From Ancylomarina sp. DW003 (GTDB lineage Bacteria; Bacteroidota; Bacteroidia; Bacteroidales; Marinifilaceae), in the NCBI RefSeq assembly GCF_029029505.1, contig NZ_JAKJSD010000004.1, positions 124,001 through 188,000 of the forward strand: 64,000 bases of DNA, in the 5' to 3' direction. Positions within the stretch are counted from its first letter, which is position 1; each line of letters starts with the position of its first letter. The notes beneath the pieces were generated by a model. The model saw nothing but the letters and a program-made list of their open reading frames with translations. It was not told the DNA's origin and searched no databases. Below, piece by piece: positions 1 through 64,000 of this stretch. A program made the position numbers and the translations under genes.

Positions 1-2025
1 AATGAAATTGATTTATTGTTGAATCAACTGGGCCTAACTTCACTCATCAATACAGAGAGCCCAACGCCTCTTGAAGAAGCCAAGAATATTATCTATTTCT
101 GTAAAAATGTTTATTACAATGCTATTGGAGAACTCTATAGCCGGATGAAGTGTAAAGTAAAAAAACTAGACAATCCTGAGATTGTTTCCTTAGGATTTTG
201 GCCGGGTGGCGATAGAGATGGAAATCCTTACGTGACCAGTGAGATAACCAGGGAAGTGGCCAATGAGTTAAGAATGACTTTAATGAAATGCTATTACTCA
301 GATGTGAAGCGACTGTGTAGTAAAATCACCTTTAAGCATGTCGATGAGAAAATTGAAGCACTCAGAGATAAGCTCTATCTGGCCATGTTTAATGCCGATT
401 ATTGTCTGAGCTACTCATCGATATTAGAACCCTTGCTTGAGATTAAAACAATCATACAGGAAAAGTACAATGCTTTGTATTTAAACGATCTTCAGGATAC
501 CATTGACAAGGTGAGTCTATTTAAAACACATTTTGCCAGTCTCGATATCCGTCAGGATCATTCTGTACACAAACAAGTGATTACTTATATTCTAAGGGAA
601 GAGGGCTTAATCACTGAGACGCTTGAAGAGCTGTCAACAGATAAACTGATTGATATTCTTCTGACTCGGGAGATAAATCTATCCGATTTTCATGCCGATG
701 ATCCACTTATTACCGATACGATAGCCAATATCATTCAACTCCCTTCCATTCAAGCTTCAAACGGAGAACAGGGCTGTCACAGGTATATTATCAGTAATTC
801 TGAGGATATATTTTCCATCCTATTCGTCTTTGCTTTATTCCGATGGACGACGGATGATATTAGCAATATCAATTTTGATATTATACCACTTTTTGAGACG
901 ATGAAAGGCATGTGCGATGCGGGGCAAATCATGGAGACCCTATTTAATACAAAGCCCTATGCGAAACACCTGAATCGTAGAAATAAGAAGCAGACTATGA
1001 TGATGGGTTTCTCTGATGGCACCAAAGATGGGGGCTATTTAAAAGCGAATTGGTCCATATACAAAACCAAAGAAACGTTGACTGCCTTGTGTGAAAGGTA
1101 TCAAATCAAATCCATTTTCTTCGATGGCAGGGGAGGACCACCTGCTCGTGGAGGAGGAAAGACGCATCGTTTCTATGCTTCGCAAGGTGCTAAAATATCA
1201 AATGAAGAAATTCAACTGACCATACAAGGGCAAACCATTACCAGTACTTATGGTACAAAAGATCAATTTCAATACTCTTGTGAACAATTGATATCAGCGG
1301 GCTTATACAACTTCACCTATCACGATGAGGCTACTATTTCAGAAGCTTCCAGATGCCTGCTGGAAGATTTGAGCGAATTGAGTTTTAAGAAATATGACGC
1401 GCTAAAGCAGCATGAAATGTTCATTCCCTATTTGGAGAATGTCAGTCCTTTAAAATATTATTCCAAAGCCAAGATTGGAAGTCGTCCTGTAAAACGTGGG
1501 CAAAAGAAGCAATTGGAATTGACCGATTTGAGAGCGATTTCCTTTGTGGGTTCCTGGAGCTTACTGAAACAAAATATACCAGGCTACTTTGGCATTGGTA
1601 CGGCTCTTAAAAGTTTAAAAGACCAGAATAGATTGGAAGATTTGAAAGCTTTATACAGAGAGGTGCCTTATTTTAAGGCTCTAATTTCGAATAGTATGAT
1701 GTCTTTGTCGAAATGCTATTTTGAACTGACGGCTTATATGGAGAAAAACGATTCGTATCGCGATTTTTGGCGCATTTTGTTTGATGAATACAAGCTATCA
1801 AAATCGATGATACTTGAAATTACAGAATACGACGAACTGATGGCCGATGAACCCATCTCAAAACGATCGATAGAAAACAGGGAAGCCATTGTACTCCCCT
1901 TATTGGTGATTCAACAATATGCCTTGCAAAAATTGGGACAGGATACGGCAAGTAAAAATGTTTTCGAAAAAATGGTGGTTCGGTCTGTTTATGGTAATAT
2001 TAATGCCAGCCGAAACTCAGTTTAA
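1..2025 (+). CDS. ppc: Phosphoenolpyruvate carboxylase, 3' part (5' end outside window)
   Basis: The enzyme carboxylates phosphoenolpyruvate to oxaloacetate and so refills the TCA cycle in the cytoplasm. The frame is open from base 1, so the N-terminus, including the first catalytic-histidine region, lies outside the window; about 675 codons are visible. The family signature GGDRDGNP is encoded near 208-231, a LDIRQDHS stretch near 541-564, and the glycine/arginine loop GRGGPPARGGGKT near 1126-1164, corresponding to the mobile catalytic loop region. The C-terminus ends in NINASRNSV rather than the NTG end known from the Escherichia coli enzyme. It stands alone; the next gene is convergent. 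The family is clear from these motifs. Confidence 0.93.
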   Translation, partial: NEIDLLLNQLGLTSLINTESPTPLEEAKNIIYFCKNVYYNAIGELYSRMKCKVKKLDNPEIVSLGFWPGGDRDGNPYVTSEITREVANELRMTLMKCYYSDVKRLCSKITFKHVDEKIEALRDKLYLAMFNADYCLSYSSILEPLLEIKTIIQEKYNALYLNDLQDTIDKVSLFKTHFASLDIRQDHSVHKQVITYILREEGLITETLEELSTDKLIDILLTREINLSDFHADDPLITDTIANIIQLPSIQASNGEQGCHRYIISNSEDIFSILFVFALFRWTTDDISNINFDIIPLFETMKGMCDAGQIMETLFNTKPYAKHLNRRNKKQTMMMGFSDGTKDGGYLKANWSIYKTKETLTALCERYQIKSIFFDGRGGPPARGGGKTHRFYASQGAKISNEEIQLTIQGQTITSTYGTKDQFQYSCEQLISAGLYNFTYHDEATISEASRCLLEDLSELSFKKYDALKQHEMFIPYLENVSPLKYYSKAKIGSRPVKRGQKKQLELTDLRAISFVGSWSLLKQNIPGYFGIGTALKSLKDQNRLEDLKALYREVPYFKALISNSMMSLSKCYFELTAYMEKNDSYRDFWRILFDEYKLSKSMILEITEYDELMADEPISKRSIENREAIVLPLLVIQQYALQKLGQDTASKNVFEKMVVRSVYGNINASRNSV

Positions 2026-2027
2026 TT

Positions 2028-2051
2028 AATTACGAATTGTCAATTACGAAT
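2028..2051. repeat. Short direct repeat AATTACGAAT x2
   Basis: The ten-base unit AATTACGAAT occurs twice, 4 bases apart, just after the ppc stop codon. It lies in the convergent gap between ppc and the next gene. No hairpin with a T-run is seen here. It may be part of a dispersed intergenic repeat, which cannot be judged from one window. Confidence 0.4.
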
Positions 2052-2125
2052 GACGATAGAAAATACCGTAGAAATCTGTGAAAATTTATTCGCAAGCTCA
2101 TTAACATGTTAGTGTAACCTGTGGT

Positions 2126-3028
2126 TCAGTTATTTGAGTTTAAAAGCTTCTCCCAATTTACTTTATAAACGGCCTGAGGCTGTTTGGTTTCCTCGGTGTT
2201 GATGTAGAGCTCATTTTTATCGGTAAAAACCACACCCTCTGTTTGGGCACCGCCTAAAGATTCTAGGTCTAATCGTAGAGCATTTGCTGAAAAGAAATTG
2301 TCACTTTCGATGTTTGTAAATAGCATCATGTAAGTGCGGTAGTTTTTGTAACCCACCAAAGCTACTGTTTTACCATCGGGAGTCATATCGGCACCTGTCA
2401 CCATAAAATCCACATTAAATTCAGCTATTGGTTTTAGTTGGTAATTTCCAGGTTGGTTTGACATGCTATACAGACGCGTCTTTTTGTTTGCCCAGTTTTT
2501 TGTGAAAAAGTACAGGGAATCTCCATAGGCAAAAAAGGCCTCACAATCGAAATTGTGTTTCATGTTTCGTTTCTCGAAGTTTTGCTGATCTGCCCAGGCA
2601 AAGTTGATGGAATCAACTGCAACTTCCTTATTGTTCATGTCTGATTTTAATACGCGAAGTACACGTAAATCTTTTCTCTTGCCCTTGTTATTGCCAAAAT
2701 CGCCAATGTAAATGTAGTTCTCATCTTCAGCCAAGTCTTCCCAATCTATATTTTTTGCATTACTAATATGAATGGTATTTTGCAGTTTACCTTGCATATT
2801 GTATGCCAGTAGCTCAGGTAAGCAATGGCTATCGTTAATCACCCAAAACAAATCCTTATGCCACACCATACCTGATTGTTCATTTACCTTTGGTGAAAGT
2901 TGATCACTAATCAATTCTGGTGAATAGATAACCGTTTTAAGTGAATTGACCTGCTTACAACAGGTTTTTTGAGCCATCCCCATTGTTGAAATTAGAAGAG
3001 CTAGAAGGGTGTAGGTGAAGTATCTCAT
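2126..3028 (-). CDS. Secreted beta-propeller-like protein of unknown function
   Basis: The 300-residue protein starts with a Sec signal (MRYFTYTLLALLISTMGMAQ) and is probably periplasmic or exported. The body has recurring short blade-like segments, such as WEDLAEDENYIYIGDFGNN (about residues 96-114) and a GADMTPDGKTVALVGY segment. This spacing resembles six-bladed propellers of the SdiA-regulated/phytase-like groups. No catalytic residues can be assigned. It is a single gene, convergent with ppc, with an AT-rich upstream gap. The signal peptide is seen directly; the propeller fold is inferred from the sequence pattern. Confidence 0.6.
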   Translation of the reverse strand: MRYFTYTLLALLISTMGMAQKTCCKQVNSLKTVIYSPELISDQLSPKVNEQSGMVWHKDLFWVINDSHCLPELLAYNMQGKLQNTIHISNAKNIDWEDLAEDENYIYIGDFGNNKGKRKDLRVLRVLKSDMNNKEVAVDSINFAWADQQNFEKRNMKHNFDCEAFFAYGDSLYFFTKNWANKKTRLYSMSNQPGNYQLKPIAEFNVDFMVTGADMTPDGKTVALVGYKNYRTYMMLFTNIESDNFFSANALRLDLESLGGAQTEGVVFTDKNELYINTEETKQPQAVYKVNWEKLLNSNN

Positions 3029-3336
3029 TTAGATTGTTTTTTTTAGACTTGCTAATTTACAAAAAAAGCTTAAGCTTTATTGTTGTTTATTATTAACTAC
3101 ACCCTTTCGTCTGTCGACACGTTGTTCACTTTTATCTATAAAAATGTGTTCACGAGCTTCGCTTTGCTACGGTACCCTGCAAGGGAAAGATTAATAAATT
3201 AACTTAGAATATTTATTTATCAGATAGTTGTAGTTTCTCCCTTTTTAAGGGGAATCCGATGGATCACGAACACCTTTTAATTGAATATTAACGTGAGTAA
3301 ATGTCCGAAGGACAGAGGGGGCTCAGTTGAAAATCA
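3029..3336. other. Intergenic region, no gene seen
   Basis: This 308-base gap lies between two minus-strand genes. It holds AT-rich sequence likely to include the promoter of the secreted propeller-like gene, plus a more GC-rich patch near 3150-3190. No open frame, tRNA or clear terminator with a T-run was found. Confidence 0.4.
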
Positions 3337-3921
3337 TTATTTCCTTAATAAAATGGCACCTACCGAGCTAACATGATTGGGAACTTGTCCGGCCTTAGCC
3401 CATTCAAGCTGATGTTGGAAGAGGTCTTCCATTATGTTTGTAACATTAAAGCCAAAGGCGACCAGATTGTAGCGTATTAAGTGGGGCAGGTGACAGGCAT
3501 TGGCCTGTGCTGCCTTGCAAACAGTGCAGATTTCACACGAATTGGGACCAATAAAACGTTCTTGTTCAGCCTCTATCTTTCGCAAATTGTTCTGCAATAA
3601 ATCTTTTGCAAAATTATAGGCTGTTAGTGCTCTGTCTTCTGACTCTATAAAGGAGAACTGATGACAATCTGTTTTGTATAAAATCAATTTTATGTGTGTG
3701 TAACCCACTGCATATTCCATAAAGGGTGGGCAATGTGGTGGACATGTCCATTTATTGGAATAATTCTCGCATCCCGTTTGACAATAGGCATTAAACTCTT
3801 CGGGTTTTAAATAGGGCAGAATTGCTGAGATAGGTAATTCTATTTCCTTTATATCAATTTGAATATCCTCGTTTTGATATTGAGTGTTTATATGTGGGGT
3901 AGTTACAGCTTGCATTATCAT
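3337..3921 (-). CDS. DUF2284 cysteine-rich metal-binding protein
   Basis: The 194-residue cytoplasmic protein matches the DUF2284 pattern. An N-terminal cluster reads CQTGCENYSNKWTCPPHCPPF (C-x3-C ... CPPHCPP), and a second reads GPNSCEICTVCKAAQANAC (C-x2-C-x2-C ... C). Such clusters suggest binding of zinc or an Fe-S cluster; the reaction is unknown. A second Met at residue 3 gives an equally good start. It is a single gene, divergent from the permease downstream. The family call rests on cysteine spacing and overall length. Confidence 0.75.
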   Translation of the reverse strand: MIMQAVTTPHINTQYQNEDIQIDIKEIELPISAILPYLKPEEFNAYCQTGCENYSNKWTCPPHCPPFMEYAVGYTHIKLILYKTDCHQFSFIESEDRALTAYNFAKDLLQNNLRKIEAEQERFIGPNSCEICTVCKAAQANACHLPHLIRYNLVAFGFNVTNIMEDLFQHQLEWAKAGQVPNHVSSVGAILLRK

Positions 3922-4262
3922 TGTTTTAGGCTGGCAAAGCTATTCATTATTTGTATTTCACGCAAAGAGTGCTAGAGCTTGCAAAGAGTGAGTGCAAATT
4001 AATTTGCGGAGGATCTGTAAAATTTGTGATTGAATTAGAGTGATTTATTTTCTGAATTTGTACCATAATTTAAGACACTTTAAGTACTAAAAACACCTTT
4101 AATTATATTGATCTTAAATAAGCATAAGAATGGCGTAAAGCACCTTTCTTTTTTCGTATATTCGTATCTTCAAGTAGGTATGCAAAACCGTGTTTTTTAC
4201 TGTCTGCTGTCAATCAGTTAAAATAAAGACTCTTAGGTCACTCTATACATAAATTCTATCAT
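3922..4262. other. Divergent intergenic region, no gene seen
   Basis: These 341 bases separate the divergent DUF2284 and SLC13-type genes and should hold both promoters. The sequence is AT-rich. I found no convincing hairpin, RNA gene or conserved open frame; very short frames such as one near 4180 have no supporting feature. Confidence 0.4.
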
Positions 4263-6044
4263 ATGCTCAGTTTTGATGCCATAGTTGTATCAATCGTTTT
4301 AATCTTTATTATTCTCTCCTTTTACAAGGAATGGGTTGGCCCTGCCTTTACTTTTTTAATTGGTGTGGTGGTACTCGGAATATTTGGAGTTTTAACACCC
4401 TCAGAGATTATGGGAGGTTTTGCCAACGATCAGGTTGTTGTGATTTTAATGCTGCTCTTAATTGGCGATATTATACGAGATTTAGGTATTGTAGAGAATC
4501 TCTTCGACAAGGTTTTTCAACGAGCTAAAACCTACCGTCAGTTTATGGGTAGAATGATGTTTTTGGTTGGTGGATTTTCGGCCTTTTTAAATAACACCCC
4601 ACTTGTTGCTGTAATGATGCCTTACGTGCACTCATGGAGCAAACGAAACAAGATATCTCCATCAAAGCTTTTAATTCCACTATCTTATTCGGCTATTTTA
4701 GGTGGCTGTATTACTTTGATAGGAACATCGACCAATCTAATTGTAAATGGTATGGTTGTGGATCAGAATATTATTCCTGGTTTGGAATCTTTGGATATGT
4801 TCGACTTTGCCTATGTGGGTATTCCAATGATGTTTATCGGTTCGGCCTACCTTTTACTCGTAGGTAAAAAACTATTGCCGGAAAATGCCGATACGCTGGA
4901 TAAATTCTCCGAGAATTCGCGTCAGTATATTGTTGAAGCTCATGTGCGCCCTGGTTCCGATTTGAATGGAAAAACCATTGGAGAGGCTAATTTGCGTAAC
5001 CTACAAGGTCTTTATCTCTTTCAAATTAAGAGAGATAATATGAAGCTTACGGCCGTTTCATCGGAATTTATTTTAGCTGAAGGCGATCGTTTATTCTTTG
5101 CAGGAGCAACGGAAACCATTGCTGACTTGGTTCTTGCCAATTCAGGGTTAACTTTACCAACGGTTGGTATGTTGAGCCACAAAAAACAGCTTGAAGTGGT
5201 AGAGATTGTGGTTTCTCACAATTCAACTCTGATATCTAAGACGGTAAAGGAAGCCAATTTCCGTGGGAAATATGATGCGGCTGTTATTGCCATTCATCGA
5301 AACGGCGAACGTATGTCGGGGAAAATTGGAGATGTAAAAGTGCGTGCTGGTGACGTCCTTCTTCTTTTAGGGGGAGACGATTTTACGGCAAGAACCCAAC
5401 GTGTTCAGGATTTCTACTTTATTTCGAAAGTCAAGGAGTTTCGTAAGCAGGAGAATTATAAGATTGGTTTGCTATTGGGAGGAACAATTCTTGCGGTTAT
5501 ACTGTCAGCGCTTAAGATCGTACCACTTTTTATGACCTTAATTGTGATGATTATTGTAATTCTAGCTCTTAAAATCACGAACCCTAAGGATATTGCAGCC
5601 AGTATAGATTTTAATCTGGCAATGATTATTGCACTTTCGCTTGCCTTTGGTACTGCCATGATTAAATCTGGTTTAGCAGAGCTTGTTGCGGATATATTAA
5701 TTTCTGTTTTTATGCCATTGGGACGAGTTGGGATACTCTTCGGAATTTATTTAATCACAACGGTATTGGCTGCTTATGTAACCAATAAGGCTGCGGTTGC
5801 TATTATTTTTCCAATCTCACTGAGTATGGCCTTAAACCTACACTTAAACCCTGAGCCTTTTGTATTGATCGTTGCTTTTGCAGCAGCGGCCAACTTCATG
5901 ACACCTATCGGTTATCAAACCAATCTAATGGTATATGGTCCGGGAGGTTATAAGTTTGGTGATTTCTTTAAGATTGGATTCCCGTTAACTATCATTTATA
6001 TGGTAGTTTGTGTATCAATACTATCTTATATTTATTTCTACTGA
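4263..6044 (+). CDS. SLC13/DASS-type permease with two TrkA-C domains
   Basis: The 593-residue inner-membrane transporter belongs to the SLC13/CitM/ArsB superfamily. An N-terminal membrane half (about residues 1-205) contains the GTSTNL substrate/Na+ loop and is followed by two cytosolic TrkA-C (RCK-C) domains at about 220-295 and 310-390. A second membrane half (about 400-593) contains the paired loop MTPIGYQTNLMVYGPGGY. The two-loop inverted-repeat layout with RCK-C insertions is typical of bacterial family members. Substrates range over dicarboxylates, sulfate and other anions, so the substrate here is unknown. It is transcribed alone. Confidence 0.85.
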   Translation: MLSFDAIVVSIVLIFIILSFYKEWVGPAFTFLIGVVVLGIFGVLTPSEIMGGFANDQVVVILMLLLIGDIIRDLGIVENLFDKVFQRAKTYRQFMGRMMFLVGGFSAFLNNTPLVAVMMPYVHSWSKRNKISPSKLLIPLSYSAILGGCITLIGTSTNLIVNGMVVDQNIIPGLESLDMFDFAYVGIPMMFIGSAYLLLVGKKLLPENADTLDKFSENSRQYIVEAHVRPGSDLNGKTIGEANLRNLQGLYLFQIKRDNMKLTAVSSEFILAEGDRLFFAGATETIADLVLANSGLTLPTVGMLSHKKQLEVVEIVVSHNSTLISKTVKEANFRGKYDAAVIAIHRNGERMSGKIGDVKVRAGDVLLLLGGDDFTARTQRVQDFYFISKVKEFRKQENYKIGLLLGGTILAVILSALKIVPLFMTLIVMIIVILALKITNPKDIAASIDFNLAMIIALSLAFGTAMIKSGLAELVADILISVFMPLGRVGILFGIYLITTVLAAYVTNKAAVAIIFPISLSMALNLHLNPEPFVLIVAFAAAANFMTPIGYQTNLMVYGPGGYKFGDFFKIGFPLTIIYMVVCVSILSYIYFY

Positions 6045-6129
6045 TATGCTTCATTTTAAATATTCATCTTGTTAAGTATTTTGTTTATTTTCACGCTGAA
6101 TTTATTCACATAATAATCGCAATACATCG

Positions 6130-6951
6130 ATGAAATCATTATTTCTATTACTAAGTTTTGTTTTTCTTTTCCAATTAGGCTATTCTCAGACTGATACCAT
6201 TATTTATTATAAGGCTAATAATAAGCCAGCCCTAGGTAAGTCGGATGCTATTCGTTATGTTAAGATTAAGGGGAAGAAGAATAATATGTATAAGATCTCG
6301 ACTTCAACTAAAAAAGGTGATATATGGATGAAATCGAAATATACTATATCGGCTGCAATAGAGAACGATTCAACTATTAATTTATTGAATCAATTTACCA
6401 AAGACGTATATCGTAGAATCTTTAAACCTATGGAGAAGTATTTCTATATTAAGGAATTTCATGAAAATGGGGAACTGAAAATTGAAGGGCTTTCAAAGTC
6501 TTATATTTACATGCACTGGGAAGGGCAGGTAAAGGAGTATTACCCTTCAGGAAATCTAGAATCGATAAATAGATATAAGAACAATCAAGTAAAAGGGAAT
6601 AAGAATTGGCTTGATAATGGTAAGCCATTTTTTGATAATATATATAATCTGGTTGATGTGATGCCTGAGTTCCCAGGAGGAGAGAAGAATTTATTAAAAT
6701 ATATTGCAGAGAACATAAAATATCCTGAAGAAGCCCAAAGTAATAGTATTGAAGGCAGAGTATTTATTAGTTTTGTGATTGATATTGATGGAAAGGTTAT
6801 TGGAACCCACGTAAGAAGACATGTACATCCTTTGTTTGATAAGGAAGCGATGCGGGTGGTGTCGGAGATGCCCCAATGGCGTGCAGGGAAATTAGATGGT
6901 AAGCCTGTAAAAGTGGAATATACTATTCCAATAAATTTTAGATTACGATAG
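6130..6951 (+). CDS. TonB C-terminal domain protein with MORN-like segment
   Basis: The 273-residue protein ends in a TonB-C domain (about 185-273): the family motif YPEEAQ, then EGRVFISFVIDIDGKV, then a final IPINFRLR strand. TonB proteins normally transfer inner-membrane energy to outer-membrane receptors. Here the N-terminus looks like a cleavable Sec signal (MKSLFLLLSFVFLFQLGYSQ), not a membrane anchor followed by a proline-rich spacer. A MORN-like region (GELKIEGLS, YYPSGNLESI) sits at about 115-150. It may therefore be a periplasmic TonB-C protein, not a classical energy transducer. It ends 2 bases before cysQ. Confidence 0.78.
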   Translation: MKSLFLLLSFVFLFQLGYSQTDTIIYYKANNKPALGKSDAIRYVKIKGKKNNMYKISTSTKKGDIWMKSKYTISAAIENDSTINLLNQFTKDVYRRIFKPMEKYFYIKEFHENGELKIEGLSKSYIYMHWEGQVKEYYPSGNLESINRYKNNQVKGNKNWLDNGKPFFDNIYNLVDVMPEFPGGEKNLLKYIAENIKYPEEAQSNSIEGRVFISFVIDIDGKVIGTHVRRHVHPLFDKEAMRVVSEMPQWRAGKLDGKPVKVEYTIPINFRLR

Positions 6952-6953
6952 AG

Positions 6954-7763
6954 ATGAATAAAGAATATAGAAAAGAGCTTTTATCAGCAGCAATTGATGC
7001 TTGTATAAAAGCAGGGAAGGAAATATTAGAGGTATATCAGTCGGATGATTTTAATGTGCAGTTAAAGTCGGATGATAGTCCTTTGACGATAGCAGACCAA
7101 AGAGCACACGTTGCGATTGTATCTGTCTTAGAACAATTTGACATTCCAATATTGAGTGAAGAAGGCACACATTTACCATACGAAGAACGTAAGGAATGGA
7201 AAGAGTGCTGGATTGTAGACCCTTTGGATGGTACCAAAGAGTTTATCAAGCGCAACGATGAGTTTACGGTAAATGTTGCTCTGGTTATTGAAGGTAAGGC
7301 TGTGGCAGGTGTGATTTACGTTCCTGTATTTAAGCAACTCTACTTTGCCGATGAGCTATTGGGTTCATTCCGTTGTGATAATGTAACAGATGAAACGAAT
7401 AAGCTTGATGATTTAATTGGAAATTCAAGGCAATTGCCAATTGAGCAAGATCGATCAGTTCTACGAGTTGTTGGGTCACGATCGCATATGAATGATGAAA
7501 CACGTTTATTTATCGACTCTTTGAAAGATAATGGGGATGAGGTTGAAATTGTTTCGAAAGGAAGCTCACTTAAATTGTGTTTAATTGCTGAAGGATCTGC
7601 TGATGTTTATCCACGTTATGCACCAACTATGGAGTGGGACATTGCAGCTGGGCATGCCATTGTATCGGCTTCCGGAGCTAAGGTTATGCATTTAAATTTG
7701 AAAGAAGAGTTAACTTATAATAAAGCTGACTTATTGAATCCTTGGTTTATGTGTAAACGTTAA
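6954..7763 (+). CDS. cysQ: 3'(2'),5'-bisphosphate nucleotidase CysQ
   Basis: This inositol-monophosphatase-fold phosphatase hydrolyses 3'-phosphoadenosine 5'-phosphate to AMP, removing the inhibitory by-product of sulfate assimilation. The 269 residues show the metal-binding signature WIVDPLDGTKEFI (about 82-94), an upstream LSEEG metal ligand and the C-terminal WDIAAGHAI motif (about 230). Length fits CysQ. The start lies 2 bases after the TonB-C gene stop, so the two are probably co-transcribed. A bidirectional terminator follows at 7924. Confidence 0.92.
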   Translation: MNKEYRKELLSAAIDACIKAGKEILEVYQSDDFNVQLKSDDSPLTIADQRAHVAIVSVLEQFDIPILSEEGTHLPYEERKEWKECWIVDPLDGTKEFIKRNDEFTVNVALVIEGKAVAGVIYVPVFKQLYFADELLGSFRCDNVTDETNKLDDLIGNSRQLPIEQDRSVLRVVGSRSHMNDETRLFIDSLKDNGDEVEIVSKGSSLKLCLIAEGSADVYPRYAPTMEWDIAAGHAIVSASGAKVMHLNLKEELTYNKADLLNPWFMCKR

Positions 7764-7923
7764 TCCCATCGGATTATCTGAAAAGCAAATTAATTCCCCA
7801 TAATGCCATAATTTTCAGAATTGGCATATTAGAATTATTTATTCTGTAATTATGCAAATTTTGTAATTCTGTGAATTACTTTTAGTGTAATACTATTTCA
7901 GAACGAGACAATATTAAAATAAT

Positions 7924-7968
7924 AAGAGGGTACCTGTATTTATGCAGTATACCCTCTTTTCTATTTTT
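7924..7968. terminator. Bidirectional terminator between cysQ and the aromatic operon
   Basis: A hairpin with arms AAGAGGGTA and TACCCTCTT is flanked by a T-rich run on the plus side and an A-rich run on the other side. It lies between the convergent cysQ and DAHP synthase genes and can serve both. Confidence 0.8.
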
Positions 7969-7982
7969 ATGAGAATTGTGAT

Positions 7983-9080
7983 TTATTTTTTCACGTTCAT
8001 AATTTCTGTTTGATGAGCAATTGATTCTTCGTGAATGGCTTTGAAAAGCTTACTAATGAATCGTTCACTAAGATTTGAATTCTTAGCTTCAGCCAAATGC
8101 TTCTCTAAAATACTTTCCCAACGCCCCGATTGAAGAATGGTCATGTTGTTGGCTTTTTTATACTCACCAATTCCATTGGCAGCTTCCATTCTTTTTTGAA
8201 GAATAGCCATCACTTCGTTATCGTATTGATCAATTTTAAATCGAAGATCTTCAAGCGTATCTAATACAATACCGTCAGGATTTTCGATACGTAGCTCTAA
8301 ATTAGAAAGAAGCTCAGTCAATCGTTTAGGCGTAATTTGCTGTTTTGCATCACTCCAGGCTTCATTCGGAGTTGGATGTGTTTCAATCATCAAACCATCG
8401 AAGTTAAGGTCCATGGCTTTTTGAGAAACCGATTGCAATAATTCACGATTACCACAAATATGGCTTGGATCACAAATGACAGGCATATCAGGCATGCGCC
8501 TTTTCAATTCGATAGGAATCTGCCATTGCGGAATGTTTCTGTAGATACTGTGCTCGTAGCTCGAGAAACCACGGTGAATAGCCCCCAATTGTTTGATACC
8601 TGCTTTTTCTAATCTTTCCAGAGCTCCCATCCAAAGTTCAACATCCGGGTTCACAGGATTTTTTACTAATACCGGAATGTCAACACCTTCAAGGGCATTT
8701 GCAATTTCTTGCATAGCAAAAGGATTGGCAGAAGTACGAGCTCCAACCCATAAAATATCAACACCATATTTTAGAGCCTCGAAAACATGGTTTACATTGG
8801 CAACCTCGGTGGCTGTTTGCATACCTGTTTCTTGCTGAACTGTTTTCATCCACTCTAAACCTTCTTTGCCTACACCTTCGAAACAATTCGGTCGGGTACG
8901 AGGTTTCCAGATACCTGCACGAAAGATCTCAACACCTTCATCTTTTAAAAGACGAGCTGAATTTAGAACCTGTTCTTCGGTTTCTGCACTACATGGTCCT
9001 GCAATAACTAATGGTCTTTCAATCTTATTTAAATCTAACTTACTTTTCATTTCTTCTCTAATTTGGCTGATAGTTAGCAA
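7983..9080 (-). CDS. aroF: Bifunctional DAHP synthase / chorismate mutase type II
   Basis: The fusion enzyme catalyses the first step of the shikimate pathway (PEP + erythrose 4-phosphate to DAHP) and the chorismate-to-prephenate step. Residues about 1-265 form the DAHP synthase barrel with GPCSAE near residue 28, KPRTRPNCFEG near 60 and a DPSHICGNR substrate motif. Residues about 270-360 form an all-helical AroQ-type chorismate mutase (IDQYDNEVMAILQKRM). This fusion is common in Bacteroidota and usually allows feedback control by prephenate or aromatic amino acids. It is the last gene of the pheA operon, 133 bases after tyrA. Confidence 0.93.
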   Translation of the reverse strand: MLTISQIREEMKSKLDLNKIERPLVIAGPCSAETEEQVLNSARLLKDEGVEIFRAGIWKPRTRPNCFEGVGKEGLEWMKTVQQETGMQTATEVANVNHVFEALKYGVDILWVGARTSANPFAMQEIANALEGVDIPVLVKNPVNPDVELWMGALERLEKAGIKQLGAIHRGFSSYEHSIYRNIPQWQIPIELKRRMPDMPVICDPSHICGNRELLQSVSQKAMDLNFDGLMIETHPTPNEAWSDAKQQITPKRLTELLSNLELRIENPDGIVLDTLEDLRFKIDQYDNEVMAILQKRMEAANGIGEYKKANNMTILQSGRWESILEKHLAEAKNSNLSERFISKLFKAIHEESIAHQTEIMNVKK

Positions 9081-9213
9081 TTTTTCATCACTAATTAAAA
9101 TATGTATTAATAATTTACTCGATAATCGAGATTTAAATGCTCCGAAGCTTACTTTGAAATTTTAATGTCTTTTCCTTACGCATGCCTCGTGAACTTGTTC
9201 CGCGGTAGTGGTA

Positions 9214-10056
9214 TTATTCTCTTAAGGCTCTTTTTATTCGGTTTGCTTTCGAAATCATGCCGATTAAATCATCCCGATCTCTTTTTTCGATGGCTGTTTT
9301 AAACTTGTTCAAACTCTCGATATAGGTATTGAGAACTGTTAAAACATTGTCCGCGTTATGATTGAAAATAGGAGCCCACATCTCGGCATCACTCTTGGCT
9401 AATCGAACTGTTGAATCGAAACCTCCGCTTGCAAGGTCAAAAATATTTTTTTCATTTTTTTCTTTTTCTAATACCGTTAGGGCAAGTGCAAAGGAGCTTA
9501 TGTGGGAAATGTGAGAAATATAAGCCGCATGCACATCGTGATTGAATCCACTCATATAAAGCACTCTCATATTCAGGAACTCATACATTTTGTGTACCGT
9601 TTGTAAGACGTTTTCATCACTATCTTCAGCATCACAGAAAATAGTGGCCTTCCCATCGAAAAGGCCAGCTTTTGCTGCCCAAGGCCCCGAATGCTCAGTT
9701 CCTGCCATAGGGTGAGTTGCTACAAATTGTTTACGATTTTGATGATATTTAACCCTGTCACATATTTGACTTTTTATGGAAGCCACATCGCAAACAACTT
9801 GCGAACTGACTTTATCCAATACTTTGGGTAAAAGTTTAAGAGTGGCATCTCCAGGTATAGCCAATACAATCAATTCACTTTCGTTGATCAATTCATCCAT
9901 CGTACTTACCGAATCGATTAAGCCAAATTTCAATGCCGTCTCAGCATGAAGCTTGCTCGCATCATGGCCCAATATTTTGGAAGCGAAACCGCGCTTTCGT
10001 AAATCAGTGGCTATTGAACCACCTATTAACCCCAGACCTATTATTCCTACTTTCAT
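9214..10056 (-). CDS. tyrA: Prephenate dehydrogenase
   Basis: The enzyme oxidatively decarboxylates prephenate to 4-hydroxyphenylpyruvate, the tyrosine branch. The 280 residues begin with an NAD(P)-binding Rossmann motif (GIIGLGLIGGSIA, residues 3-15), followed by the family motifs HPMAGTEHSGP and ISHISHISSFALA of the helical dimerisation half. There is no fused chorismate mutase; that activity is supplied by the next gene. Only 22 bases separate it from the aminotransferase upstream, so it is in the same operon. Confidence 0.93.
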   Translation of the reverse strand: MKVGIIGLGLIGGSIATDLRKRGFASKILGHDASKLHAETALKFGLIDSVSTMDELINESELIVLAIPGDATLKLLPKVLDKVSSQVVCDVASIKSQICDRVKYHQNRKQFVATHPMAGTEHSGPWAAKAGLFDGKATIFCDAEDSDENVLQTVHKMYEFLNMRVLYMSGFNHDVHAAYISHISHISSFALALTVLEKEKNEKNIFDLASGGFDSTVRLAKSDAEMWAPIFNHNADNVLTVLNTYIESLNKFKTAIEKRDRDDLIGMISKANRIKRALRE

Positions 10057-10078
10057 CGTTTATTCTTATTTCAAAATA

Positions 10079-11251
10079 TTAAACAGGTATTTCTTCATTC
10101 TTTTTGCATCTCTCAATAGCCTTCGTAATTGTTTCTTCTGTTGCACAGAGTGAAAAACGAATGTATTTTTTACCCTCTTCACCAAACACAATCCCTGGTG
10201 TGGCAAACACATTTTTTTTATAGAGTAGATCATCTGAAAAATCTTCTCCTGAATTGTACTCGTCTGGTATTCTGGCCCAAACGAACATGCCTACACTATC
10301 TTTTTTGTATTTGCAGTTTAGCTTATCGGCTAATTCCCAAACAAGATCTCTACGTTTTTTATAACTTTTATTAAGCTCCTTATACCAGCTAGAGTCTAAT
10401 GCCAAGGCTTTGCTTGCTGCAATTTGAATTGGCTTATACATGCCCGAATCGAAATTACTTTTCACCTTGAGTACATGATTGATATTGCTCTCCGATCCGC
10501 AAAGCATACCTACTCTAAAGCCAGCCATATTATGAGATTTACTCAGTGAATTCATTTCTAATACATATTCGCTTGCACCTTCAACTTGCAATAAACTCTC
10601 AGGATTATCATTTAAGATTAAACTGTAAGGGTTATCATTAACCACAAGAATGTTCTTCTTCTTTGCTAAGTCAACCAGTTGCTTAAAAATATCCATATTC
10701 CCATTAGCACCTGTTGGCATATGTGGGTAGTTTGTCCAAATCATTCTGCAGGATTCATCACATAGAGAATCGATCTCTTGCATATCAGGTAACCAATTGT
10801 TTTCTTCTTTCAGGTTGTAAAACTTCAGGTTTATGTTTAGAAGTTTAGCCGCTGATAAATAAGCCGGATAGCATGGATTGGGAACAAGAACGGTTTCTCC
10901 TGGATTACAAAAAGCCATTGAAACATGCATAATACCTTCCTTCGAGCCCATTAATGGTAAAATCTGATTCGCAGGATTTAATTCCACATCATAAATCGAT
11001 TTATACCAATTCGCAATTTCCTGACGAAATGATTCCAGACCTCTGTATGATTGATAATGGTTGCTGCCTGTTTGGTCGCAGGCATGTACCAGTTCTTTTT
11101 TTACATCGGGATGTGGAGGCAAGTCCGGACTACCAATTCCTAAGTTGATAATATCGGCACCGTCTTCTTTAAGTTGAGCGACTTCAGCCAATTTCTTGGA
11201 GAAGTAGTATTCTTCAACTTGCGATAATCTATTGGCTGTTCTAATTGTCAT
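10079..11251 (-). CDS. Class I PLP aminotransferase (aromatic operon)
   Basis: The fold-type I aminotransferase has the PLP-lysine region MNSLSKSHNMAGFRVG, NDNPY for the Asp/Tyr cofactor contacts, and a C-terminal RFSLCA arginine motif. Its position between pheA and tyrA suggests that it transaminates phenylpyruvate and 4-hydroxyphenylpyruvate to Phe and Tyr. LL-diaminopimelate or aspartate aminotransferase activity is possible from homology alone. I chose the start at 11251 (MTIRTANRL), which overlaps pheA by 11 bases. An in-frame start at 11284 would add 11 residues and overlap pheA by 44 bases. Confidence 0.88.
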   Translation of the reverse strand: MTIRTANRLSQVEEYYFSKKLAEVAQLKEDGADIINLGIGSPDLPPHPDVKKELVHACDQTGSNHYQSYRGLESFRQEIANWYKSIYDVELNPANQILPLMGSKEGIMHVSMAFCNPGETVLVPNPCYPAYLSAAKLLNINLKFYNLKEENNWLPDMQEIDSLCDESCRMIWTNYPHMPTGANGNMDIFKQLVDLAKKKNILVVNDNPYSLILNDNPESLLQVEGASEYVLEMNSLSKSHNMAGFRVGMLCGSESNINHVLKVKSNFDSGMYKPIQIAASKALALDSSWYKELNKSYKKRRDLVWELADKLNCKYKKDSVGMFVWARIPDEYNSGEDFSDDLLYKKNVFATPGIVFGEEGKKYIRFSLCATEETITKAIERCKKNEEIPV

Positions 11252-12089
11252 TGTGATGAATTTTTGAGTAAGATTGATTTCCATTGGTGTATTCGCCTAG
11301 GATATCAAGTCTGTCTAATTTTGCAGTTATTTCATTAATCATTTTCTTGTACTTCGTTTTATCATCGAATAAAACATCGAGATAAAACTGATAGTGCCAT
11401 GGCTCTCCAACCAATGGTACTGACTCAACTTTGCTTAAATCAATATCGTAAGAAGCAATTATTGAAAGAATTTCAGCTAAACTTCCTTTGTGGTTATCAA
11501 GAATCATAGCTATGGACGCTTTATTACTAGGCTGCTTTTTCCAATTTTCATCATTTCTTAAAATTAAAAATCGGGTATAATTCTTTTTATTTGTTTCAAT
11601 ACTTTCTGCAAGCACTTCTAAATCGTAGTGTTGAGCAGCTAAAAGACTTCCTATTGCGCCTCTGTTGTCCAGATTATTTTCAGCAATTTCTTTCATACTT
11701 AAAGCTGTATCGATAGAATCTACAAGGTGAACATTGGGGTGTTGCTTAAAGAATTTCCTGGTTTGGTTAATAGCCATATAGTGAGAATGAACCTCGTTAA
11801 GATCTTCAATTTTAGTTCCTTTCTTTGCCACTAAATTTTGCTTAATTCTAAGGTATTCTTCGCCGCACACCACCAATTTATGTTCACGTATCAGATTTAA
11901 GTTGGAATGAATAGTTCCCGAAATGGTGTTCTCAACTGCCATGATTCCATAATCGCAGTCACCGTTTTTAACAGCTTCTGCCAAGTCTGAGAAATGAAGC
12001 TTAGGCAAAATATCGATTTCATTTCCGAAATAATTTCGAGCTGCCACTTCGTGGAATGCACCTTTTACACCTTGTATTGCTACTTGCAT
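11241..12089 (-). CDS. pheA: Prephenate dehydratase
   Basis: The enzyme converts prephenate to phenylpyruvate for phenylalanine synthesis. The 282 residues carry the catalytic lobe motifs (GVKGAFHEVAA at 7-17, VENTISGTIHSN around 52-63 and a YTRFLIL stretch). They are followed by a C-terminal ACT domain from about residue 195 (KASIAMILDNHKGSLAEILS; ESVPLVGEPWHYQFYLD), which normally mediates Phe feedback inhibition. There is no fused chorismate mutase. It is the first structural gene behind two tandem leader peptides and attenuators. Confidence 0.94.
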   Translation of the reverse strand: MQVAIQGVKGAFHEVAARNYFGNEIDILPKLHFSDLAEAVKNGDCDYGIMAVENTISGTIHSNLNLIREHKLVVCGEEYLRIKQNLVAKKGTKIEDLNEVHSHYMAINQTRKFFKQHPNVHLVDSIDTALSMKEIAENNLDNRGAIGSLLAAQHYDLEVLAESIETNKKNYTRFLILRNDENWKKQPSNKASIAMILDNHKGSLAEILSIIASYDIDLSKVESVPLVGEPWHYQFYLDVLFDDKTKYKKMINEITAKLDRLDILGEYTNGNQSYSKIHHNDN

Positions 12090-12134
12090 TTTGATTAAAT
12101 TCTAATGGTTATTTTAATTTTGGCTAATAAAAAA

Positions 12135-12162
12135 AGCGTCTCGAGGATTTCCCCGAGACGCT
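12135..12162 (-). terminator. Attenuator terminator B of the pheA operon
   Basis: Read on the minus strand, AGCGTCTCG and CGAGACGCT form a 9-bp stem around a 10-base loop, followed directly by a run of about 7 T. It lies about 45 bases before pheA. The 5' arm region GTCTCGGG (12152-12159) is complementary to CCCGAGAC in leader peptide B (12205-12212), giving a competing antiterminator. Confidence 0.88.
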
Positions 12163-12187
12163 TTGCACATTATTCTGTTCGTTTAGT

Positions 12188-12274
12188 TCAGATCATGTCA
12201 TACAGTCTCGGGTAGCTTCTAAAATAGAAGAACCAGAAATAAAAGAAATAGTTATATGACATTGATGTATTCAT
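12188..12274 (-). CDS. pheL: Phe/Tyr leader peptide B (28 aa)
   Basis: This short frame starts ATG at 12274 and ends TGA at 12188-12190. It encodes a 28-residue peptide with six Phe, six Tyr and one Trp; residues 7-18 read YNYFFYFWFFYF. A second in-frame ATG lies at 12262. Terminator B begins 26 bases after the stop. The leader codons CCC-GAG-AC fall where a ribosome stalled on the Phe/Tyr run would leave them free to pair with the terminator arm. This is the classical layout of ribosome-mediated attenuation, here for Phe/Tyr supply. Translation itself is not shown. Confidence 0.85.
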   Translation of the reverse strand: MNTSMSYNYFFYFWFFYFRSYPRLYDMI

Positions 12275-12297
12275 CTGTTGTATTGAAAATTTAAACT

Positions 12298-12330
12298 AAA
12301 AAAAAAGGCTTCGCAATTTGCGAAGCCTTT
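12298..12330 (-). terminator. Attenuator terminator A of the pheA operon
   Basis: On the minus strand AAAGGCTTCGCA, loop AAT, TGCGAAGCCTTT forms a perfect hairpin followed by about 9 T. It separates leader peptide A from leader peptide B. The segment GCGGAACCT just after leader A's stop (12360-12368) can pair with AGGCTTCGC of the 5' arm with one G-U pair and one mismatch, giving an antiterminator. Confidence 0.87.
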
Positions 12331-12372
12331 AAAATATTTTGTTGTAATATTTACATATCAGGTTCCGCTCTA

Positions 12373-12423
12373 TCATTTGATAAAGTAAAAATAGAACCAG
12401 AAATATGAATTTAATACAGTCAT
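12373..12423 (-). CDS. pheL: Phe/Tyr leader peptide A (16 aa)
   Basis: The short frame encodes MTVLNSYFWFYFYFIK, with four Phe, three Tyr and one Trp in eight consecutive residues. It starts about 20 bases downstream of a good promoter and is followed by terminator A. The core bases ATTTCTGGTTCT are shared with leader peptide B, which suggests duplication of the attenuator unit. It should sense charging of tRNA-Phe and tRNA-Tyr. It is well below usual gene-calling length. Confidence 0.85.
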   Translation of the reverse strand: MTVLNSYFWFYFYFIK

Positions 12424-12443
12424 GTTGTCTTATTTTGATGTGT

Positions 12444-12474
12444 GCAATGTAGGAGGGATTTTTTTATCATGCAA
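12444..12474 (-). promoter_or_regulatory. Promoter of the pheA operon
   Basis: On the minus strand TTGC (12471-12474), 19 bases, then TACATTGC (12444-12451) fits the Bacteroidota sigma-ABfr pattern TTTG-N19-21-TAnnTTTG with one deviation in the -7 box. Transcription would start near 12437, just upstream of leader peptide A. Confidence 0.65.
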
Positions 12475-12663
12475 GAAAAAAATGGAATTAATTTATGAAA
12501 ACGTTTGCAGGGGTGAGTTTGGTTAAGTTGATAGCTGGTTTAAACTCAATTGTTTATATGTTCTATGAAATTTCATGAAGCATATAGTCAGGATATCTCT
12601 ACTAAATTCTTTAAATTAGAGCTCTTGCAAAAAAAAAAGACTTGCTATCCCTAAACACTACGA

Positions 12664-15600
12664 ATGAACGAATCGGTTTTAAATGCTTTAATGAAATTGT
12701 TTGCCATCATTGTTGATGAGCAGAAACATGGTTTTGAATTAGCTGCACGTGATGTGGTTTCTCATTACTTAGAAACCCGATTTAATAAGGAGTGGCAAGA
12801 TCGATATCTAAATAATTTTGATGCATATCTAAAAGAATCTTATTACGATACTGAAGATTTTGACTATAAAATGGTGAAACACAGGCAAATTCATGAAGCT
12901 TGTGTTGAGATATTGGAAGAGGTTGATCAGGAGCAAAAAGTGTGGATTTTACTTCAATTACTTGAGTTTATTGATGATTCTGAATTTACAGGCGAAGAAG
13001 TTATTGACTTTGCTCATACAGTAGCTGCATCATTTAAAATTTCAGCTGAAGAGTTCGAATTGGCTCATAAATTTATCTTAGGGGATGAGTATTCTATTCC
13101 ATTTAACGAACATTTACTATTAATCGATAGTAATGAAGATTTTGAGAATGATCAGGTGAAGCATATTTATGAACCGAAGCTTCGTGGTCGTGTTTTTGTT
13201 CTTCGTATCGAAAGTACCAAGACCTATTTAATTAAGTATTTTGGGGAATACAACTTATTTTTGAATGGGCATAATATTAAGGTTGACAGGAGTTACACCA
13301 TTACATTTGGATCTGTAATTCGTTCGCCACGTATCGATCCAATTTACTATTCTCAAATTGTATCTGAATTTATAGAGCGTAAAGATCGATCGCGAATTAA
13401 TATAGTTGCTAAGAACGTTGAATTTAAGTTTAAAGGTACCGAAAATGGTGTACACCCTTTAAATTTTAAAGCCGAATCAGGACAGTTGATCGGAATTATG
13501 GGTGGAAGTGGGACGGGTAAATCTACACTTTTAAATGTTCTAAATGGCAACCTTCCTCTGAATTCTGGTAATATCTGGATCAATGGCTACGACTTGCATA
13601 AAGAGAAAGATAAGTTGGCTGGTATTATTGGTTATGTGCCTCAGGATGATTTATTGTTGGAAGAATTAACTGTGTTCGAAAATCTCTATTATAATGCAAA
13701 GTTATGTTTTGAGAATATTTCGGAAAAAGCCATCTACGGTAAAATAGAGGATACACTTGAGAAATTTGACTTGGTTGAGGCTCGTGACTTGAAGGTTGGA
13801 GATCCTATAAATAAAATCCTAAGTGGTGGTCAGCGTAAGCGCTTGAATATTGCTTTGGAAATGATGCGTCGTCCTTCGGTTCTTTTTGTTGATGAGCCAA
13901 CTTCTGGTTTATCAAGTATGGACTCGGAAAAAGTGATGCTTCTTTTGAAACGTCAAACTCTACGTGGACGTTTGGTCATGTGTAATATTCATCAGCCATC
14001 TTCAGATATTTTTAAATTATTAGATGTTCTGATAATTCTGGATCAGGGTGGAAGGGTGATTTATTCAGGTAATCCTATTGAAGCCATTATCTATTTTAAG
14101 ACTCAAAGCCATTTTGTAAACCCAGAAGAAAGCGAATGTTTGACTTGTGGTAATGTGAGTTCGGAGCAAATTTTAAAAATTATCGAGACCAAAATGATGA
14201 ACGAATATGGTAAGCAGATTCGTAAACGTAAGAGAGGTCCCGAAGAATGGCATGCCTTATATAAAGAACAAATAGAGGATAAGAGGAAAATAGATAAGCC
14301 TGAGAAAAAAGCGGATTTACCTGAAAACTATTTTCAGATTCCCAGAAGATTAAAACAGTTGAAAATTTACTTGGCTCGCGATGTTAATGCGAAATTGAGT
14401 AATATTCAATATATGATGATTACCTTATTGGAAGCACCATTACTGGCTGTTATTTTAGGATATTTCACAAAATACATTAGTGGATCGATTGATGATCCAA
14501 CGGCTTATATTTTTGCGAAAAATGAGAATTTGCCATCTTATATTTTTATGTCTGTTGTGGTTGCTTTATTTCTTGGCTTGATTATATCTGCTGAGGAAAT
14601 ATTACACGATAGGCGGATTATCAAACGTGAATCTTTTCTGAATTTGAGTCGTTGGAGTTATATCAATTCCAAAGTGATTGTGATGTTAGGTATATCGGCA
14701 ATTCAAACCTTATTTTTCGTTCTTATTGCGAACTCGATATTAGAAATTAAGGGCTTGAATCTAGAATATTGGTTGATGCTATATACAGTTTCATCTTGTG
14801 CTAACTTGATTGGCTTGAATTTGTCAGCATCTTTGAATTCGGTTGTGGCCGTTTATGTGTCCATTCCATTTATTTTGGTTCCTCAACTCTTGTTTTCGGG
14901 TGTAATTGTGAGTTACAACAAGTTACATCCAAGTATTACAACTCAAAAATATGTGCCGGTTTGCGGCGATTTAATGACATCGAGATGGGCTTATGAAGCT
15001 TTGATGGTAGAACAGTTCAGTCAGAATAAATTTGAAAAACAGTTTTTTGATCTGGAGAAGAAGATGAGTGATGCTTCTTATATGGCATCTTTCTTGGTTC
15101 CGGAATTATCACAACGGTATAAATCCTATGTGAGGCATGCTAACGAAAAAAAGAATAAAGTTGCTAATCTTTCATTGCTACGTGATGAGTTTGGTAAACT
15201 ATCGCATATTGAATCTCTACCTAAAAATATTTCTTACACCAATGCTGATTCTGTTAATCAATGGTTAGATGATTTGCAACAAATAGCTTGGAGTTCTTAC
15301 TCTCGTGCATCTAATAACCGGGATCAGGCTTATAATAAACTTCTGACTAAATATAAGAGCTCTGATGAACTTTTTGCTTTCAAGCAGAAATATCACAATG
15401 AGGCCATTGAACAGGTTGTTTTAAATAAGCGAGATTTGAATAAATTTACTGAGTACGAAGGGGAGTTGGTTCAGTTGAAAGATCCCATATTTAAATCACC
15501 GGAACATAAAATAGGTAGAGCTCATTTTTATGCAGCAGAAAAGCGTATGGGTAACTACTTGATTGAAACCTTTTGGTTTAACCTTGCGTTTATTTGGTTG

Positions 15601-15726
15601 ACAACGGCATTTTTTTACTTCACCTTGTATGTCGATTTCTTCAGAAGATTCTTTGTTCACGCAGAACGCTTGTGGCTGAAAGTTATGCCATATGGAGATT
15701 TTAAAATTAGATTGAAGAGACTGTAG
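12664..15726 (+). CDS. Large ABC transporter: helical and FHA-like N-terminus, ATPase, ABC2 membrane part
   Basis: The 1020-residue single-chain half-transporter has four parts. An all-helical, acidic N-terminal region (about 1-160) resembles TerB-like domains. A beta-rich, FHA-like segment spans about 170-240. The ATPase has Walker A GGSGTGKST at 280, signature LSGGQRKR at 386 and Walker B with D410/E411. An ABC2/ABCG-type membrane part spans about 575-790 with a final membrane segment near 970-995. An extracytoplasmic helical insert (about 800-950) lies between the last two membrane segments. The order matches ABCG-type exporters; the substrate is unknown. A close paralogue lies at 62880-64000. 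Confidence 0.85.
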   Translation: MNESVLNALMKLFAIIVDEQKHGFELAARDVVSHYLETRFNKEWQDRYLNNFDAYLKESYYDTEDFDYKMVKHRQIHEACVEILEEVDQEQKVWILLQLLEFIDDSEFTGEEVIDFAHTVAASFKISAEEFELAHKFILGDEYSIPFNEHLLLIDSNEDFENDQVKHIYEPKLRGRVFVLRIESTKTYLIKYFGEYNLFLNGHNIKVDRSYTITFGSVIRSPRIDPIYYSQIVSEFIERKDRSRINIVAKNVEFKFKGTENGVHPLNFKAESGQLIGIMGGSGTGKSTLLNVLNGNLPLNSGNIWINGYDLHKEKDKLAGIIGYVPQDDLLLEELTVFENLYYNAKLCFENISEKAIYGKIEDTLEKFDLVEARDLKVGDPINKILSGGQRKRLNIALEMMRRPSVLFVDEPTSGLSSMDSEKVMLLLKRQTLRGRLVMCNIHQPSSDIFKLLDVLIILDQGGRVIYSGNPIEAIIYFKTQSHFVNPEESECLTCGNVSSEQILKIIETKMMNEYGKQIRKRKRGPEEWHALYKEQIEDKRKIDKPEKKADLPENYFQIPRRLKQLKIYLARDVNAKLSNIQYMMITLLEAPLLAVILGYFTKYISGSIDDPTAYIFAKNENLPSYIFMSVVVALFLGLIISAEEILHDRRIIKRESFLNLSRWSYINSKVIVMLGISAIQTLFFVLIANSILEIKGLNLEYWLMLYTVSSCANLIGLNLSASLNSVVAVYVSIPFILVPQLLFSGVIVSYNKLHPSITTQKYVPVCGDLMTSRWAYEALMVEQFSQNKFEKQFFDLEKKMSDASYMASFLVPELSQRYKSYVRHANEKKNKVANLSLLRDEFGKLSHIESLPKNISYTNADSVNQWLDDLQQIAWSSYSRASNNRDQAYNKLLTKYKSSDELFAFKQKYHNEAIEQVVLNKRDLNKFTEYEGELVQLKDPIFKSPEHKIGRAHFYAAEKRMGNYLIETFWFNLAFIWLTTAFFYFTLYVDFFRRFFVHAERLWLKVMPYGDFKIRLKRL

Positions 15727-15760
15727 ACAGGGGTTTAAACAAGAAATTAAATTACAATAT

Positions 15761-15803
15761 AACCGTCAGACATACATGAAAATGTAAGCCTGACGGTTTT
15801 GTC
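15761..15803. terminator. Bidirectional terminator, ABC transporter / S41 peptidase
   Basis: The arms AACCGTCAG (15761-15769) and CTGACGGTT (15790-15798), with inner pairs around a GAAA-containing loop, are followed by TTGTCTTTT. It lies between convergent genes. Confidence 0.78.
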
Positions 15804-15805
15804 TT

Positions 15806-17650
15806 TTATCTGCTAAGAATTTCTTTTGCTCTTTCAAGTTGGGAATCTTTCTTTCCTAGTTTGTCATCAAGGGTATAGTCTACTTTAATGTCAGGAATTA
15901 CGCCATGACCATCGTATAAATTACCGTCTGGCTGATAAGAAAATATTCTGGATAATTTGACTTTAATTCTGGAATTAGGTAAGCGTCTGCTTTTGGAAAA
16001 ACCACTACCTCCACCAGTGGTATTACCAAGTAAACGGACTTGATCTCCTTGTCGAATTCCTGCTGCAAATATATCGGATGCACTGAAACAACCTTCATCT
16101 ACCAATACAATAACAGGTTTATCGTAGTAATAGGTTCCTTGTTCATTTGTTGGACTCACCACCATATAGTGATAATCGGTAAATTTATCGCTTGTAACTT
16201 CTTTGGTTGGGGTGAAACTTTTTTTGAAATTTTGTATAGATTTTCTTTCAGCTTTAGTATAGGCTTCATAATCTTCATAATAAGCATATCGGGCTGGCAG
16301 ATAACCATATTTAGGTTTAGAATCTTTATCCGAATTGATTCTGTATCTGGCTATATTGGCAATTTTAGGTGTTTTAATAAAATAGGGTAATAGTGCTTTT
16401 AATGGAGCCCGGTTTCCTCCTCCATTTCCTCGTATATCGATAATGAGTCCATGAGTTCCTTTGAATTCTTTCATGGCTTTGTGCAAAGCGGCTATGAATT
16501 TCTTGTCACGATCCATGTGTTCCTGAAATGCCAGATATGCTAATTTGCCATCCAGAATCTCACTTTTCAAATATTCTCTTTTAATACAGGCCTTAGGAGC
16601 TTTGTTTTTTAGTTTAAATTCTTCCTGTATTGATTTAGTACCATTACTGAATCGAACACTTACTTTTTCCTTTACATCAACTCCTGCCAATTTTAATATC
16701 CAAGCTGTATAAGACAAATAATCTGTGGTATTTCGCTCTACAAACTTGCTTGTTGTTTTGGGAACCATGCGCTCAGCCAGCTGATATAAGGTTTGAATAT
16801 CGATTCCATTAATAGCAACTAATTGAGGGTATTGCTTGTTCCAAAGTTCTTTTTTTTCAGGGTTTATAGCTGAAAATATATTTCCGACTTTTGTGATATT
16901 AAAAGGAAGGAATAAGATTTCAGATTTGTCAGTAAAAAGGTATTTCATACTTACCCGGCTATGACCGTCACCAAAGTTAGCCATGAACATTTTAAGCTGT
17001 AAGGCAAAATCGCGACGAGTAATTCCCTTTTTCAGATTGGCACGAATGGCGTCCAATGCCAGAGGATAATTGAATCCTGTTAGCTCGGCGTATGAGTAGT
17101 TGTTTACAATTTGCCATTCCAAATGTTCTAAATCATGAATTGCTTCCTCTCTGCTGATCCAATTCTTATCTGTTTTTTCATGAGAGTCCATTCGCACTGT
17201 GAGATAATCATATTCAGCAGGGATTGTTTGATTATGCTCTCTACGGATTTTGTTTCTACCTATGCATTCCTCGTAATAATCGGTTGCAAGATTTCGGTTC
17301 TCTTTTTTCAGTTCGTAATCATGAGTTACAACTTTGCCATTTTGTTCAAAGGATACTTTCACACTCTTACCTCTTTCCATTTTCATATCATCCATTATAT
17401 AATGCAAGTGACGGGTGAAGCGAAATTTCCAATCGGAAGGATCTATGGTTTTTGCAGCCTGTATGTATTTGTCTACAGCTTTACCTTCGATGCTTAGCAG
17501 TTTTACCCAATTCTCCTGAAACTCCACATAGGGGGTATTTTCCCGAAATTCCACTTTGGAAAATGGTGTTCGTTTATCTCTTTCTGTCTCAGCTTTTATT
17601 GTGCTCATTCCTAGTGTTAGAATGAACAGCATGCAAATCATCTTTTTCAT
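15806..17650 (-). CDS. Secreted S41 family serine peptidase
   Basis: The 614-residue protein has a Sec signal (MKKMICMLFILTLGMSTIKAE) and acts outside the cytoplasm. The C-terminal half is an S41 tail-specific-protease domain: IIDIRGNGGGNRAPLKALLP (start of the catalytic core), VDEGCFSASDIFAAGIR with the likely nucleophile Ser, and GNTTGGGSGFSKS. The N-terminal 200 residues are specific to a Bacteroidota subgroup. S41 members cleave C-terminal tails of periplasmic proteins or imported peptides; the target is unknown. The gene is alone and divergent from the LytS/LytTR pair. Confidence 0.87.
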   Translation of the reverse strand: MKKMICMLFILTLGMSTIKAETERDKRTPFSKVEFRENTPYVEFQENWVKLLSIEGKAVDKYIQAAKTIDPSDWKFRFTRHLHYIMDDMKMERGKSVKVSFEQNGKVVTHDYELKKENRNLATDYYEECIGRNKIRREHNQTIPAEYDYLTVRMDSHEKTDKNWISREEAIHDLEHLEWQIVNNYSYAELTGFNYPLALDAIRANLKKGITRRDFALQLKMFMANFGDGHSRVSMKYLFTDKSEILFLPFNITKVGNIFSAINPEKKELWNKQYPQLVAINGIDIQTLYQLAERMVPKTTSKFVERNTTDYLSYTAWILKLAGVDVKEKVSVRFSNGTKSIQEEFKLKNKAPKACIKREYLKSEILDGKLAYLAFQEHMDRDKKFIAALHKAMKEFKGTHGLIIDIRGNGGGNRAPLKALLPYFIKTPKIANIARYRINSDKDSKPKYGYLPARYAYYEDYEAYTKAERKSIQNFKKSFTPTKEVTSDKFTDYHYMVVSPTNEQGTYYYDKPVIVLVDEGCFSASDIFAAGIRQGDQVRLLGNTTGGGSGFSKSRRLPNSRIKVKLSRIFSYQPDGNLYDGHGVIPDIKVDYTLDDKLGKKDSQLERAKEILSR

Positions 17651-17854
17651 CTGTTTTTTTTATTGTGCCTTTAACTTGATGAGTTTTGGCAGTTTCAATT
17701 TCTTTGTTTGAATTTGAAACGAATATATCGGATTTGAGATAGGTAGAAAAGCCAAATCGACGAAGGAGGTTACATATCCGATTAACTGAATGAGTGAATC
17801 GACAGGTTTCAAATCAATTTCTTTAATTTTATATTCGAATAAAAACATGAAATA

Positions 17855-18898
17855 ATGATTAGTTACCACGAATTTTTAAAGAATCCCAAAGTGAAGTATC
17901 GCATAAGAGTCGGTTTTCATACTTTATATATATTAGCCTTTTCTTTTATCTATGTGCCCTCTTACGAGATAAAGTGGCCATTGGAGTTTCCTGTTTTCTT
18001 TTTCCGTGATGTATTTGAGTATGGCTTAACTAGTGTATTCGTTTATGTCCTTTATTTTGTGAAAGGAAAAGCCAGCTTGAGCAGAAAGATTCCTATACTG
18101 GTAGTCTTAGGTTTCTTTATGCTTAGCTCAATGATTATACTAGCTTATTTCAAAAATCAACAAGAGCATTTAGCAGGTCCTTATTTTGTACAGGTATTTG
18201 ATGATGTAATGCAATATATTGGTTTTGGAAGTGTGCTCTTCCTTCTTTTTATTTTGGTAGATAATATAGATTACATCTTTACAAGCAAGTACTATAAAAT
18301 GAAAAAGGCACTTGATTCTACACGTAACCAACTACTTCGTCAGCAATTTCATCCCCATTTTTTGTTTAATGCCCTTAATTCAGTTTACAGCATGTCTCTC
18401 AATAATCATCCCCAAACCTCTGGTACGATACTTAAGTTATCGGGTATGATGCGTTACCTAACTGATGAAGTGCATGTTGCTAGAATACCATTGGAAAGAG
18501 AGTTGAAATTTTTACAGGAATATATCGCTATTGAGAAAATACGATTTGGTGAGAAAGCCAATATCCAATTTGAAACGGAAAACTTTGTAGAAGGAATGTT
18601 CATTGAACCTTTATTACTGGTTCCTTTAGTTGAAAATGCTTTTAAGCATGGCTTTTATATCAATCACCCAGATTCATTTGTACAAATAAAATTGAAAATG
18701 GAAAGAGACAGGCTGACCTTTTCAACACAAAATAGTATCTTGACTAAAGAGTCGAGCAGATACGAAAAAAGAGAAGGAAAGGGCTTGAACAATTTAAGAA
18801 GCCGACTTCAACTGACTTACCCTAAAACATCAAAATTATCTCTTTCGAAGAAGGAGAATACTTTTGTGGCAATACTTGAACTTAAATTAGATGCATGA
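17855..18898 (+). CDS. LytS/YehU-type sensor histidine kinase
   Basis: The 347-residue inner-membrane kinase has about four N-terminal membrane segments (residues 20-150), then a His_kinase domain (PF06580 type) with RQQFHPHFLFNALNS, whose His at about 165 is the phospho-acceptor. The N-box PLVENAFKHGF and G-box GKGLNNLRSRL follow. No periplasmic sensing domain is seen. The stop overlaps the start of the LytTR regulator by 4 bases (ATGA), so the two are translationally coupled as a two-component system. The signal sensed is unknown. Confidence 0.9.
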   Translation: MISYHEFLKNPKVKYRIRVGFHTLYILAFSFIYVPSYEIKWPLEFPVFFFRDVFEYGLTSVFVYVLYFVKGKASLSRKIPILVVLGFFMLSSMIILAYFKNQQEHLAGPYFVQVFDDVMQYIGFGSVLFLLFILVDNIDYIFTSKYYKMKKALDSTRNQLLRQQFHPHFLFNALNSVYSMSLNNHPQTSGTILKLSGMMRYLTDEVHVARIPLERELKFLQEYIAIEKIRFGEKANIQFETENFVEGMFIEPLLLVPLVENAFKHGFYINHPDSFVQIKLKMERDRLTFSTQNSILTKESSRYEKREGKGLNNLRSRLQLTYPKTSKLSLSKKENTFVAILELKLDA

Positions 18899-19602
18899 AT
18901 AAGTACAGTGTGATTATAATCGATGATGAGCAATTGGGGATTGATGTACTGAAAAATTATATTGAGAGATATTCTCAATTTGAACTGTTGGCTACCTTTA
19001 CCGATCCTATAGAAGCCTTGTCTTTTCTGAAGCAACATCAGATAGATCTGGTTTTTACAGATATTGGTATGCCTCATATCTCAGGTACAGACTTGGTAAA
19101 GCTGGTTAAATCTCAAAATAAGTTTATTTTGGTGACTTCTTATTCTGAATACGCCATAGAAAGTTTTGATTTGGATATTGTCGATTACCTTTTGAAACCA
19201 GTACCCTTTGAACGCTTTGCCAAGAGTATTGAGCGTTTTGAAAGTCAGATGTTAGCAGTTTCAACCAACAGCTTATCACAAGTCAGACCTTCTTTTTTTA
19301 TTAAAGAAGGGGATGAGTATGTGAAAATATTTGTTGACGATATTGATTATATCGAAGGTATGAGAGATTATGCCAAAATTATTTGTGGAAAGAATTATTA
19401 TATGGTACTGAAAACACTTAAATCAATTGAAGAAATCCTACAAGCTTATAATTTTATAAGAGTTCACAAATCGTTCATTGTTCCGCTTGATAAAATCTTG
19501 CAATTTACGGGTAGGTACATACTGATTGATAAACATCAAATCCCCGTAGGTTCGAGCTATCGGGAGACATTGATGAAATACCTAAATGATAATCGACTGT
19601 AG
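18895..19602 (+). CDS. LytTR-family response regulator (partner of the LytS-type kinase)
   Basis: The 235-residue regulator has a receiver domain (residues about 1-120) with the acidic pocket IIDDEQ, phospho-Asp in LVFTDIGMP near residue 56 and conserved Lys in YLLKPVPF. It is followed by a LytTR DNA-binding domain (about 140-235; YIEGMRDYAKI, RVHKSFIVPLDKI). It starts inside the last codons of the kinase gene. Its targets are not evident, though the neighbouring S41 peptidase gene is a candidate by position only. Confidence 0.92.
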   Translation: MNKYSVIIIDDEQLGIDVLKNYIERYSQFELLATFTDPIEALSFLKQHQIDLVFTDIGMPHISGTDLVKLVKSQNKFILVTSYSEYAIESFDLDIVDYLLKPVPFERFAKSIERFESQMLAVSTNSLSQVRPSFFIKEGDEYVKIFVDDIDYIEGMRDYAKIICGKNYYMVLKTLKSIEEILQAYNFIRVHKSFIVPLDKILQFTGRYILIDKHQIPVGSSYRETLMKYLNDNRL

Positions 19603-19688
19603 TTGTCAAGAGACATGGTTTAGCTATTTAGAATGCTAATGAAAAGCCCGTTTTAAACTATAACCATGCCCCGAGACTAATCGTTGAA

Positions 19689-20438
19689 CTATCTTAACTC
19701 ACTAATAAAACCTTCTGCTTTATTATTTTTCAAGGCTTTAATGAAAGCTGTTCCAACTATAGCTCCATTGGCGTATTCACAAGTATATTTAAAACTCTCT
19801 TTATTATTGATACCAAATCCAATAAGGCTAGGCGTTTCAATTTGTTTAATTCGATCGAAATAACTTTGTTGCTTTTCATTAACTTTTAAACTTCCTCCAG
19901 TCGTAGCTGATGACGATACTAAATAGAGGAAACCCTGAGTTGCTGAAATTAGCTTTTGTAGGCGATTTTCTTCTGTTTCGGGACAAGCTAAAAGGATATT
20001 GTAGATACCATATTTTTCGAATTCAGACTTGTAATGTAACTCGAATTCTTCGAGAGGGAGATCTGGAACAATAAGCCCATCTATTCCTACTGTTTGGCAA
20101 TCTTTCAAGAAATTTTCTAGACCATAACAGTAGATTGTATTCCAGTAGCCCATTAAAATTAAAGGCATACTTACTGTTTTACGAACCGACTTAAGTTGTT
20201 CGAAAAGTAAACGTAGTTTCATGCCATTGTCAAGAGATTTCTTAGCTGCTGCTTGAATAGCCGAACCATCTGCTAAAGGATCTGAGAAAGGAATGCCAAT
20301 CTCAACCATATCGACTCCTGCTTTTTGTAGTAATTCAAGATTTGGTACGGTGTCGTTTAAGTTTGGATATCCAGCAGGGAAATAGATGGATAATATATCT
20401 TGATTTTTGTTTTGAAATAAACTGTCTATTCTGTTCAT
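19689..20438 (-). CDS. trpA: Tryptophan synthase alpha chain
   Basis: The alpha subunit cleaves indole-3-glycerol phosphate to indole and glyceraldehyde 3-phosphate. The 249-residue TIM barrel shows the catalytic Glu in VEIGIPFSDPLADG (about 46-59), the loop IVPDLPLEE with the catalytic Asp and the phosphate-binding GFGI motif. It is the last gene of the trp operon, 63 bases after trpB. It converges with the LytTR gene; only an imperfect inverted repeat lies between them. Confidence 0.95.
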   Translation of the reverse strand: MNRIDSLFQNKNQDILSIYFPAGYPNLNDTVPNLELLQKAGVDMVEIGIPFSDPLADGSAIQAAAKKSLDNGMKLRLLFEQLKSVRKTVSMPLILMGYWNTIYCYGLENFLKDCQTVGIDGLIVPDLPLEEFELHYKSEFEKYGIYNILLACPETEENRLQKLISATQGFLYLVSSSATTGGSLKVNEKQQSYFDRIKQIETPSLIGFGINNKESFKYTCEYANGAIVGTAFIKALKNNKAEGFISELR

Positions 20439-20501
20439 GAGGTGATGTATTGATACGTTAATGAGATGATGTGTTGATGAGTAGATTTATAAAATCAAAA
20501 T

Positions 20502-21674
20502 TCATAAATTGTTCATATAGGTTTCCATATCCTTGTCACCACGGCCAGATACGATAACCACAATCACCTCGTCTTTTTTAAATTGTATTTTATCGAGGGC
20601 AGCTAGGGCATGAGCTGATTCCAAGGCAGGAATAATACCTTCATTTAATGCTAAAACTTTCGCCGCTTTAAGAGCATCTTCATCAGTTGCACTTATATAT
20701 TTAACACGACCTGTTTTTGCTAAGTGAGCGTGTATTGGTCCAACACCAGGATAATCTAAACCTGCTGAAATTGAGTATGGTTCAATGATTTGACCATCAT
20801 CATCTTGCATAAGCAAGGTTTTGCTACCATGAATAAATCCTGTTGTACCAATCGTTATGGTTGCTGCTGTCTCTGATGTATCGATTCCTTTTCCCGCAGC
20901 TTCTACAGCGATTAAATCAACTTCCTTTTCATCCAGAAAATGATAGAAAGCACCTGCTGCATTGCTACCACCACCTACGCAAGCAATCACGCAATCAGGA
21001 TTTTGTTTATCCTGTTCTTTTACGAGTTGTTCTTTTATTTCTTCAGAAATTATCGATTGTAATCGACTAACCATATCCGGATAAGGATGTGGACCAACTA
21101 CCGAGCCAATTAGGTAAAAGGAGTGAGGATTCGCAATCCAATCACGAATGGCCTCGTTGGTTGCATCTTTAAGAGTTTGATTTCCCGATGTAGCAGGAAT
21201 GACGGTAGCACCTAGCATTTGCATACGAGCCACATTGGGTGCTTGTCTTTCCACATCGAGTGCACCCATATGAACGACACATTCGAGCCCGAAAAGAGCA
21301 CATACAGTTGCAGTTGCTACCCCATGTTGTCCTGCTCCAGTTTCAGCAATTATCCTTTTTTTACCTAGGTGTTTTGCCAAAAGAATTTGCCCAATAGTAT
21401 TGTTAATTTTGTGAGCGCCAGTGTGGTTCAGATCTTCACGCTTTAAATAGATCTGAGTTTGATACTTAGCTGAGAGGTTTGTCGCAAATGTAAGAGGCGT
21501 TGGACGTCCTACATAATTATCAAGCAAGCGTGCGTATTCCGATTTAAAGTCTTCTGATTCTAATATATCTAAATAGGCGTTTTCGAGTTCATCGATGTTT
21601 TTACGAAGAAGCTCAGGGATATATGCTCCTCCGAACTCACCATAAAAGCCTTTGTTGTCAATCTGATAGTTCAT
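20502..21674 (-). CDS. trpB: Tryptophan synthase beta chain
   Basis: The PLP enzyme condenses indole with serine to tryptophan. The 390 residues include the PLP-lysine motif [11 protein letters not shown] (about 82-92), the catalytic [13 protein letters not shown], the phosphate-binding GGGSNAAG and C-terminal SGRGDKD. The length is typical of TrpB1, and its partner trpA is adjacent. It starts 32 bases after trpCF. Confidence 0.96.
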
Positions 21675-21706
21675 TTGTATGCTGTGATGTTTGAGAAAAT
21701 AGTCTG

Positions 21707-23155
21707 TTATTTATTGGTACGAGTTGTTTGTTTTAACTCATTGCAGAACATGTTAACATGAGAAACATTCTTTAGGCCGGGTTCATCTTCAAATCCTGAA
21801 TTGATATCAATGGCAAAAAGCTGAGGGTGATCTAGTTTCTGTAATTGTTGAACATCTTCAGGTCTGATACCTCCGCTTAAGAAAAAAGGTTTATTCCCCT
21901 TGTATTTCTCCAGGAGACTCCAATCAAACTTTCTGCCGCTACCACCGTAATTCTTCGATGAGGTATCGAATAAATAATAGTCCACTACAGATTCATAAGC
22001 CTCCAATTGATCGAAATTGAACTCTTCATCCATTTGAAATGCTTTTATAATTCCAAAACCTAGCTTTTTCAGGTCATTACAATATTGTGGCTTTTCATCA
22101 CCATGGCATTGAATAAAGTCGAATTCATATTCGTAATCTTTAAGTGTCCACAGAATGTCTTCTGATCGAGCATTTACAAACACGGCAATCTTTTTTATAT
22201 GCTTCGGTATTTTACGTGTTATCTCTTTGTTAAGCGTATCTCCAACGAATCGTTTCGATCTTTCAACAAAGATGAAACCCATAAAATCGATATCAATTTT
22301 AGCTATACGTTCTATATTTTCCGGACGTTTAAGCCCGCATACTTTTAGTTTCATCGTTTTTGATTTTAAAAGACTTAGGTTATGAGTTAATTCAGAGCAA
22401 ATTTGACCAGGATTATCATGCTTCATAAAGTATTCGCCAATAAGAAAGGCTTGAAAGCCATTCGATTTTAAAAAGCGGATATCATTTTCTCCTTTGATAC
22501 CACTCTCAGCTACTTTTACAAAAGTGTTTGGTATTTGTTCAGATAGTTTTATTGAGTGATTTAGATCTACAGAGAAATCTTTTAAGTTGCGATTATTAAT
22601 ACCAACTAAATCAATTAATGGGTTAATGTGATTCAACTCTGTTTCGTTATGGATCTCCAAAAGAATCTCTAACCCTAAATCTTTAGCAATTCTACTCATA
22701 CGCTCAACTTCAGCAGGAGTTAGAATTGCAGCTATTAAAAGGATTAAGTCTGCCCCCATAGCTTTGCTTTGATAAATCTGATAAGGATCTATCAAAAAAT
22801 CTTTTCGCAAAAGAGGAATGCTAAGCTGTTTGCGAGCTCGATCAAAATCATCATCGTGTGCGCCAAAAAAGAGCTCATCAGTTAAGACAGAAACAACAGA
22901 AGCATTGGCCTCTTGATAAGATTCAACTACCTTTTGAATATCTGCCTTAGCATTAATCGGTCCTTTCTTAGGCGATTGTCTTTTAAATTCTGATATAATA
23001 CCAGATTTGTTATCATCTAAAATTGCCTTTTTTGCAGAATAGCAAGTTCTATTAAAAAGAGCTTGTTGCTTCAGATCATCAATACTGAATTGCGATTTAA
23101 GAAGAGTGACTTCTTTGTGCTTTTGTTCAACTATGGTTCGTAATATATCGTGCAT
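21707..23155 (-). CDS. trpCF: Fused indole-3-glycerol-phosphate synthase / phosphoribosylanthranilate isomerase
   Basis: The 482-residue bifunctional enzyme performs two consecutive steps, isomerisation of phosphoribosylanthranilate and ring closure to indole-3-glycerol phosphate. The N-terminal barrel (about 1-260) is Trp[27 protein letters not shown]. The C-terminal barrel (about 267-482) is Trp[12 protein letters not shown] with the catalytic Cys, FIFVERSKR, and SGGI near the end. An internal Met precedes the TrpF barrel. The domain order matches the enterobacterial trpC(F) fusion. No frameshift is seen at the junction. Confidence 0.94.
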
Positions 23156-23171
23156 GTCTTCAATTATAATT

Positions 23172-24167
23172 TTAGATTTCTTTTTGAACGAGTTTGTTAA
23201 GCGAATTCAGTGCCTGACCAGACTCCAATGAAACTCTAGCTCTATCCATAGCATCTTCTCTCGATAATTCAGGGTGAAGACATTGGATGCCTGTGCCTGC
23301 ATTTGCAATGCATACCGAGTTTTGAGCCTCACTTCCTTTTCCTTTCAGTATCTTCACAAAGAGTTTGGCAGCTTCTTCAACAGACTGTCCACCATATAAG
23401 TCTTCTGGATCTAGACGTTTAAACCCTAAATCATGAGGACTTACTATTTCCTCTTTATCATTTGATATAAGTTTGACCTTATCCGTTAAAGCTATTTCGT
23501 CATAACCATCAATATTGTGAATGATTGTATAATTAGTCTCAGTCTCTTGCAATACATATTGGTATAGGCGTGCCAACTCTAAATCATATACCCCAACAAT
23601 TTGATTCTTAGGTTGCGAAGGGTTAACCAGTGGTCCTAACATGTTGAAAAATGTTCTTATCCCTAGGTTTCTTCTAATTGATGCTACATTTTTCATTGCG
23701 GAGTTGAAACGAGGCGCATGTAAAAAGCAAATGCCAGAACGCTCTAAATCATCTTTTAGTTCGCTTTCCTTATCCTTAAACTGATAACCTAAATATTCAA
23801 TTACATTCGATGAGCCACAAAAAGAGGATACAGAATAATTGCCATGCTTGCTTACCATTTCACCAGCGCCTGCTACGATGAATGATGCCAATGTTGATAT
23901 ATTAAATGTGTTTTTAGTATCGCCACCTGTCCCACAGAGATCGATACAATTGTAACCGCTCAAATTAACAGGAATACCCATTTTTAGAAGAGCAGTGCGA
24001 AAACCACTTAGTTCGTCAACGGTTATACTACGCATTTGGAATACGGTAAGAAAAGCAATGATTTGTGCTTCATTGTATTCGCCTTTTGTAATTTGTATCA
24101 AAACCTCTTCAGCCTCTTGCTTCGAAAGGGTTTTGTATTCGAATAAATGATGTAATATATTTTTCAT
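23172..24167 (-). CDS. trpD: Anthranilate phosphoribosyltransferase
   Basis: The enzyme transfers phosphoribose from PRPP to anthranilate. The 331-residue protein has a helical N-terminal lobe (about 1-65), the PRPP/Mg loop CGTGGDTKNTFNIST (about 79-93), the KHGNYSVSSFCGS motif and LGIRTFFNMLGPLVNP. The length is normal, and the amidotransferase is a separate gene (trpG). It lies 47 bases after trpG and 16 bases before trpCF. Confidence 0.95.
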   Translation of the reverse strand: MKNILHHLFEYKTLSKQEAEEVLIQITKGEYNEAQIIAFLTVFQMRSITVDELSGFRTALLKMGIPVNLSGYNCIDLCGTGGDTKNTFNISTLASFIVAGAGEMVSKHGNYSVSSFCGSSNVIEYLGYQFKDKESELKDDLERSGICFLHAPRFNSAMKNVASIRRNLGIRTFFNMLGPLVNPSQPKNQIVGVYDLELARLYQYVLQETETNYTIIHNIDGYDEIALTDKVKLISNDKEEIVSPHDLGFKRLDPEDLYGGQSVEEAAKLFVKILKGKGSEAQNSVCIANAGTGIQCLHPELSREDAMDRARVSLESGQALNSLNKLVQKEI

Positions 24168-24214
24168 TTTGTCTTATTTTATCTTGAATGATTAATGAGT
24201 TAACTCGATGATGT

Positions 24215-24787
24215 CTAGTCATTTTTTAGCCAATTCATAATCATTTGCAAGCCTTGTGGTGTTAGGATAGATTCAGGATGAAATTGAATGCCTTCCACAT
24301 CGTATTTTTTGTGTCTTAAGCCCATAATCATCTTCTGATCATCTCTACAAGTTACTTCCAGACAATCAGGGAAATCAGTTTCAGCAACATTCCACGAATG
24401 GTAGCGCCCAGCTTTAAACACATGAGGAATACCTTTTAAAAGTTTTGAATTTTCACTGAGCTTTGTGATATCCTCGGCTATACCATGATATACCTTTTCT
24501 GGATTTTCTAAGACGCCACCAAATACTTCTGCAATGGCTTGATGTCCTAGACAAATGCCTAAAATTGATTTTGTAGCAGCATATTTTTGAATCAAGGCTT
24601 TCAATATGCCTGCTTCATCAGGAATTCCGGGTCCAGGCGATAGCAGAATTTTATCGAATCTTTCAACTTCATCTAACTCAATTTCTCTATTGCGATGAAT
24701 TTCTATTTCACCAACATTAAGCTGACGTAGGTATTCAACCAAGTTGTATGTGAATGAATCGTAATTATCTAAGACTAATATTTTCAT
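24215..24787 (-). CDS. trpG: Anthranilate synthase component II (glutamine amidotransferase)
   Basis: This subunit releases ammonia from glutamine for TrpE. The 190-residue class I amidotransferase has LDNYDSFTYNLVEYL at the N-terminus, the nucleophile Cys in LGICLGHQAIAE (about 79-90) and the His/Glu pair in QFHPES near 170. It lies 9 bases downstream of trpE and is not fused to trpD. In some bacteria such a subunit also serves PabB; no pabB-like gene is nearby. Confidence 0.94.
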   Translation of the reverse strand: MKILVLDNYDSFTYNLVEYLRQLNVGEIEIHRNREIELDEVERFDKILLSPGPGIPDEAGILKALIQKYAATKSILGICLGHQAIAEVFGGVLENPEKVYHGIAEDITKLSENSKLLKGIPHVFKAGRYHSWNVAETDFPDCLEVTCRDDQKMIMGLRHKKYDVEGIQFHPESILTPQGLQMIMNWLKND

Positions 24788-24796
24788 GATATTCTA

Positions 24797-26203
24797 TTAT
24801 TTACTGATACCCTCAGCTATTTTCATTGCTTTTCTAAGAGCTGCAAGTTTATTATCTACTTCCTTTAATTCATTCTCGGGAATTGACTTCTCAACCACAC
24901 CTGCTCCAGCTTGATAGTATAAGGTGTTGTCTTTACTTAAGAAGGTTCGAATCATGATAGCCTGATTGACTTCACCATTAAATCCTATTGAACCGATACA
25001 GCCTCCGTAGAATCCACGGCTTGTAGGTTCATATTTGTCTATAAGCTCCATAGCTTTATACTTTGGTGCCCCGGATAAGGTTCCTGCTGGGAATGTGTTT
25101 CCAATTAAATCAAAGGTGTTGTAATCCTTAGGTAACTCTCCCGATACTTTTGAAACCAAATGAATAACGTGCGAATAAAATTGTACTTCGCGGAAGGTTT
25201 CGATTTTTATATTACTTGCATTTCTACTCAGGTCATTTCTTGCTAAATCTACTAGCATGACATGTTCTGATTGTTCTTTTTCATCAGCTTCTAGCTGTTT
25301 GGCTAGCTCTATGTCTTGCAATGCATCGCCTGTTCTTTTGAAAGTTCCGGCAATTGGATGAATGTATGCCTTATTATCTTTGACTTCTATCTGTGCCTCG
25401 GGAGATGAACCCATAATTCTAAACGAACCACAGTCGAAATAAAAAAGATAGGGTGAAGGGTTTACTGATCGCAGTGCTCTATAAAGATTGAAATCATCGC
25501 CTTGATATCCTTTTGAGAATGACCTTGAAAGAACAATCTGGAAAACATCACCACGTCTACAATGCTTGATTCCTTTTTCAACCATATCAAGATAGTCTTG
25601 ATCACTCATGTTCGTTTTCTCATCTTCGCCTTTCAACGAGAAATTGAAACGAGGGATGTTGTGATTGCGAAGTAAGTCTTCAATTTCTTTTATTCTTGAA
25701 TCTTCATTATTTTGAGTTAACTCAACTATAGTCAGCGTATTGTTGAAGTGGTTAACTTCAATGATGAATCGATAAAGAGAATAGGAGAGTTGTGGGATTT
25801 TCTCACCAGGTTTTTCGATAAAATTCAAGCTTTCGAATCCTGGCACAGCATCAAACGAAGTGTAACCGAATAGAGCATTCGCTTTATTGATTTCGTCCTT
25901 GTCTTCAAGATCAAATTGTTTTACGAAGGCTTCCAGTTTGTTTGCTAAGAAACCAACAGGTTGATCTTTCATGCTCGTTTCTATTCTTTCTGACCCAACA
26001 CTTTCGATCAACAAATTGTCTTTTAGACAAATGTTTGCAATTGGCTCTAATGCAATAAAAGAGCTTGCATTTTCAGGACTGTGGTAATCAGAGCTTTCTA
26101 ATAAGATGCTTTGTGGAAATCGATCTCTTAATTTTAGGTACATGCTAACAGGTGTAATAACATCGGCTAGCATTTGTTTTTTATAATGTTTGAATTTTAT
26201 CAT
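24797..26203 (-). CDS. trpE: Anthranilate synthase component I
   Basis: The enzyme makes anthranilate from chorismate with TrpG. The 468 residues contain an N-terminal regulatory lobe with a LLESSD motif (about 34-39), which in this family is part of the Trp feedback site. The chorismate-binding lobe has VFQIVLSRSF, PIAGTFKRTGD, ELAKQLEADEKE, DLARNDLS, and GGCIGSIGFNGEVNQAI. It is the first structural gene behind the trp leader peptide and terminator. Confidence 0.95.
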   Translation of the reverse strand: MIKFKHYKKQMLADVITPVSMYLKLRDRFPQSILLESSDYHSPENASSFIALEPIANICLKDNLLIESVGSERIETSMKDQPVGFLANKLEAFVKQFDLEDKDEINKANALFGYTSFDAVPGFESLNFIEKPGEKIPQLSYSLYRFIIEVNHFNNTLTIVELTQNNEDSRIKEIEDLLRNHNIPRFNFSLKGEDEKTNMSDQDYLDMVEKGIKHCRRGDVFQIVLSRSFSKGYQGDDFNLYRALRSVNPSPYLFYFDCGSFRIMGSSPEAQIEVKDNKAYIHPIAGTFKRTGDALQDIELAKQLEADEKEQSEHVMLVDLARNDLSRNASNIKIETFREVQFYSHVIHLVSKVSGELPKDYNTFDLIGNTFPAGTLSGAPKYKAMELIDKYEPTSRGFYGGCIGSIGFNGEVNQAIMIRTFLSKDNTLYYQAGAGVVEKSIPENELKEVDNKLAALRKAMKIAEGISK

Positions 26204-26222
26204 GGTTATGGAAATTTTGGGT

Positions 26223-26260
26223 AAAAAAAAAGCGACCTACTGAGTAATCAGTAGGTCGCT
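26223..26260 (-). terminator. trp operon attenuator terminator
   Basis: Read on the minus strand, AGCGACCTACTGA, loop TTAC, TCAGTAGGTCGCT forms a perfect 13-bp stem (26231-26260), followed by about 9 T. It lies 20 bases upstream of trpE, after the leader peptide. An antiterminator partner was not obvious by eye. Confidence 0.88.
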
Positions 26261-26289
26261 TAAATGCTGTTTTATCTTTAATTAAAGGC

Positions 26290-26382
26290 TTAAGATTTGC
26301 ATATAGGGCGGACGTTTCTGCTCAGGGTATATGAGAGATTAGTATTGTGCCACCACCAAAATTTGCAAACTGAAGCGTTCAT
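26290..26382 (-). CDS. trpL: trp operon leader peptide (30 aa)
   Basis: This 30-codon frame starts ATG at 26382 and stops TAA at 26290-26292. Residues 1-12 read MNASVCKFWWWH, with three consecutive Trp codons at 26350-26358. It sits between a good promoter and a strong terminator immediately before trpE. The layout is that of trp attenuation by ribosome stalling at Trp codons. The peptide is too short for most gene callers. Confidence 0.87.
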   Translation of the reverse strand: MNASVCKFWWWHNTNLSYTLSRNVRPICKS

Positions 26383-26404
26383 GGTTTTTCTTATTAGATT
26401 TTGA

Positions 26405-26437
26405 CAAATGTATGGAATTTTAAATTTAAAATCCAAA
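26405..26437 (-). promoter_or_regulatory. trp operon promoter
   Basis: On the minus strand TTTG (26434-26437), a 21-base spacer and TACATTTG (26405-26412) match the Bacteroidota consensus TTTG / TAnnTTTG exactly. Transcription would start near 26398, upstream of trpL. Confidence 0.78.
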
Positions 26438-26508
26438 CATACTCGGTTAATAGTTAATTGTTTTTTATCTAAATAGGATTGTAATTGTCAGATAATCAGC
26501 CGTAATTA

Positions 26509-27666
26509 TTATTTGATGTCATTTGAAAAAAATGAAGTTGCAACCTTTCTTAGGTTGTATTCTGATGCCATTACCTCTCCATATGCACCTGCTGATCGGA
26601 TAGCAATAAGATCATTTCTTTTTGTTTCCGGTAGCGAAACGGCTTTCCCAAAACAATCTGACGACTCACAGATTGGACCAACAACATCATAGTTTTCTGG
26701 AGACTCATTTGAACTCAAATTCTCTATTTTATGAAAGGCTTGATAAAGAGCTGGACGAAGTAAATCTGTCATCCCAGCATCTAAAATTGCAAATTTTGTG
26801 TTAATCCCTTTTTTCACATATAAGACACGAGAAATTAAGCTTCCACATTGACCAACAATTGAACGTCCTAATTCAAAATGAACCTCTTGATTTGCCTTTA
26901 GATTTAAGAACTCTTTGAAAAGTGCAAAGTAGTTCTTAAAATCGGGAATTGGCTCTTCATCAGGCTGATGATAGTTAATTCCAAAGCCACCACCCACATT
27001 AATATGATCGACAATAATTTGATGATCTAGAAACCAATCTTGAATTTCATTAATACGAATGCAAAGGCTCTTAAAAACACTTAGATCAACAATTTGAGAT
27101 CCAATATGAAAATGCAAGCCAATTAAGTTTAGATTCTTAGATTTCCTTAAAATGCTTAGAATTTCTTCAAATTCCCAAGGATTAATGCCGAACTTATTCT
27201 CTGCTATACCAGTTGTAATATAGTGGTGTGTATTGGCATTGACATTGGGATTTATTCGTAAAGCGATATTAGCAACTTTATTTTTCGATTTAGCAATTTC
27301 TTCAATCACCTCGATTTCTGGAATAGACTCACAGTTAAAACAAAAAATATCAGAGTCAAGAGCTAGTTCAATCTCTCTATCTGATTTACCGACACCTGCA
27401 TAAACGATTTTATCCGTAGAGAATCCGTTTTCTATTGATCTTTTTATTTCGTTCCCACTAACACAATCAGCTCCAAATCCGTATGATTGAATAAGCGATA
27501 GTATTCGTGGATTTGCATTTGCTTTTATGGCATAATGAACATGGTAATTGTACTGAGCAGCTTCTTTTTTAATGCTGATCAGACTATTCTCAAGGAGCTC
27601 CATATCGTAGTAATAAAATGGAGTTTCTTGTGAATTAAAATAATTATATGTAGATGAATTAATCAT
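26509..27666 (-). CDS. lysA: Diaminopimelate decarboxylase
   Basis: The PLP enzyme decarboxylates meso-diaminopimelate to lysine. The alanine-racemase-fold barrel carries the PLP-lysine motif YHVHYAIKANANP, LHFHIGSQI, NVGGGFGI for phosphate binding, and the C-terminal active-site motif GPICESSDCFGK. I prefer the start at 27666 (MINSSTYNYF); an upstream in-frame ATG at 27693 adds nine residues. It lies about 20-50 bases after lysC and is probably co-transcribed with it. Confidence 0.92.
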   Translation of the reverse strand: MINSSTYNYFNSQETPFYYYDMELLENSLISIKKEAAQYNYHVHYAIKANANPRILSLIQSYGFGADCVSGNEIKRSIENGFSTDKIVYAGVGKSDREIELALDSDIFCFNCESIPEIEVIEEIAKSKNKVANIALRINPNVNANTHHYITTGIAENKFGINPWEFEEILSILRKSKNLNLIGLHFHIGSQIVDLSVFKSLCIRINEIQDWFLDHQIIVDHINVGGGFGINYHQPDEEPIPDFKNYFALFKEFLNLKANQEVHFELGRSIVGQCGSLISRVLYVKKGINTKFAILDAGMTDLLRPALYQAFHKIENLSSNESPENYDVVGPICESSDCFGKAVSLPETKRNDLIAIRSAGAYGEVMASEYNLRKVATSFFSNDIK

Positions 27667-27713
27667 TTGTGTAGTATTTAAAAGTTGATTCAATAATTAA
27701 ACTGTGACATTTT

Positions 27714-29024
27714 CTATGAGAAAAGTTTGTTCAATGATTTTAAGGCTTCAACCTTATTTTTTTGATCAACTAATACTGAAATATTGTGGTTGCTACCACC
27801 GTATGAAATCATTCTGAGAGGCGTTTCTTCTAAGGCTTCAAATACTAATTTAGCTGAACCCGATGCTTCAGATATAAAATCACCTACAATACAAATAATT
27901 GATTGATTCTTGTCAATTTCAACAATTCCAAATTTCTCCAATTCAGCTTCTATTTCCTTAAGTTTGCTGGTGTCATCGATAGTTAGAGATACCGCAACTT
28001 CAGAAGTTGTAATCATATCAATAGGCGTTCTATAAATTTCAAATACTTCGAATATTTTTCTTAGAAATCCATAGGCTAACAACATACGCCCTGACTTGAT
28101 TTTTACAGCTGTAATACCATCTTTGGCCGCTACAGCTTTAATACGCTTACGATTTAATTTAGTTGAGATTAACGTTCCTTCGTCAATCGGACTAAGTGTG
28201 TTTTTAAGACGTACAGGTATATTGCTTAATTTACAAGGTAAGACACTCGCAGGGTGCATGATCTTCGCTCCAAAATAGGCCAACTCAGCAGCTTCATCGA
28301 AAGACAATTCACTAATAGCATGCGTATTTTCTACAAAGCGAGGGTCGTTATTGTGAAACCCATCGATATCAGTCCATATTTGAACTTCTTCCGCTGAAAT
28401 TGCTACGCCAATAAGTGATGCAGAATAATCACTTCCTCCTCTGTGAAGATTGTCTACTTCGCCATAAGTATTTCTACAAATGTATCCTTGAGTAATAAAA
28501 AGCTTACTTTGAGAATGTTGACCAATTTCTCTTTTCAGATTCTCTTGAATGTAGTAACTGTCAGGCTCACCATCCTTATCAATCCTCATGAAGTTGAGCG
28601 CAGGGAGCAGGACAGAATCAATATGGTTTTCAGCCAAATGATAATGAAACATTGCAGTAGAAATCAATTCGCCCTGAGCAAGCACAGCTTTTTCTTGAAG
28701 TTGAGTAAAAGTTTTGTGAACGAAGTTTCTAATATACACAAAGTGAGAATTGATTAATTCTAATCCTTTGGTAAGATATTTATCGCTTTTATATAGTTCA
28801 TTTACTCTTGATATATAGCTTTGTTCAAGATCTTCAATTTTTTGAAGTGCATTTTTATCATCGCCTTTGTAAAGTAACTCAGTAATCTCAACAAGTGCAT
28901 TTGTAGTGCCTGCCATAGCAGAAAGAACTACTATAGATGACTCTTCATTTTGTACAATTTGGGCTAGGTTTTGGATTCGTTGAGGAGTTCCAACGGATGT
29001 GCCGCCAAATTTTAGGATTTTCAT
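27714..29024 (-). CDS. lysC: Aspartate kinase
   Basis: The enzyme phosphorylates aspartate, the committed step to lysine, threonine and methionine. The 436-residue monofunctional kinase starts MKILKFGGTSVGTPQRI and has the GGSDYSASLIG and TDIDGF motifs. Two C-terminal ACT-like regulatory domains begin at about residue 295 (VKIKSGRMLLAYGFLRKIF; ICIVGDFI). The homoserine dehydrogenase fusion known in related bacteria is absent. Pairing with lysA and a Thr/Lys-rich leader suggests a lysine-biosynthetic isoform. Confidence 0.93.
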   Translation of the reverse strand: MKILKFGGTSVGTPQRIQNLAQIVQNEESSIVVLSAMAGTTNALVEITELLYKGDDKNALQKIEDLEQSYISRVNELYKSDKYLTKGLELINSHFVYIRNFVHKTFTQLQEKAVLAQGELISTAMFHYHLAENHIDSVLLPALNFMRIDKDGEPDSYYIQENLKREIGQHSQSKLFITQGYICRNTYGEVDNLHRGGSDYSASLIGVAISAEEVQIWTDIDGFHNNDPRFVENTHAISELSFDEAAELAYFGAKIMHPASVLPCKLSNIPVRLKNTLSPIDEGTLISTKLNRKRIKAVAAKDGITAVKIKSGRMLLAYGFLRKIFEVFEIYRTPIDMITTSEVAVSLTIDDTSKLKEIEAELEKFGIVEIDKNQSIICIVGDFISEASGSAKLVFEALEETPLRMISYGGSNHNISVLVDQKNKVEALKSLNKLFS

Positions 29025-29120
29025 GGTTGTTATTTTGTAATAGTTAGAAAATTTAAACCTTGATTGTTTTTATTATGGTTACCCAAGGATTAAATTTTAA
29101 TTTATAAACTTTAGTTACAA

Positions 29121-29149
29121 AGAAAGCCTGCAGAATTTCTGCAGGCTTT
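29121..29149 (-). terminator. Attenuator-like terminator upstream of lysC
   Basis: On the minus strand AAAGCCTGCAGA, loop AAT, TCTGCAGGCTTT forms a 12-bp hairpin (29123-29149) followed by the imperfect T-run TTTCTTTG. It lies about 100 bases before lysC and after the leader peptide. The preceding GCTTT near 29160 can pair with the first AAAGC of the 5' arm, a weak candidate for an alternative fold. Confidence 0.75.
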
Positions 29150-29188
29150 TATATTTTAAAGCTTCACATTATTCCACATAATTGTAAC

Positions 29189-29245
29189 TCAATAGTGTTT
29201 ATTGCGTTTAACCTGTTTATGCATTGTGGTAAATGTAGTTCTCAT
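29189..29245 (-). CDS. Thr/Lys-rich leader peptide of lysC-lysA (18 aa)
   Basis: The frame encodes MRTTFTTMHKQVKRNKHY: four Thr in two pairs and three Lys. Thr and Lys are both end products of the aspartate pathway that the downstream aspartate kinase opens. The frame is followed by a terminator hairpin in the same way as the aromatic and trp leaders in this window. An upstream TTTG and CATATTTG pair (about 29255-29290) resembles a weak promoter. Function as an attenuation leader is inferred from position and composition. Confidence 0.72.
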   Translation of the reverse strand: MRTTFTTMHKQVKRNKHY

Positions 29246-29425
29246 CTGTTTATATTTTATGGGTACAAATATGAATAAAAAATTAAAATGAAAAAACAAA
29301 AACGAATAAAATTTCACAAAAAAAATAATTTCAAACGATTCGTTTAGAATTTAACACTATTAGTTGTGTTTATATCGAATGCTATTTAAACAAAAGTTCT
29401 TCTATTGTATTAAATTAGTCATCTA

Positions 29426-29578
29426 TAATTTTGATAAGTCAACCTGAATAATACTTGGGAAGGGGAAAAAGAAAAAACTCAGGTCCCCACCTGAGTTTTC
29501 TTACTAACCTAAATCTAACCTATGAAAACGACTAAACTCATGTGATTCAGAGTTTAGAATTGATTGTGGAAATCAATT
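29426..29578 (+). ncRNA. Putative small structured RNA with three hairpins
   Basis: A promoter-like TAATTTTG (29426-29433) with TTG 18 bases upstream precedes three perfect hairpins. H1 is AAAACTCAGGT, loop CCCC, ACCTGAGTTTT (29474-29499). H2 is CTAAACTC/GAGTTTAG (29532-29557). H3 is AATTGATT/AATCAATT (29558-29578). Between H1 and H2 lie single-stranded ACTAACC/TCTAACC repeats and a tiny frame MKTTKLM. No protein gene is near on this strand. H1 could also work as a minus-strand terminator for the avidin-like gene. The ncRNA reading is inference. Confidence 0.45.
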
Positions 29579-29720
29579 TTGTTTTACTATTACAAATATA
29601 TAGTTTTATTCATAATCGAAAAAAGAATGTAAGTTAAAGAAGGTTAAATACATGAAAGTTAATAATGTAATACCTTTAAATTGAGCTGAATTTCTATCTT
29701 TAAATAGCAATCAGAAAGTA

Positions 29721-30062
29721 TTAAGGTTTTCTGAAAGTACCAACCCCAGTTATAATAGCTTTAGCCATTTTTTCCTCATCGCTACCGTCGGATTGCGAAA
29801 GATGGTACATAGAATGTATTACGACACCTATATCGTCGATTTCAACGCGCCCCGTCCAGCAGGCTAATGATCCATAATTTCCAAAATCAACCATGAAAGC
29901 AATAACATTATCTTTAAGGCGCCCAACAATTTCGAACTTCTCTTCAAAATTAGGAAGTCCTATTCCTGTCTGGAAAGTTCCTGTGATGTTCTGACCATCA
30001 ATAGTTAGATTCATTTCAGAATTGTATTGATTACGCCAGCGACCGTTTAAATTTATGTTCAT
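29721..30062 (-). CDS. Avidin/streptavidin-like protein without signal peptide
   Basis: The 113-residue protein aligns by eye with avidins: GRWRNQYNSEMNLT (7-20) with streptavidin GTWYNQLGSTF, GTFQT (28-32) with GTYES, CWTGRV (68-73) with TWSGQY, and GVGTFRKP with GHDTFTKV. Biotin contacts N23, S27, S45, S88 and W92 correspond to N11, S15, T32, S65 and W69. W79, W108 and D128 are replaced by F60, Y86 and G108, so affinity or ligand may differ. An in-frame stop lies five codons upstream of the ATG, so there is no signal peptide and the protein should be cytosolic, unlike most avidins. It is a single gene. Confidence 0.7.
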   Translation of the reverse strand: MNINLNGRWRNQYNSEMNLTIDGQNITGTFQTGIGLPNFEEKFEIVGRLKDNVIAFMVDFGNYGSLACWTGRVEIDDIGVVIHSMYHLSQSDGSDEEKMAKAIITGVGTFRKP

Positions 30063-30217
30063 ATGGCAGGTTTTTTATATCAGAAACATATCGAATTGAG
30101 CATAGTTTCTTGATGATGTGAGTAAACTGATCAAATATATTTACATTAATATAGGCGAAATAAGTGATTTTTACAAGATTTCTAGACATGGAAAATATGT
30201 TTTTTTGGAATTCATGT

Positions 30218-30225
30218 TATCTTTG
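30218..30225 (+). promoter_or_regulatory. Putative argS promoter -7 box
   Basis: TATCTTTG matches TAnnTTTG and lies about 130 bases before argS. No good TTTG box is seen at the expected distance upstream (only TATG near 30197), so this is a weak call. Confidence 0.35.
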
Positions 30226-30358
30226 CAAATTCGAATATTAGTATAGATCTGCTGATTGAAAGATTAGTGAGTTTAATTTCGAAGATTTTTAATTTCATAA
30301 GGTAGTAAGAACACCCTAAATAAAGATTGATCTTATTTCCAGAACAAAGAATTTCCAA

Positions 30359-32152
30359 ATGAGTATTGAAAGTATTATTAAAGGTAAAGTAGTAGAGGCC
30401 ATAAGTGCGTGCTATGGTCAGAAGGTTGAAGAAGAAAGTGTTCAGATTCAAAAGACCCGACGCGAGTTTGAGGGAGATTTAACTGTTGTTGTATTTCCAT
30501 TTTTACGCTTCTCTAAAAAATCACCTGAAGAAACTGCTAACGATCTTGGAAATTATCTACAAGAAAATATTGAAGCTATTCCTTCTTTTAATATCGTAAA
30601 AGGGTTTTTAAATTTGGTTATTGATAATACTTATTGGCTTTCAATTTTGAATGAGGCAGTAAAAACTGATAATTATGGTTTTATTCCTTTAGTTGAAGGT
30701 GCCAAAAAAGTAATGATTGAGTATTCTTCTCCAAATACCAATAAGCCTCTTCATTTGGGACATATCAGGAATAATTTATTAGGTTATTCTGTTGCTCAGA
30801 TTTTAAAAGCTAATGGTTATGAAGTAATCAAAGTGAATTTGGTTAACGATAGAGGAATTCATATCTGCAAATCGATGTTAGCTTGGTTGCGTTTTGGTGA
30901 GGGAGAGACGCCTGAATCAACAGGAATTAAAGGTGACCACCTGGTAGGTAAGTACTATGTGAAGTTCGATCAGGAATATAAAAAAGAGATTGAAACTCTT
31001 GTTACTAGTGGAATGGATACTGATGAGGCTAAAAAGAAAGCTCCATTATTGCTTGAAGCTCAAGAAATGCTTGTTAAGTGGGAAGCAGGAGATGAAGAAA
31101 CAGTTGCTCTTTGGCGTAAAATGAACGATTGGGTATTAGCTGGTTTTGAAATCACGTACAAAACAATGGGTGTTGATTTTGATAAGGTTTATTTCGAATC
31201 GGATACATATAAACAAGGTAAGGCTATCGTTATGCGTGGTCTTGAAGAAGGTGTTCTTTACCAGAAAGAGACTGGATCGGTATGGGCTAATCTTGAATCA
31301 GATGGTTTAGATCACAAATTATTATTACGTGATGATGGAACGTCGGTTTATATGACTCAGGATATTGGAACAGCTTACGAGCGTTTTGATGAGTTTAAAA
31401 TTGATGAGCATATTTATGTAGTAGGTAATGAGCAAAATTATCACTTTCAGGTTCTTTCTCTGGTTATGGGGAAATTAGGATATGAGTGGCACGATAAAAT
31501 TCAGCATCTTTCTTACGGTATGGTAGAATTACCAGAAGGAAAAATGAAATCTCGTGAAGGTACAGTTGTTGATGCTGATGATTTGATGAAGGAGATGGTT
31601 AATACTGCTCGTGAAACTTCAGAAGAGTTAGGTAAACTTTCAGGTTATTCTAAAGAAGAAGCTGAGGATGTCTATTATAAGGTAGCAATGGGAGCATTGA
31701 AATATTTTATTCTGAAGGTTGATCCTAAAAAGAATATGATGTTTAATCCTAAGGATTCTATTGATTTCAATGGTAACACTGGTCCATTTATTCAGTATAC
31801 ATATACACGTATTCAATCCGTATTACGTAAAGCCAAAGAGAATGGTGTTGAGATTCCAGAATTTGCTAAAAAGGATTTGAATATTTCTGAAAAGGAATCG
31901 TTCTTGATTCAGATGTTAGCAAATTATCCAAATGTAATTAAAGATGCAGGTAGAGATACGAGTCCAGCTTTGATTTCAAATTACGTTTACGATTTATCTA
32001 AGGAATACAATCAGTTCTATCACGATTTCCCTATGAATAAAGAGGAAAATGAAGATTTAAGAAATTTCCGTTTTGTTTTATCTAAACAAGTTGCAGGAAT
32101 TATTAAATCAGGAATGAGTTTATTGGGTGTAAGCTTACCAGAGAGAATGTAA
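30359..32152 (+). CDS. argS: Arginyl-tRNA synthetase
   Basis: The class I synthetase charges tRNA-Arg. The 597-residue protein has the N-terminal Add-1 domain, then a HIGH-type motif PLHLGHIRNN (about 126-135). The KMSKS region appears as GKMKSREGTVVDADDL (about 396-411), and a helical anticodon-binding domain ends LLGVSLPERM, the usual ArgS C-terminus. Length and domain order are normal. It stands alone; two perfect but T-poor hairpins (32204-32221 and 32226-32243) follow. Confidence 0.97.
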   Translation: MSIESIIKGKVVEAISACYGQKVEEESVQIQKTRREFEGDLTVVVFPFLRFSKKSPEETANDLGNYLQENIEAIPSFNIVKGFLNLVIDNTYWLSILNEAVKTDNYGFIPLVEGAKKVMIEYSSPNTNKPLHLGHIRNNLLGYSVAQILKANGYEVIKVNLVNDRGIHICKSMLAWLRFGEGETPESTGIKGDHLVGKYYVKFDQEYKKEIETLVTSGMDTDEAKKKAPLLLEAQEMLVKWEAGDEETVALWRKMNDWVLAGFEITYKTMGVDFDKVYFESDTYKQGKAIVMRGLEEGVLYQKETGSVWANLESDGLDHKLLLRDDGTSVYMTQDIGTAYERFDEFKIDEHIYVVGNEQNYHFQVLSLVMGKLGYEWHDKIQHLSYGMVELPEGKMKSREGTVVDADDLMKEMVNTARETSEELGKLSGYSKEEAEDVYYKVAMGALKYFILKVDPKKNMMFNPKDSIDFNGNTGPFIQYTYTRIQSVLRKAKENGVEIPEFAKKDLNISEKESFLIQMLANYPNVIKDAGRDTSPALISNYVYDLSKEYNQFYHDFPMNKEENEDLRNFRFVLSKQVAGIIKSGMSLLGVSLPERM

Positions 32153-32203
32153 TTGAAATTTATTTATGGCTTTGTGCCAATAAATTTAAAATATAAGTTT
32201 GAG

Positions 32204-32243
32204 TTAAGCCTCAATAGAGGCTTCTCAATTAGCTTTTGCTAAT
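32204..32243 (+). repeat. Two short inverted repeats after argS
   Basis: AAGCCTC-AATA-GAGGCTT and AATTAGC-TTTT-GCTAATT are perfect 7-bp hairpins in tandem about 50 bases after the argS stop. Neither is followed by a clear T-run, so they may be a weak terminator or an RNA 3'-end stabiliser. Confidence 0.45.
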
Positions 32244-32368
32244 TCAAATTAATTGAAAAAAGTTTTGTGTTTCAATCATAAAGCATTTGCGTAAAAGATG
32301 TGTTGATATAAGAGCAAATACAGAGAATTTTTTATTTTTGCAGGGAACTAAAAAAAATCCGGAAAAGA

Positions 32369-33703
32369 ATGTTTGAAAATCTTAATGAAAGACTTGAGCG
32401 GTCCTTTCAGATATTGAAAGGTCATGGAAAGATCACCGAAATAAATATAGCTGAAACTTTAAAGGATGTTCGTCGTGCTTTATTAGATGCCGATGTCAAT
32501 TTTAAAATCGCTAAGTCGTTTACTGCTACAGTAAAAGAAAAAGCATTAGGACAAAATGTACTAACTTCATTGAAGCCAAATCAATTGATGGTGAAAATTG
32601 TTCATGATGAATTGGCTGAATTGATGGGAGGAGAACATGTAGATATTGAAACAAAAGGTAATCCTGCTGTTATTCTTATTGCCGGTCTTCAAGGTTCGGG
32701 TAAAACAACTTTTTCAGGAAAGTTAGCAAACCTGCTTAAGACAAAACGTTCAATGAACCCTCTGTTGGTTGCTGGTGACGTTTATCGTCCAGCTGCGATT
32801 GATCAGTTACATGTTTTAGGTGAGCAAATTGGTGTTCCTGTTTATTCTGATAAGGATAATAAGAATCCAGTAAAAATTGCTGAAGTGGCTATCAAAGAGG
32901 CAAAAGCAAAAGGTCACGATTTAGTGATTGTCGATACGGCGGGTCGTTTAGCTGTTGATGAAACAATGATGAAGGAAATTGAGGCTGTTAAAAAGGCAAT
33001 CAAACCTTCTGAGATTTTATTCGTTGTCGATTCAATGACTGGTCAGGATGCTGTTAATACAGCCAAAGAGTTTAATGATAGATTAGACTTTGATGGTGTT
33101 GTATTAACTAAACTTGATGGTGATACTCGTGGTGGTGCTGCCTTATCAATTCGTTCTGTTGTAAACAAGCCTATCAAATTTGTTGGTACAGGTGAGAAAA
33201 TGGAAGCTCTTGATGTATTCCATCCATCTCGTATGGCTGACCGTATTTTGGGTATGGGTGATATTGTGTCGCTTGTTGAGCGTGCACAGGAGCAGTTTGA
33301 TGCTGATGAAGCTCGAAGTCTACAAAAGAAGATTGCTAAGAATCAATTCAACTTTAATGATTTCCTTTCTCAAATCTCTCAGATTAAGAAAATGGGTAAT
33401 CTTAAAGATTTGGCATCAATGATTCCTGGTGTAGGAAAAGCACTCAAGAATATTGATATTGATGATGATGCTTTTAAAGGTATTGAGGCGATTATATATT
33501 CGATGACACCACTGGAGCGTGAGAATCCAACTTTACTGAATGGATCGCGACGTAAGCGTATTGCTGCAGGTAGTGGTTCAAATATTCAGGATGTGAATCG
33601 TTTGATTAAGCAATTCGATGAAACTCGAAAATTAATGAAAATGATGTCCAAAGGCGGAAAGATGTCCCGAATGATGGGAAATCTGCCGATGGGTAAGCGA
33701 TAG
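32369..33703 (+). CDS. ffh: Signal recognition particle protein Ffh
   Basis: This SRP54-type GTPase binds 4.5S RNA and signal sequences and targets ribosomes to FtsY and SecYEG. The 444 residues comprise the N domain (1-95), the G domain with GLQGSGKTTF (about 107-116), DTAGRL, TKLDGDTRGG and GTGEK motifs, and a methionine-rich M domain (about 300-444) ending MMSKGGKMSRMMGNLPMGKR. It is a single gene followed by a strong terminator. A TATTTTTG box at 32333-32340 may be the promoter -7 element. Confidence 0.97.
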   Translation: MFENLNERLERSFQILKGHGKITEINIAETLKDVRRALLDADVNFKIAKSFTATVKEKALGQNVLTSLKPNQLMVKIVHDELAELMGGEHVDIETKGNPAVILIAGLQGSGKTTFSGKLANLLKTKRSMNPLLVAGDVYRPAAIDQLHVLGEQIGVPVYSDKDNKNPVKIAEVAIKEAKAKGHDLVIVDTAGRLAVDETMMKEIEAVKKAIKPSEILFVVDSMTGQDAVNTAKEFNDRLDFDGVVLTKLDGDTRGGAALSIRSVVNKPIKFVGTGEKMEALDVFHPSRMADRILGMGDIVSLVERAQEQFDADEARSLQKKIAKNQFNFNDFLSQISQIKKMGNLKDLASMIPGVGKALKNIDIDDDAFKGIEAIIYSMTPLERENPTLLNGSRRKRIAAGSGSNIQDVNRLIKQFDETRKLMKMMSKGGKMSRMMGNLPMGKR

Positions 33704-33715
33704 ACAAAATATAAG

Positions 33716-33748
33716 AAATGCTTGATCCTTTAGGTCAAGCATTTTTTT
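33716..33748 (+). terminator. ffh terminator
   Basis: AAATGCTTGA and TCAAGCATTT form a 10-bp stem with a 9-base loop and are followed by a T-run. Confidence 0.88.
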
Positions 33749-33819
33749 CTTAAAAACAATAATGATTTGTAGCTAATAAATAAGCTGCATAATACTCATC
33801 ACAGATACAAAACATAGTC

Positions 33820-34701
33820 ATGGAATTAATCGATGGAAAAAAGATTTCGGCTGAAGTAAAGCAAGAAATTGCTGCGGAAGTTGAAGGGATTATTAAAAAT
33901 GGTGGTAAAAAGCCTCACCTGGCGGCTATTATTGTTGGACATGACGGTGCCAGCGAAACTTATGTGGCTGCTAAAGTTAAAGCGTGTCATCAAGTTGGAT
34001 TTGATTCTTCAGAGTTTAAGTTTGAAGATGCAATCACTGAAGATGAGTTATTAGCTGAGATTGAAAAAGTGAACCAGAACGATTCTATCGATGGTTTAAT
34101 TGTTCAATTACCATTACCAAAGCATATTTCAGAATCTAAAGTGATTGAAACAATCCGTCCTGAAAAAGATGTTGATGGCTTCCACCCTATGAATGTAGGT
34201 AAGATGGTTGCGACCCTTCCGACATACTTACCAGCTACTCCAGCGGGTATTGTAGAGTTGTTGAAAAGATATAAGATCGAGACTTCAGGTAAAAATTGTG
34301 TTGTTATTGGTCGTAGTAATATTGTAGGTACGCCAATGAGTGTTCTAATGTCTCGTAAAGCATCTCATGGTGATTGTACAGTTACACTTTGCCATAGTCG
34401 TACTAAGAATATTCCTGAAATTACTCGTGAGGCTGACATTATAATTGTTGCCTTGGGTATGCCTGAGTTCTTAACTGGCGATATGGTTAAGGATGGTGCA
34501 ACTGTAATTGATGTTGGAATTCACAGAATTAAGTCTGATAAGACAAAATCTGGCTGGAAACTTATTGGTGATGTTAATTTTGATGAGGTGGCTCCTAAGT
34601 GTTCATTCATTACACCAGTTCCTGGTGGAGTAGGACCGATGACAATTGTCTCATTACTTCAAAATACATTAATCGCATCTAAAAAAGAAATTTATTCTTA
34701 G
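33820..34701 (+). CDS. folD: Methylenetetrahydrofolate dehydrogenase / cyclohydrolase
   Basis: The bifunctional enzyme interconverts 5,10-methylene- and 10-formyl-tetrahydrofolate and supplies one-carbon units in the cytoplasm. The 293 residues show YVAAKVKAC (catalytic Tyr and Lys, about 50-58), [26 protein letters not shown] in the NADP-binding domain and the C-terminal signature [11 protein letters not shown]. Length is normal. It is a single gene between the ffh terminator and its own terminator. Confidence 0.96.
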
Positions 34702-34721
34702 AAGTAAATTTATAATAATCT

Positions 34722-34759
34722 AAAGGGGATGATTCTTAATTGAGTCATCCCCTTTTTTT
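34722..34759 (+). terminator. folD terminator
   Basis: AAAGGGGATGA and TCATCCCCTTT form an 11-bp stem followed by seven T. Confidence 0.9.
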
Positions 34760-35234
34760 GTGGTCGTTCAGTATTGAAAAAGGTAATAGAAATATTGGTT
34801 TATTGTCTGGTGTTACAATCAGTTTGGATAATTTCAATCTGGTGATCTTGGTGTTTATCGTATGAAATAACGTTTTTGAAGTGTTAATTGTCTGTTTAAA
34901 CAGGTTTTGAAATATTATTTAGATCCATTTTAAAAGTGAAGTTTATACTCAATAAGGATGTATAAATACATATATGTAGATGCTAGGTGTATAAGCCTTC
35001 TATTAGCTTGATTTCTAAAATATAAATACTGACATGTTTGTATTAATTAGAATAAGAGGTAGGTATTTGGAAGAGTTTGTTTATTCATGAAAAGTGATAA
35101 AAATCATATATGTTAGTAGGTGTTAAAACGGTGTTAATATTTGTTAAATCCATTATAAGTACTAAATTTAGCATCGATTATTACCATTTAAACCATTTGC
35201 ATCTTTACTTAATTACTAACTAAAAAGAATTTTT
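34760..35234. other. Long leader region before the SusC-like gene
   Basis: After the folD terminator about 475 bases carry no credible gene. The region is AT-rich and contains the SusC promoter near its right end. No riboswitch or operator could be recognised. Confidence 0.4.
35140..35170 (+). promoter_or_regulatory. Promoter of the SusC/SusD operon
   Basis: TTTG (35140-35143), a 19-base spacer and TAAATTTA (35163-35170) fit the Bacteroidota promoter pattern with one mismatch in the -7 box. The predicted start is about 60 bases before the SusC-like gene. Confidence 0.65.
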
Positions 35235-38200
35235 ATGAAAAAATTAATTGGACTATTTGTTTTTCTACTTTTTGTAGGGACTCAGATAGTAACTGCGCAA
35301 AGCAAGCAAATCACCGGTACGGTAACCAGTGCCGACGACGGGCTGGGTATGCCTGGTGTATCTGTTATCGTAAAAGGTACCACTATTGGTGCTAGTACAG
35401 ATATTGATGGGAAATATAGTCTTGAAGCTTCGGCAAGTGATGTTCTTGTTTATAGTTTTGTGGGTATGGTTTCTCAAGAAATAACAGTTGGTTCTCAAAC
35501 TGTTATTAATGTAGTTTTAGAAACTGAATCTATTGGTATGGACGAAGTTGTTGTAACTGCATTAGGTGTAACAAGAGAGAAGAAATCTCTTGGGTATGCT
35601 GTTAGTGAAGTAGGTGGAGACGAAATTACTCGTTCTAATAACGTAAACCTTGTTAACTCAATTGGTAGTAAAGTTGCCGGTGTACAGGTTAATAGTTCTT
35701 CAGGAACAGCTGGTGGATCATCGTTTATTACGATTCGTGGTATGGCTTCTTTAACAGGAAATAACCAACCATTATTTGTTGTTGATGGGGTACCTATTGA
35801 TAACTCAATGAATGCCTCAGGTAATCCTGATAATGGACGTAATAATTTAACTGATGGTGTTGCTTACTCTAATAGAGCAATTGACTTAAACCCTGATGAT
35901 ATTGCCTCTATGTCAGTATTAAAAGGTGGTGCTGCAACAGCTCTTTACGGTCTTCGTGCTGCTAATGGTGTTGTATTGGTTACGACAAAATCAGGAAAGA
36001 AAACAAAAGGTAGAAAAGTAGATGTAACTTTTAGTTCTACTGTTTCTATTGACAAGATTAGTCAAATGCCAGACATGCAGTATAAGTATGCTCAAGGTTT
36101 GAGTGGCGATTATGCAGGAGCAGATGGACCATGGTGGAAAATGTTCTCATGGGGACCAGAAGTTTCTTCTTTAGAGTACGATGGAGATACAAGTTATAAG
36201 TGGGATCCTAGAGGTCGTCTTGTTCCTAAAGGAACAGGGAATGGAATGGCTGCAAAGACATTTGATAAAGAAGATTTTTTTGACACAGGTGTTACTTATA
36301 ATAATTCAGTTGGTATTTCTGGAGGTAGTGAATTTGCTAGCTTCTATTTATCCGCTTCTTATAATAAGAGTAATGGTGTTGTTCCTGAGAATGATTATGA
36401 GAAGAAAACTTTTACTTTGTCTTCAGACTTTAAATTGTCTGAAAAATTATCTTTAGGAGCGAAAGCTAATTATATTAATTCGGGTGGTACAAGAATTCAG
36501 CAAGGATCTAACCTGTCTGGTGTAATGCTTGGTTTAATGAGATCTGCAACGACTTTTGATAATGCTGCAGGTTACGAGTTTGAAGATGGATCACAAAGAA
36601 ACTACCGTGGTGGTGGTGGTTATGATAACCCATACTGGACTGCAAATAATTCGCAATTAAAAGATAATGTTGACCGTTTAATTGGTAATATTAATCTTAA
36701 GTATGAATTTAGTAAAAATCTGACTCTTTCTTATAGAGTAGGTATTGATACTTATACTGATAAGAGAAAATCTCATTTTGCAATTGGTTCAAGAGCTGTT
36801 CCTGATGGTCAAGTTCAAGAGGATGAGCATTTCCAACGTGATATTAACTCTGATTTAATTCTTTCTTATACTAAGAAATTAAGTGATAAATTTAATTTTT
36901 CTGCAGTAGCGGGACATAACATGTTCTCAAGTTATTACCAGCAGGTATATGTTCAAGGCGATAAATTAACAATCCCTAAATTTTATCATACGTCTAATGC
37001 GGCTTCTTTACTAGTAAGAGAATCTGTAACTGAAAAAAGAACTGCTGCTTGGTATGGAGATTTAGGTTTAGACTGGAATAACATGATTTACTTCCGTGTA
37101 ACAGGACGTAATGAGTGGTCTACTTCTCTTCCTGAAGGCGAGAATTCTTTTTTCTACCCATCTACAAGTTTAGGTATTGTATTATCAGAGATTTCTGCAC
37201 TTAAAGATTTAACATGGTTGAATTTTGCTAAGTTTAGAACTTCGTATGCGATTATTGCAAATGATGCTTCTCCTTATGGTACTTTTACGACCTATGATCA
37301 AGCAGCTTATGGTGATGGTTCTACAAATGGCGTAACTTTCCCTTTTGGTGGGCAGCCAGGTTTTGCTGTTGGAGATGGTCTTGGTAATGGTGAATTGAAG
37401 CCTGAGAAAATGAAATCTTTTGAGATTGGTTTTGAGTTGAGCTTATTCCAAAACCGTTTAAGCATTGATGCTGCTTATTACAATAATCAAAATGAAGATT
37501 TAATTCTTTGGGTACCTCTTTCAGGAACTTCAGGTTATACTGATAGATTAATGAATGCTGGTGAGATGGAAAACAAGGGTATTGAACTTCTTGTTTCAGG
37601 AACACCAATTAAGACAAGTGACTTTTCTTGGGATGTGATGGTTAATTTCACTAAAAATAAGAATGAAGTACTTAAGCTTGCTGATGGTGTTGATAATGTA
37701 GGATTAGGTGGATTTACCGGGTCTAATATGCGTGCTGTACAAGGAAAACCTTATGGTTCTGTTTATGGATCTGATTGGGTTAGAAATGATGCTGGGCGTG
37801 TAGTGGTAGATGCTTATGGGATGCCTGAGTTATCTCAAGTAGAAGTTGAATTAGGATCTGCATTGCCTGAGTGGACAATGGGTATTACAAACTCCTTTAC
37901 ATATAAGGGTATCACATTAAGTGCATTGTTAGACATTAAACACGGTGGTATTATGTGGAATGGTACCAAAGGAGTTCTTCAATATTTTGGTACACATGGT
38001 GTAACAGAGAATCGAGGAGAACAAAAAGTATTTAATGCTGTTACAGCTGATGGTGCAGAAAACACAACTGCCATTACTTTAGATGAAAACTGGTATACTG
38101 GATTAGGTAACGGTTGGTATGGTCCTTCTTCCCAATTTATTGAAGATGCAGGTTGGACACGTCTGAAAGAAGTTTCTCTTTCTTATGAATTTCCAAAATC

Positions 38201-38390
38201 TCTTTTAGGCGATTCATTCGTTAAATCTCTAAGTTTATCGTTTACAGGTAAAAACCTTTGGTTAGATACGCCTTATACAGGTGTTGATCCTGAGACAAGT
38301 TTGATGGGTGCTAGTAATGCTCAGGGACTTGATTATTTTAATATGCCTGGAACTAAAAGTTATATTTTTGGTTTAAGAATGACATTCTAA
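35235..38390 (+). CDS. SusC/RagA-family TonB-dependent outer-membrane receptor
   Basis: The 1051-residue outer-membrane transporter has a signal peptide (MKKLIGLFVFLLFVGTQIVTA), then a carboxypeptidase-regulatory-like beta-sandwich (about 25-105; GTVTSADDGLGMPGVSVIVKGT). The SusC TonB-box-like DEVVVTALG (about 112-120), the plug domain (about 120-250) with GAATALYGLRAANGVVLVTTKSGK, and a 22-strand-type barrel to the C-terminal aromatic strand YIFGLRMTF follow. It should import a ligand captured by the SusD partner using TonB energy. No glycoside hydrolase, peptidase or sigma/anti-sigma gene is adjacent, so the substrate is unknown. Confidence 0.95.
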   Translation: MKKLIGLFVFLLFVGTQIVTAQSKQITGTVTSADDGLGMPGVSVIVKGTTIGASTDIDGKYSLEASASDVLVYSFVGMVSQEITVGSQTVINVVLETESIGMDEVVVTALGVTREKKSLGYAVSEVGGDEITRSNNVNLVNSIGSKVAGVQVNSSSGTAGGSSFITIRGMASLTGNNQPLFVVDGVPIDNSMNASGNPDNGRNNLTDGVAYSNRAIDLNPDDIASMSVLKGGAATALYGLRAANGVVLVTTKSGKKTKGRKVDVTFSSTVSIDKISQMPDMQYKYAQGLSGDYAGADGPWWKMFSWGPEVSSLEYDGDTSYKWDPRGRLVPKGTGNGMAAKTFDKEDFFDTGVTYNNSVGISGGSEFASFYLSASYNKSNGVVPENDYEKKTFTLSSDFKLSEKLSLGAKANYINSGGTRIQQGSNLSGVMLGLMRSATTFDNAAGYEFEDGSQRNYRGGGGYDNPYWTANNSQLKDNVDRLIGNINLKYEFSKNLTLSYRVGIDTYTDKRKSHFAIGSRAVPDGQVQEDEHFQRDINSDLILSYTKKLSDKFNFSAVAGHNMFSSYYQQVYVQGDKLTIPKFYHTSNAASLLVRESVTEKRTAAWYGDLGLDWNNMIYFRVTGRNEWSTSLPEGENSFFYPSTSLGIVLSEISALKDLTWLNFAKFRTSYAIIANDASPYGTFTTYDQAAYGDGSTNGVTFPFGGQPGFAVGDGLGNGELKPEKMKSFEIGFELSLFQNRLSIDAAYYNNQNEDLILWVPLSGTSGYTDRLMNAGEMENKGIELLVSGTPIKTSDFSWDVMVNFTKNKNEVLKLADGVDNVGLGGFTGSNMRAVQGKPYGSVYGSDWVRNDAGRVVVDAYGMPELSQVEVELGSALPEWTMGITNSFTYKGITLSALLDIKHGGIMWNGTKGVLQYFGTHGVTENRGEQKVFNAVTADGAENTTAITLDENWYTGLGNGWYGPSSQFIEDAGWTRLKEVSLSYEFPKSLLGDSFVKSLSLSFTGKNLWLDTPYTGVDPETSLMGASNAQGLDYFNMPGTKSYIFGLRMTF

Positions 38391-38409
38391 TCAATAAAAG
38401 AAAATAATT

Positions 38410-39819
38410 ATGAAAAGATATAATTTTAAATTTTTAATACTTTCACTTGTAGTTGTTTTGGCAACTTCTTGTGAAAAATGGATTGATCCGGCGATGAATG
38501 AAAGCCCAAACAGTCCTGCGGATGTGCCAATGAGCTTAATTTTACCTGGAGCTGAAGCTGGTATAGCTTATTCTGCTGGTGGTGAGCTTTCTAGATATTC
38601 TAATTATTGGATGCAGCAAATATCTGGTGTTCAGTCACATGCATCTGGACATGAAATCTATATTCTTCTGGAGAGTGATATGGACAACTTGTGGAAGTGG
38701 TATACTTATGCAGGTCAATTGATGGATTTGAAGAGAATTATGGATAAATCTGTTGAAGAGGGGATGGAATCTCCTCATTACTCAGCTGTCGCTAAGATTT
38801 TGACTGCGTATAAATTAGGCGTTTCTACTGATGTTTGGAATGATATTCCTTATGAAGATGCTTTTCAGGGGGAAACTACTGGTCAATTAACAGCTGCTTA
38901 TCATACACAAGAGAAAGTTTATGAAATAATGAATACGCTTTTAGATGAGGCAATTACTGAACTGGGAAGTACAGAAAGTGTTTTTAGCCCTGGTTCTGAT
39001 GACTTTATTTATGGTGGAGATCTGGATATGTGGAAGAAAGCTGCTTATGCTTTGAAGGCACGATTTGCGATTCACTTATCGGAGCGTAATGGTGATGCTG
39101 CATACACAGCGGCTCTAGCTGCTATTCCAAATGCTTTTGCATCTAATGCTGATGACTTACAGTTTACTTTTGGAACAGCTACTCCTGAAAATGCTCCGTT
39201 ATTTCAATATGACGAGCAACGTCCGGGTTATATTGGTGGTTTAGGTGCTAAGATGATTGAATTGCTTAAAAATGGAGGCGATACTGATCCTCGATTAGCA
39301 ATTTATGCAAAGCCTTTAGCTGACGGTTCATTTGTTGGTCACCCTGCTGGGGATCCTTTAGATGAGGCTTCTATGGTAGGTGATTATTTCGCTAAAGCTG
39401 ATGCGACAGTTATGTTGATGTCTTACTCAGAACTTAAGTTTATTGAAGCAGAAGCTAATTTCCAATTAGGGAATTTACCTGAGGCGGCTACAGCTTATAA
39501 TGATGCTGTTAAAGCTTCTCTGGCAAAATATGGAGTTTCTAACGAGACTTGGGAGGCTGCTAATGCTGCTGCAACTGCTGGAACAATTTCCATTGATATG
39601 ATTATGACTGCTAAGTATATTGCTACTTTCCTTCAGGATGAAACTTTTACTGACTGGAGACGTTATGACAATATTATCGGCTTATCTATTGCTAAAGGTG
39701 CTAATGAATCAGAAATTCCTAGAAGATTCCCTTATCCAACTAATGAGAGAATATATAATTCTGAGAATATGCCTGAATATGGAAGCATTACAAATCACGT
39801 TTGGTGGGATGTAAACTAA
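38410..39819 (+). CDS. SusD/RagB-family outer-membrane lipoprotein
   Basis: The 469-residue lipoprotein has a lipobox ending in ATSCEKW (Cys at about 21) and acts as the surface lid of the SusC channel. The body is the helical TPR-like fold of the SusD family: LMDLKRIMDK, AVAKILTAYKLGVSTDVWNDIPYEDAFQG, AAYALKARFAIHLSERN and YSELKFIEAEANFQLGN. The end WRRYDNIIGLSIAKGANESEIPRRFPYP is typical of the SusD_like (PF12771) subgroup. It follows SusC by 19 bases in one operon. Confidence 0.93.
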   Translation: MKRYNFKFLILSLVVVLATSCEKWIDPAMNESPNSPADVPMSLILPGAEAGIAYSAGGELSRYSNYWMQQISGVQSHASGHEIYILLESDMDNLWKWYTYAGQLMDLKRIMDKSVEEGMESPHYSAVAKILTAYKLGVSTDVWNDIPYEDAFQGETTGQLTAAYHTQEKVYEIMNTLLDEAITELGSTESVFSPGSDDFIYGGDLDMWKKAAYALKARFAIHLSERNGDAAYTAALAAIPNAFASNADDLQFTFGTATPENAPLFQYDEQRPGYIGGLGAKMIELLKNGGDTDPRLAIYAKPLADGSFVGHPAGDPLDEASMVGDYFAKADATVMLMSYSELKFIEAEANFQLGNLPEAATAYNDAVKASLAKYGVSNETWEAANAAATAGTISIDMIMTAKYIATFLQDETFTDWRRYDNIIGLSIAKGANESEIPRRFPYPTNERIYNSENMPEYGSITNHVWWDVN

Positions 39820-39839
39820 TTATACCAAAAATTATTATT

Positions 39840-40955
39840 ATGAAAATATCAAAATATTTATTATTACTAGCTTTGCCGTTTATCTTTTTCTCGTGTGATG
39901 AAGAAAGTGACGATTTTGCAAGTAAAATTGAAAATGGTGAGCTATACAGAATGGACTTATCTGTAAAGAACCCAACTACTCTAGACACTAAGTTTGAAGT
40001 TGTAATTGATGCTTATGAAGTTTTTGATAAACTTGAGGTAACATATAATGGAACAACTACAAAATTAGGAGAGGTAACTTTAACTAGTGGTGCAGGTACC
40101 TTTGAAGATTCTTATGCAACGATTGGTTTAACTAAAATTGGTGATTCAGAAACACTTGATTTTATTTATACGAATGCAAATGGTATTAAGTATATACAAA
40201 CTGTTGATGTTGAACTTGTATCTCCTTTTGCTATTACGAATGTTTCAGGTGTTATTCAGGACAATATGGAGCATTACTTGAAATTTAAAGCTGGGGCTAC
40301 TTATGCTACTCTAACAGATCTTACCTTATCAGCGAAAGTAAGCGATGCAGGTACTTATGCTGAAATAGTAGATAAGGTGTACACAGTTGCTGATGATTCT
40401 ATCTTATTTAAAGGTATGGATTATAATGTTGGCGATACTGTATTCGTTAAGTTTGATGCGGTTTTAGGTACTAAGACTCATTCAGAAACCGTAAGCTTTG
40501 TTGTTAATATGGCTAAATTCGCAAACGAAAGTGAAGCATTTATGCTTGATACTGAAAGTGAAGGTTTTGATCTAATGAAGATGGTAAATGTCGGAAGTGA
40601 TGAAGACGAGGCAGATCTTACATTTGTTTTAGGTATGGATAATATGATTGGTTTTAGTTCAAATAATGCTATGTACGTAACTGATTTTGTTAAAACAGAT
40701 AAAGCACTTTATACTTCTGGTGATATGGTTAAGACTATGGCTGATTACGAAGCTGGAACTAAGTTGACTAGTATTACTGATGTTGATGTTGATGATGTTT
40801 ATATCTATATGACTTATAGAAAAGATGTAGACGATATTGATGGTGATGATGATAAAGATGAGCTTATTCCTCACTATGGTTTATTAATGGTTTCTAGCGT
40901 GGATAGAACTAATAATAATGATGATGATGGATTTATGTTTAAAATTAAATACTAA
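39840..40955 (+). CDS. Third lipoprotein of the SusCD operon, unknown function
   Basis: This lipoprotein of about 371 residues starts at ATG 39840 with MKISKYLLLLALPFIFFSCDEES; an earlier in-frame start at 39801 would bury the signal sequence. The lipobox Cys is residue 19. The rest is beta-rich, with repeating 80-100 residue blocks that resemble Ig-like sandwiches, and an Asp-rich segment near residue 330 (VDVDDVYIYMTYRKDVDD) that might bind divalent metal. Operons of SusCD type often carry such a surface ligand-binding protein; that role is inferred from position. Confidence 0.72.
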   Translation: MKISKYLLLLALPFIFFSCDEESDDFASKIENGELYRMDLSVKNPTTLDTKFEVVIDAYEVFDKLEVTYNGTTTKLGEVTLTSGAGTFEDSYATIGLTKIGDSETLDFIYTNANGIKYIQTVDVELVSPFAITNVSGVIQDNMEHYLKFKAGATYATLTDLTLSAKVSDAGTYAEIVDKVYTVADDSILFKGMDYNVGDTVFVKFDAVLGTKTHSETVSFVVNMAKFANESEAFMLDTESEGFDLMKMVNVGSDEDEADLTFVLGMDNMIGFSSNNAMYVTDFVKTDKALYTSGDMVKTMADYEAGTKLTSITDVDVDDVYIYMTYRKDVDDIDGDDDKDELIPHYGLLMVSSVDRTNNNDDDGFMFKIKY

Positions 40956-40976
40956 GCATACATTTTAGGTAATATT

Positions 40977-41012
40977 AAAAGAGCTGAATCGTAAGATTCA
41001 GCTCTTTTTATT
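40977..41012 (+). terminator. Terminator of the SusCD operon
   Basis: AAAAGAGCTGAATC, loop GTAA, GATTCAGCTCTTTT forms a perfect 14-bp hairpin with a trailing T-rich run. Confidence 0.92.
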
Positions 41013-41165
41013 TTGAAAACTATAGTTTTTGTCATAAATGTTTGTAAATTAGGATGTTCAAAGTGTGGTTGTCGGTGTCAGACTAGAGGTGATCATCGAT
41101 CGATGTAATTGAATATTGGTATAGTTCTTATAATATATCTATTAATGTATAATCAAAACATAGTT

Positions 41166-41915
41166 ATGATTTCATCTAAAAAGAATAAATACCCAAAGAA
41201 CATTATGAATTTAGCTGTGTATTCTTTGGTGGTAGTATTTGTATTATTAAGTTTCAATAGTCAGGCTCAGGATCGCCGAAGGGATTTAAAGTATTATTCT
41301 ACAATTGCTAAAAAAGTGGATAATAATCCCCATCTTAATAATTTTGGACATAAGAAAAAGACAGTTGGTACTTGTTATTGGGATGAGCAATGGAGAAAGG
41401 CTAATATCGTTTTAGTAATTGACAGTATTCTTATTGGTGATGTTGAGACTAGAATAGATGTGCGCCGTAATGAATTGGAAGTTAAATATAAAGGCGAAAT
41501 AAAACTAGTGCCTAGTTACAGAGTAAACTTTATTCAATTTTTAGATAATAATGATGTTTTTGTTACTGAAAATGTTCTTAAAGTTTCACAAAAAGGTTTT
41601 TATAAGGTGATGGTAGATGATAAAAACATGTTATTATGTGGTTCTAAAATAGAAATAGTGAAGGCAAATTACAATGTTGCCTTAGATGTGGGAAACAAGC
41701 ATGATACAATGGTTAAGAAAGATGAATTCTTTGTCTATAGTCAAAATGGAAATTTAATTCATATTGAGTTATCTAAAAGTAAAATGAGAAAACAGTTCCG
41801 AGATAAGCCAGTTTTATACGATTATCTTAAAAAGAATAAAATAAACCCTAAAGATAAAAAGCAGCTAGTTCAGTTTGTTGATTACATTAATAAGAATAAT
41901 GTCGCATTAAACTAA
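41166..41915 (+). CDS. Hypothetical secreted protein
   Basis: I do not recognise this protein. The start at 41166 (MISSKKNKYPKN) gives about 249 residues; an earlier in-frame start at 41109 is less plausible because it precedes the signal with a second hydrophobic stretch. A positively charged N-terminus, a hydrophobic segment (AVYSLVVVFVLLSF) and AQA-like cleavage (NSQAQD) indicate export. The body is rich in Lys and Asp and includes the repeated phrases DSILIGD and FLDNNDVFVTENV, without cysteine motifs. It is a single gene following a terminator. Confidence 0.6.
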   Translation: MISSKKNKYPKNIMNLAVYSLVVVFVLLSFNSQAQDRRRDLKYYSTIAKKVDNNPHLNNFGHKKKTVGTCYWDEQWRKANIVLVIDSILIGDVETRIDVRRNELEVKYKGEIKLVPSYRVNFIQFLDNNDVFVTENVLKVSQKGFYKVMVDDKNMLLCGSKIEIVKANYNVALDVGNKHDTMVKKDEFFVYSQNGNLIHIELSKSKMRKQFRDKPVLYDYLKKNKINPKDKKQLVQFVDYINKNNVALN

Positions 41916-41939
41916 GAGATGTGATTTATTTTAAAATAT

Positions 41940-41975
41940 AATGCCAGGCTCTATTTTGGGCTTGGCATTAATTTT
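41940..41975. terminator. Bidirectional terminator, hypothetical gene / helicase
   Basis: AATGCCA and TGGCATT with inner GGC/GCT pairs form a hairpin between convergent genes, followed by AATTTT on the plus strand. Confidence 0.65.
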
Positions 41976-41983
41976 ATAAATTT

Positions 41984-43306
41984 TTAATAGCTCACTGCCA
42001 TCTTTACTTTCTTTTTCTTGATGCGTTCACCTCTAAGTTTTCTAAGAAGTTTTTCAGCCATGTTGCGTTTTATTGCAACGAATGATGAATGGTCCAATAC
42101 TTCAACTTTTCCCAATTCATCTTTTCCTAATTCTCCTTTCTTCATAAAAAATCCGACAATATCCATTTTGTTGATTTTATCTTTCTTTCCAGCATCAATA
42201 TAAATGGTTAGCCATTCTGGATCTTCTGGTAGTGAAATATTATCAGGAATAATCATTTCTTCAATATCCTGATTGATGAAATCTGGTAAATAGTCACTTT
42301 CAGCTAATACAAAATAAGATTTTCCCGAAGCGTCCATTCTTGCTGTACGACCGTTACGGTGTGTGTAAGCGTCTGAAGTTGTTGGCAACTGATAATGTAT
42401 CACATGTTTGATTGAAGGGATGTCAAGCCCTCTGGATGCTAAGTCTGTTGTAATAAGAATCTGGTGAGATCCGTTTCTGAATTTAATAAGAGCTTTTTCA
42501 CGATCGTCTTGTTTTAATCCCCCATGAAAGGTATCGTGTTGGAGGTGTGAATCTTTCAATAGATCACTGATTCGATCTACCGTATCACGATGATTACAAA
42601 AGACTAATGTCGCTTCGTTACCATTGTGGCAAATTAAATTGAATAATGCAGCTAACTTATCTTTACCATCGGCTCTAACAATTTTCTCGACTAAAGTTTT
42701 TTTAGGAGCAGCTACTAAATAGTTAATTTCAAATGGATTTTTAACACCAGTAAACTCTGGTATACTTTCACTTTTAGTTGCTGAAGTAAGAACTCTTTTC
42801 TCGATAAATTCTAATTGCTCTATAATTTCTCCCATTTCTCTATGGAATCCTAGCTCTAGAGATTTATCAAATTCATCTAAAATTATAGTATTGATGCTAT
42901 CTGGAGAAAAGTTCTCACGGCGAAGGTGGTCTGCAATTCTTCCTGGTGTTCCAATTAGCACTGCGGGAGGTGTGGCAAGACTATTTTTTTCTATTTTCAT
43001 TGCATGTCCGCCGTAGCAACAATTTACTTTAAATACTGAAGACAGACTTTTGAATACAGATTCGATCTGAATAGCTAGCTCACGGGATGGTGCTAGAATT
43101 AAGGATTGAACACCTTCTTTTTTTGCGTCAAGTTGGCTTAATAAAGGAAGAAGAAAAGCAAGTGTTTTACCTGAGCCAGTGGGTGAAAGAAGTATAATGT
43201 CATTGTACTCTTTCCATGCCTTTAGGCTGTCCTCTTGCATTGGCTTTAAAGCTTTAATTTTGAGCTTCTTTAAAATCTGGTCGATATTTATCTTATTTTC
43301 TTGCAT
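41984..43306 (-). CDS. DEAD-box-type RNA helicase with DbpA-like C-terminus
   Basis: The 440-residue ATP-dependent RNA helicase has motif I SPTGSGKTLAF (about 40-50), Ia LAPSREL, III SAT, V TTDLASRGLDIP and VI HRNGRTAR. Motif II reads DEFD in place of DEAD (LDEFDKSLELGF). A C-terminal DbpA-type RNA-binding domain (about 360-440; KINKMDIVGFFMKKGELGKDELGKVEV) suggests a role in 23S rRNA/ribosome assembly. The Lys-rich tail is typical. It is transcribed alone. Confidence 0.88.
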   Translation of the reverse strand: MQENKINIDQILKKLKIKALKPMQEDSLKAWKEYNDIILLSPTGSGKTLAFLLPLLSQLDAKKEGVQSLILAPSRELAIQIESVFKSLSSVFKVNCCYGGHAMKIEKNSLATPPAVLIGTPGRIADHLRRENFSPDSINTIILDEFDKSLELGFHREMGEIIEQLEFIEKRVLTSATKSESIPEFTGVKNPFEINYLVAAPKKTLVEKIVRADGKDKLAALFNLICHNGNEATLVFCNHRDTVDRISDLLKDSHLQHDTFHGGLKQDDREKALIKFRNGSHQILITTDLASRGLDIPSIKHVIHYQLPTTSDAYTHRNGRTARMDASGKSYFVLAESDYLPDFINQDIEEMIIPDNISLPEDPEWLTIYIDAGKKDKINKMDIVGFFMKKGELGKDELGKVEVLDHSSFVAIKRNMAEKLLRKLRGERIKKKKVKMAVSY

Positions 43307-43458
43307 GCCGCAAAAGTAAGCCTAATTTCCGTATTATTTAGCCAGGGGTTGAATAATGAGTAAGTTTATTCTAATTCATTTTAAATTATTCGAATAATCG
43401 CAAGGGAGGGAACTTTCTCTTATTTTTGGCGGTCTCTAATGAATGAAAAATTGATAAA

Positions 43459-44236
43459 TTGAAAAAGCCTAAAACAGAAGAAGAGAAGAAAGAAGCTTAT
43501 TTTCTTAGAAAAGTAGCTAAGCGAATGGGAAAAGCTATAAGTGATTTTGACTTGATTGAAGAAGGTGATCGCATTATGGTTGGGGTATCAGGAGGAAAGG
43601 ATTCTTTGGCCTTGCTTGAATTGTTGGCATTAAGACGCAAATACAAAAAGCAAAATTTTGAGGTGATTGCTGTTCATATCAATGTATTAGAATTACCATA
43701 CGAGGTTGATCGCGATTTTTTAAATGAATTTTGTGAACGCTTGGATGTACAAATAGTTTATCGAGATATAAATGTTGATTTTGACCGTCCAAGCAAAAAG
43801 CCTGCATGTTTTCGCTGTTCGTGGCATAGGAGAACAACGCTTTTCAAAATGACTGACGAGTTTAAATGCAACAAACTTGCTCTAGGTCATCATATGGACG
43901 ATGCTATTGAAACACTTCTAATGAATATGATGTATCAAGGAGCAGTGTGTAGTATGCCTGCAAAATTGAGTATGTTCCGGTAATATTGTTTTAATTCGAC
44001 CGCTGATACTCTTAAAGGATGCTGAGATGCGTGAATATAGTCGAATCAGGCAGTTTGTTCTAGAAAAGGAGGCATGTCCACATGAAGATGTAACTAAACG
44101 AAAGGAAACTGCAGGCCTTGTTGAGCGCGTTGCTGGTGATGATTCTCGTATAAGAACCAACCTGTTTCGTTCTATGAGTAATGTGCAGACGGAATATTTA
44201 CCTATAATTCCTGAAAAAAAATCTAAGATGATTTAA
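43459..44236 (+). pseudogene. TtcA-like tRNA 2-thiocytidine synthetase, interrupted by a frameshift
   Basis: The first 174 codons (TTG start) encode the N-terminal PP-loop GVSGGKDSLALLELL, ACFRCSWHRRTTLF and GHHMDDAIETLLMNMMYQG of a TtcA family ATPase that thiolates tRNA cytidine 32 with Fe-S chemistry. At 43978-43983 the frame ends in CGG-TAA. The missing C-terminus continues in the +1 frame from 43979 (GNIVLIRPLILLKDAEMREYSR) to 44236. Skipping one C at 43978 restores MFGNIVLIRPL, as expected for the family. A sequencing error, a real mutation or, less likely, programmed shifting could explain it. Confidence 0.82.
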
Positions 44237-44328
44237 GTTTATTTAAATTGAATAAGCTATTTTTAATCCACATTTTATTTCTTCCTTAAAGAGGAAATTT
44301 TAAGTTTATGCACACAATAATTTAAGAT

Positions 44329-44904
44329 ATGGCTAAAGAGATATTAGTATTAGATATAGAAACCACAGGTTTTTTAAATCAAGGAGGTAAAATTGTTGAG
44401 ATTGGGATTGTAAAGCTGGATCTTGATTCTGGAGAAGTGACACCAGTTTACGATTCATTAATTAGAGAAGATGGATTAAACTCATCACATACACGTGGTG
44501 GGTTTGGATGGATTTTTCAGAATTCTGATTTGATGTTTGAAGATGTTTTGGAGGCCCCAAGTTTGGATAGTCAGAGAAAAGAAATTCAGGATTTATTAGA
44601 TAGATACCGTGTGACAGCTTATAATAAAGCTTTCGATTTTGGTTTCCTTAAGGATAGAGGTTTTCATATTAAGGAATTGGATTGCCCAATGCATCTTTCG
44701 ACTCCTATCGTAAAATTGCCGGCAGCTAATGGACGAAGAGGATTTAAATGGCCTAAGGTTGAAGAGGCTTGGGATTTCTTTTTTGGTAATACAGGTTATA
44801 TAGAAGCACATCGTGGCTTGGATGATGCTATTCACGAAGCTAAAATTGTTTATAAGTTATATCAAATGGGTGAGTTCCCTTACGCGGTAAGTTTATTTGA
44901 TTGA
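44329..44904 (+). CDS. DnaQ-family 3'-5' exonuclease
   Basis: The 191-residue DEDD exonuclease has ExoI VLDIETTGF (residues 6-14, catalytic Asp and Glu), ExoII YNKAFDFGFL (Asp at about 104) and ExoIII HRGLDDAIHEAKIVYKL (Asp in HxxxxxD-like context). It may trim RNA or DNA 3' ends; it is not fused to a polymerase. The nearest relatives are stand-alone exonucleases of unknown substrate. It is a single gene with a bidirectional terminator directly after the stop. Confidence 0.86.
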   Translation: MAKEILVLDIETTGFLNQGGKIVEIGIVKLDLDSGEVTPVYDSLIREDGLNSSHTRGGFGWIFQNSDLMFEDVLEAPSLDSQRKEIQDLLDRYRVTAYNKAFDFGFLKDRGFHIKELDCPMHLSTPIVKLPAANGRRGFKWPKVEEAWDFFFGNTGYIEAHRGLDDAIHEAKIVYKLYQMGEFPYAVSLFD

Positions 44905-44907
44905 TAT

Positions 44908-44940
44908 AAAAAAATCTCACCTTATTGGTGAGATTTTTTT
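44908..44940. terminator. Bidirectional terminator, exonuclease / YigZ gene
   Basis: AAAAAAATCTCACC, loop TTATT, GGTGAGATTTTTTT forms a perfect 14-bp stem between convergent genes. Confidence 0.9.
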
Positions 44941-45551
44941 TATTCTGTTCTGATATGATCGGCTTTTACACTATCAATTTTACTGAAGCGTTCAATAATT
45001 TTTTCGACTTCACTCTGCCTGATGCTTAGTGTGATTCTACAAGTGAGGTTAAAATCCTGATCAATCTGCAAAGATTGTTCTTCTTTTATTATACGCATGA
45101 CATCGTTCATAACAAGATAGTCAAAATGTATGTCGTAAATGTCGTTCACGGTTTTTTCAATAATCTCTGCGTTGGAAATTGCATCAAAAGCCGCGGTTTT
45201 GTAGGCATGTATTAGGCCACTCACGCCAAGTTTAGTACCGCCAAAATATCTAACAACAACTATCAAGATATTTGTTAACTCAGAAGACAATATCTGCCCC
45301 AAAATAGGCTTCCCGGCAGTCGATGAAGGTTCACCATCATCATTAGCGCGAAAGTTCTTCTTATCCGCTCCTAGCATGTATGCATAGCAATGGTGACGAG
45401 CATCGTAATAATCCTTTTTTAATTTGTCAATTGCAGCTTTAATATCTTCTTCGCAGCTGACGGGAAAAGCATATGTAATAAACTTGCTTCCTTTCTCCTT
45501 GTATATTCCTTCAGATACGGTTTGTATAGTTTTGTAGCTATCAGTTTGCAT
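44940..45551 (-). CDS. YigZ/IMPACT family protein
   Basis: The 203-residue cytoplasmic protein has the UPF0029/IMPACT N-terminal domain (about 15-120) with KGSKFITYAFPV, ARHHCYAYMLG, NDDGEPSSTAGKPIL and VVRYFGGTKLGVSGLIHAYKTAA, followed by a C-terminal YigZ domain. Homologues are linked to translation regulation, but the biochemical role is not settled. It starts 24 bases after the EamA gene ends and is probably co-transcribed with it. Confidence 0.9.
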   Translation of the reverse strand: MQTDSYKTIQTVSEGIYKEKGSKFITYAFPVSCEEDIKAAIDKLKKDYYDARHHCYAYMLGADKKNFRANDDGEPSSTAGKPILGQILSSELTNILIVVVRYFGGTKLGVSGLIHAYKTAAFDAISNAEIIEKTVNDIYDIHFDYLVMNDVMRIIKEEQSLQIDQDFNLTCRITLSIRQSEVEKIIERFSKIDSVKADHIRTE

Positions 45552-45575
45552 AATGAATCATTTGAATTGCATTAA

Positions 45576-46436
45576 CTATTGGGCTAAAATGATAATTGCA
45601 ATAAACGCTAGTGCAATTCCTAAATAGTTGAGTTTGCTAATTTTCTCTTTATAAATGAAAAGTCCAAATATAAGAGATAAGGATACAATACCAATATTAA
45701 CCATACTAAAAACAACAGAACTTTTAAATCCGGAATCATTTAAAGATGCAATCAGATAGTAAAGAGAACCAAAATTTACGATTCCTAACAAAGATCCTCC
45801 GATAAGAGTCTTTAGTTTAATAAGCTCTGTTAATGATCTGTTTTTAATGTATAAGCTAATAAGTCCAGCTATAGCGGCAATGGCAAATAAAACCAGAGAA
45901 AACAGGGCAGAACCTCCATTGGTTAGAAAGGTTTCTTGTGAGTACTTTACCAGAGTGTCGACCAAACCTGCTCCAAAAAATAATGATATTGGTAGCCACA
46001 AATGTTTGATTTTATTCGACTTGTTTGATGGTTTGTATACCGCCAATATAATTGACAATACCGCCATCGTAAAACCAATAATCATCAATTGATTTACAGA
46101 TTCATGGAAGTATAAAATGGAGAATAGGATAGGAATGATAAATGACATTTTGCTAGCTAAACTTGTAATTGTAATACCAGCTTTTTGAAATGATTTGCCA
46201 ATGATAAAAAAGACAACTATAAATAAGAGACCAATTAAAAGGGCAAAAGCTAGCCAATCTTGTTCAAATATGTGTTGTAATGAAATTGATTTTCCTGATA
46301 TAATATATCCCAAAAATCCTGCAATAATATAATTGATAACAATGGCTGGTAAAATTTCAATTTTGAATTTTTCAAAACTTTTAAAACAGATTAAAATACC
46401 AGTTGATGATAATATTGCTAGAAGAATGAGAAACAT
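45576..46436 (-). CDS. EamA/DMT family membrane transporter
   Basis: The 286-residue inner-membrane protein has about ten hydrophobic segments arranged as two EamA repeats. The first half includes YFHESVNQLMIIGFTMAVLSIIL and the second includes LIFGLFIYKEKISKLNYLGIALAFIAII, each with the E-(K/S) turn typical of the family. Family members export metabolites or amino acids, but the substrate is unknown. A terminator for the upstream dnaA gene lies just before it. Confidence 0.8.
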   Translation of the reverse strand: MFLILLAILSSTGILICFKSFEKFKIEILPAIVINYIIAGFLGYIISGKSISLQHIFEQDWLAFALLIGLLFIVVFFIIGKSFQKAGITITSLASKMSFIIPILFSILYFHESVNQLMIIGFTMAVLSIILAVYKPSNKSNKIKHLWLPISLFFGAGLVDTLVKYSQETFLTNGGSALFSLVLFAIAAIAGLISLYIKNRSLTELIKLKTLIGGSLLGIVNFGSLYYLIASLNDSGFKSSVVFSMVNIGIVSLSLIFGLFIYKEKISKLNYLGIALAFIAIIILAQ

Positions 46437-46462
46437 ATCTAATTTAATTAAAGTTTATTGTC

Positions 46463-46493
46463 AAAAAAAGAGCTGCTCTTTTAAGAACAGCTC
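46463..46493 (-). terminator. dnaA terminator
   Basis: On the minus strand GAGCTGTTCT and AGAGCAGCTC pair (one G-U) around a short A-rich loop and are followed by seven T. Confidence 0.8.
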
Positions 46494-46529
46494 CTTTATA
46501 TATTTTTAAATTGTAAGGCCTGTTGGTGC

Positions 46530-47960
46530 TTACATTTTTAATTTTTTATTTATCTCATCAATTTGAGTTTTGAATGCTCGATCCGTATCAATCAGATTGT
46601 TTACCGTTTTGCAAGCATGAAGAACAGTAGCATGATCTTTTTTACCAATTTGTGAACCAATAGTCGATAACGAAGCTTTAGTCATCGATTTTGAAAAATA
46701 CATGGCAATTTGACGAGCTTGAACAATTTCACGTTTTCTTGTTTTAGCCTGAAGAAGATCAACTGGCATATTGAAATGATCGCAAACAATTTTTTGAATG
46801 TAATCAATAGAAATTTCACGCTTCGTATTTTTCACCAATTTATCGATGATTTCAACTGCTAGCTCAAGATTAAGTTCTTTTTTATTTAGAGTTGATTGAG
46901 CTAAAAGTGAAATTAAAGCACCTTCTAGTTCACGAACATTGTTGATGACGTGTGTAGCAATATATTCAATGACATCATTCTCAAGAATGATTCCATCCTT
47001 ATAAGCTTTTTGTTGCAAAATACGAACTCTTGTTTCGTAATCAGGATTTTGCAAATCTGCTGATAATCCCCATTTAAAACGCGAAAGTAAACGATTCTCC
47101 ATTCCTTTCAATTCAATGGGTGCTTTATCAGATGTCAAAATTAATTGCTTACCTGATTGGTGCAGATGGTTGAAAATGTGGAAAAATGTATTTTGTGTTT
47201 TTTCTTTACCAGCTAATTCTTGAATATCGTCAATAATTAAGATATCGATCATTTGATAGAAATGAAGGAAGTCATTTTTATTGTTGTTACGAATTGCTTC
47301 AGTAAACTGAGTTTGGAATTTTTGAGAGCTTACGTATAAAACTGTCTTTTCAGGATGTAATTCTTTTGCTTTTAACCCTATTGATTGAGCTAAATGTGTC
47401 TTCCCTAATCCAGAATCACCATATAATACAAGAGGATTAAATGCAGTTCCACCAGGATTCTCCGAAACGGCCCAACCTGCTGAACGAGCTAAACGATTAC
47501 AGTCACCTTCAATAAAGTTAGCAAAAGTATAATCCGGGTTTAGTTGAGAATCAATTTGTAATTTTTTTATACCAGGAATTACAAATGGATTTTTGATGCT
47601 TGGTTCCTCTTGTGAAAAAGGATTCTTTACTGGACGATTTTTTGTGTTTGCCGGATTATTTCCAGGCACAACAACTGATAATGGTTTCACATCTTTCATG
47701 TGATTATTTTCCATTACCACATTATATTCCAGTTTTGCACTAGCCCCAAGTTCTTTTCTTAAAGTCTTTCTAAGAAGATCAATATATTTCTCTTCCAGAT
47801 ACTCATAGAAAAAATGACTAGGTACCTGTAAAGTAAGAATTTCATTCTCCAATTTCAGTGGTACAATAGGTTGAAACCATGTACTATAACTGATTGGCGA
47901 AACATTATCCTTAATTACCGATAAGCAATTTTCCCAGATTTGGAAGTGATTATTGTTCAT
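46530..47960 (-). CDS. dnaA: Chromosomal replication initiator protein DnaA
   Basis: DnaA opens the replication origin and loads DnaB. The 476 residues show domain I (1-90), a linker (about 90-130), the AAA+ domain with Walker A GDSGLGKTHLAQ (about 187-198), Walker B IDILIIDDIQEL and sensor region GMENRLLSRFKWGL, and domain IV (about 380-476) with the DNA-binding signature KKDHATVLHAC. The genes usually next to dnaA (dnaN, recF) are absent. The upstream 507 bases show no obvious DnaA boxes. Confidence 0.97.
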   Translation of the reverse strand: MNNNHFQIWENCLSVIKDNVSPISYSTWFQPIVPLKLENEILTLQVPSHFFYEYLEEKYIDLLRKTLRKELGASAKLEYNVVMENNHMKDVKPLSVVVPGNNPANTKNRPVKNPFSQEEPSIKNPFVIPGIKKLQIDSQLNPDYTFANFIEGDCNRLARSAGWAVSENPGGTAFNPLVLYGDSGLGKTHLAQSIGLKAKELHPEKTVLYVSSQKFQTQFTEAIRNNNKNDFLHFYQMIDILIIDDIQELAGKEKTQNTFFHIFNHLHQSGKQLILTSDKAPIELKGMENRLLSRFKWGLSADLQNPDYETRVRILQQKAYKDGIILENDVIEYIATHVINNVRELEGALISLLAQSTLNKKELNLELAVEIIDKLVKNTKREISIDYIQKIVCDHFNMPVDLLQAKTRKREIVQARQIAMYFSKSMTKASLSTIGSQIGKKDHATVLHACKTVNNLIDTDRAFKTQIDEINKKLKM

Positions 47961-48467
47961 TTCTTGTTCAGAATTTTAAGTCGTTTTAATGGTTAGATTT
48001 TGTTGGGTCATGCAAATTTGGATAAAAAAAAAATGTAAAAAAAATGATTTTAAACTTGACTTTTAAAAAAGAAGATTTAGCCCTTGAAACATCAGGTGTT
48101 AGAGGGTGAAAAAAAATAATAAAAAAATTAAATACTGATAGTCAATACGTTAAGAGCTGGTTGGTGCCTAAGTTGTTGGTTGATAGGATATTTGCCAAAT
48201 ACAAGTTTATTCGTTTTAAATAAAGAAATCTATTGCTAAATGTTAACAATATAATTGAGTTGTTAGATCATTTATTTGTATGGAATTATTAGCTTTTAAA
48301 GGGAGATTTGATCGAATAATTTAATCATAATTGAAGTTCAAAAATTAATGAAAGTTATAAGATTTTTTTAAGTATTAAGAATGATGATTTTATACCCTTC
48401 GATTTCGAAGATTTGTTCAGTTAAAATTATTTTTATAAATTTGATATCAAAATAATATCAAAAACAT
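47961..48467. other. Divergent region upstream of dnaA, no gene seen
   Basis: These 507 very AT-rich bases separate dnaA from the SPFH gene. I looked for DnaA boxes (TTATCCACA and its complement) and found none. There are A/T tracts near 48025-48050 and 48110-48125 but no iterons or clear GATC cluster. It probably holds the two divergent promoters. Confidence 0.45.
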
Positions 48468-48473
48468 ATGATT

Positions 48474-49328
48474 ATGAAACAGGAAAAAGATTTTACCCCT
48501 ATATCGGGCTATTTTATGGTATTTTTAGTTTTAATTTTACTCTTAACTGGAATTTTTGGACTAGCAGTTATCAATCATCCTGCATTCATTATTGCTCTTT
48601 TGGTAGGTGTTTTTATTACACCAGGTTTTGCAATTGTAAATCCGAACCAATCTGTAGTATTAATTTTATTTGGAGAATATAAAGGAACGGTAAAGGTTAA
48701 TGGTTTTTTCTGGGTTAATCCATTTTTTTCGAAGAGAAAAGTATCTTTGCGAGCACGCAATCTTGATAGTGATCCGATAAAGGTGAATGATAAGATAGGT
48801 AATCCAATAATGATTGGTGTTGTTCTGGTTTGGAGAGTTAAAGATACCTATAAGGCAACTTTTGATGTTAATGATTATGCGAATTTTGTAGCAATCCAAT
48901 CAGAGGCAGCAATTCGAGGTATGGCTGGATCGTATCCATATGATAATTTCGAAGATGAAATGGCAGAAATTACACTACGATCAGGAGGAAATGAAGTAAG
49001 CGAACTATTGGAGAGAGAGCTGTCTGAGAGATTGGCAATTGCTGGTATCGAAGTGATGGAGGCTAGAATTAATTACTTAGCATATGCAGCTGAAATTGCT
49101 GGAGCAATGTTGCGTCGTCAGCAAGCAACTGCTGTCGTAGCGGCTCGATTCAAAATTGTAGAAGGTGCAGTAAGTATGGTTGAAATGGCTCTTGAGCAAT
49201 TGAAAGAAAAAGATGTAATTGAACTTGATGAGGAGAAGAAAGCTACAATGGTGAGCAGTTTAATGGTTGTTCTTTGCTCAGATAAAGATGCTACACCTGT
49301 TTTAAATACAGGTAGTTTGTATCAATAA
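48474..49328 (+). CDS. SPFH/band-7 domain membrane protein
   Basis: The protein of about 284 residues has two adjacent N-terminal hydrophobic segments (about 12-55) and then a band-7 domain (about 55-215; NPNQSVVLILFGEYKGTVKVNG, RARNLDSDPIKVNDKIGNP). A C-terminal helical part (AGAMLRRQQATAVVAARFKIVEGAVSMVE) follows. SPFH proteins form large membrane rings that organise microdomains or protect proteases. I take ATG 48474 (MKQEKDF); an in-frame ATG at 48468 is equally possible. A small ribbon-helix-helix gene follows at 9 bases. Confidence 0.87.
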   Translation: MKQEKDFTPISGYFMVFLVLILLLTGIFGLAVINHPAFIIALLVGVFITPGFAIVNPNQSVVLILFGEYKGTVKVNGFFWVNPFFSKRKVSLRARNLDSDPIKVNDKIGNPIMIGVVLVWRVKDTYKATFDVNDYANFVAIQSEAAIRGMAGSYPYDNFEDEMAEITLRSGGNEVSELLERELSERLAIAGIEVMEARINYLAYAAEIAGAMLRRQQATAVVAARFKIVEGAVSMVEMALEQLKEKDVIELDEEKKATMVSSLMVVLCSDKDATPVLNTGSLYQ

Positions 49329-49337
49329 TTATTTAAT

Positions 49338-49529
49338 ATGGCGAAAAAAAAATCCTTTGTTTTGCGTTTAGATCCAGAAATCTACAAGAAATTGGAGAAG
49401 TGGGCTGCTGATGAATTTCGGAGTTCCAATGGACAAATCGAATGGATTATCGATAGAGCTCTTAAAGAATCGGGGCGTATAAAAAATGATGCGCCGATTT
49501 CTGAAGATCTTGATGAAGATGATAAATGA
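49338..49529 (+). CDS. Arc/MetJ-type ribbon-helix-helix protein
   Basis: The 63-residue protein has a beta-strand KKSFVLRLDP followed by two helices (EIYKKLEKWAADEF and NGQIEWIIDRALKESG), the ribbon-helix-helix fold of Arc-like DNA binders. An acidic tail (SEDLDEDDK) follows. It starts 9 bases after the SPFH gene and shares its terminator, so it likely regulates or acts with that protein; it might also bind the SPFH protein instead of DNA. The fold is visible; the role is inferred. Confidence 0.8.
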   Translation: MAKKKSFVLRLDPEIYKKLEKWAADEFRSSNGQIEWIIDRALKESGRIKNDAPISEDLDEDDK

Positions 49530-49534
49530 ATTAG

Positions 49535-49567
49535 GAGGTTATTGCAGGTCAATAACCTCTTTTTTTA
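49535..49567 (+). terminator. Terminator of the SPFH-RHH operon
   Basis: GAGGTTATTG, loop CAGGT, CAATAACCTC forms a 10-bp stem followed by eight T. Confidence 0.9.
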
Positions 49568-49644
49568 TTTCTAGATTTGTTACTTTTAGTCAAGAAAAAG
49601 ACTCTCTTACCCTTTTTTTGCAAATATTATATAGCTTTGCAAAT

Positions 49645-49825
49645 GTATTGGTTTCCTAATTTCAGGAATTAAAAGGGAATCCGGAAAGAAGCCGGAGCTG
49701 TACCCGCAGCTGTATGTCCTGCTCGACTTGTTCGAACAATATATCCAAACATTATAACCACTATCTTTTCGAGAGATTGAAGAAATGGGAAGGAGTTTGG
49801 ATGGATGAGCCAGAAGACCTGCCTA
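49645..49825 (+). promoter_or_regulatory. Cobalamin riboswitch
   Basis: The conserved parts occur in order: AAAAGGGAAT near 49671, CCGGA...GCCGGAGCTGTACCCGCA around 49681-49708 (the B12-box core with GCTGTACCCGCAGCTGTA), and GATGAGCCAGAAGACCTGCC at 49804-49823 (the 3' closing part). A TAGCTTTG box (49632-49639) fits a promoter -7 element just upstream. It should repress the BtuFCD-like genes when adenosylcobalamin is plentiful. Confidence 0.92.
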
Positions 49826-49919
49826 AAAAATAATTTATTCGTAACTTCGGGAGTTGAGTAACGGAATCATTGCTTCTGGCATTGGCTTCTTTTCTACTTC
49901 CCATTCTAATTTTTATGTA

Positions 49920-51101
49920 ATGGGTGTTCGTCAAATGTTGCAACTAAGCTTAGTTCTTAGTGTTTTTTTTATTTCTTCATGTGGAGATGCTCCTAAAAAG
50001 AAATCTTCTTCAGGGATTGAAACCCAATCTGTCCTAATTGATTCTTCGTTTTATTTTGAATCCAATATTAAGCATGCAAAAGGTTTTAAAATCGAATTGC
50101 ACGAAGGGTATAAAGAATTGTCTGTACTTGATCCATGGAAAAAAGATCAAATTTTTCAAAAATATTACCTGGTTCCTCGGGGAGGGAAGTCAAATTTAAA
50201 GTTACCAGATGATGGACAAATAATTGAAGTTCCAATACGAAGTATTGCAGCTTTATCTAGTACTCAAATAGGAATCTTGGATTTTCTGGATGTCATTGAT
50301 AAAGTGGTTGCAGTTTCTCTTCCAGATAGGGTTTATAACGAAGGTTTGGTTAATAGAGTTGATGCTGGTGAAGTTATTGGAGTTGGGCATGGAGCAACTT
50401 TGGATTTTGAAAGAATTGTAGATTTATCTCCGGAACTTGTTATGGTTGCGGGTTTTATGAAGATAACGAAGGATGAGACAAAATTAATAAATGCGGGTTT
50501 ACCTGTCGCATTTAATATTGAATGGATGGAAAGTAGTCCTTTGGCACGTGCTGAGTGGGCGAAGTTTATAGCTTCGTTTTTCAATAAGGAAGAGAAAGCT
50601 GATAAGCTGTTTAACGATCTTGAAAAACGATATAATTCAGTTAAAACTAAAATCACCCACATAAAGGATAAGCCTGATGTAATTTCAGGATATCATTATA
50701 AAGGAGTTTGGTATATGCCTGGTGGACAGAGCTATTTAGCACAGTTGTTGCGCGATGCCGAGGGCGAATATTGTTGGTTTTCAGATTCGAGCCAAGGTAG
50801 TATCCCTTTGAGTTTTGAAGTCGTTTTGGAGAAACAATCTGGATCTAAAATTTGGTTCGGCCCAGCCCAGTGCCGCACCCTTAAGGAGATGAGAGATATG
50901 GACGAAAGATATACGTTGTTTCAAGCTTATAAAGATGGACAAGTATATTCAGTAACTCAAAGAAAGAACAAAAGGGGAGCAAATGACTATTACGAATCTG
51001 GGGTAATTAGACCTGATTTGATGTTGAAAGATGTTGCAAAAGTTTTGCACCCGGAATTGTTCCCAAATTATGATTTGTATTTTTACCAAAAATTGGAATA
51101 A
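49920..51101 (+). CDS. btuF: Cobalamin-type ABC transporter substrate-binding lipoprotein (BtuF-like)
   Basis: The periplasm-facing lipoprotein of about 393 residues has the signal and lipobox VFFISSCGD. The body has the helical-backbone (TroA/FecB) fold: VPIRSIAALSSTQIGILDFLD at the N-lobe, LSPELVMVAGF and a C-lobe with VISGYHYKGVWYMPGGQSYLAQLLRDA. I take ATG 49920 as start; a TTG at 49854 lies in the riboswitch expression platform. The riboswitch upstream and permease/ATPase downstream point to a corrinoid ligand. Confidence 0.86.
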   Translation: MGVRQMLQLSLVLSVFFISSCGDAPKKKSSSGIETQSVLIDSSFYFESNIKHAKGFKIELHEGYKELSVLDPWKKDQIFQKYYLVPRGGKSNLKLPDDGQIIEVPIRSIAALSSTQIGILDFLDVIDKVVAVSLPDRVYNEGLVNRVDAGEVIGVGHGATLDFERIVDLSPELVMVAGFMKITKDETKLINAGLPVAFNIEWMESSPLARAEWAKFIASFFNKEEKADKLFNDLEKRYNSVKTKITHIKDKPDVISGYHYKGVWYMPGGQSYLAQLLRDAEGEYCWFSDSSQGSIPLSFEVVLEKQSGSKIWFGPAQCRTLKEMRDMDERYTLFQAYKDGQVYSVTQRKNKRGANDYYESGVIRPDLMLKDVAKVLHPELFPNYDLYFYQKLE

Positions 51102-51115
51102 TTAAAGATTAAGGA

Positions 51116-52156
51116 ATGCAAAATAAAACCAAAATTCTTCTGTTTGTCAGTCTGTTCGTTCTGATCGCAGTTTTTTTAATCGCAGATTTGATTCTTGGAA
51201 GTGTGAAGATTCCTTCAGATAAGATATTAGCAATTCTGATGGGAGAGGATGTCAAAGCTTCATGGAATTATATTATTTTAAATTTTAGGTTACCAAAGGC
51301 ATTTACTGCCATACTTGTTGGTGCAGGATTATCAGTTTCTGGCTTAATGATGCAAACTTTGTTTCGTAATCCATTAGCAGGTCCTTATGTTCTTGGAATT
51401 AGCTCTGGTGCTAGCTTAGGAGTTGCATTAATGGTTATGGCTTCTGTTTTGTTGCCAGGTGTATTTGGTGTTGTTTATAGCTTCCTGGGAAGTTGGGCAT
51501 TGGTTGTTGCGGCAATTGTAGGAGCTTCAATAATTTTTGTGATTATTGGTATGGCTTCAATACGGATTTCCGATAGTGTTTCTTTACTGATAATAGGAAT
51601 CATGTTTGGTAGTATAACGGGGGCTGTAGTCAATATTCTACAATATTTTTCTGATCCGGAACAGTTGCAAAGCTTTATCGTATGGACTTTTGGTAGTTTA
51701 AGTGGTGTAGCGTGGACTGAAATGCAGTTGATGGCACCTGTTGTTGTTATCGGTTTGCTGATGTCTTTTGTATTGATAAAACCTTTGGATGCTCTCTTAT
51801 TAGGAGAAAATTATGCGAGAGGAGTTGGAATCTCTGTTAATAGAACACGTACTTGGGTTATTATTAGCACAGCGCTTGTTGCAGGTACTTTGACAGCTTT
51901 TACAGGGCCAATTGCTTTTATAGGAGTTGCTGTACCACATATGGCACGAGCAATATTTGGAACGGCCAGTCATAAGGTTCTGTTACCAGCGGTTGTTCTG
52001 ATTGGTGCAGCATTGATGTTAGTTTGTGATATTTTGTCACAGGTTCCAGGTAACCAAACGACTTTACCTATCAATTCTGTAACAGCGATATTTGGTGGTC
52101 CCGTTGTGATATGGGTAATTGTTAGAAGTCGAAGCGTGAAAGCATCTTTTTCTTAA
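51116..52156 (+). CDS. btuC: FecCD-family ABC permease (BtuC-like)
   Basis: The 346-residue inner-membrane permease has about ten membrane helices. FecCD signatures include LRLPKAFTAILVGAGLSVSGLMMQ-type motifs (about 55-80; split here as RLPKAFTAILVGAG and SGLMMQTLFRNPLAGP), GISSGASLG, and the cytosolic coupling region GPIAFIGVAVPHMAR (about 263-277). It starts 14 bases after the binding protein. With the riboswitch it forms a B12 (or other corrinoid) import system. Confidence 0.92.
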   Translation: MQNKTKILLFVSLFVLIAVFLIADLILGSVKIPSDKILAILMGEDVKASWNYIILNFRLPKAFTAILVGAGLSVSGLMMQTLFRNPLAGPYVLGISSGASLGVALMVMASVLLPGVFGVVYSFLGSWALVVAAIVGASIIFVIIGMASIRISDSVSLLIIGIMFGSITGAVVNILQYFSDPEQLQSFIVWTFGSLSGVAWTEMQLMAPVVVIGLLMSFVLIKPLDALLLGENYARGVGISVNRTRTWVIISTALVAGTLTAFTGPIAFIGVAVPHMARAIFGTASHKVLLPAVVLIGAALMLVCDILSQVPGNQTTLPINSVTAIFGGPVVIWVIVRSRSVKASFS

Positions 52157-52207
52157 AATATAAATCTATGATTTTATTTTGAACCATAGATTGAAAAACT
52201 AATTGTT

Positions 52208-53224
52208 GTGGGTGATAATTACTGTAAAGACATATTGGAAACCGAAGGTTTAGCAATAGGATATAAGCAAAAGAGGAGTGAAGATTTGTGTCTTTTATCT
52301 GATCTTAATTTGACTATTTGTAGAGGTGAATTGGTATGCCTTCTGGGACCTAATGGTTCAGGAAAGTCAACTTTGATGCGTACTATAGCAGGTTTGCAAG
52401 CACCACTGAAAGGCAAAACTCTTGTTGAAGGGAAACCTATACGAGAGAGAAATTTTGGTGAGATCGCTCGTTTGTTGAGTATTGTTTTAACGGAGCGTTT
52501 GCAGGTTGGCAACCTTTCAGTCTATCATATAGTCTCTCTAGGAAGGCACCCATACACATCGTGGATGGGGCGTTTGTCTGAAAAAGATGAATCTATGATT
52601 AAGTGGGCACTTGAGCAGGTTGGCCTATGGCAATACGCCAATAAGTTCATTAATCAATTGAGCGATGGAGAACGTCAACGTGTAATGATTGCAAAGGCTC
52701 TTGCACAAGATACACCACTTATCATGTTAGACGAGCCTACAGCTCACCTTGATCTCCCTAACCGGGTTGAAATAATGCGCTTGTTGAGGAGTTTAGCAAA
52801 GGAAACTGATAAGGCTATTTTGTTATCTACCCATGAGTTGGACTTGGCTTTACAAGCGGCTGATCTTATTTGGTTGATGTCGAAGAATCAAGATTTAAGA
52901 ATCGGAGCTCCAGAAGATTTGGTTTTATCGGGAAGTATTGAAGATACTTTTAAGAATAAGTCTTTTAATTTTGATAGAAAGTCAGGTAACTTTATCATGA
53001 ATTATCAAAAGAAAGAGACTATTCAGGTGGTTGGAAACGATGTTATGGGATTTTGGACTCAACGTGCTTTATCTAGGGAAGGTTATCAAGTTACTTGTGA
53101 GGCAACAGGTAATTGTGCTATTCACTTGATTGAAGACAAGAGGGAGTGGGAGATTCATAGGAATGGCAAAATAACGACATGTAAGAATATACAGGAGCTT
53201 TTGCTAGGACTTAAGAGTTCGTAA
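52208..53224 (+). CDS. btuD: ABC transporter ATPase (BtuD-like) with C-terminal extension
   Basis: The ATPase starts at GTG 52208. The ABC domain (about 1-255) has Walker A GPNGSGKST (about 47-55), the signature LSDGERQRV, Walker B PLIMLDEPTAHLDLP and the His switch STHEL. A further 80 residues follow (about 258-338; ending IQELLLGLKSS), rich in beta strands and containing VVGNDVMGFWTQRAL and CEATGNCAIHL. This extension is not part of the minimal BtuD. It could bind the permease or a regulator; its function is unknown. Confidence 0.88.
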   Translation: MGDNYCKDILETEGLAIGYKQKRSEDLCLLSDLNLTICRGELVCLLGPNGSGKSTLMRTIAGLQAPLKGKTLVEGKPIRERNFGEIARLLSIVLTERLQVGNLSVYHIVSLGRHPYTSWMGRLSEKDESMIKWALEQVGLWQYANKFINQLSDGERQRVMIAKALAQDTPLIMLDEPTAHLDLPNRVEIMRLLRSLAKETDKAILLSTHELDLALQAADLIWLMSKNQDLRIGAPEDLVLSGSIEDTFKNKSFNFDRKSGNFIMNYQKKETIQVVGNDVMGFWTQRALSREGYQVTCEATGNCAIHLIEDKREWEIHRNGKITTCKNIQELLLGLKSS

Positions 53225-53621
53225 GGTTTTCATTTATCTAAAGGATGTTATAAGAATAGAAGTTAGTAGCCTGAATAAAGTTTAAATTCTGATAAGAGTG
53301 TATTTTGAAATTTTGTTTCTAACTGTGATGGGTGTGCTGTGGGTTTATAATCAGGCTGTTGAGTGGTTGTTTGCTTCTGATCTCACCTGTATCTCATAGT
53401 TGCAATCTAACTATGGTAATCTTTTTGGATGAAAAAAGACTCAAATTTAGAGCTGTAAGTCAGTGAATATAGGGATTTGAATGTTTATTATGTTGACACT
53501 TTAAAATCATAAAAAAACCGAATTTTTATGCTCTGAAATTTGCAAAGCTTAAGAAAACCGTTATATTTGTGTGTGATTCAGATAGAAATACATTTTTTTT
53601 AACCCAAAAAACTTATAAATT
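53225..53621. other. Intergenic region before the HU gene
   Basis: About 400 bases without a credible gene. It contains the HU promoter at its right end. No terminator with a strong stem was found after btuD, so that transcript may end by another route. Confidence 0.4.
53539..53569 (+). promoter_or_regulatory. Promoter of the HU gene
   Basis: TTTG (53539-53542), an about 19-base spacer and TATATTTG (53562-53569) match both halves of the Bacteroidota consensus. The start should be near 53576, about 45 bases before the ATG. Confidence 0.8.
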
Positions 53622-53894
53622 ATGAACAAGGCTCAATTAATTGAAGCAATGGCTAACAAAGCCGGTTTAACTAAAGCTGATGCAAAAAAAGCTCTTGATG
53701 CTTTTATCGAAACTACTTCTGAAGCTCTTAAAGGTGAAGATAGAGTAGCTCTTATCGGATTTGGTTCATTCTCTGTTTCAACTCGTGAAGCTAGAACTGG
53801 TAGAAACCCACAAACAGGTAAACCAATTGATATTCCAGCTAAAAAAGTTATTAAATTTAAAGCAGGATCTGAGCTTACTGAAGTGGTTCAATAA
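53622..53894 (+). CDS. HU-family DNA-binding protein
   Basis: The 90-residue histone-like protein bends DNA and compacts the nucleoid. It shows the helical dimer part MNKAQLIEAMANKAGLTKADAKKAL and the beta-arm signature GFGSFSVSTREARTGRNPQTG with the conserved Pro at the arm tip, ending FKAGSELTEVVQ. The length is exactly that of HU. It is transcribed alone from a strong promoter and ends at a clear terminator. Confidence 0.96.
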   Translation: MNKAQLIEAMANKAGLTKADAKKALDAFIETTSEALKGEDRVALIGFGSFSVSTREARTGRNPQTGKPIDIPAKKVIKFKAGSELTEVVQ

Positions 53895-53915
53895 TTAGAA
53901 AAAAGAAATTTTAGA

Positions 53916-53943
53916 GGGGGTTAAAAGATAACCTCCTTTTTTA
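53916..53943 (+). terminator. HU gene terminator
   Basis: GGGGGTTA, loop AAAGA, TAACCTCC pairs (one G-U) and is followed by six T. Confidence 0.85.
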
Positions 53944-54019
53944 TATCATTAGGTTATATATAACCTGAATTTAGAATAGCGATAATTTGGTTTATCGCTA
54001 TTTTTAATTTTGAGCAGAT

Positions 54020-54709
54020 ATGAATTTTAAGCAGAAACAAGATTTGATTCAATATCTTGAAACCGTAATGCTGGAAGAAAGGATTGAACTAATAGAGAAA
54101 AATGTAAATGAGCGAACAAGATATGTTACTGTTGTTCTCGAAAATATTTATCAACCTCAAAATGCAAGCGCTGTTATGCGATCTTGCGATTGTTTTGGAG
54201 TTCAGGATTTACATGTAATTGAAAATTCAAATAAATATGAACTCAACCCTAAAGTTGTAATGGGATCTTCTAAATGGATAGATTTGAAACGTTACAATTC
54301 GAAAGAAGAAAATACTTTAGATGCTATTAACAATTTGAAAAAAGAAGGCTATCGAATTGTTGCAACTACGCCTCACACGAATGACATCTTATTACCAGAA
54401 TTTGATTTGACAAAAGGAAAAGCTGCATTTGTATTTGGAACAGAACTAACTGGGGTATCAGATGTGGTTTTAGAGAATGCAGACGAGTTTGTGAAGATAC
54501 CAATGTACGGTTTTACAGAGAGTTTTAATATTTCAGTTTCTGCTGCTTTAGTTCTAAATCACCTTGCTACAGCACTAAGAAACTCTGAGGTAGATTGGAA
54601 GCTTAGCGAGGAGGAAAAGCTTGATTTGAAGATTGAATGGTATAAGAAATCAATTAGAAGTGGAGAAAAAATGATTGATCGCTTTAAAAATGATATTGAA
54701 TCGCAATAA
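54020..54709 (+). CDS. TrmH/SpoU-family RNA 2'-O-methyltransferase
   Basis: The 229-residue SPOUT methyltransferase shows motif 1 NIYQPQNASAVMRSCDCFGVQDLHVIE (about 42-68; N and R catalytic), motif 2 AAFVFGTELTGVSD and motif 3 IPMYGFTESFNISVSAALVLNHL. This pattern and length match TrmH, the tRNA guanosine-18 2'-O-methyltransferase, which acts in the cytoplasm. A short C-terminal helical extension is typical of that subgroup. SAM binding comes from the trefoil knot of motifs 2-3. Confidence 0.88.
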   Translation: MNFKQKQDLIQYLETVMLEERIELIEKNVNERTRYVTVVLENIYQPQNASAVMRSCDCFGVQDLHVIENSNKYELNPKVVMGSSKWIDLKRYNSKEENTLDAINNLKKEGYRIVATTPHTNDILLPEFDLTKGKAAFVFGTELTGVSDVVLENADEFVKIPMYGFTESFNISVSAALVLNHLATALRNSEVDWKLSEEEKLDLKIEWYKKSIRSGEKMIDRFKNDIESQ

Positions 54710-54798
54710 AATAACTTGAATTGTTTACTTTCTCATATTATTTGGTTAAGTTTAGCTAATGAGACTGGATTTTTTTTCGCCATTCACGAAAAGATTAT

Positions 54799-54806
54799 TA
54801 AATTTG
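54799..54806 (+). promoter_or_regulatory. Putative promoter -7 box of the LytTR gene at 54878
   Basis: TAAATTTG matches TAnnTTTG, with TTCG about 20 bases upstream as an imperfect -33 box. Confidence 0.55.
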
Positions 54807-54877
54807 GTCACAGAAATTTAAGTGTTCATAAACTCTTAAGTTTTTTATTTTAAACTTGATATAATAAATTTAACCAT

Positions 54878-55591
54878 ATGAATTGTGTTGTAATTGATGA
54901 CGATAAACTTTCGAGAAAAGTAGTTGAAAGTTATATTGAAAGAACAGATTATCTTACACTGACTGCTTCTTATCCAAGTGCAATTGAAGCTATCAACGAA
55001 ATTAAGAAGAATGATCCTATAGATTTGATTTTTCTTGATGTTGAAATGCCGGAAATGACAGGTATGGAGTTTTTAAATAGCTTAAATACAACACCTCAAG
55101 TCATTATCATTTCATCTAAAGAGCAGTATGCTCTTGAAGCTTTTGAGTACGATGTTTCTGATTATTTGTTGAAGCCTATTTCGTATAGTCGATTTTTTAA
55201 GGCTGTAAATAAGGTGAATACGCGTGTAGAGAAAAAGGGAAATACAGTAATAACACCTGAGAAGAATGAAATCTTTATTAAGAGTAACTCAACTTTAGTA
55301 AGATTGCATTATGATGATATCCTGTGGGTTGAAGCTTTAGAGAATTATGTGGTGGTTAATACATTTACTGATAAATATACCATTCATTTCACCATGAAAG
55401 CTATCGAAGATAAAATGCCTTCTCATTTATTCTCTCGTATTCATCGTTCTTATGTTGTTAACTTAAAGAAGATTGAGATGATTGAAGATAATTCAGTTGT
55501 AATTACTACTGATGGAGGTTCAAAATCAATCCCAATTGGAAAATCGTATCGAGAAAAATTGATGGGTGATATTAACCTAATGACTCGATAA
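54878..55591 (+). CDS. LytTR-family response regulator (orphan)
   Basis: The 237-residue regulator has a receiver domain with VIDDDK (residues 4-9), phospho-Asp in LIFLDVEMPEM (about 53), Ser/Thr in IIISSKEQ and Lys in YLLKPISY. A LytTR DNA-binding domain (about 135-237; VEALENYVVVNT, IHRSYVVNLKKI) follows. No histidine kinase is adjacent, so its partner is elsewhere; the LytS gene at 17855 has its own regulator. It is flanked by its own promoter and terminator. Confidence 0.92.
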   Translation: MNCVVIDDDKLSRKVVESYIERTDYLTLTASYPSAIEAINEIKKNDPIDLIFLDVEMPEMTGMEFLNSLNTTPQVIIISSKEQYALEAFEYDVSDYLLKPISYSRFFKAVNKVNTRVEKKGNTVITPEKNEIFIKSNSTLVRLHYDDILWVEALENYVVVNTFTDKYTIHFTMKAIEDKMPSHLFSRIHRSYVVNLKKIEMIEDNSVVITTDGGSKSIPIGKSYREKLMGDINLMTR

Positions 55592-55611
55592 GATTTCATT
55601 TTACAATATTT

Positions 55612-55640
55612 AAAGGGTTTGCGTATGCAAACCCTTTTTT
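55612..55640 (+). terminator. Terminator of the orphan LytTR gene
   Basis: AAAGGGTTTGC, loop GTAT, GCAAACCCTTT forms a perfect 11-bp stem with a trailing T-run. Confidence 0.92.
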
Positions 55641-55740
55641 CATTCCTCATGTTTTTATTTTGAGAATCATTATTTTTAGGCCTATAGTTTTCTTTTGGCG
55701 GGAATTTTTAAGATTTTTGTAGTCAATTAAATTTAAGTTT

Positions 55741-56934
55741 ATGATTTCCAATCGACAATTATTTCTACAACACGTAGCGACAACTTCTGATTATCCTATT
55801 TCTCTTGAAATAGAAAGAGCAGAAGGTATATACATGTATAGTCCGGAAGGCAAAAGATACATCGATTTAGTATCAGGTGTGTCAGTAAGTAATCTTGGTC
55901 ATGGTCATCCAAAAGTACGACAGGCTGTTAAAGATCAGGTTGATAAATATATGCACTTAATGGTGTATGGCGAATTTATTGAAACGCCTCAAGTTAAGTT
56001 AGCTAAACTTTTAGCCGATAACCTTCCCGAGAAATTAAACTCAGTTTATTTTGTAAACTCTGGGAGTGAAGCTAATGAAGGAGCGATTAAATTGGCTAAG
56101 AGATACACAGGGCGCAGTGAAATAGTCCATTTCAAAAATGCTTATCATGGCAGTACTCATGGAGCTTTAAGTGTATTGGGCGATGAGGAAATGAAAAATG
56201 CTTATCGTCCACTTTTACCTGATGTGCGGCAAATTGAATTTGATAACATATCAGATTTGCAGAAAATTACAAAGGAAACAGCTTGTGTGATTTTGGAACC
56301 AATCCAATCAGAGGCTGGCCTGATTATACCTTCTCAGGAATTTTTAACAACACTTCGTGAGAGATGTGATGAAACAGGTGCCCTTTTAATTTTCGATGAA
56401 GTTCAGATGGGATTTGGTCGTACAGGCAAATTGTTTGCTTTTGAACATTTCAATGTTGTACCTGATATTCTAACTTTGGCTAAGGCCATGGGAGCAGGAA
56501 TGCCAATTGGGGCATTTATTGCAGAAAAAAGTATTTTAGATAGTTTCAAAAGCAACCCGATGCTTGGTCATATCACAACTTTTGGTGGTCATCCTGTATC
56601 GTGTGCTGCAGCATTGGCAGGTTTAGAAGTTCTATTAGAAGATAAGATAATTGAAGATGTTGATCGTAAAGCAGAATTATTTATTTCTTTATTGAAAGAT
56701 CATCCTTTAGTTAAAGGATTTAGAAAAAAGGGATTATTTATTGCTGTTAATGTAGAGAATCAAGAGATAATGCTTGAGATTATGAAGCATGCTTATGAGT
56801 TGGGTATCGTTATGGATCCATTCCTATTCTATCCTGGAGCTTTCCGTATTGCGCCACCTTTGGTAATTACGGATGAAGAAATAAAAGATGCATGTCAACT
56901 TCTTATTCAGGCCATGGATTCTGTAAAACTTTAG
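55741..56934 (+). CDS. Class III PLP aminotransferase
   Basis: The 397-residue enzyme has the fold-type I class III pattern: VSGVSVSNLGHGHP (about 45-58), NSGSEANEGAIKLAKRYTGR (PLP phosphate loop), FDEVQMGFGRTGKLFAFE and the PLP-lysine motif LTLAKAMGAGMPIGAF. It resembles acetylornithine/4-aminobutyrate-type enzymes, but no arginine-biosynthetic gene is nearby, so the substrate is not assigned. It is followed 3 bases later by a secreted protein gene. Confidence 0.88.
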   Translation: MISNRQLFLQHVATTSDYPISLEIERAEGIYMYSPEGKRYIDLVSGVSVSNLGHGHPKVRQAVKDQVDKYMHLMVYGEFIETPQVKLAKLLADNLPEKLNSVYFVNSGSEANEGAIKLAKRYTGRSEIVHFKNAYHGSTHGALSVLGDEEMKNAYRPLLPDVRQIEFDNISDLQKITKETACVILEPIQSEAGLIIPSQEFLTTLRERCDETGALLIFDEVQMGFGRTGKLFAFEHFNVVPDILTLAKAMGAGMPIGAFIAEKSILDSFKSNPMLGHITTFGGHPVSCAAALAGLEVLLEDKIIEDVDRKAELFISLLKDHPLVKGFRKKGLFIAVNVENQEIMLEIMKHAYELGIVMDPFLFYPGAFRIAPPLVITDEEIKDACQLLIQAMDSVKL

Positions 56935-56937
56935 GTT

Positions 56938-57759
56938 ATGGTTTCGAAACGTTTTATATTCTTAATTGTCCTCTTATTTCCAATTGTGGTTTTAAATGCT
57001 CAATCAAAATTTGAAACTTTAGAACAAGACTTAGTTATTCAGTTCAAATGCTTAAAAGAGGCAAAAGTTGATTCAGTTAAATTAAACGTTTCAAATCAGA
57101 TAATGGATAATTTGAAGAAGAACCTTAAGAAGAAAGGTAGCTTTGTTTATCCCTTTGATCGACTTACTAATTTGGGAAAAGTTTCATCTTCAGATCAAAA
57201 ACTGAGAATTTATTCATGGAATTTTTTAATGGAAAATGGAGAGTATAGATATTTTGCATTGATCCAACGCAAACAAGGCAAAAAGACTAAGCTTTTAGTA
57301 TTAAATCACAATCTTGAAACGAAGGATGATATGTACTCCAAACTTTTCGCTAAAACTTGGTTGGGAGCTTTGTATTATCAAATCATTCCATTTAAGTATA
57401 GAAATAAAGAAATGTATTTATTGCTTGGTTGGGATGGCAATAAGGGCAGGACAAATAAGAAACTAATAGAGACTTTAAGCTTTTCGAAAACGGGAGAAGT
57501 CGAATTTGGTTTTCCAGTTATTAATTGGAGAGGAAAACGATTATCGCGTGTTATTTTTGAATATTCTAAGGAAGCCCGAATGAAATTGAACTATTATTCA
57601 CGTGTGAACTCTGTCATTTTTGATCATCTATCTCCTTCAGAACCGCGTTATAATAATCAATTTGAATACTATGGCCCTGATTTTTCTTACGATGCCTTAG
57701 AGCTTAAAAATGGTATTTGGAATCTTGTTGAAGATTTTAATATGGAAAATCTAAATTAA
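56938..57759 (+). CDS. Conserved secreted protein of unknown function
   Basis: The 273-residue protein starts with a hydrophobic Sec signal (MVSKRFIFLIVLLFPIVVLNAQ). The mature part contains YRYFALIQRKQGKKTKLLVLNH and MYLLLGWDGNKGRTNKKLIETL (split here by a long linker), and no cysteine or catalytic motif I can assign. It overlaps nothing but starts 3 bases after the aminotransferase stop, so the two are probably co-expressed. I do not recognise a family by name. Confidence 0.68.
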   Translation: MVSKRFIFLIVLLFPIVVLNAQSKFETLEQDLVIQFKCLKEAKVDSVKLNVSNQIMDNLKKNLKKKGSFVYPFDRLTNLGKVSSSDQKLRIYSWNFLMENGEYRYFALIQRKQGKKTKLLVLNHNLETKDDMYSKLFAKTWLGALYYQIIPFKYRNKEMYLLLGWDGNKGRTNKKLIETLSFSKTGEVEFGFPVINWRGKRLSRVIFEYSKEARMKLNYYSRVNSVIFDHLSPSEPRYNNQFEYYGPDFSYDALELKNGIWNLVEDFNMENLN

Positions 57760-57825
57760 CTTCATGTATCAAGAAATTGGTGGATGAGAAATAGTGACAT
57801 TAAACTATAATAATATCACATAGAA

Positions 57826-59790
57826 ATGAAAGAACAGTTTATATATCAAACGGAGCAATTTGCCGATATTAAAATATTAAGATATCAGGTTCCTGGTTTT
57901 GAGAGTTTATCTCTTCAGCAAAAAGAGTTAATTTATTATTTATCCGAGGCTGCTCATTGTGGACGTGATATTTTGTTCGATCAAAATAATAAATACAACC
58001 TAACTATTCGAAGAACTCTTGAGGCTATTTTTATCTCCTACGATGGAGATCGAGAGTGCGAAGAGTTTAAGAATTTTGAAGTTTATATCAAGCGAATTTG
58101 GTTTTCAAATGGGATACATCACCATTATTCGATGGATAAAATTATGCCAAAATTCACCGAAGAGTATTTTGGAGAATTGATAGCTAACTCGAATTATGAA
58201 CTTATGCCATTGATGGCTAAGGAGAGTGATATTGATTTGATTGCACGATTAAGCGAAGTTATTTTTGAGGAAGAGGAGGAAGCTAAACGAGTTGTTCTTA
58301 ATCCGGAAATGGATTTGATTGAATCTTCTGCAAATAACTATTACGAAGGTGTTTCTCAAAAGGAAGTTGAGGCGTTTTATAAGCAGTTGGACAAGGGGGA
58401 TATTGAAAGACCTATTTCTACCGGACTAAATTCAAAGCTTGTAAAAGAGAATGGAAAACTTGTAGAGAAGACTTGGAAAGTAGGAGGTATGTATACCGAA
58501 GCAATTGAAGAAATTGTTTTCTGGTTGGAAAAAGCATTACCTGTAGTGGACAGTAAATTACAGAAACAAGCTTTAATAAAACTGATCGATTTTTATAAGA
58601 CAGGTGATTTAAACACATTTGATGAGTATTCTATACTTTGGGTAAAAGATTTGGATACACACATTGATGTGGTGAATGGTTTTATTGAAGTGTACGGTGA
58701 TGCTCTTGCCATAAAAGGAAGTTGGGAATCAGTTGTAAATTTTGAAGATATTGAGGGAAGTAAGCGTACAAAAATTATTTCAGAGAATGCGCAATGGTTT
58801 GAGGATAATTCTCCTGTGGATTCACGATTTAAGAAAGACGTTGTAAAAGGAGTAAGTGCAAAGGTGATTACTGTTGCGATGTTAGGTGGTGACTGTCATC
58901 CTGCAACCCCAATTGGTATCAATTTACCGAATGCTGAATGGATTCGAAAAGAACACGGAAGCAAATCCGTTACTATAGACAATATAACACATGCTTATCA
59001 TCAAGCTTCTTTAAAAGGTGGAATGTTAGAAGAATTTGCCTACAGTGAAGAAGAGATTGCTCGCTCCAAAGAGTTTGGTCATTTAGGAGGTAACTTACAT
59101 ACTGATTTGCATGAATGCTTGGGGCACGGCTCAGGGCAACTATTGCCTGGCATTGGAATGGATGCACTTAAAAATTACCACTCGACACTTGAGGAAGCCA
59201 GAGCCGATCTGTTTGCATTGTACTACATCATGGACGAAAAGCTAATCGAGATTGGCTTAATTCCTAGTTTAGAGGTTGGAAAGGCTGAGTATGACGGTTA
59301 TATTCGAAATGGCTTACTGACACAGTTGACAAGAATTGAGCTGGGAAAAGAAATTGAAGAGTCTCATATGAGAAATCGTCAGTTGATTGCTAAGTGGGTT
59401 TTTGAAAAAGGGGCCGAGGATAATGTCATTGAGCGTTTAGAAAAAGAGGGGAAAACTTATTTTGTTATTCGTGATTACGATAAATTACGAATTCTTTTTG
59501 GAGAGCTTTTAGAAGAAGTACAACGTATAAAGTCGGAAGGTGATTTTGAGGCTGGTAAGTTATTAGTTGAAAACTATGCTGTTAAGGTTGATGAGGATAT
59601 TCACAAAGAAGTTAAAGCTAGGTTTGAAAAACTAAACCTTGCAGCCTATGCAGGATTTATTAATCCGGAATATCAGCCTGTTTATAAAGAAGGAATTATT
59701 GTAGATGTTAATGTGAACTACCCAATGGATTTTGCAGAGCAAATGCTTCATTACTCAGATAAATATTCATTTTTGCCTCATGATAATTAG
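57826..59790 (+). CDS. M49-type zinc peptidase (dipeptidyl peptidase III-like)
   Basis: The 654-residue protein has the M49 zinc motif H-E-C-L-G-H (residues 429-434, HEXXXH) and the second ligand motif EEARAD (456-461). No signal peptide is seen, so it is probably cytoplasmic. Family members remove dipeptides from peptide N-termini. An upstream region (about 330-400; AMLGGDCHPATPIGINLPN and TIDNITHAYHQA) matches the substrate-binding domain. Such proteins are sometimes mis-labelled dihydrofolate reductase in databases; nothing here supports that. Confidence 0.88.
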   Translation: MKEQFIYQTEQFADIKILRYQVPGFESLSLQQKELIYYLSEAAHCGRDILFDQNNKYNLTIRRTLEAIFISYDGDRECEEFKNFEVYIKRIWFSNGIHHHYSMDKIMPKFTEEYFGELIANSNYELMPLMAKESDIDLIARLSEVIFEEEEEAKRVVLNPEMDLIESSANNYYEGVSQKEVEAFYKQLDKGDIERPISTGLNSKLVKENGKLVEKTWKVGGMYTEAIEEIVFWLEKALPVVDSKLQKQALIKLIDFYKTGDLNTFDEYSILWVKDLDTHIDVVNGFIEVYGDALAIKGSWESVVNFEDIEGSKRTKIISENAQWFEDNSPVDSRFKKDVVKGVSAKVITVAMLGGDCHPATPIGINLPNAEWIRKEHGSKSVTIDNITHAYHQASLKGGMLEEFAYSEEEIARSKEFGHLGGNLHTDLHECLGHGSGQLLPGIGMDALKNYHSTLEEARADLFALYYIMDEKLIEIGLIPSLEVGKAEYDGYIRNGLLTQLTRIELGKEIEESHMRNRQLIAKWVFEKGAEDNVIERLEKEGKTYFVIRDYDKLRILFGELLEEVQRIKSEGDFEAGKLLVENYAVKVDEDIHKEVKARFEKLNLAAYAGFINPEYQPVYKEGIIVDVNVNYPMDFAEQMLHYSDKYSFLPHDN

Positions 59791-59808
59791 AGATTTTATA
59801 TCATTACT

Positions 59809-60489
59809 ATGATTGGAACGCTTGTCAATGTTGGAGCTGTAATTCTAGGAAGTGCTATTGGTTTAGCTTTTCGTTCTAGAATTCCAAAGAGACTTTTTGA
59901 GATCGTATTTCAAGCTTTAGGTTTGTTTACAATCTGTTTAGGTTTGGTTATGGCTTTCAAGTCGAATAATATGCTGATCATGGTATTTAGTTTGGTGACA
60001 GGATCTTTAATTGGCGAATGGATAAATATTGAAAAAGGAATAGAAAATTTTAGTGAAAAAGTAAAGCATAAACTTGGTAAAGAAGAGGATGCTAATTTTT
60101 CCACAGGAATGATTACAGCTTTCTTACTATTTTGTATGGGGAGTATGTCTATTTTAGGTTGTTTTGAAGAAGGAATGGGCAAAGGAGCCAATCTTTTATT
60201 AACAAAATCTCTAATGGATGGATTTTCTGCAATTGCTTTAACAGCAGCTTTTGGAATTGGTGTTATGTTTTCATCTATTCCTCTTTTTATATATCAAGGA
60301 GGATTAACACTTATTGCTATTCTCTTTGGTAATATTATGCCGGAAGCTATGATTATTGAATTAACAGGTATTGGCGGGATTTTAATTTTGGGTATTGGCA
60401 TTAATATTCTTGAAATTAAAAAACTTCGTATTTTAAATATGCTTCCAGCTTTAGTAATTGAAGTGATCTTGTGTTACTTCTTTTTATAA
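59809..60489 (+). CDS. DUF554 inner-membrane protein
   Basis: The 226-residue membrane protein matches DUF554: the start MIGTLVNVGAVILGSAIGL, the motif MAFKSNNMLIMVFSLVTGSLIGEWINIE, and FCMGSMSILGCFEEG near the middle, with about six to seven membrane segments. Members are thought to be transporters, but no function is established. It lies 18 bases after the M49 peptidase gene. Confidence 0.88.
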   Translation: MIGTLVNVGAVILGSAIGLAFRSRIPKRLFEIVFQALGLFTICLGLVMAFKSNNMLIMVFSLVTGSLIGEWINIEKGIENFSEKVKHKLGKEEDANFSTGMITAFLLFCMGSMSILGCFEEGMGKGANLLLTKSLMDGFSAIALTAAFGIGVMFSSIPLFIYQGGLTLIAILFGNIMPEAMIIELTGIGGILILGIGINILEIKKLRILNMLPALVIEVILCYFFL

Positions 60490-60513
60490 TAGATCAAGAA
60501 ATATTTATTTTCT

Positions 60514-61935
60514 ATGAAGAAAAATATAAAACAGAATATAATTAATTTATATGAACAGTGGTCAGGTGATCAGGTTAGTGATACCGAGTTGATTCCACCA
60601 TCCGGATCATATAGGGAGTATATTAGAATTATTGGTGCCAATCAGACAGTAATGGGTGTTTATAATGCTGATAAGAAGGAGAATAATGCCTTTGTAAGTT
60701 TTAGTCGTCATTTTAAAGCTAAAGGCTTACCTGTTCCGGAAATTTTGGCTGTTGATGAATCAAAGGATATTTATTTGCAAGATGATTTTGGCGATTTGAT
60801 GCTTTTCGATTATATCCAGCAGAAAAGAGAGGGAGATCACTTCCCTGAATCTTTAATTCTAATTCTAAAGAAGACAATCAAAGAGTTGGTTCGTTTTCAA
60901 GTTAAAGGAGGAGAGGGGATGGATTATTCTGTTGCCTACCCTCGTGCGGCCTTTGACAAACAGTCGATGATGTGGGATTTGAACTATTTCAAATATTACT
61001 TTCTAAAACTGGCGAAAATTCCATTTGATGAACAATTACTCGAGGATGATTACTTGAAGTTTGTAGATTATCTATTACAAGCTCCTAATGGTTACTTTCT
61101 TTACCGAGATTTCCAATCAAGAAATGTCATGTTGAAGGATAATGAACCTAAATTTATAGATTATCAGGGAGGACGAAAAGGAGCTTTACCTTATGACTTA
61201 GCTTCACTCTTATACGATGCTAAAGCAGATTTCCCTCAAGCTGTTCGAGATGAATTGTTAGCTTGTTATTTAGAAGAGTTGAGTCAATATAGCAATGTAG
61301 ATATTGAAGGTTTTAAATCGCATTATTATGCTTTCGTTTTAATTCGTATGATGCAAGCTATGGGAGCTTTTGGTTTTAGAGGCTTTTACGAAAAGAAAGA
61401 GCATTTTTTACAATCAATACCTTTTGCCCTGAGAGATTTAAAGAAAATCTTAGAACATTTAGATTTTTCAATCCAAGTCCCAGAGTTATTATTGGCTCTT
61501 GAAAGTGTTTGTGACTCAGATTTTCTTAAAACTGTTGGAGTAAGGAAAGAAGATAAGTTGAATGTTTCTGTTCAAAGTTTCTCATATAGAAGAGGGATTC
61601 AGCCTAACGGCTTTGTTTTTGATTGTCGAATAATAGATGATCCTGTTGGCAATACCCGTTTTGAAGAAAGTCATATGAATTCTGACTTTTTGCCTACATT
61701 TTTCAAAGAAGAGACGTGTATGCATGCTTTTTTGAAATCGGTAAGTGCTGTTGTTGATATAGCAATAGATAAGTCAAAAAATAAGGATGAGAAGAAGTTG
61801 GAAATTTATTTTGGTTGTGTAGGCGGTCAACACCGATCGGTCTATGCCGCAGAATTTATTGCTAAATATATAAATAAGAAATATGATGTCAACCTTAATT
61901 TAAGACATCAGGAACTTGATAATGTGGTAGCTTAA
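60514..61935 (+). CDS. AmgK-like aminosugar kinase fused to RapZ C-terminal domain
   Basis: The 473-residue cytoplasmic fusion has an APH-fold kinase (about 1-330): catalytic YRDFQSRNV (R198, D199) and FIDYQGG with metal-binding D216. A RapZ C-terminal domain (about 345-473) follows, with FDCRIIDDP, VGNTRFEESH and GGQHRSVY (G437-H440-R441). AmgK phosphorylates the anomeric carbon of MurNAc/GlcNAc in cell-wall recycling, and the RapZ C-terminal domain binds glucosamine 6-phosphate in E. coli. The RapZ nucleotide-binding half is absent. The MurU-like gene two genes downstream supports the AmgK reading. Confidence 0.82.
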   Translation: MKKNIKQNIINLYEQWSGDQVSDTELIPPSGSYREYIRIIGANQTVMGVYNADKKENNAFVSFSRHFKAKGLPVPEILAVDESKDIYLQDDFGDLMLFDYIQQKREGDHFPESLILILKKTIKELVRFQVKGGEGMDYSVAYPRAAFDKQSMMWDLNYFKYYFLKLAKIPFDEQLLEDDYLKFVDYLLQAPNGYFLYRDFQSRNVMLKDNEPKFIDYQGGRKGALPYDLASLLYDAKADFPQAVRDELLACYLEELSQYSNVDIEGFKSHYYAFVLIRMMQAMGAFGFRGFYEKKEHFLQSIPFALRDLKKILEHLDFSIQVPELLLALESVCDSDFLKTVGVRKEDKLNVSVQSFSYRRGIQPNGFVFDCRIIDDPVGNTRFEESHMNSDFLPTFFKEETCMHAFLKSVSAVVDIAIDKSKNKDEKKLEIYFGCVGGQHRSVYAAEFIAKYINKKYDVNLNLRHQELDNVVA

Positions 61936-61940
61936 AAGCA

Positions 61941-62093
61941 ATGGGGAAGAAGCGTTGTAAATTATCTAAAACTGAATATGCCGATAAGTTATGCAAAGGC
62001 GGAGAGAGCTACGTGTGTAAAAAATGTGCCCGTGTGGCTAAGAATGTGAAAAGACTTTGTGAGGCAAAAGAAATAAAAAGACAACATGATTAA
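61941..62093 (+). CDS. 50-residue Cys-rich protein, unknown function
   Basis: The small frame begins ATG 61941, 5 bases after the kinase stop, and ends TAA 62091-62093. It has five Cys (residues 6, 18, 26, 29 and 40), including C-K-K-C at 26-29, and many Lys/Arg, and starts MGKKRCKLSKTEYADKLCKG. A zinc-ribbon-like fold is inferred. Its last 8 bases (ATGATTAA) contain the start of the MurU-like gene, so translation is coupled. It is not homologous to anything I recognise. Confidence 0.68.
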   Translation: MGKKRCKLSKTEYADKLCKGGESYVCKKCARVAKNVKRLCEAKEIKRQHD

Positions 62094-62814
62094 TGCGATG
62101 ATTTTTGCTGCTGGTCTTGGTACGAGATTGCAACACTATACTAAGAATTGCCCTAAGGCCTTGGTAGAATTGAATGGAAAACCTTTACTAGAACATTGTA
62201 TAATAAAAATGAAGAAATTCGGTGTGGATCGAATTGTTATCAATGTCCATCATTTTGCTGATCAGATTGAAGAATTTCTAAAGTTGAAAAATAACTTTGG
62301 AATGGATATTCAGATCTCTGACGAAAGAGAACTTTTGCTCGATACAGGAGGAGCCATTAAGAAAGCGAGTGCGCTTTTTATTCCTAATGCACCCATATTA
62401 ATCTATAATGTAGATATATTAAGTTCTTTGAATTTTGCTGATTTATTAGCCAGTCATACGAGTAAAAAAGCATTAGCAACTTTAAATTTAAGAGATAAAA
62501 AGACCAACAGATACCTTTGTTTTAATAATAAAAATCTATTGTGTGCATGGAAAAATGATAATACCGGAGAGGTGAAGTTGGTTAATGAAACTTACGAAAA
62601 TTCAAAGGCTTTTAGTTTTTCGGGAATTCATATAATTGATTCGAAGCTATTGGAATTGATTGAAGAAGAAGGTGTTTTTTCTATAATAGATCTTTATTTG
62701 AGATTGGCAAAAGATCATCAAATTGCTGGCTATTACGATTCTTCTGACTTATGGATGGATTTAGGTAAGCCAGAGGAACTATTAAAAGCTGAAGCTATAC
62801 TTAAACGAGAATAA
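62086..62814 (+). CDS. murU: MurU-like sugar-1-phosphate nucleotidyltransferase
   Basis: The 242-residue enzyme has the nucleotide-binding signature FAAGLGTRLQHYTKNCPKALVE (here GLGTRL at residues 10-15 and CPKAL at 21-25), NVDIL for the metal and the lysine motif. It has no acyltransferase tail, as in MurU (N-acetylmuramate alpha-1-phosphate uridylyltransferase). Coupled to an AmgK-like kinase, it would complete the AmgK-MurU bypass to UDP-MurNAc; assignment as another hexose-1-phosphate nucleotidyltransferase remains possible. Confidence 0.78.
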   Translation: MINAMIFAAGLGTRLQHYTKNCPKALVELNGKPLLEHCIIKMKKFGVDRIVINVHHFADQIEEFLKLKNNFGMDIQISDERELLLDTGGAIKKASALFIPNAPILIYNVDILSSLNFADLLASHTSKKALATLNLRDKKTNRYLCFNNKNLLCAWKNDNTGEVKLVNETYENSKAFSFSGIHIIDSKLLELIEEEGVFSIIDLYLRLAKDHQIAGYYDSSDLWMDLGKPEELLKAEAILKRE

Positions 62815-62848
62815 GTAGCTTCTAAAAAGACTATTACTTTGTAATAAA

Positions 62849-62879
62849 AAACTCCATTCAATTAGAATGGAGTTTCTTG
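62849..62879. terminator. Bidirectional terminator, murU-like gene / ABC transporter
   Basis: AAACTCCATTC, loop AATTA, GAATGGAGTTT forms an 11-bp stem with A/T-rich flanks between convergent genes. Confidence 0.85.
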
Positions 62880-64000
62880 TTATGTGAGTTTTAATATGAT
62901 TCGACGCTCTAAAGAGTTTAAGAATCGTTTAAATAAGCCAAAGTATAAGATAAAATACAAGGAGATAGTCATCAACCAAACTACAACTATATTCACCCAA
63001 TAGGTATTATATTCCTGACCTAGTATTTTTTTACGGGGTGCATAAAAATGCGCTTTTAAGAAGTTATTTTCACCATCTCTGTAAATAGGGTCAATTCTTT
63101 GATATAATCGATCTTTGTATTCAACAATTCGTTCTATATCATTATTATTTGTTACAAATTCAGTCAGTCTATCGTTATGATATGATTTTTTCATATTAAC
63201 AAAATCTTCTTTGCTGGGGAATCTACCTTGCAGTGCCAAAAGCTCTTCATCTTTCTTTTTATTTGCAGCATTGTAGAGCATGATATAATGACGATTAAGA
63301 TCATTTAGATACATCTTAAGCTCCTTTAGAATAACTAAGTTTGTTGGGTTTCGATCTAACAAATTGAGCTTTTGGAATTGAATAGGTAGATGGTTAGATT
63401 TAAGTTCGTTATAGATCAATTTTAGATTAGAATTGTAACGCTCATTAGGTTTTTCTTTTCTTAAAATCTTTTCACAATCGCTAAGTTTGTTTTTCAAAAT
63501 TGGTAACCAGTAATTCTTCTTGTAATCAGCTTGACTCATAACTTTATTGAACAAGTAAAAATTACTTGCGTATTCATTCGTTGTGAACTGCTGAACAGCT
63601 AAAGCCTCATATGCCCATCGTGCTGTTATTATTTCACCATACCAAGGTATTTCGTTTGGATGCGAAATATTAGGATTTATTTTATCAAATTTGACAATAA
63701 CACCACTTAAAATTAATTGAGGAATTAATATAAATGGAATTAGAATATAGATATTAATGACAGTTTTGAAGCTGTCAGAAATTACCAAACCAAGCATATT
63801 TGCAAAACACCATGAACTAAAAAGGACAAGCCAATAGCTGAAATACATCCCTTTAATCTCTAGTATTGAGTTACCAATAATAACAAAAATAAAAGCTTGG
63901 AAAGCCGATATAGCAAATAATATCACAACCTTTGATAAGAAGTAGCTTGTACGACTTAAATTCAGAAATCGTTCTCGTTTAAGAATTTTCCTATCCTTTA
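62880..64000 (-). CDS. Large ABC transporter, C-terminal membrane part (5' end outside window)
   Basis: The gene runs off the right edge; the frame stays open to base 64000 and reads KDRKILKRERFLNLSRTSYF, which matches HDRRIIKRESFLNLSRWSYI of the 12664-15726 transporter. The visible part covers ABC2-type membrane segments (LFAISAFQAFIFVIIGNSILEIKGM, split across two segments), the RWAYEALAVQQF motif and the extracytoplasmic helical insert. It ends with a final membrane helix (VVWLMTISLYFILYFGLF). The ATPase lies outside the window. The two genes are paralogues; the substrate is unknown. Confidence 0.88.
   Translation of the reverse strand, partial: KDRKILKRERFLNLSRTSYFLSKVVILFAISAFQAFIFVIIGNSILEIKGMYFSYWLVLFSSWCFANMLGLVISDSFKTVINIYILIPFILIPQLILSGVIVKFDKINPNISHPNEIPWYGEIITARWAYEALAVQQFTTNEYASNFYLFNKVMSQADYKKNYWLPILKNKLSDCEKILRKEKPNERYNSNLKLIYNELKSNHLPIQFQKLNLLDRNPTNLVILKELKMYLNDLNRHYIMLYNAANKKKDEELLALQGRFPSKEDFVNMKKSYHNDRLTEFVTNNNDIERIVEYKDRLYQRIDPIYRDGENNFLKAHFYAPRKKILGQEYNTYWVNIVVVWLMTISLYFILYFGLFKRFLNSLERRIILKLT

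Follow-up and report, generated by a model that had tools for sequence, protein, structure and literature searches.

The classical attenuators of pheA, trp and his operons consist of a short open reading frame (ORF) rich in codons for the product amino acid, an antiterminator, an intrinsic terminator and the biosynthetic gene. Tandem riboswitches for one ligand with two complete units, e.g., those for TPP and c-di-GMP-I, are termed pseudo-cooperative (PMC9481103). The leader of Salmonella mgtCBR carries two attenuators for two signals, ATP and proline, without evident intrinsic terminators, and was termed a singular example in 2012 (PMC3641672). Naville and Gautheret reported in 2010 a second terminator in tandem at rimP, in an article whose main text does not contain the term 'bacteroid' (PMC2965389). 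A study of Flavobacterium psychrophilum described an element before pheA and gave hints that operons for amino acids are attenuated by leader peptides (PMC9723704), and the RNA Bacteroid-trp (RF01692), described for trp, is listed in PMC2864571.

The pheA leader studied here contains two units, A and B, and each has the same parts in the same order as Phe_leader (RF01859) and the classical attenuators; the differences are the presence of two complete units in series and scores under the gathering threshold of Rfam. Like the pseudo-cooperative tandem riboswitches, it places two complete units, each a sensor with its terminator, one behind the other before a single gene, and the codon make-up alone points to the same signal for both; however, the sensor here would be a ribosome translating a leader ORF instead of an aptamer (PMC9481103). 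With mgtCBR it shares two short ORFs per leader, each of them predicted to control elongation, but it apparently uses one signal twice and has two intrinsic terminators (PMC3641672); two different signals were not indicated by the composition of the two ORFs. The F. psychrophilum element belongs to the same phylum and the same gene, and the part of that report available to us describes no tandem arrangement (PMC9723704). Bacteroid-trp, too, is an RNA from the leader of a Bacteroidetes amino-acid operon and differs in being a trp element (PMC2864571). Serial leader-peptide attenuation by the same signal was not found in the open-licence literature searched; subscription papers may hold it. The mechanism of each unit is known; a series of leader-peptide units appears to be a new variant.

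Layout of the pheA leader and proposed control

The window, i.e., the whole stretch of 64,000 nucleotides analysed, has its nearest named relatives in Ancylomarina (Marinifilaceae), with PheA identities of 82-92 %. On the minus strand, between 12480 and 12089, a promoter-like block, leader A, terminator A, leader B, terminator B and pheA followed each other in this order (Table 1). A sequence-only reading had placed both leaders and both terminators, and ORF and terminator analysis confirmed these positions. Its description of the peptides as dominated by Phe and Tyr with a common core also held: the 12-mer ATTTCTGGTTCT was present in both, and Phe, Tyr or Trp made up 8 of the 16 residues in A and 13 of the 28 in B. 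According to the domain assignments, the products of the pheA operon are enzymes of Phe and Tyr synthesis. The longest ORF of the aminotransferase shares 44 nt with pheA, and its real start possibly lies later. Since the neighbour at 12664-15726 is divergent, terminators A and B cannot serve an upstream gene, and an assignment as ends of such a gene was ruled out.

Table 1. Features of the pheA leader region and operon, and further amino-acid leaders
Feature	Position or loci	Strand	Evidence and remarks
Putative Bacteroidota-type promoter	12444..12475	-	TTG, 20 nt, TACATTGC (near match to TAnnTTTG); conserved block
Leader peptide A	12373..12423	-	ORF; MTVLNSYFWFYFYFIK, 16 aa (4 Phe, 3 Tyr, 1 Trp)
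Putative antiterminator segment A	12359..12369	-	Directly after the leader A stop codon; pairs with 12329-12319
Intrinsic terminator A	12304..12330	-	-17.5 kcal/mol; 6 T past the stem
Leader peptide B	12188..12274	-	ORF; MNTSMSYNYFFYFWFFYFRSYPRLYDMI, 28 aa (6 Phe, 6 Tyr, 1 Trp)
Putative antiterminator segment B	12201..12213	-	Within the leader B reading frame; pairs with 12162-12151
Intrinsic terminator B	12133..12164	-	-23.5 kcal/mol; 4 T past the stem
pheA, prephenate dehydratase	11241..12089	-	Operon head; Pfam PDT 3.9e-54; NCBIfam models under their cut-offs
Class I/II aminotransferase, gene 2	10079..11284	-	Pfam Aminotran_1_2 2.9e-60; longest ORF
tyrA, prephenate dehydrogenase	9214..10056	-	NCBIfam NF006307, 338 bits (cut-off 295)
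DAHP synthase - chorismate mutase	7983..9080	-	Pfam DAHP_synth_1 and CM_2
ABC transporter, other side of the pheA leader region	12664-15726	divergent from pheA	ORF and domain search
trpE leader, Trp-rich, single unit	leader 26382-26289, terminator 26261-26229	-	MNASVCKFWWWHN...; same scan
ilvD upstream loci with doubling noted	L197-L201, L232, L210, L263-L286		L210 belongs to another family

In both units, the codon-rich short ORF was followed by an intrinsic terminator before the gene, and a predicted antiterminator made use of the 5' arm of this terminator. The T run of terminator A comprised nine residues, to 12298, and that of terminator B seven, to 12129, three of them in each case within the stem. 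The duplex formed by segment A was calculated at -10.8 kcal/mol (z -2.84, p 0.010 against shuffles), that of segment B at -17.2 kcal/mol (z -2.76, p 0.016; p 0.053 with an alternative run end). In the full fold, the 5' end also paired over a long range with the sequence preceding terminator B; by eye this pairing was absent from the genus alignment, and it was discarded.

Both strands of the window were scanned for ATG-started ORFs with at least 6 Phe, Tyr or Trp in 10 residues and a terminator. Exactly two such units were obtained, both at the pheA leader; four more appeared with the threshold relaxed to 5 in 10. At the gathering level, the pheA leader stretch was without any Rfam family match, riboswitches and their ligand-binding aptamers included. 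The sole gathering match in the window was a cobalamin riboswitch at 49632-49840 on the plus strand (80 bits). In a permissive scan of 801 bases with an E-value threshold, Phe_leader ranked first and second, on unit A (12421-12299, E 4e-4, 35.8 bits) and unit B (12258-12127, E 4e-3, 31.2 bits); both matches were full length and on the correct strand, a third, weaker one (E 0.83) lay on the opposite strand. As the scores are under the gathering threshold of 55, the units were not filed as members of RF01859, and the threshold misses both pheA leader units of the window. Bacteroid-trp matched unit A weakly (25 bits against a gathering threshold of 49, E 2.8). Among 16 further tandem loci scanned, a Phe_leader match at E<=5 was obtained in eight, and in one of these eight both units matched; Rfam was too weak as a detector for the pheA set.

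We consider it likely that pheA is controlled by serial, ribosome-mediated attenuation in which two complete units respond to the same signal, charged tRNA-Phe and tRNA-Tyr. This reading builds on features visible in the sequence: the parts, their order and complementarity, their conservation and recurrence in other lineages, and the missing -7 motif between the units. The course of events that we infer, from the start site over stalling and termination to transcript ends, multiplicative output and use to the cell, would be the following. RNA polymerase would start once, upstream of leader A. In cells replete with Phe and Tyr, the ribosome would reach the stop codon of leader A and cover the antiterminator segment; terminator A would form and transcripts would end about 140 nt from the start. 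With the ribosome stalled in the Phe/Tyr run, the segment just ahead would be free to pair with the 5' arm of this terminator, and the polymerase would continue. At leader B, a freshly loaded ribosome would repeat the same test before the genes for PheA, the aminotransferase, TyrA and DAHP synthase - chorismate mutase. Expression would be the product of two read-through probabilities, and the series would provide a lower leak in the replete state and a wider fold range with little added sharpness. In a toy model with a read-through of 0.1 to 0.7 per gate, the arithmetic for two gates instead of one gave a 49-fold instead of a 7-fold range and a leak of 1 % instead of 10 %, together with a full expression of 49 % instead of 70 % and a Hill coefficient of 1.1 instead of 1.0. 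Because the latter stays at 1.1, the gain would be in range and tightness rather than in a second threshold.

Conservation and recurrence of the two units

Pairwise comparison of six loci of the genus revealed identities of 91.8 % for leader A, which was free of indels, 93.1 % for terminator A and 90 % between stop A and terminator A. The corresponding values for unit B were 90.3 % (leader), 88.3 % (terminator) and 77 % (stop B to terminator B). Leaders and terminators, at 88-93 %, were thus conserved above the A-B spacer (73 %); the stretch from terminator B to pheA had 81 % identity. The promoter block was conserved at 86 % versus 59.5 % further upstream.

The sampling covered 183 pheA loci, drawn from the genus, family, order, class and phylum of the window and supplemented by 14 named records, among which L036 bears the title Chlorobiota. 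After dropping L066, which was without upstream sequence, and removal of copies, 173 distinct pheA upstreams were scanned; as the draws are nested and uneven, the shares of one-unit and two-unit loci are not frequencies. The strict scan detected two units in 32, one in 110 and none in 31 upstreams, compared with 0, 6 and 513 in 519 dinucleotide shuffles; on the reverse strand, two units were found in none and one unit in two of the 173. The relaxed scan yielded 40, 104 and 29 (shuffles again 0, 6 and 513). With L107 and L062 added by eye, the final tally was 42 upstreams with two units and 102 with one. The class without units contains leaders missed by the scan, e.g., L111 and L119. Predicted leader-peptide attenuators, one or two per locus in 144 of the 173 upstreams, are common before pheA in the sampled relatives. 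The comparison with relatives, proposed together with the sequence-only reading, came out in its favour: both peptides and both hairpins are kept in the genus, and the two units recur outside it.

Within the window's family, pheA upstreams of 11 genera were examined, and eight of these genera had tandem loci. Ten further coded families had them as well, as did Pontibacter (L040; its family is perhaps among the coded ones) and the unplaced metagenome-assembled genomes L034-L036. In the order draw, they numbered nine among 49 pheA-bearing genomes of 48 families (L001, L006, L011, L014, L026, L103, L107, L108 and L110). When the tandem label was placed on a PheA tree with 172 rows, no fewer than 12 changes were needed, of which starred branches forced 10; the mean after shuffling was 37.7. 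As this is a gene tree from a short search, with long branches and with losses counted as changes, it shows repeated gain or loss, not the number of gains. The term 'duplicated', used in the sequence-only reading, finds little support: A and B were barely more alike within a genome (likeness score 25.5) than between genomes (22.9; p 0.008), and a genome's own B ranked first for its A in just one of 19 lineages. A fresh in-place duplication of a unit is not claimed.

It is unlikely that a single unit functions and that its partner has survived by chance as a decaying copy. A unit can decay, since damaged B units occur in relatives: leader B of L072 is without ATG, and in L032 terminator B is weak (-8 kcal/mol) and leader B contains a single inserted base. 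The scan found no second unit in three of the 11 pheA-bearing genera of the family. However, the genus conserves both units alike (A 90-93 %, B 88-90 %, spacer 73 %), and two units persist in the remaining eight genera and in the ten further coded families.

Antiterminator predictions extended to the whole pheA set. With p<=0.05 against shuffles, they were obtained for 74 of the 104 single units, 30 of the 39 B units and 25 of the 42 A units; the mean z was -2.93 for single units, -2.74 for B and -2.11 for A. No significant antiterminator was found in 17 of the 42 A units, including all seven loci of genus g128, which are close kin. Among the units with an antiterminator p<=0.1, the segment of A started at the stop codon (median -1 nt relative to the ORF end, n=22), that of B about 24 nt before the ORF end (n=35) and that of one-unit loci 19 nt before it (n=84). 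The difference between A and B had a p of 0.003 over 11 paired lineages, with L157 in the opposite direction and L026 near equal. It is not general, because the ilv pairs of L200 and L197 have their two segments at -23 and -24. A leaky first gate followed by a tight second gate is our guess from this segment geometry.

Signals and transcriptional entry

The amino acids read by the two leaders were compared in 19 lineage representatives of our choice. Tyr as share of Phe plus Tyr was 0.376 in A and 0.361 in B (p 0.64) and covaried between the two (rho 0.71, p 0.0007; rho 0.58, p 0.018 minus three Phe-rich family lineages). In L057-L061, both leaders contain Phe and no Tyr. Trp codons were few, four in all A and seven in all B leaders of the 19 lineages. 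The equal and covarying Tyr share indicates that A and B most likely read the same tRNAs, thus they probably read one signal twice. Two signals, with A and B reading different aromatic amino acids as an AND gate like that of mgtCBR for ATP and proline, would suit an operon that makes both Phe and Tyr, as two units could share the task; but the composition leaves neither a systematic difference between A and B nor a notable part for Trp, and the Phe-only leader pairs also argue against it, so we regard such a gate as very unlikely. Different inputs for A and B were rejected on these grounds. Of the two outputs named in the sequence-only reading, multiplicative control would follow from the layout; two thresholds were not borne out, with a Hill coefficient of just 1.1 in the toy model.

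The motif TAnnTTTG is the -7 promoter motif of Bacteroidota. A scan for E. coli-type sigma-70 promoters found none upstream of leader A. The exact TAnnTTTG is absent from the genus itself, and Ancylomarina has the near match given in Table 1. Of the 42 tandem loci, 29 had the exact motif in the 100 nt preceding leader A, but none had it in the interval from stop A to start B (mean 92 nt; compared upstream stretch 95 nt). Upstream of the sole leader, 66 of the 102 one-unit loci had the motif, against a shuffle rate of 11 %. A promoter upstream of leader A is inferred from the conserved, Bacteroidota-like block. As no inter-unit interval has a -7 motif, unit B is most simply reached by read-through of unit A, and this seems to be the case. 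This supports the two serial attenuators of the sequence-only reading, behind one promoter-like block.

The gap between terminator A and leader B measured 9-43 nt in 35 of 41 tandem loci (L062 was left out), 60 nt in one and 103-226 nt in five; the five long gaps all belong to genus g128 and leave room for an unrecognised promoter. Most improbable is a separate entry, with an internal promoter driving leader B and pheA and with A ending a stand-alone small RNA or peptide, since these five gaps stand against the 35 short ones and the motif distribution, 0 of 42 between the units versus 29 of 42 upstream of A. The long gap between the two units of L067 and L068, at about -370 to -165 in the pheA upstream, contained by eye two similar copies of the sequence preceding leader B, which looks like a local segment duplication.

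Doubled ilvD leaders and other amino-acid operons

A second doubling was observed at ilvD, where two leaders rich in Ile and Val and two terminators were found upstream of the gene in all five genus genomes. The ilvD scan comprised 58 upstreams, five from the genus and 53 from the order draw, with three places not included. Two units were detected in five, one in 27 and none in 26 by the strict scan; the relaxed scan yielded 7, 41 and 10, with L210 and L232 added to the doubled loci. Shuffles did not produce two units (0 of 290 and 0 of 232). Of 24 further ilvD loci of the family, 18 had two units, four had one and two had none, so that two were carried by 24 of the 30 family loci examined, which were taken from 33 search matches. 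By genus, all loci were doubled in seven genera of the family, one of two in another and none of five in three others. The antiterminators of the ilv pairs in L200 and L197 were not significant for the first unit (p 0.34 and 0.11) and borderline for the second (p 0.076 and 0.044). In the order draw, ilv doubling occurred in three of seven genomes with a doubled phe leader and in none of 33 others (p 0.0035; p 0.02 with one genome per family).

In L278 (G167:C1), from another genus, both ilvD leader peptides and their spacing were identical to those of L200 (G000:C6) in the window's genome. The identity reflects either transfer or assembly contamination, and L278 may not be independent of the window's genome. 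Other operons had simpler leaders. The trpE leader of the window was a single unit (Table 1), and upstream of hisG (L192-L196) a single leader with five or six consecutive His codons and a terminator was present in all five genus genomes. The homoserine dehydrogenase loci (L202-L209) had no units apart from two Leu-rich matches in L207, which were taken as coding sequence.

We are evenly divided over the wider view that serial same-signal attenuation is a selected and repeatedly evolved design of Bacteroidota at phe and ilv operons, in which the phe gates diverged in geometry, the ribosome stopping before the segment in A and translating through it in B, and may act as a leaky first and a tight second gate. 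A natural series of two switches, apparently for the same amino acids and found before two operons in a single genome, would mean that stacking, as in tandem riboswitches, is also possible for ribosome-based switches. Relatives with a single unit and relatives with two form ready pairs for asking what a second gate contributes to leak, range and robustness.
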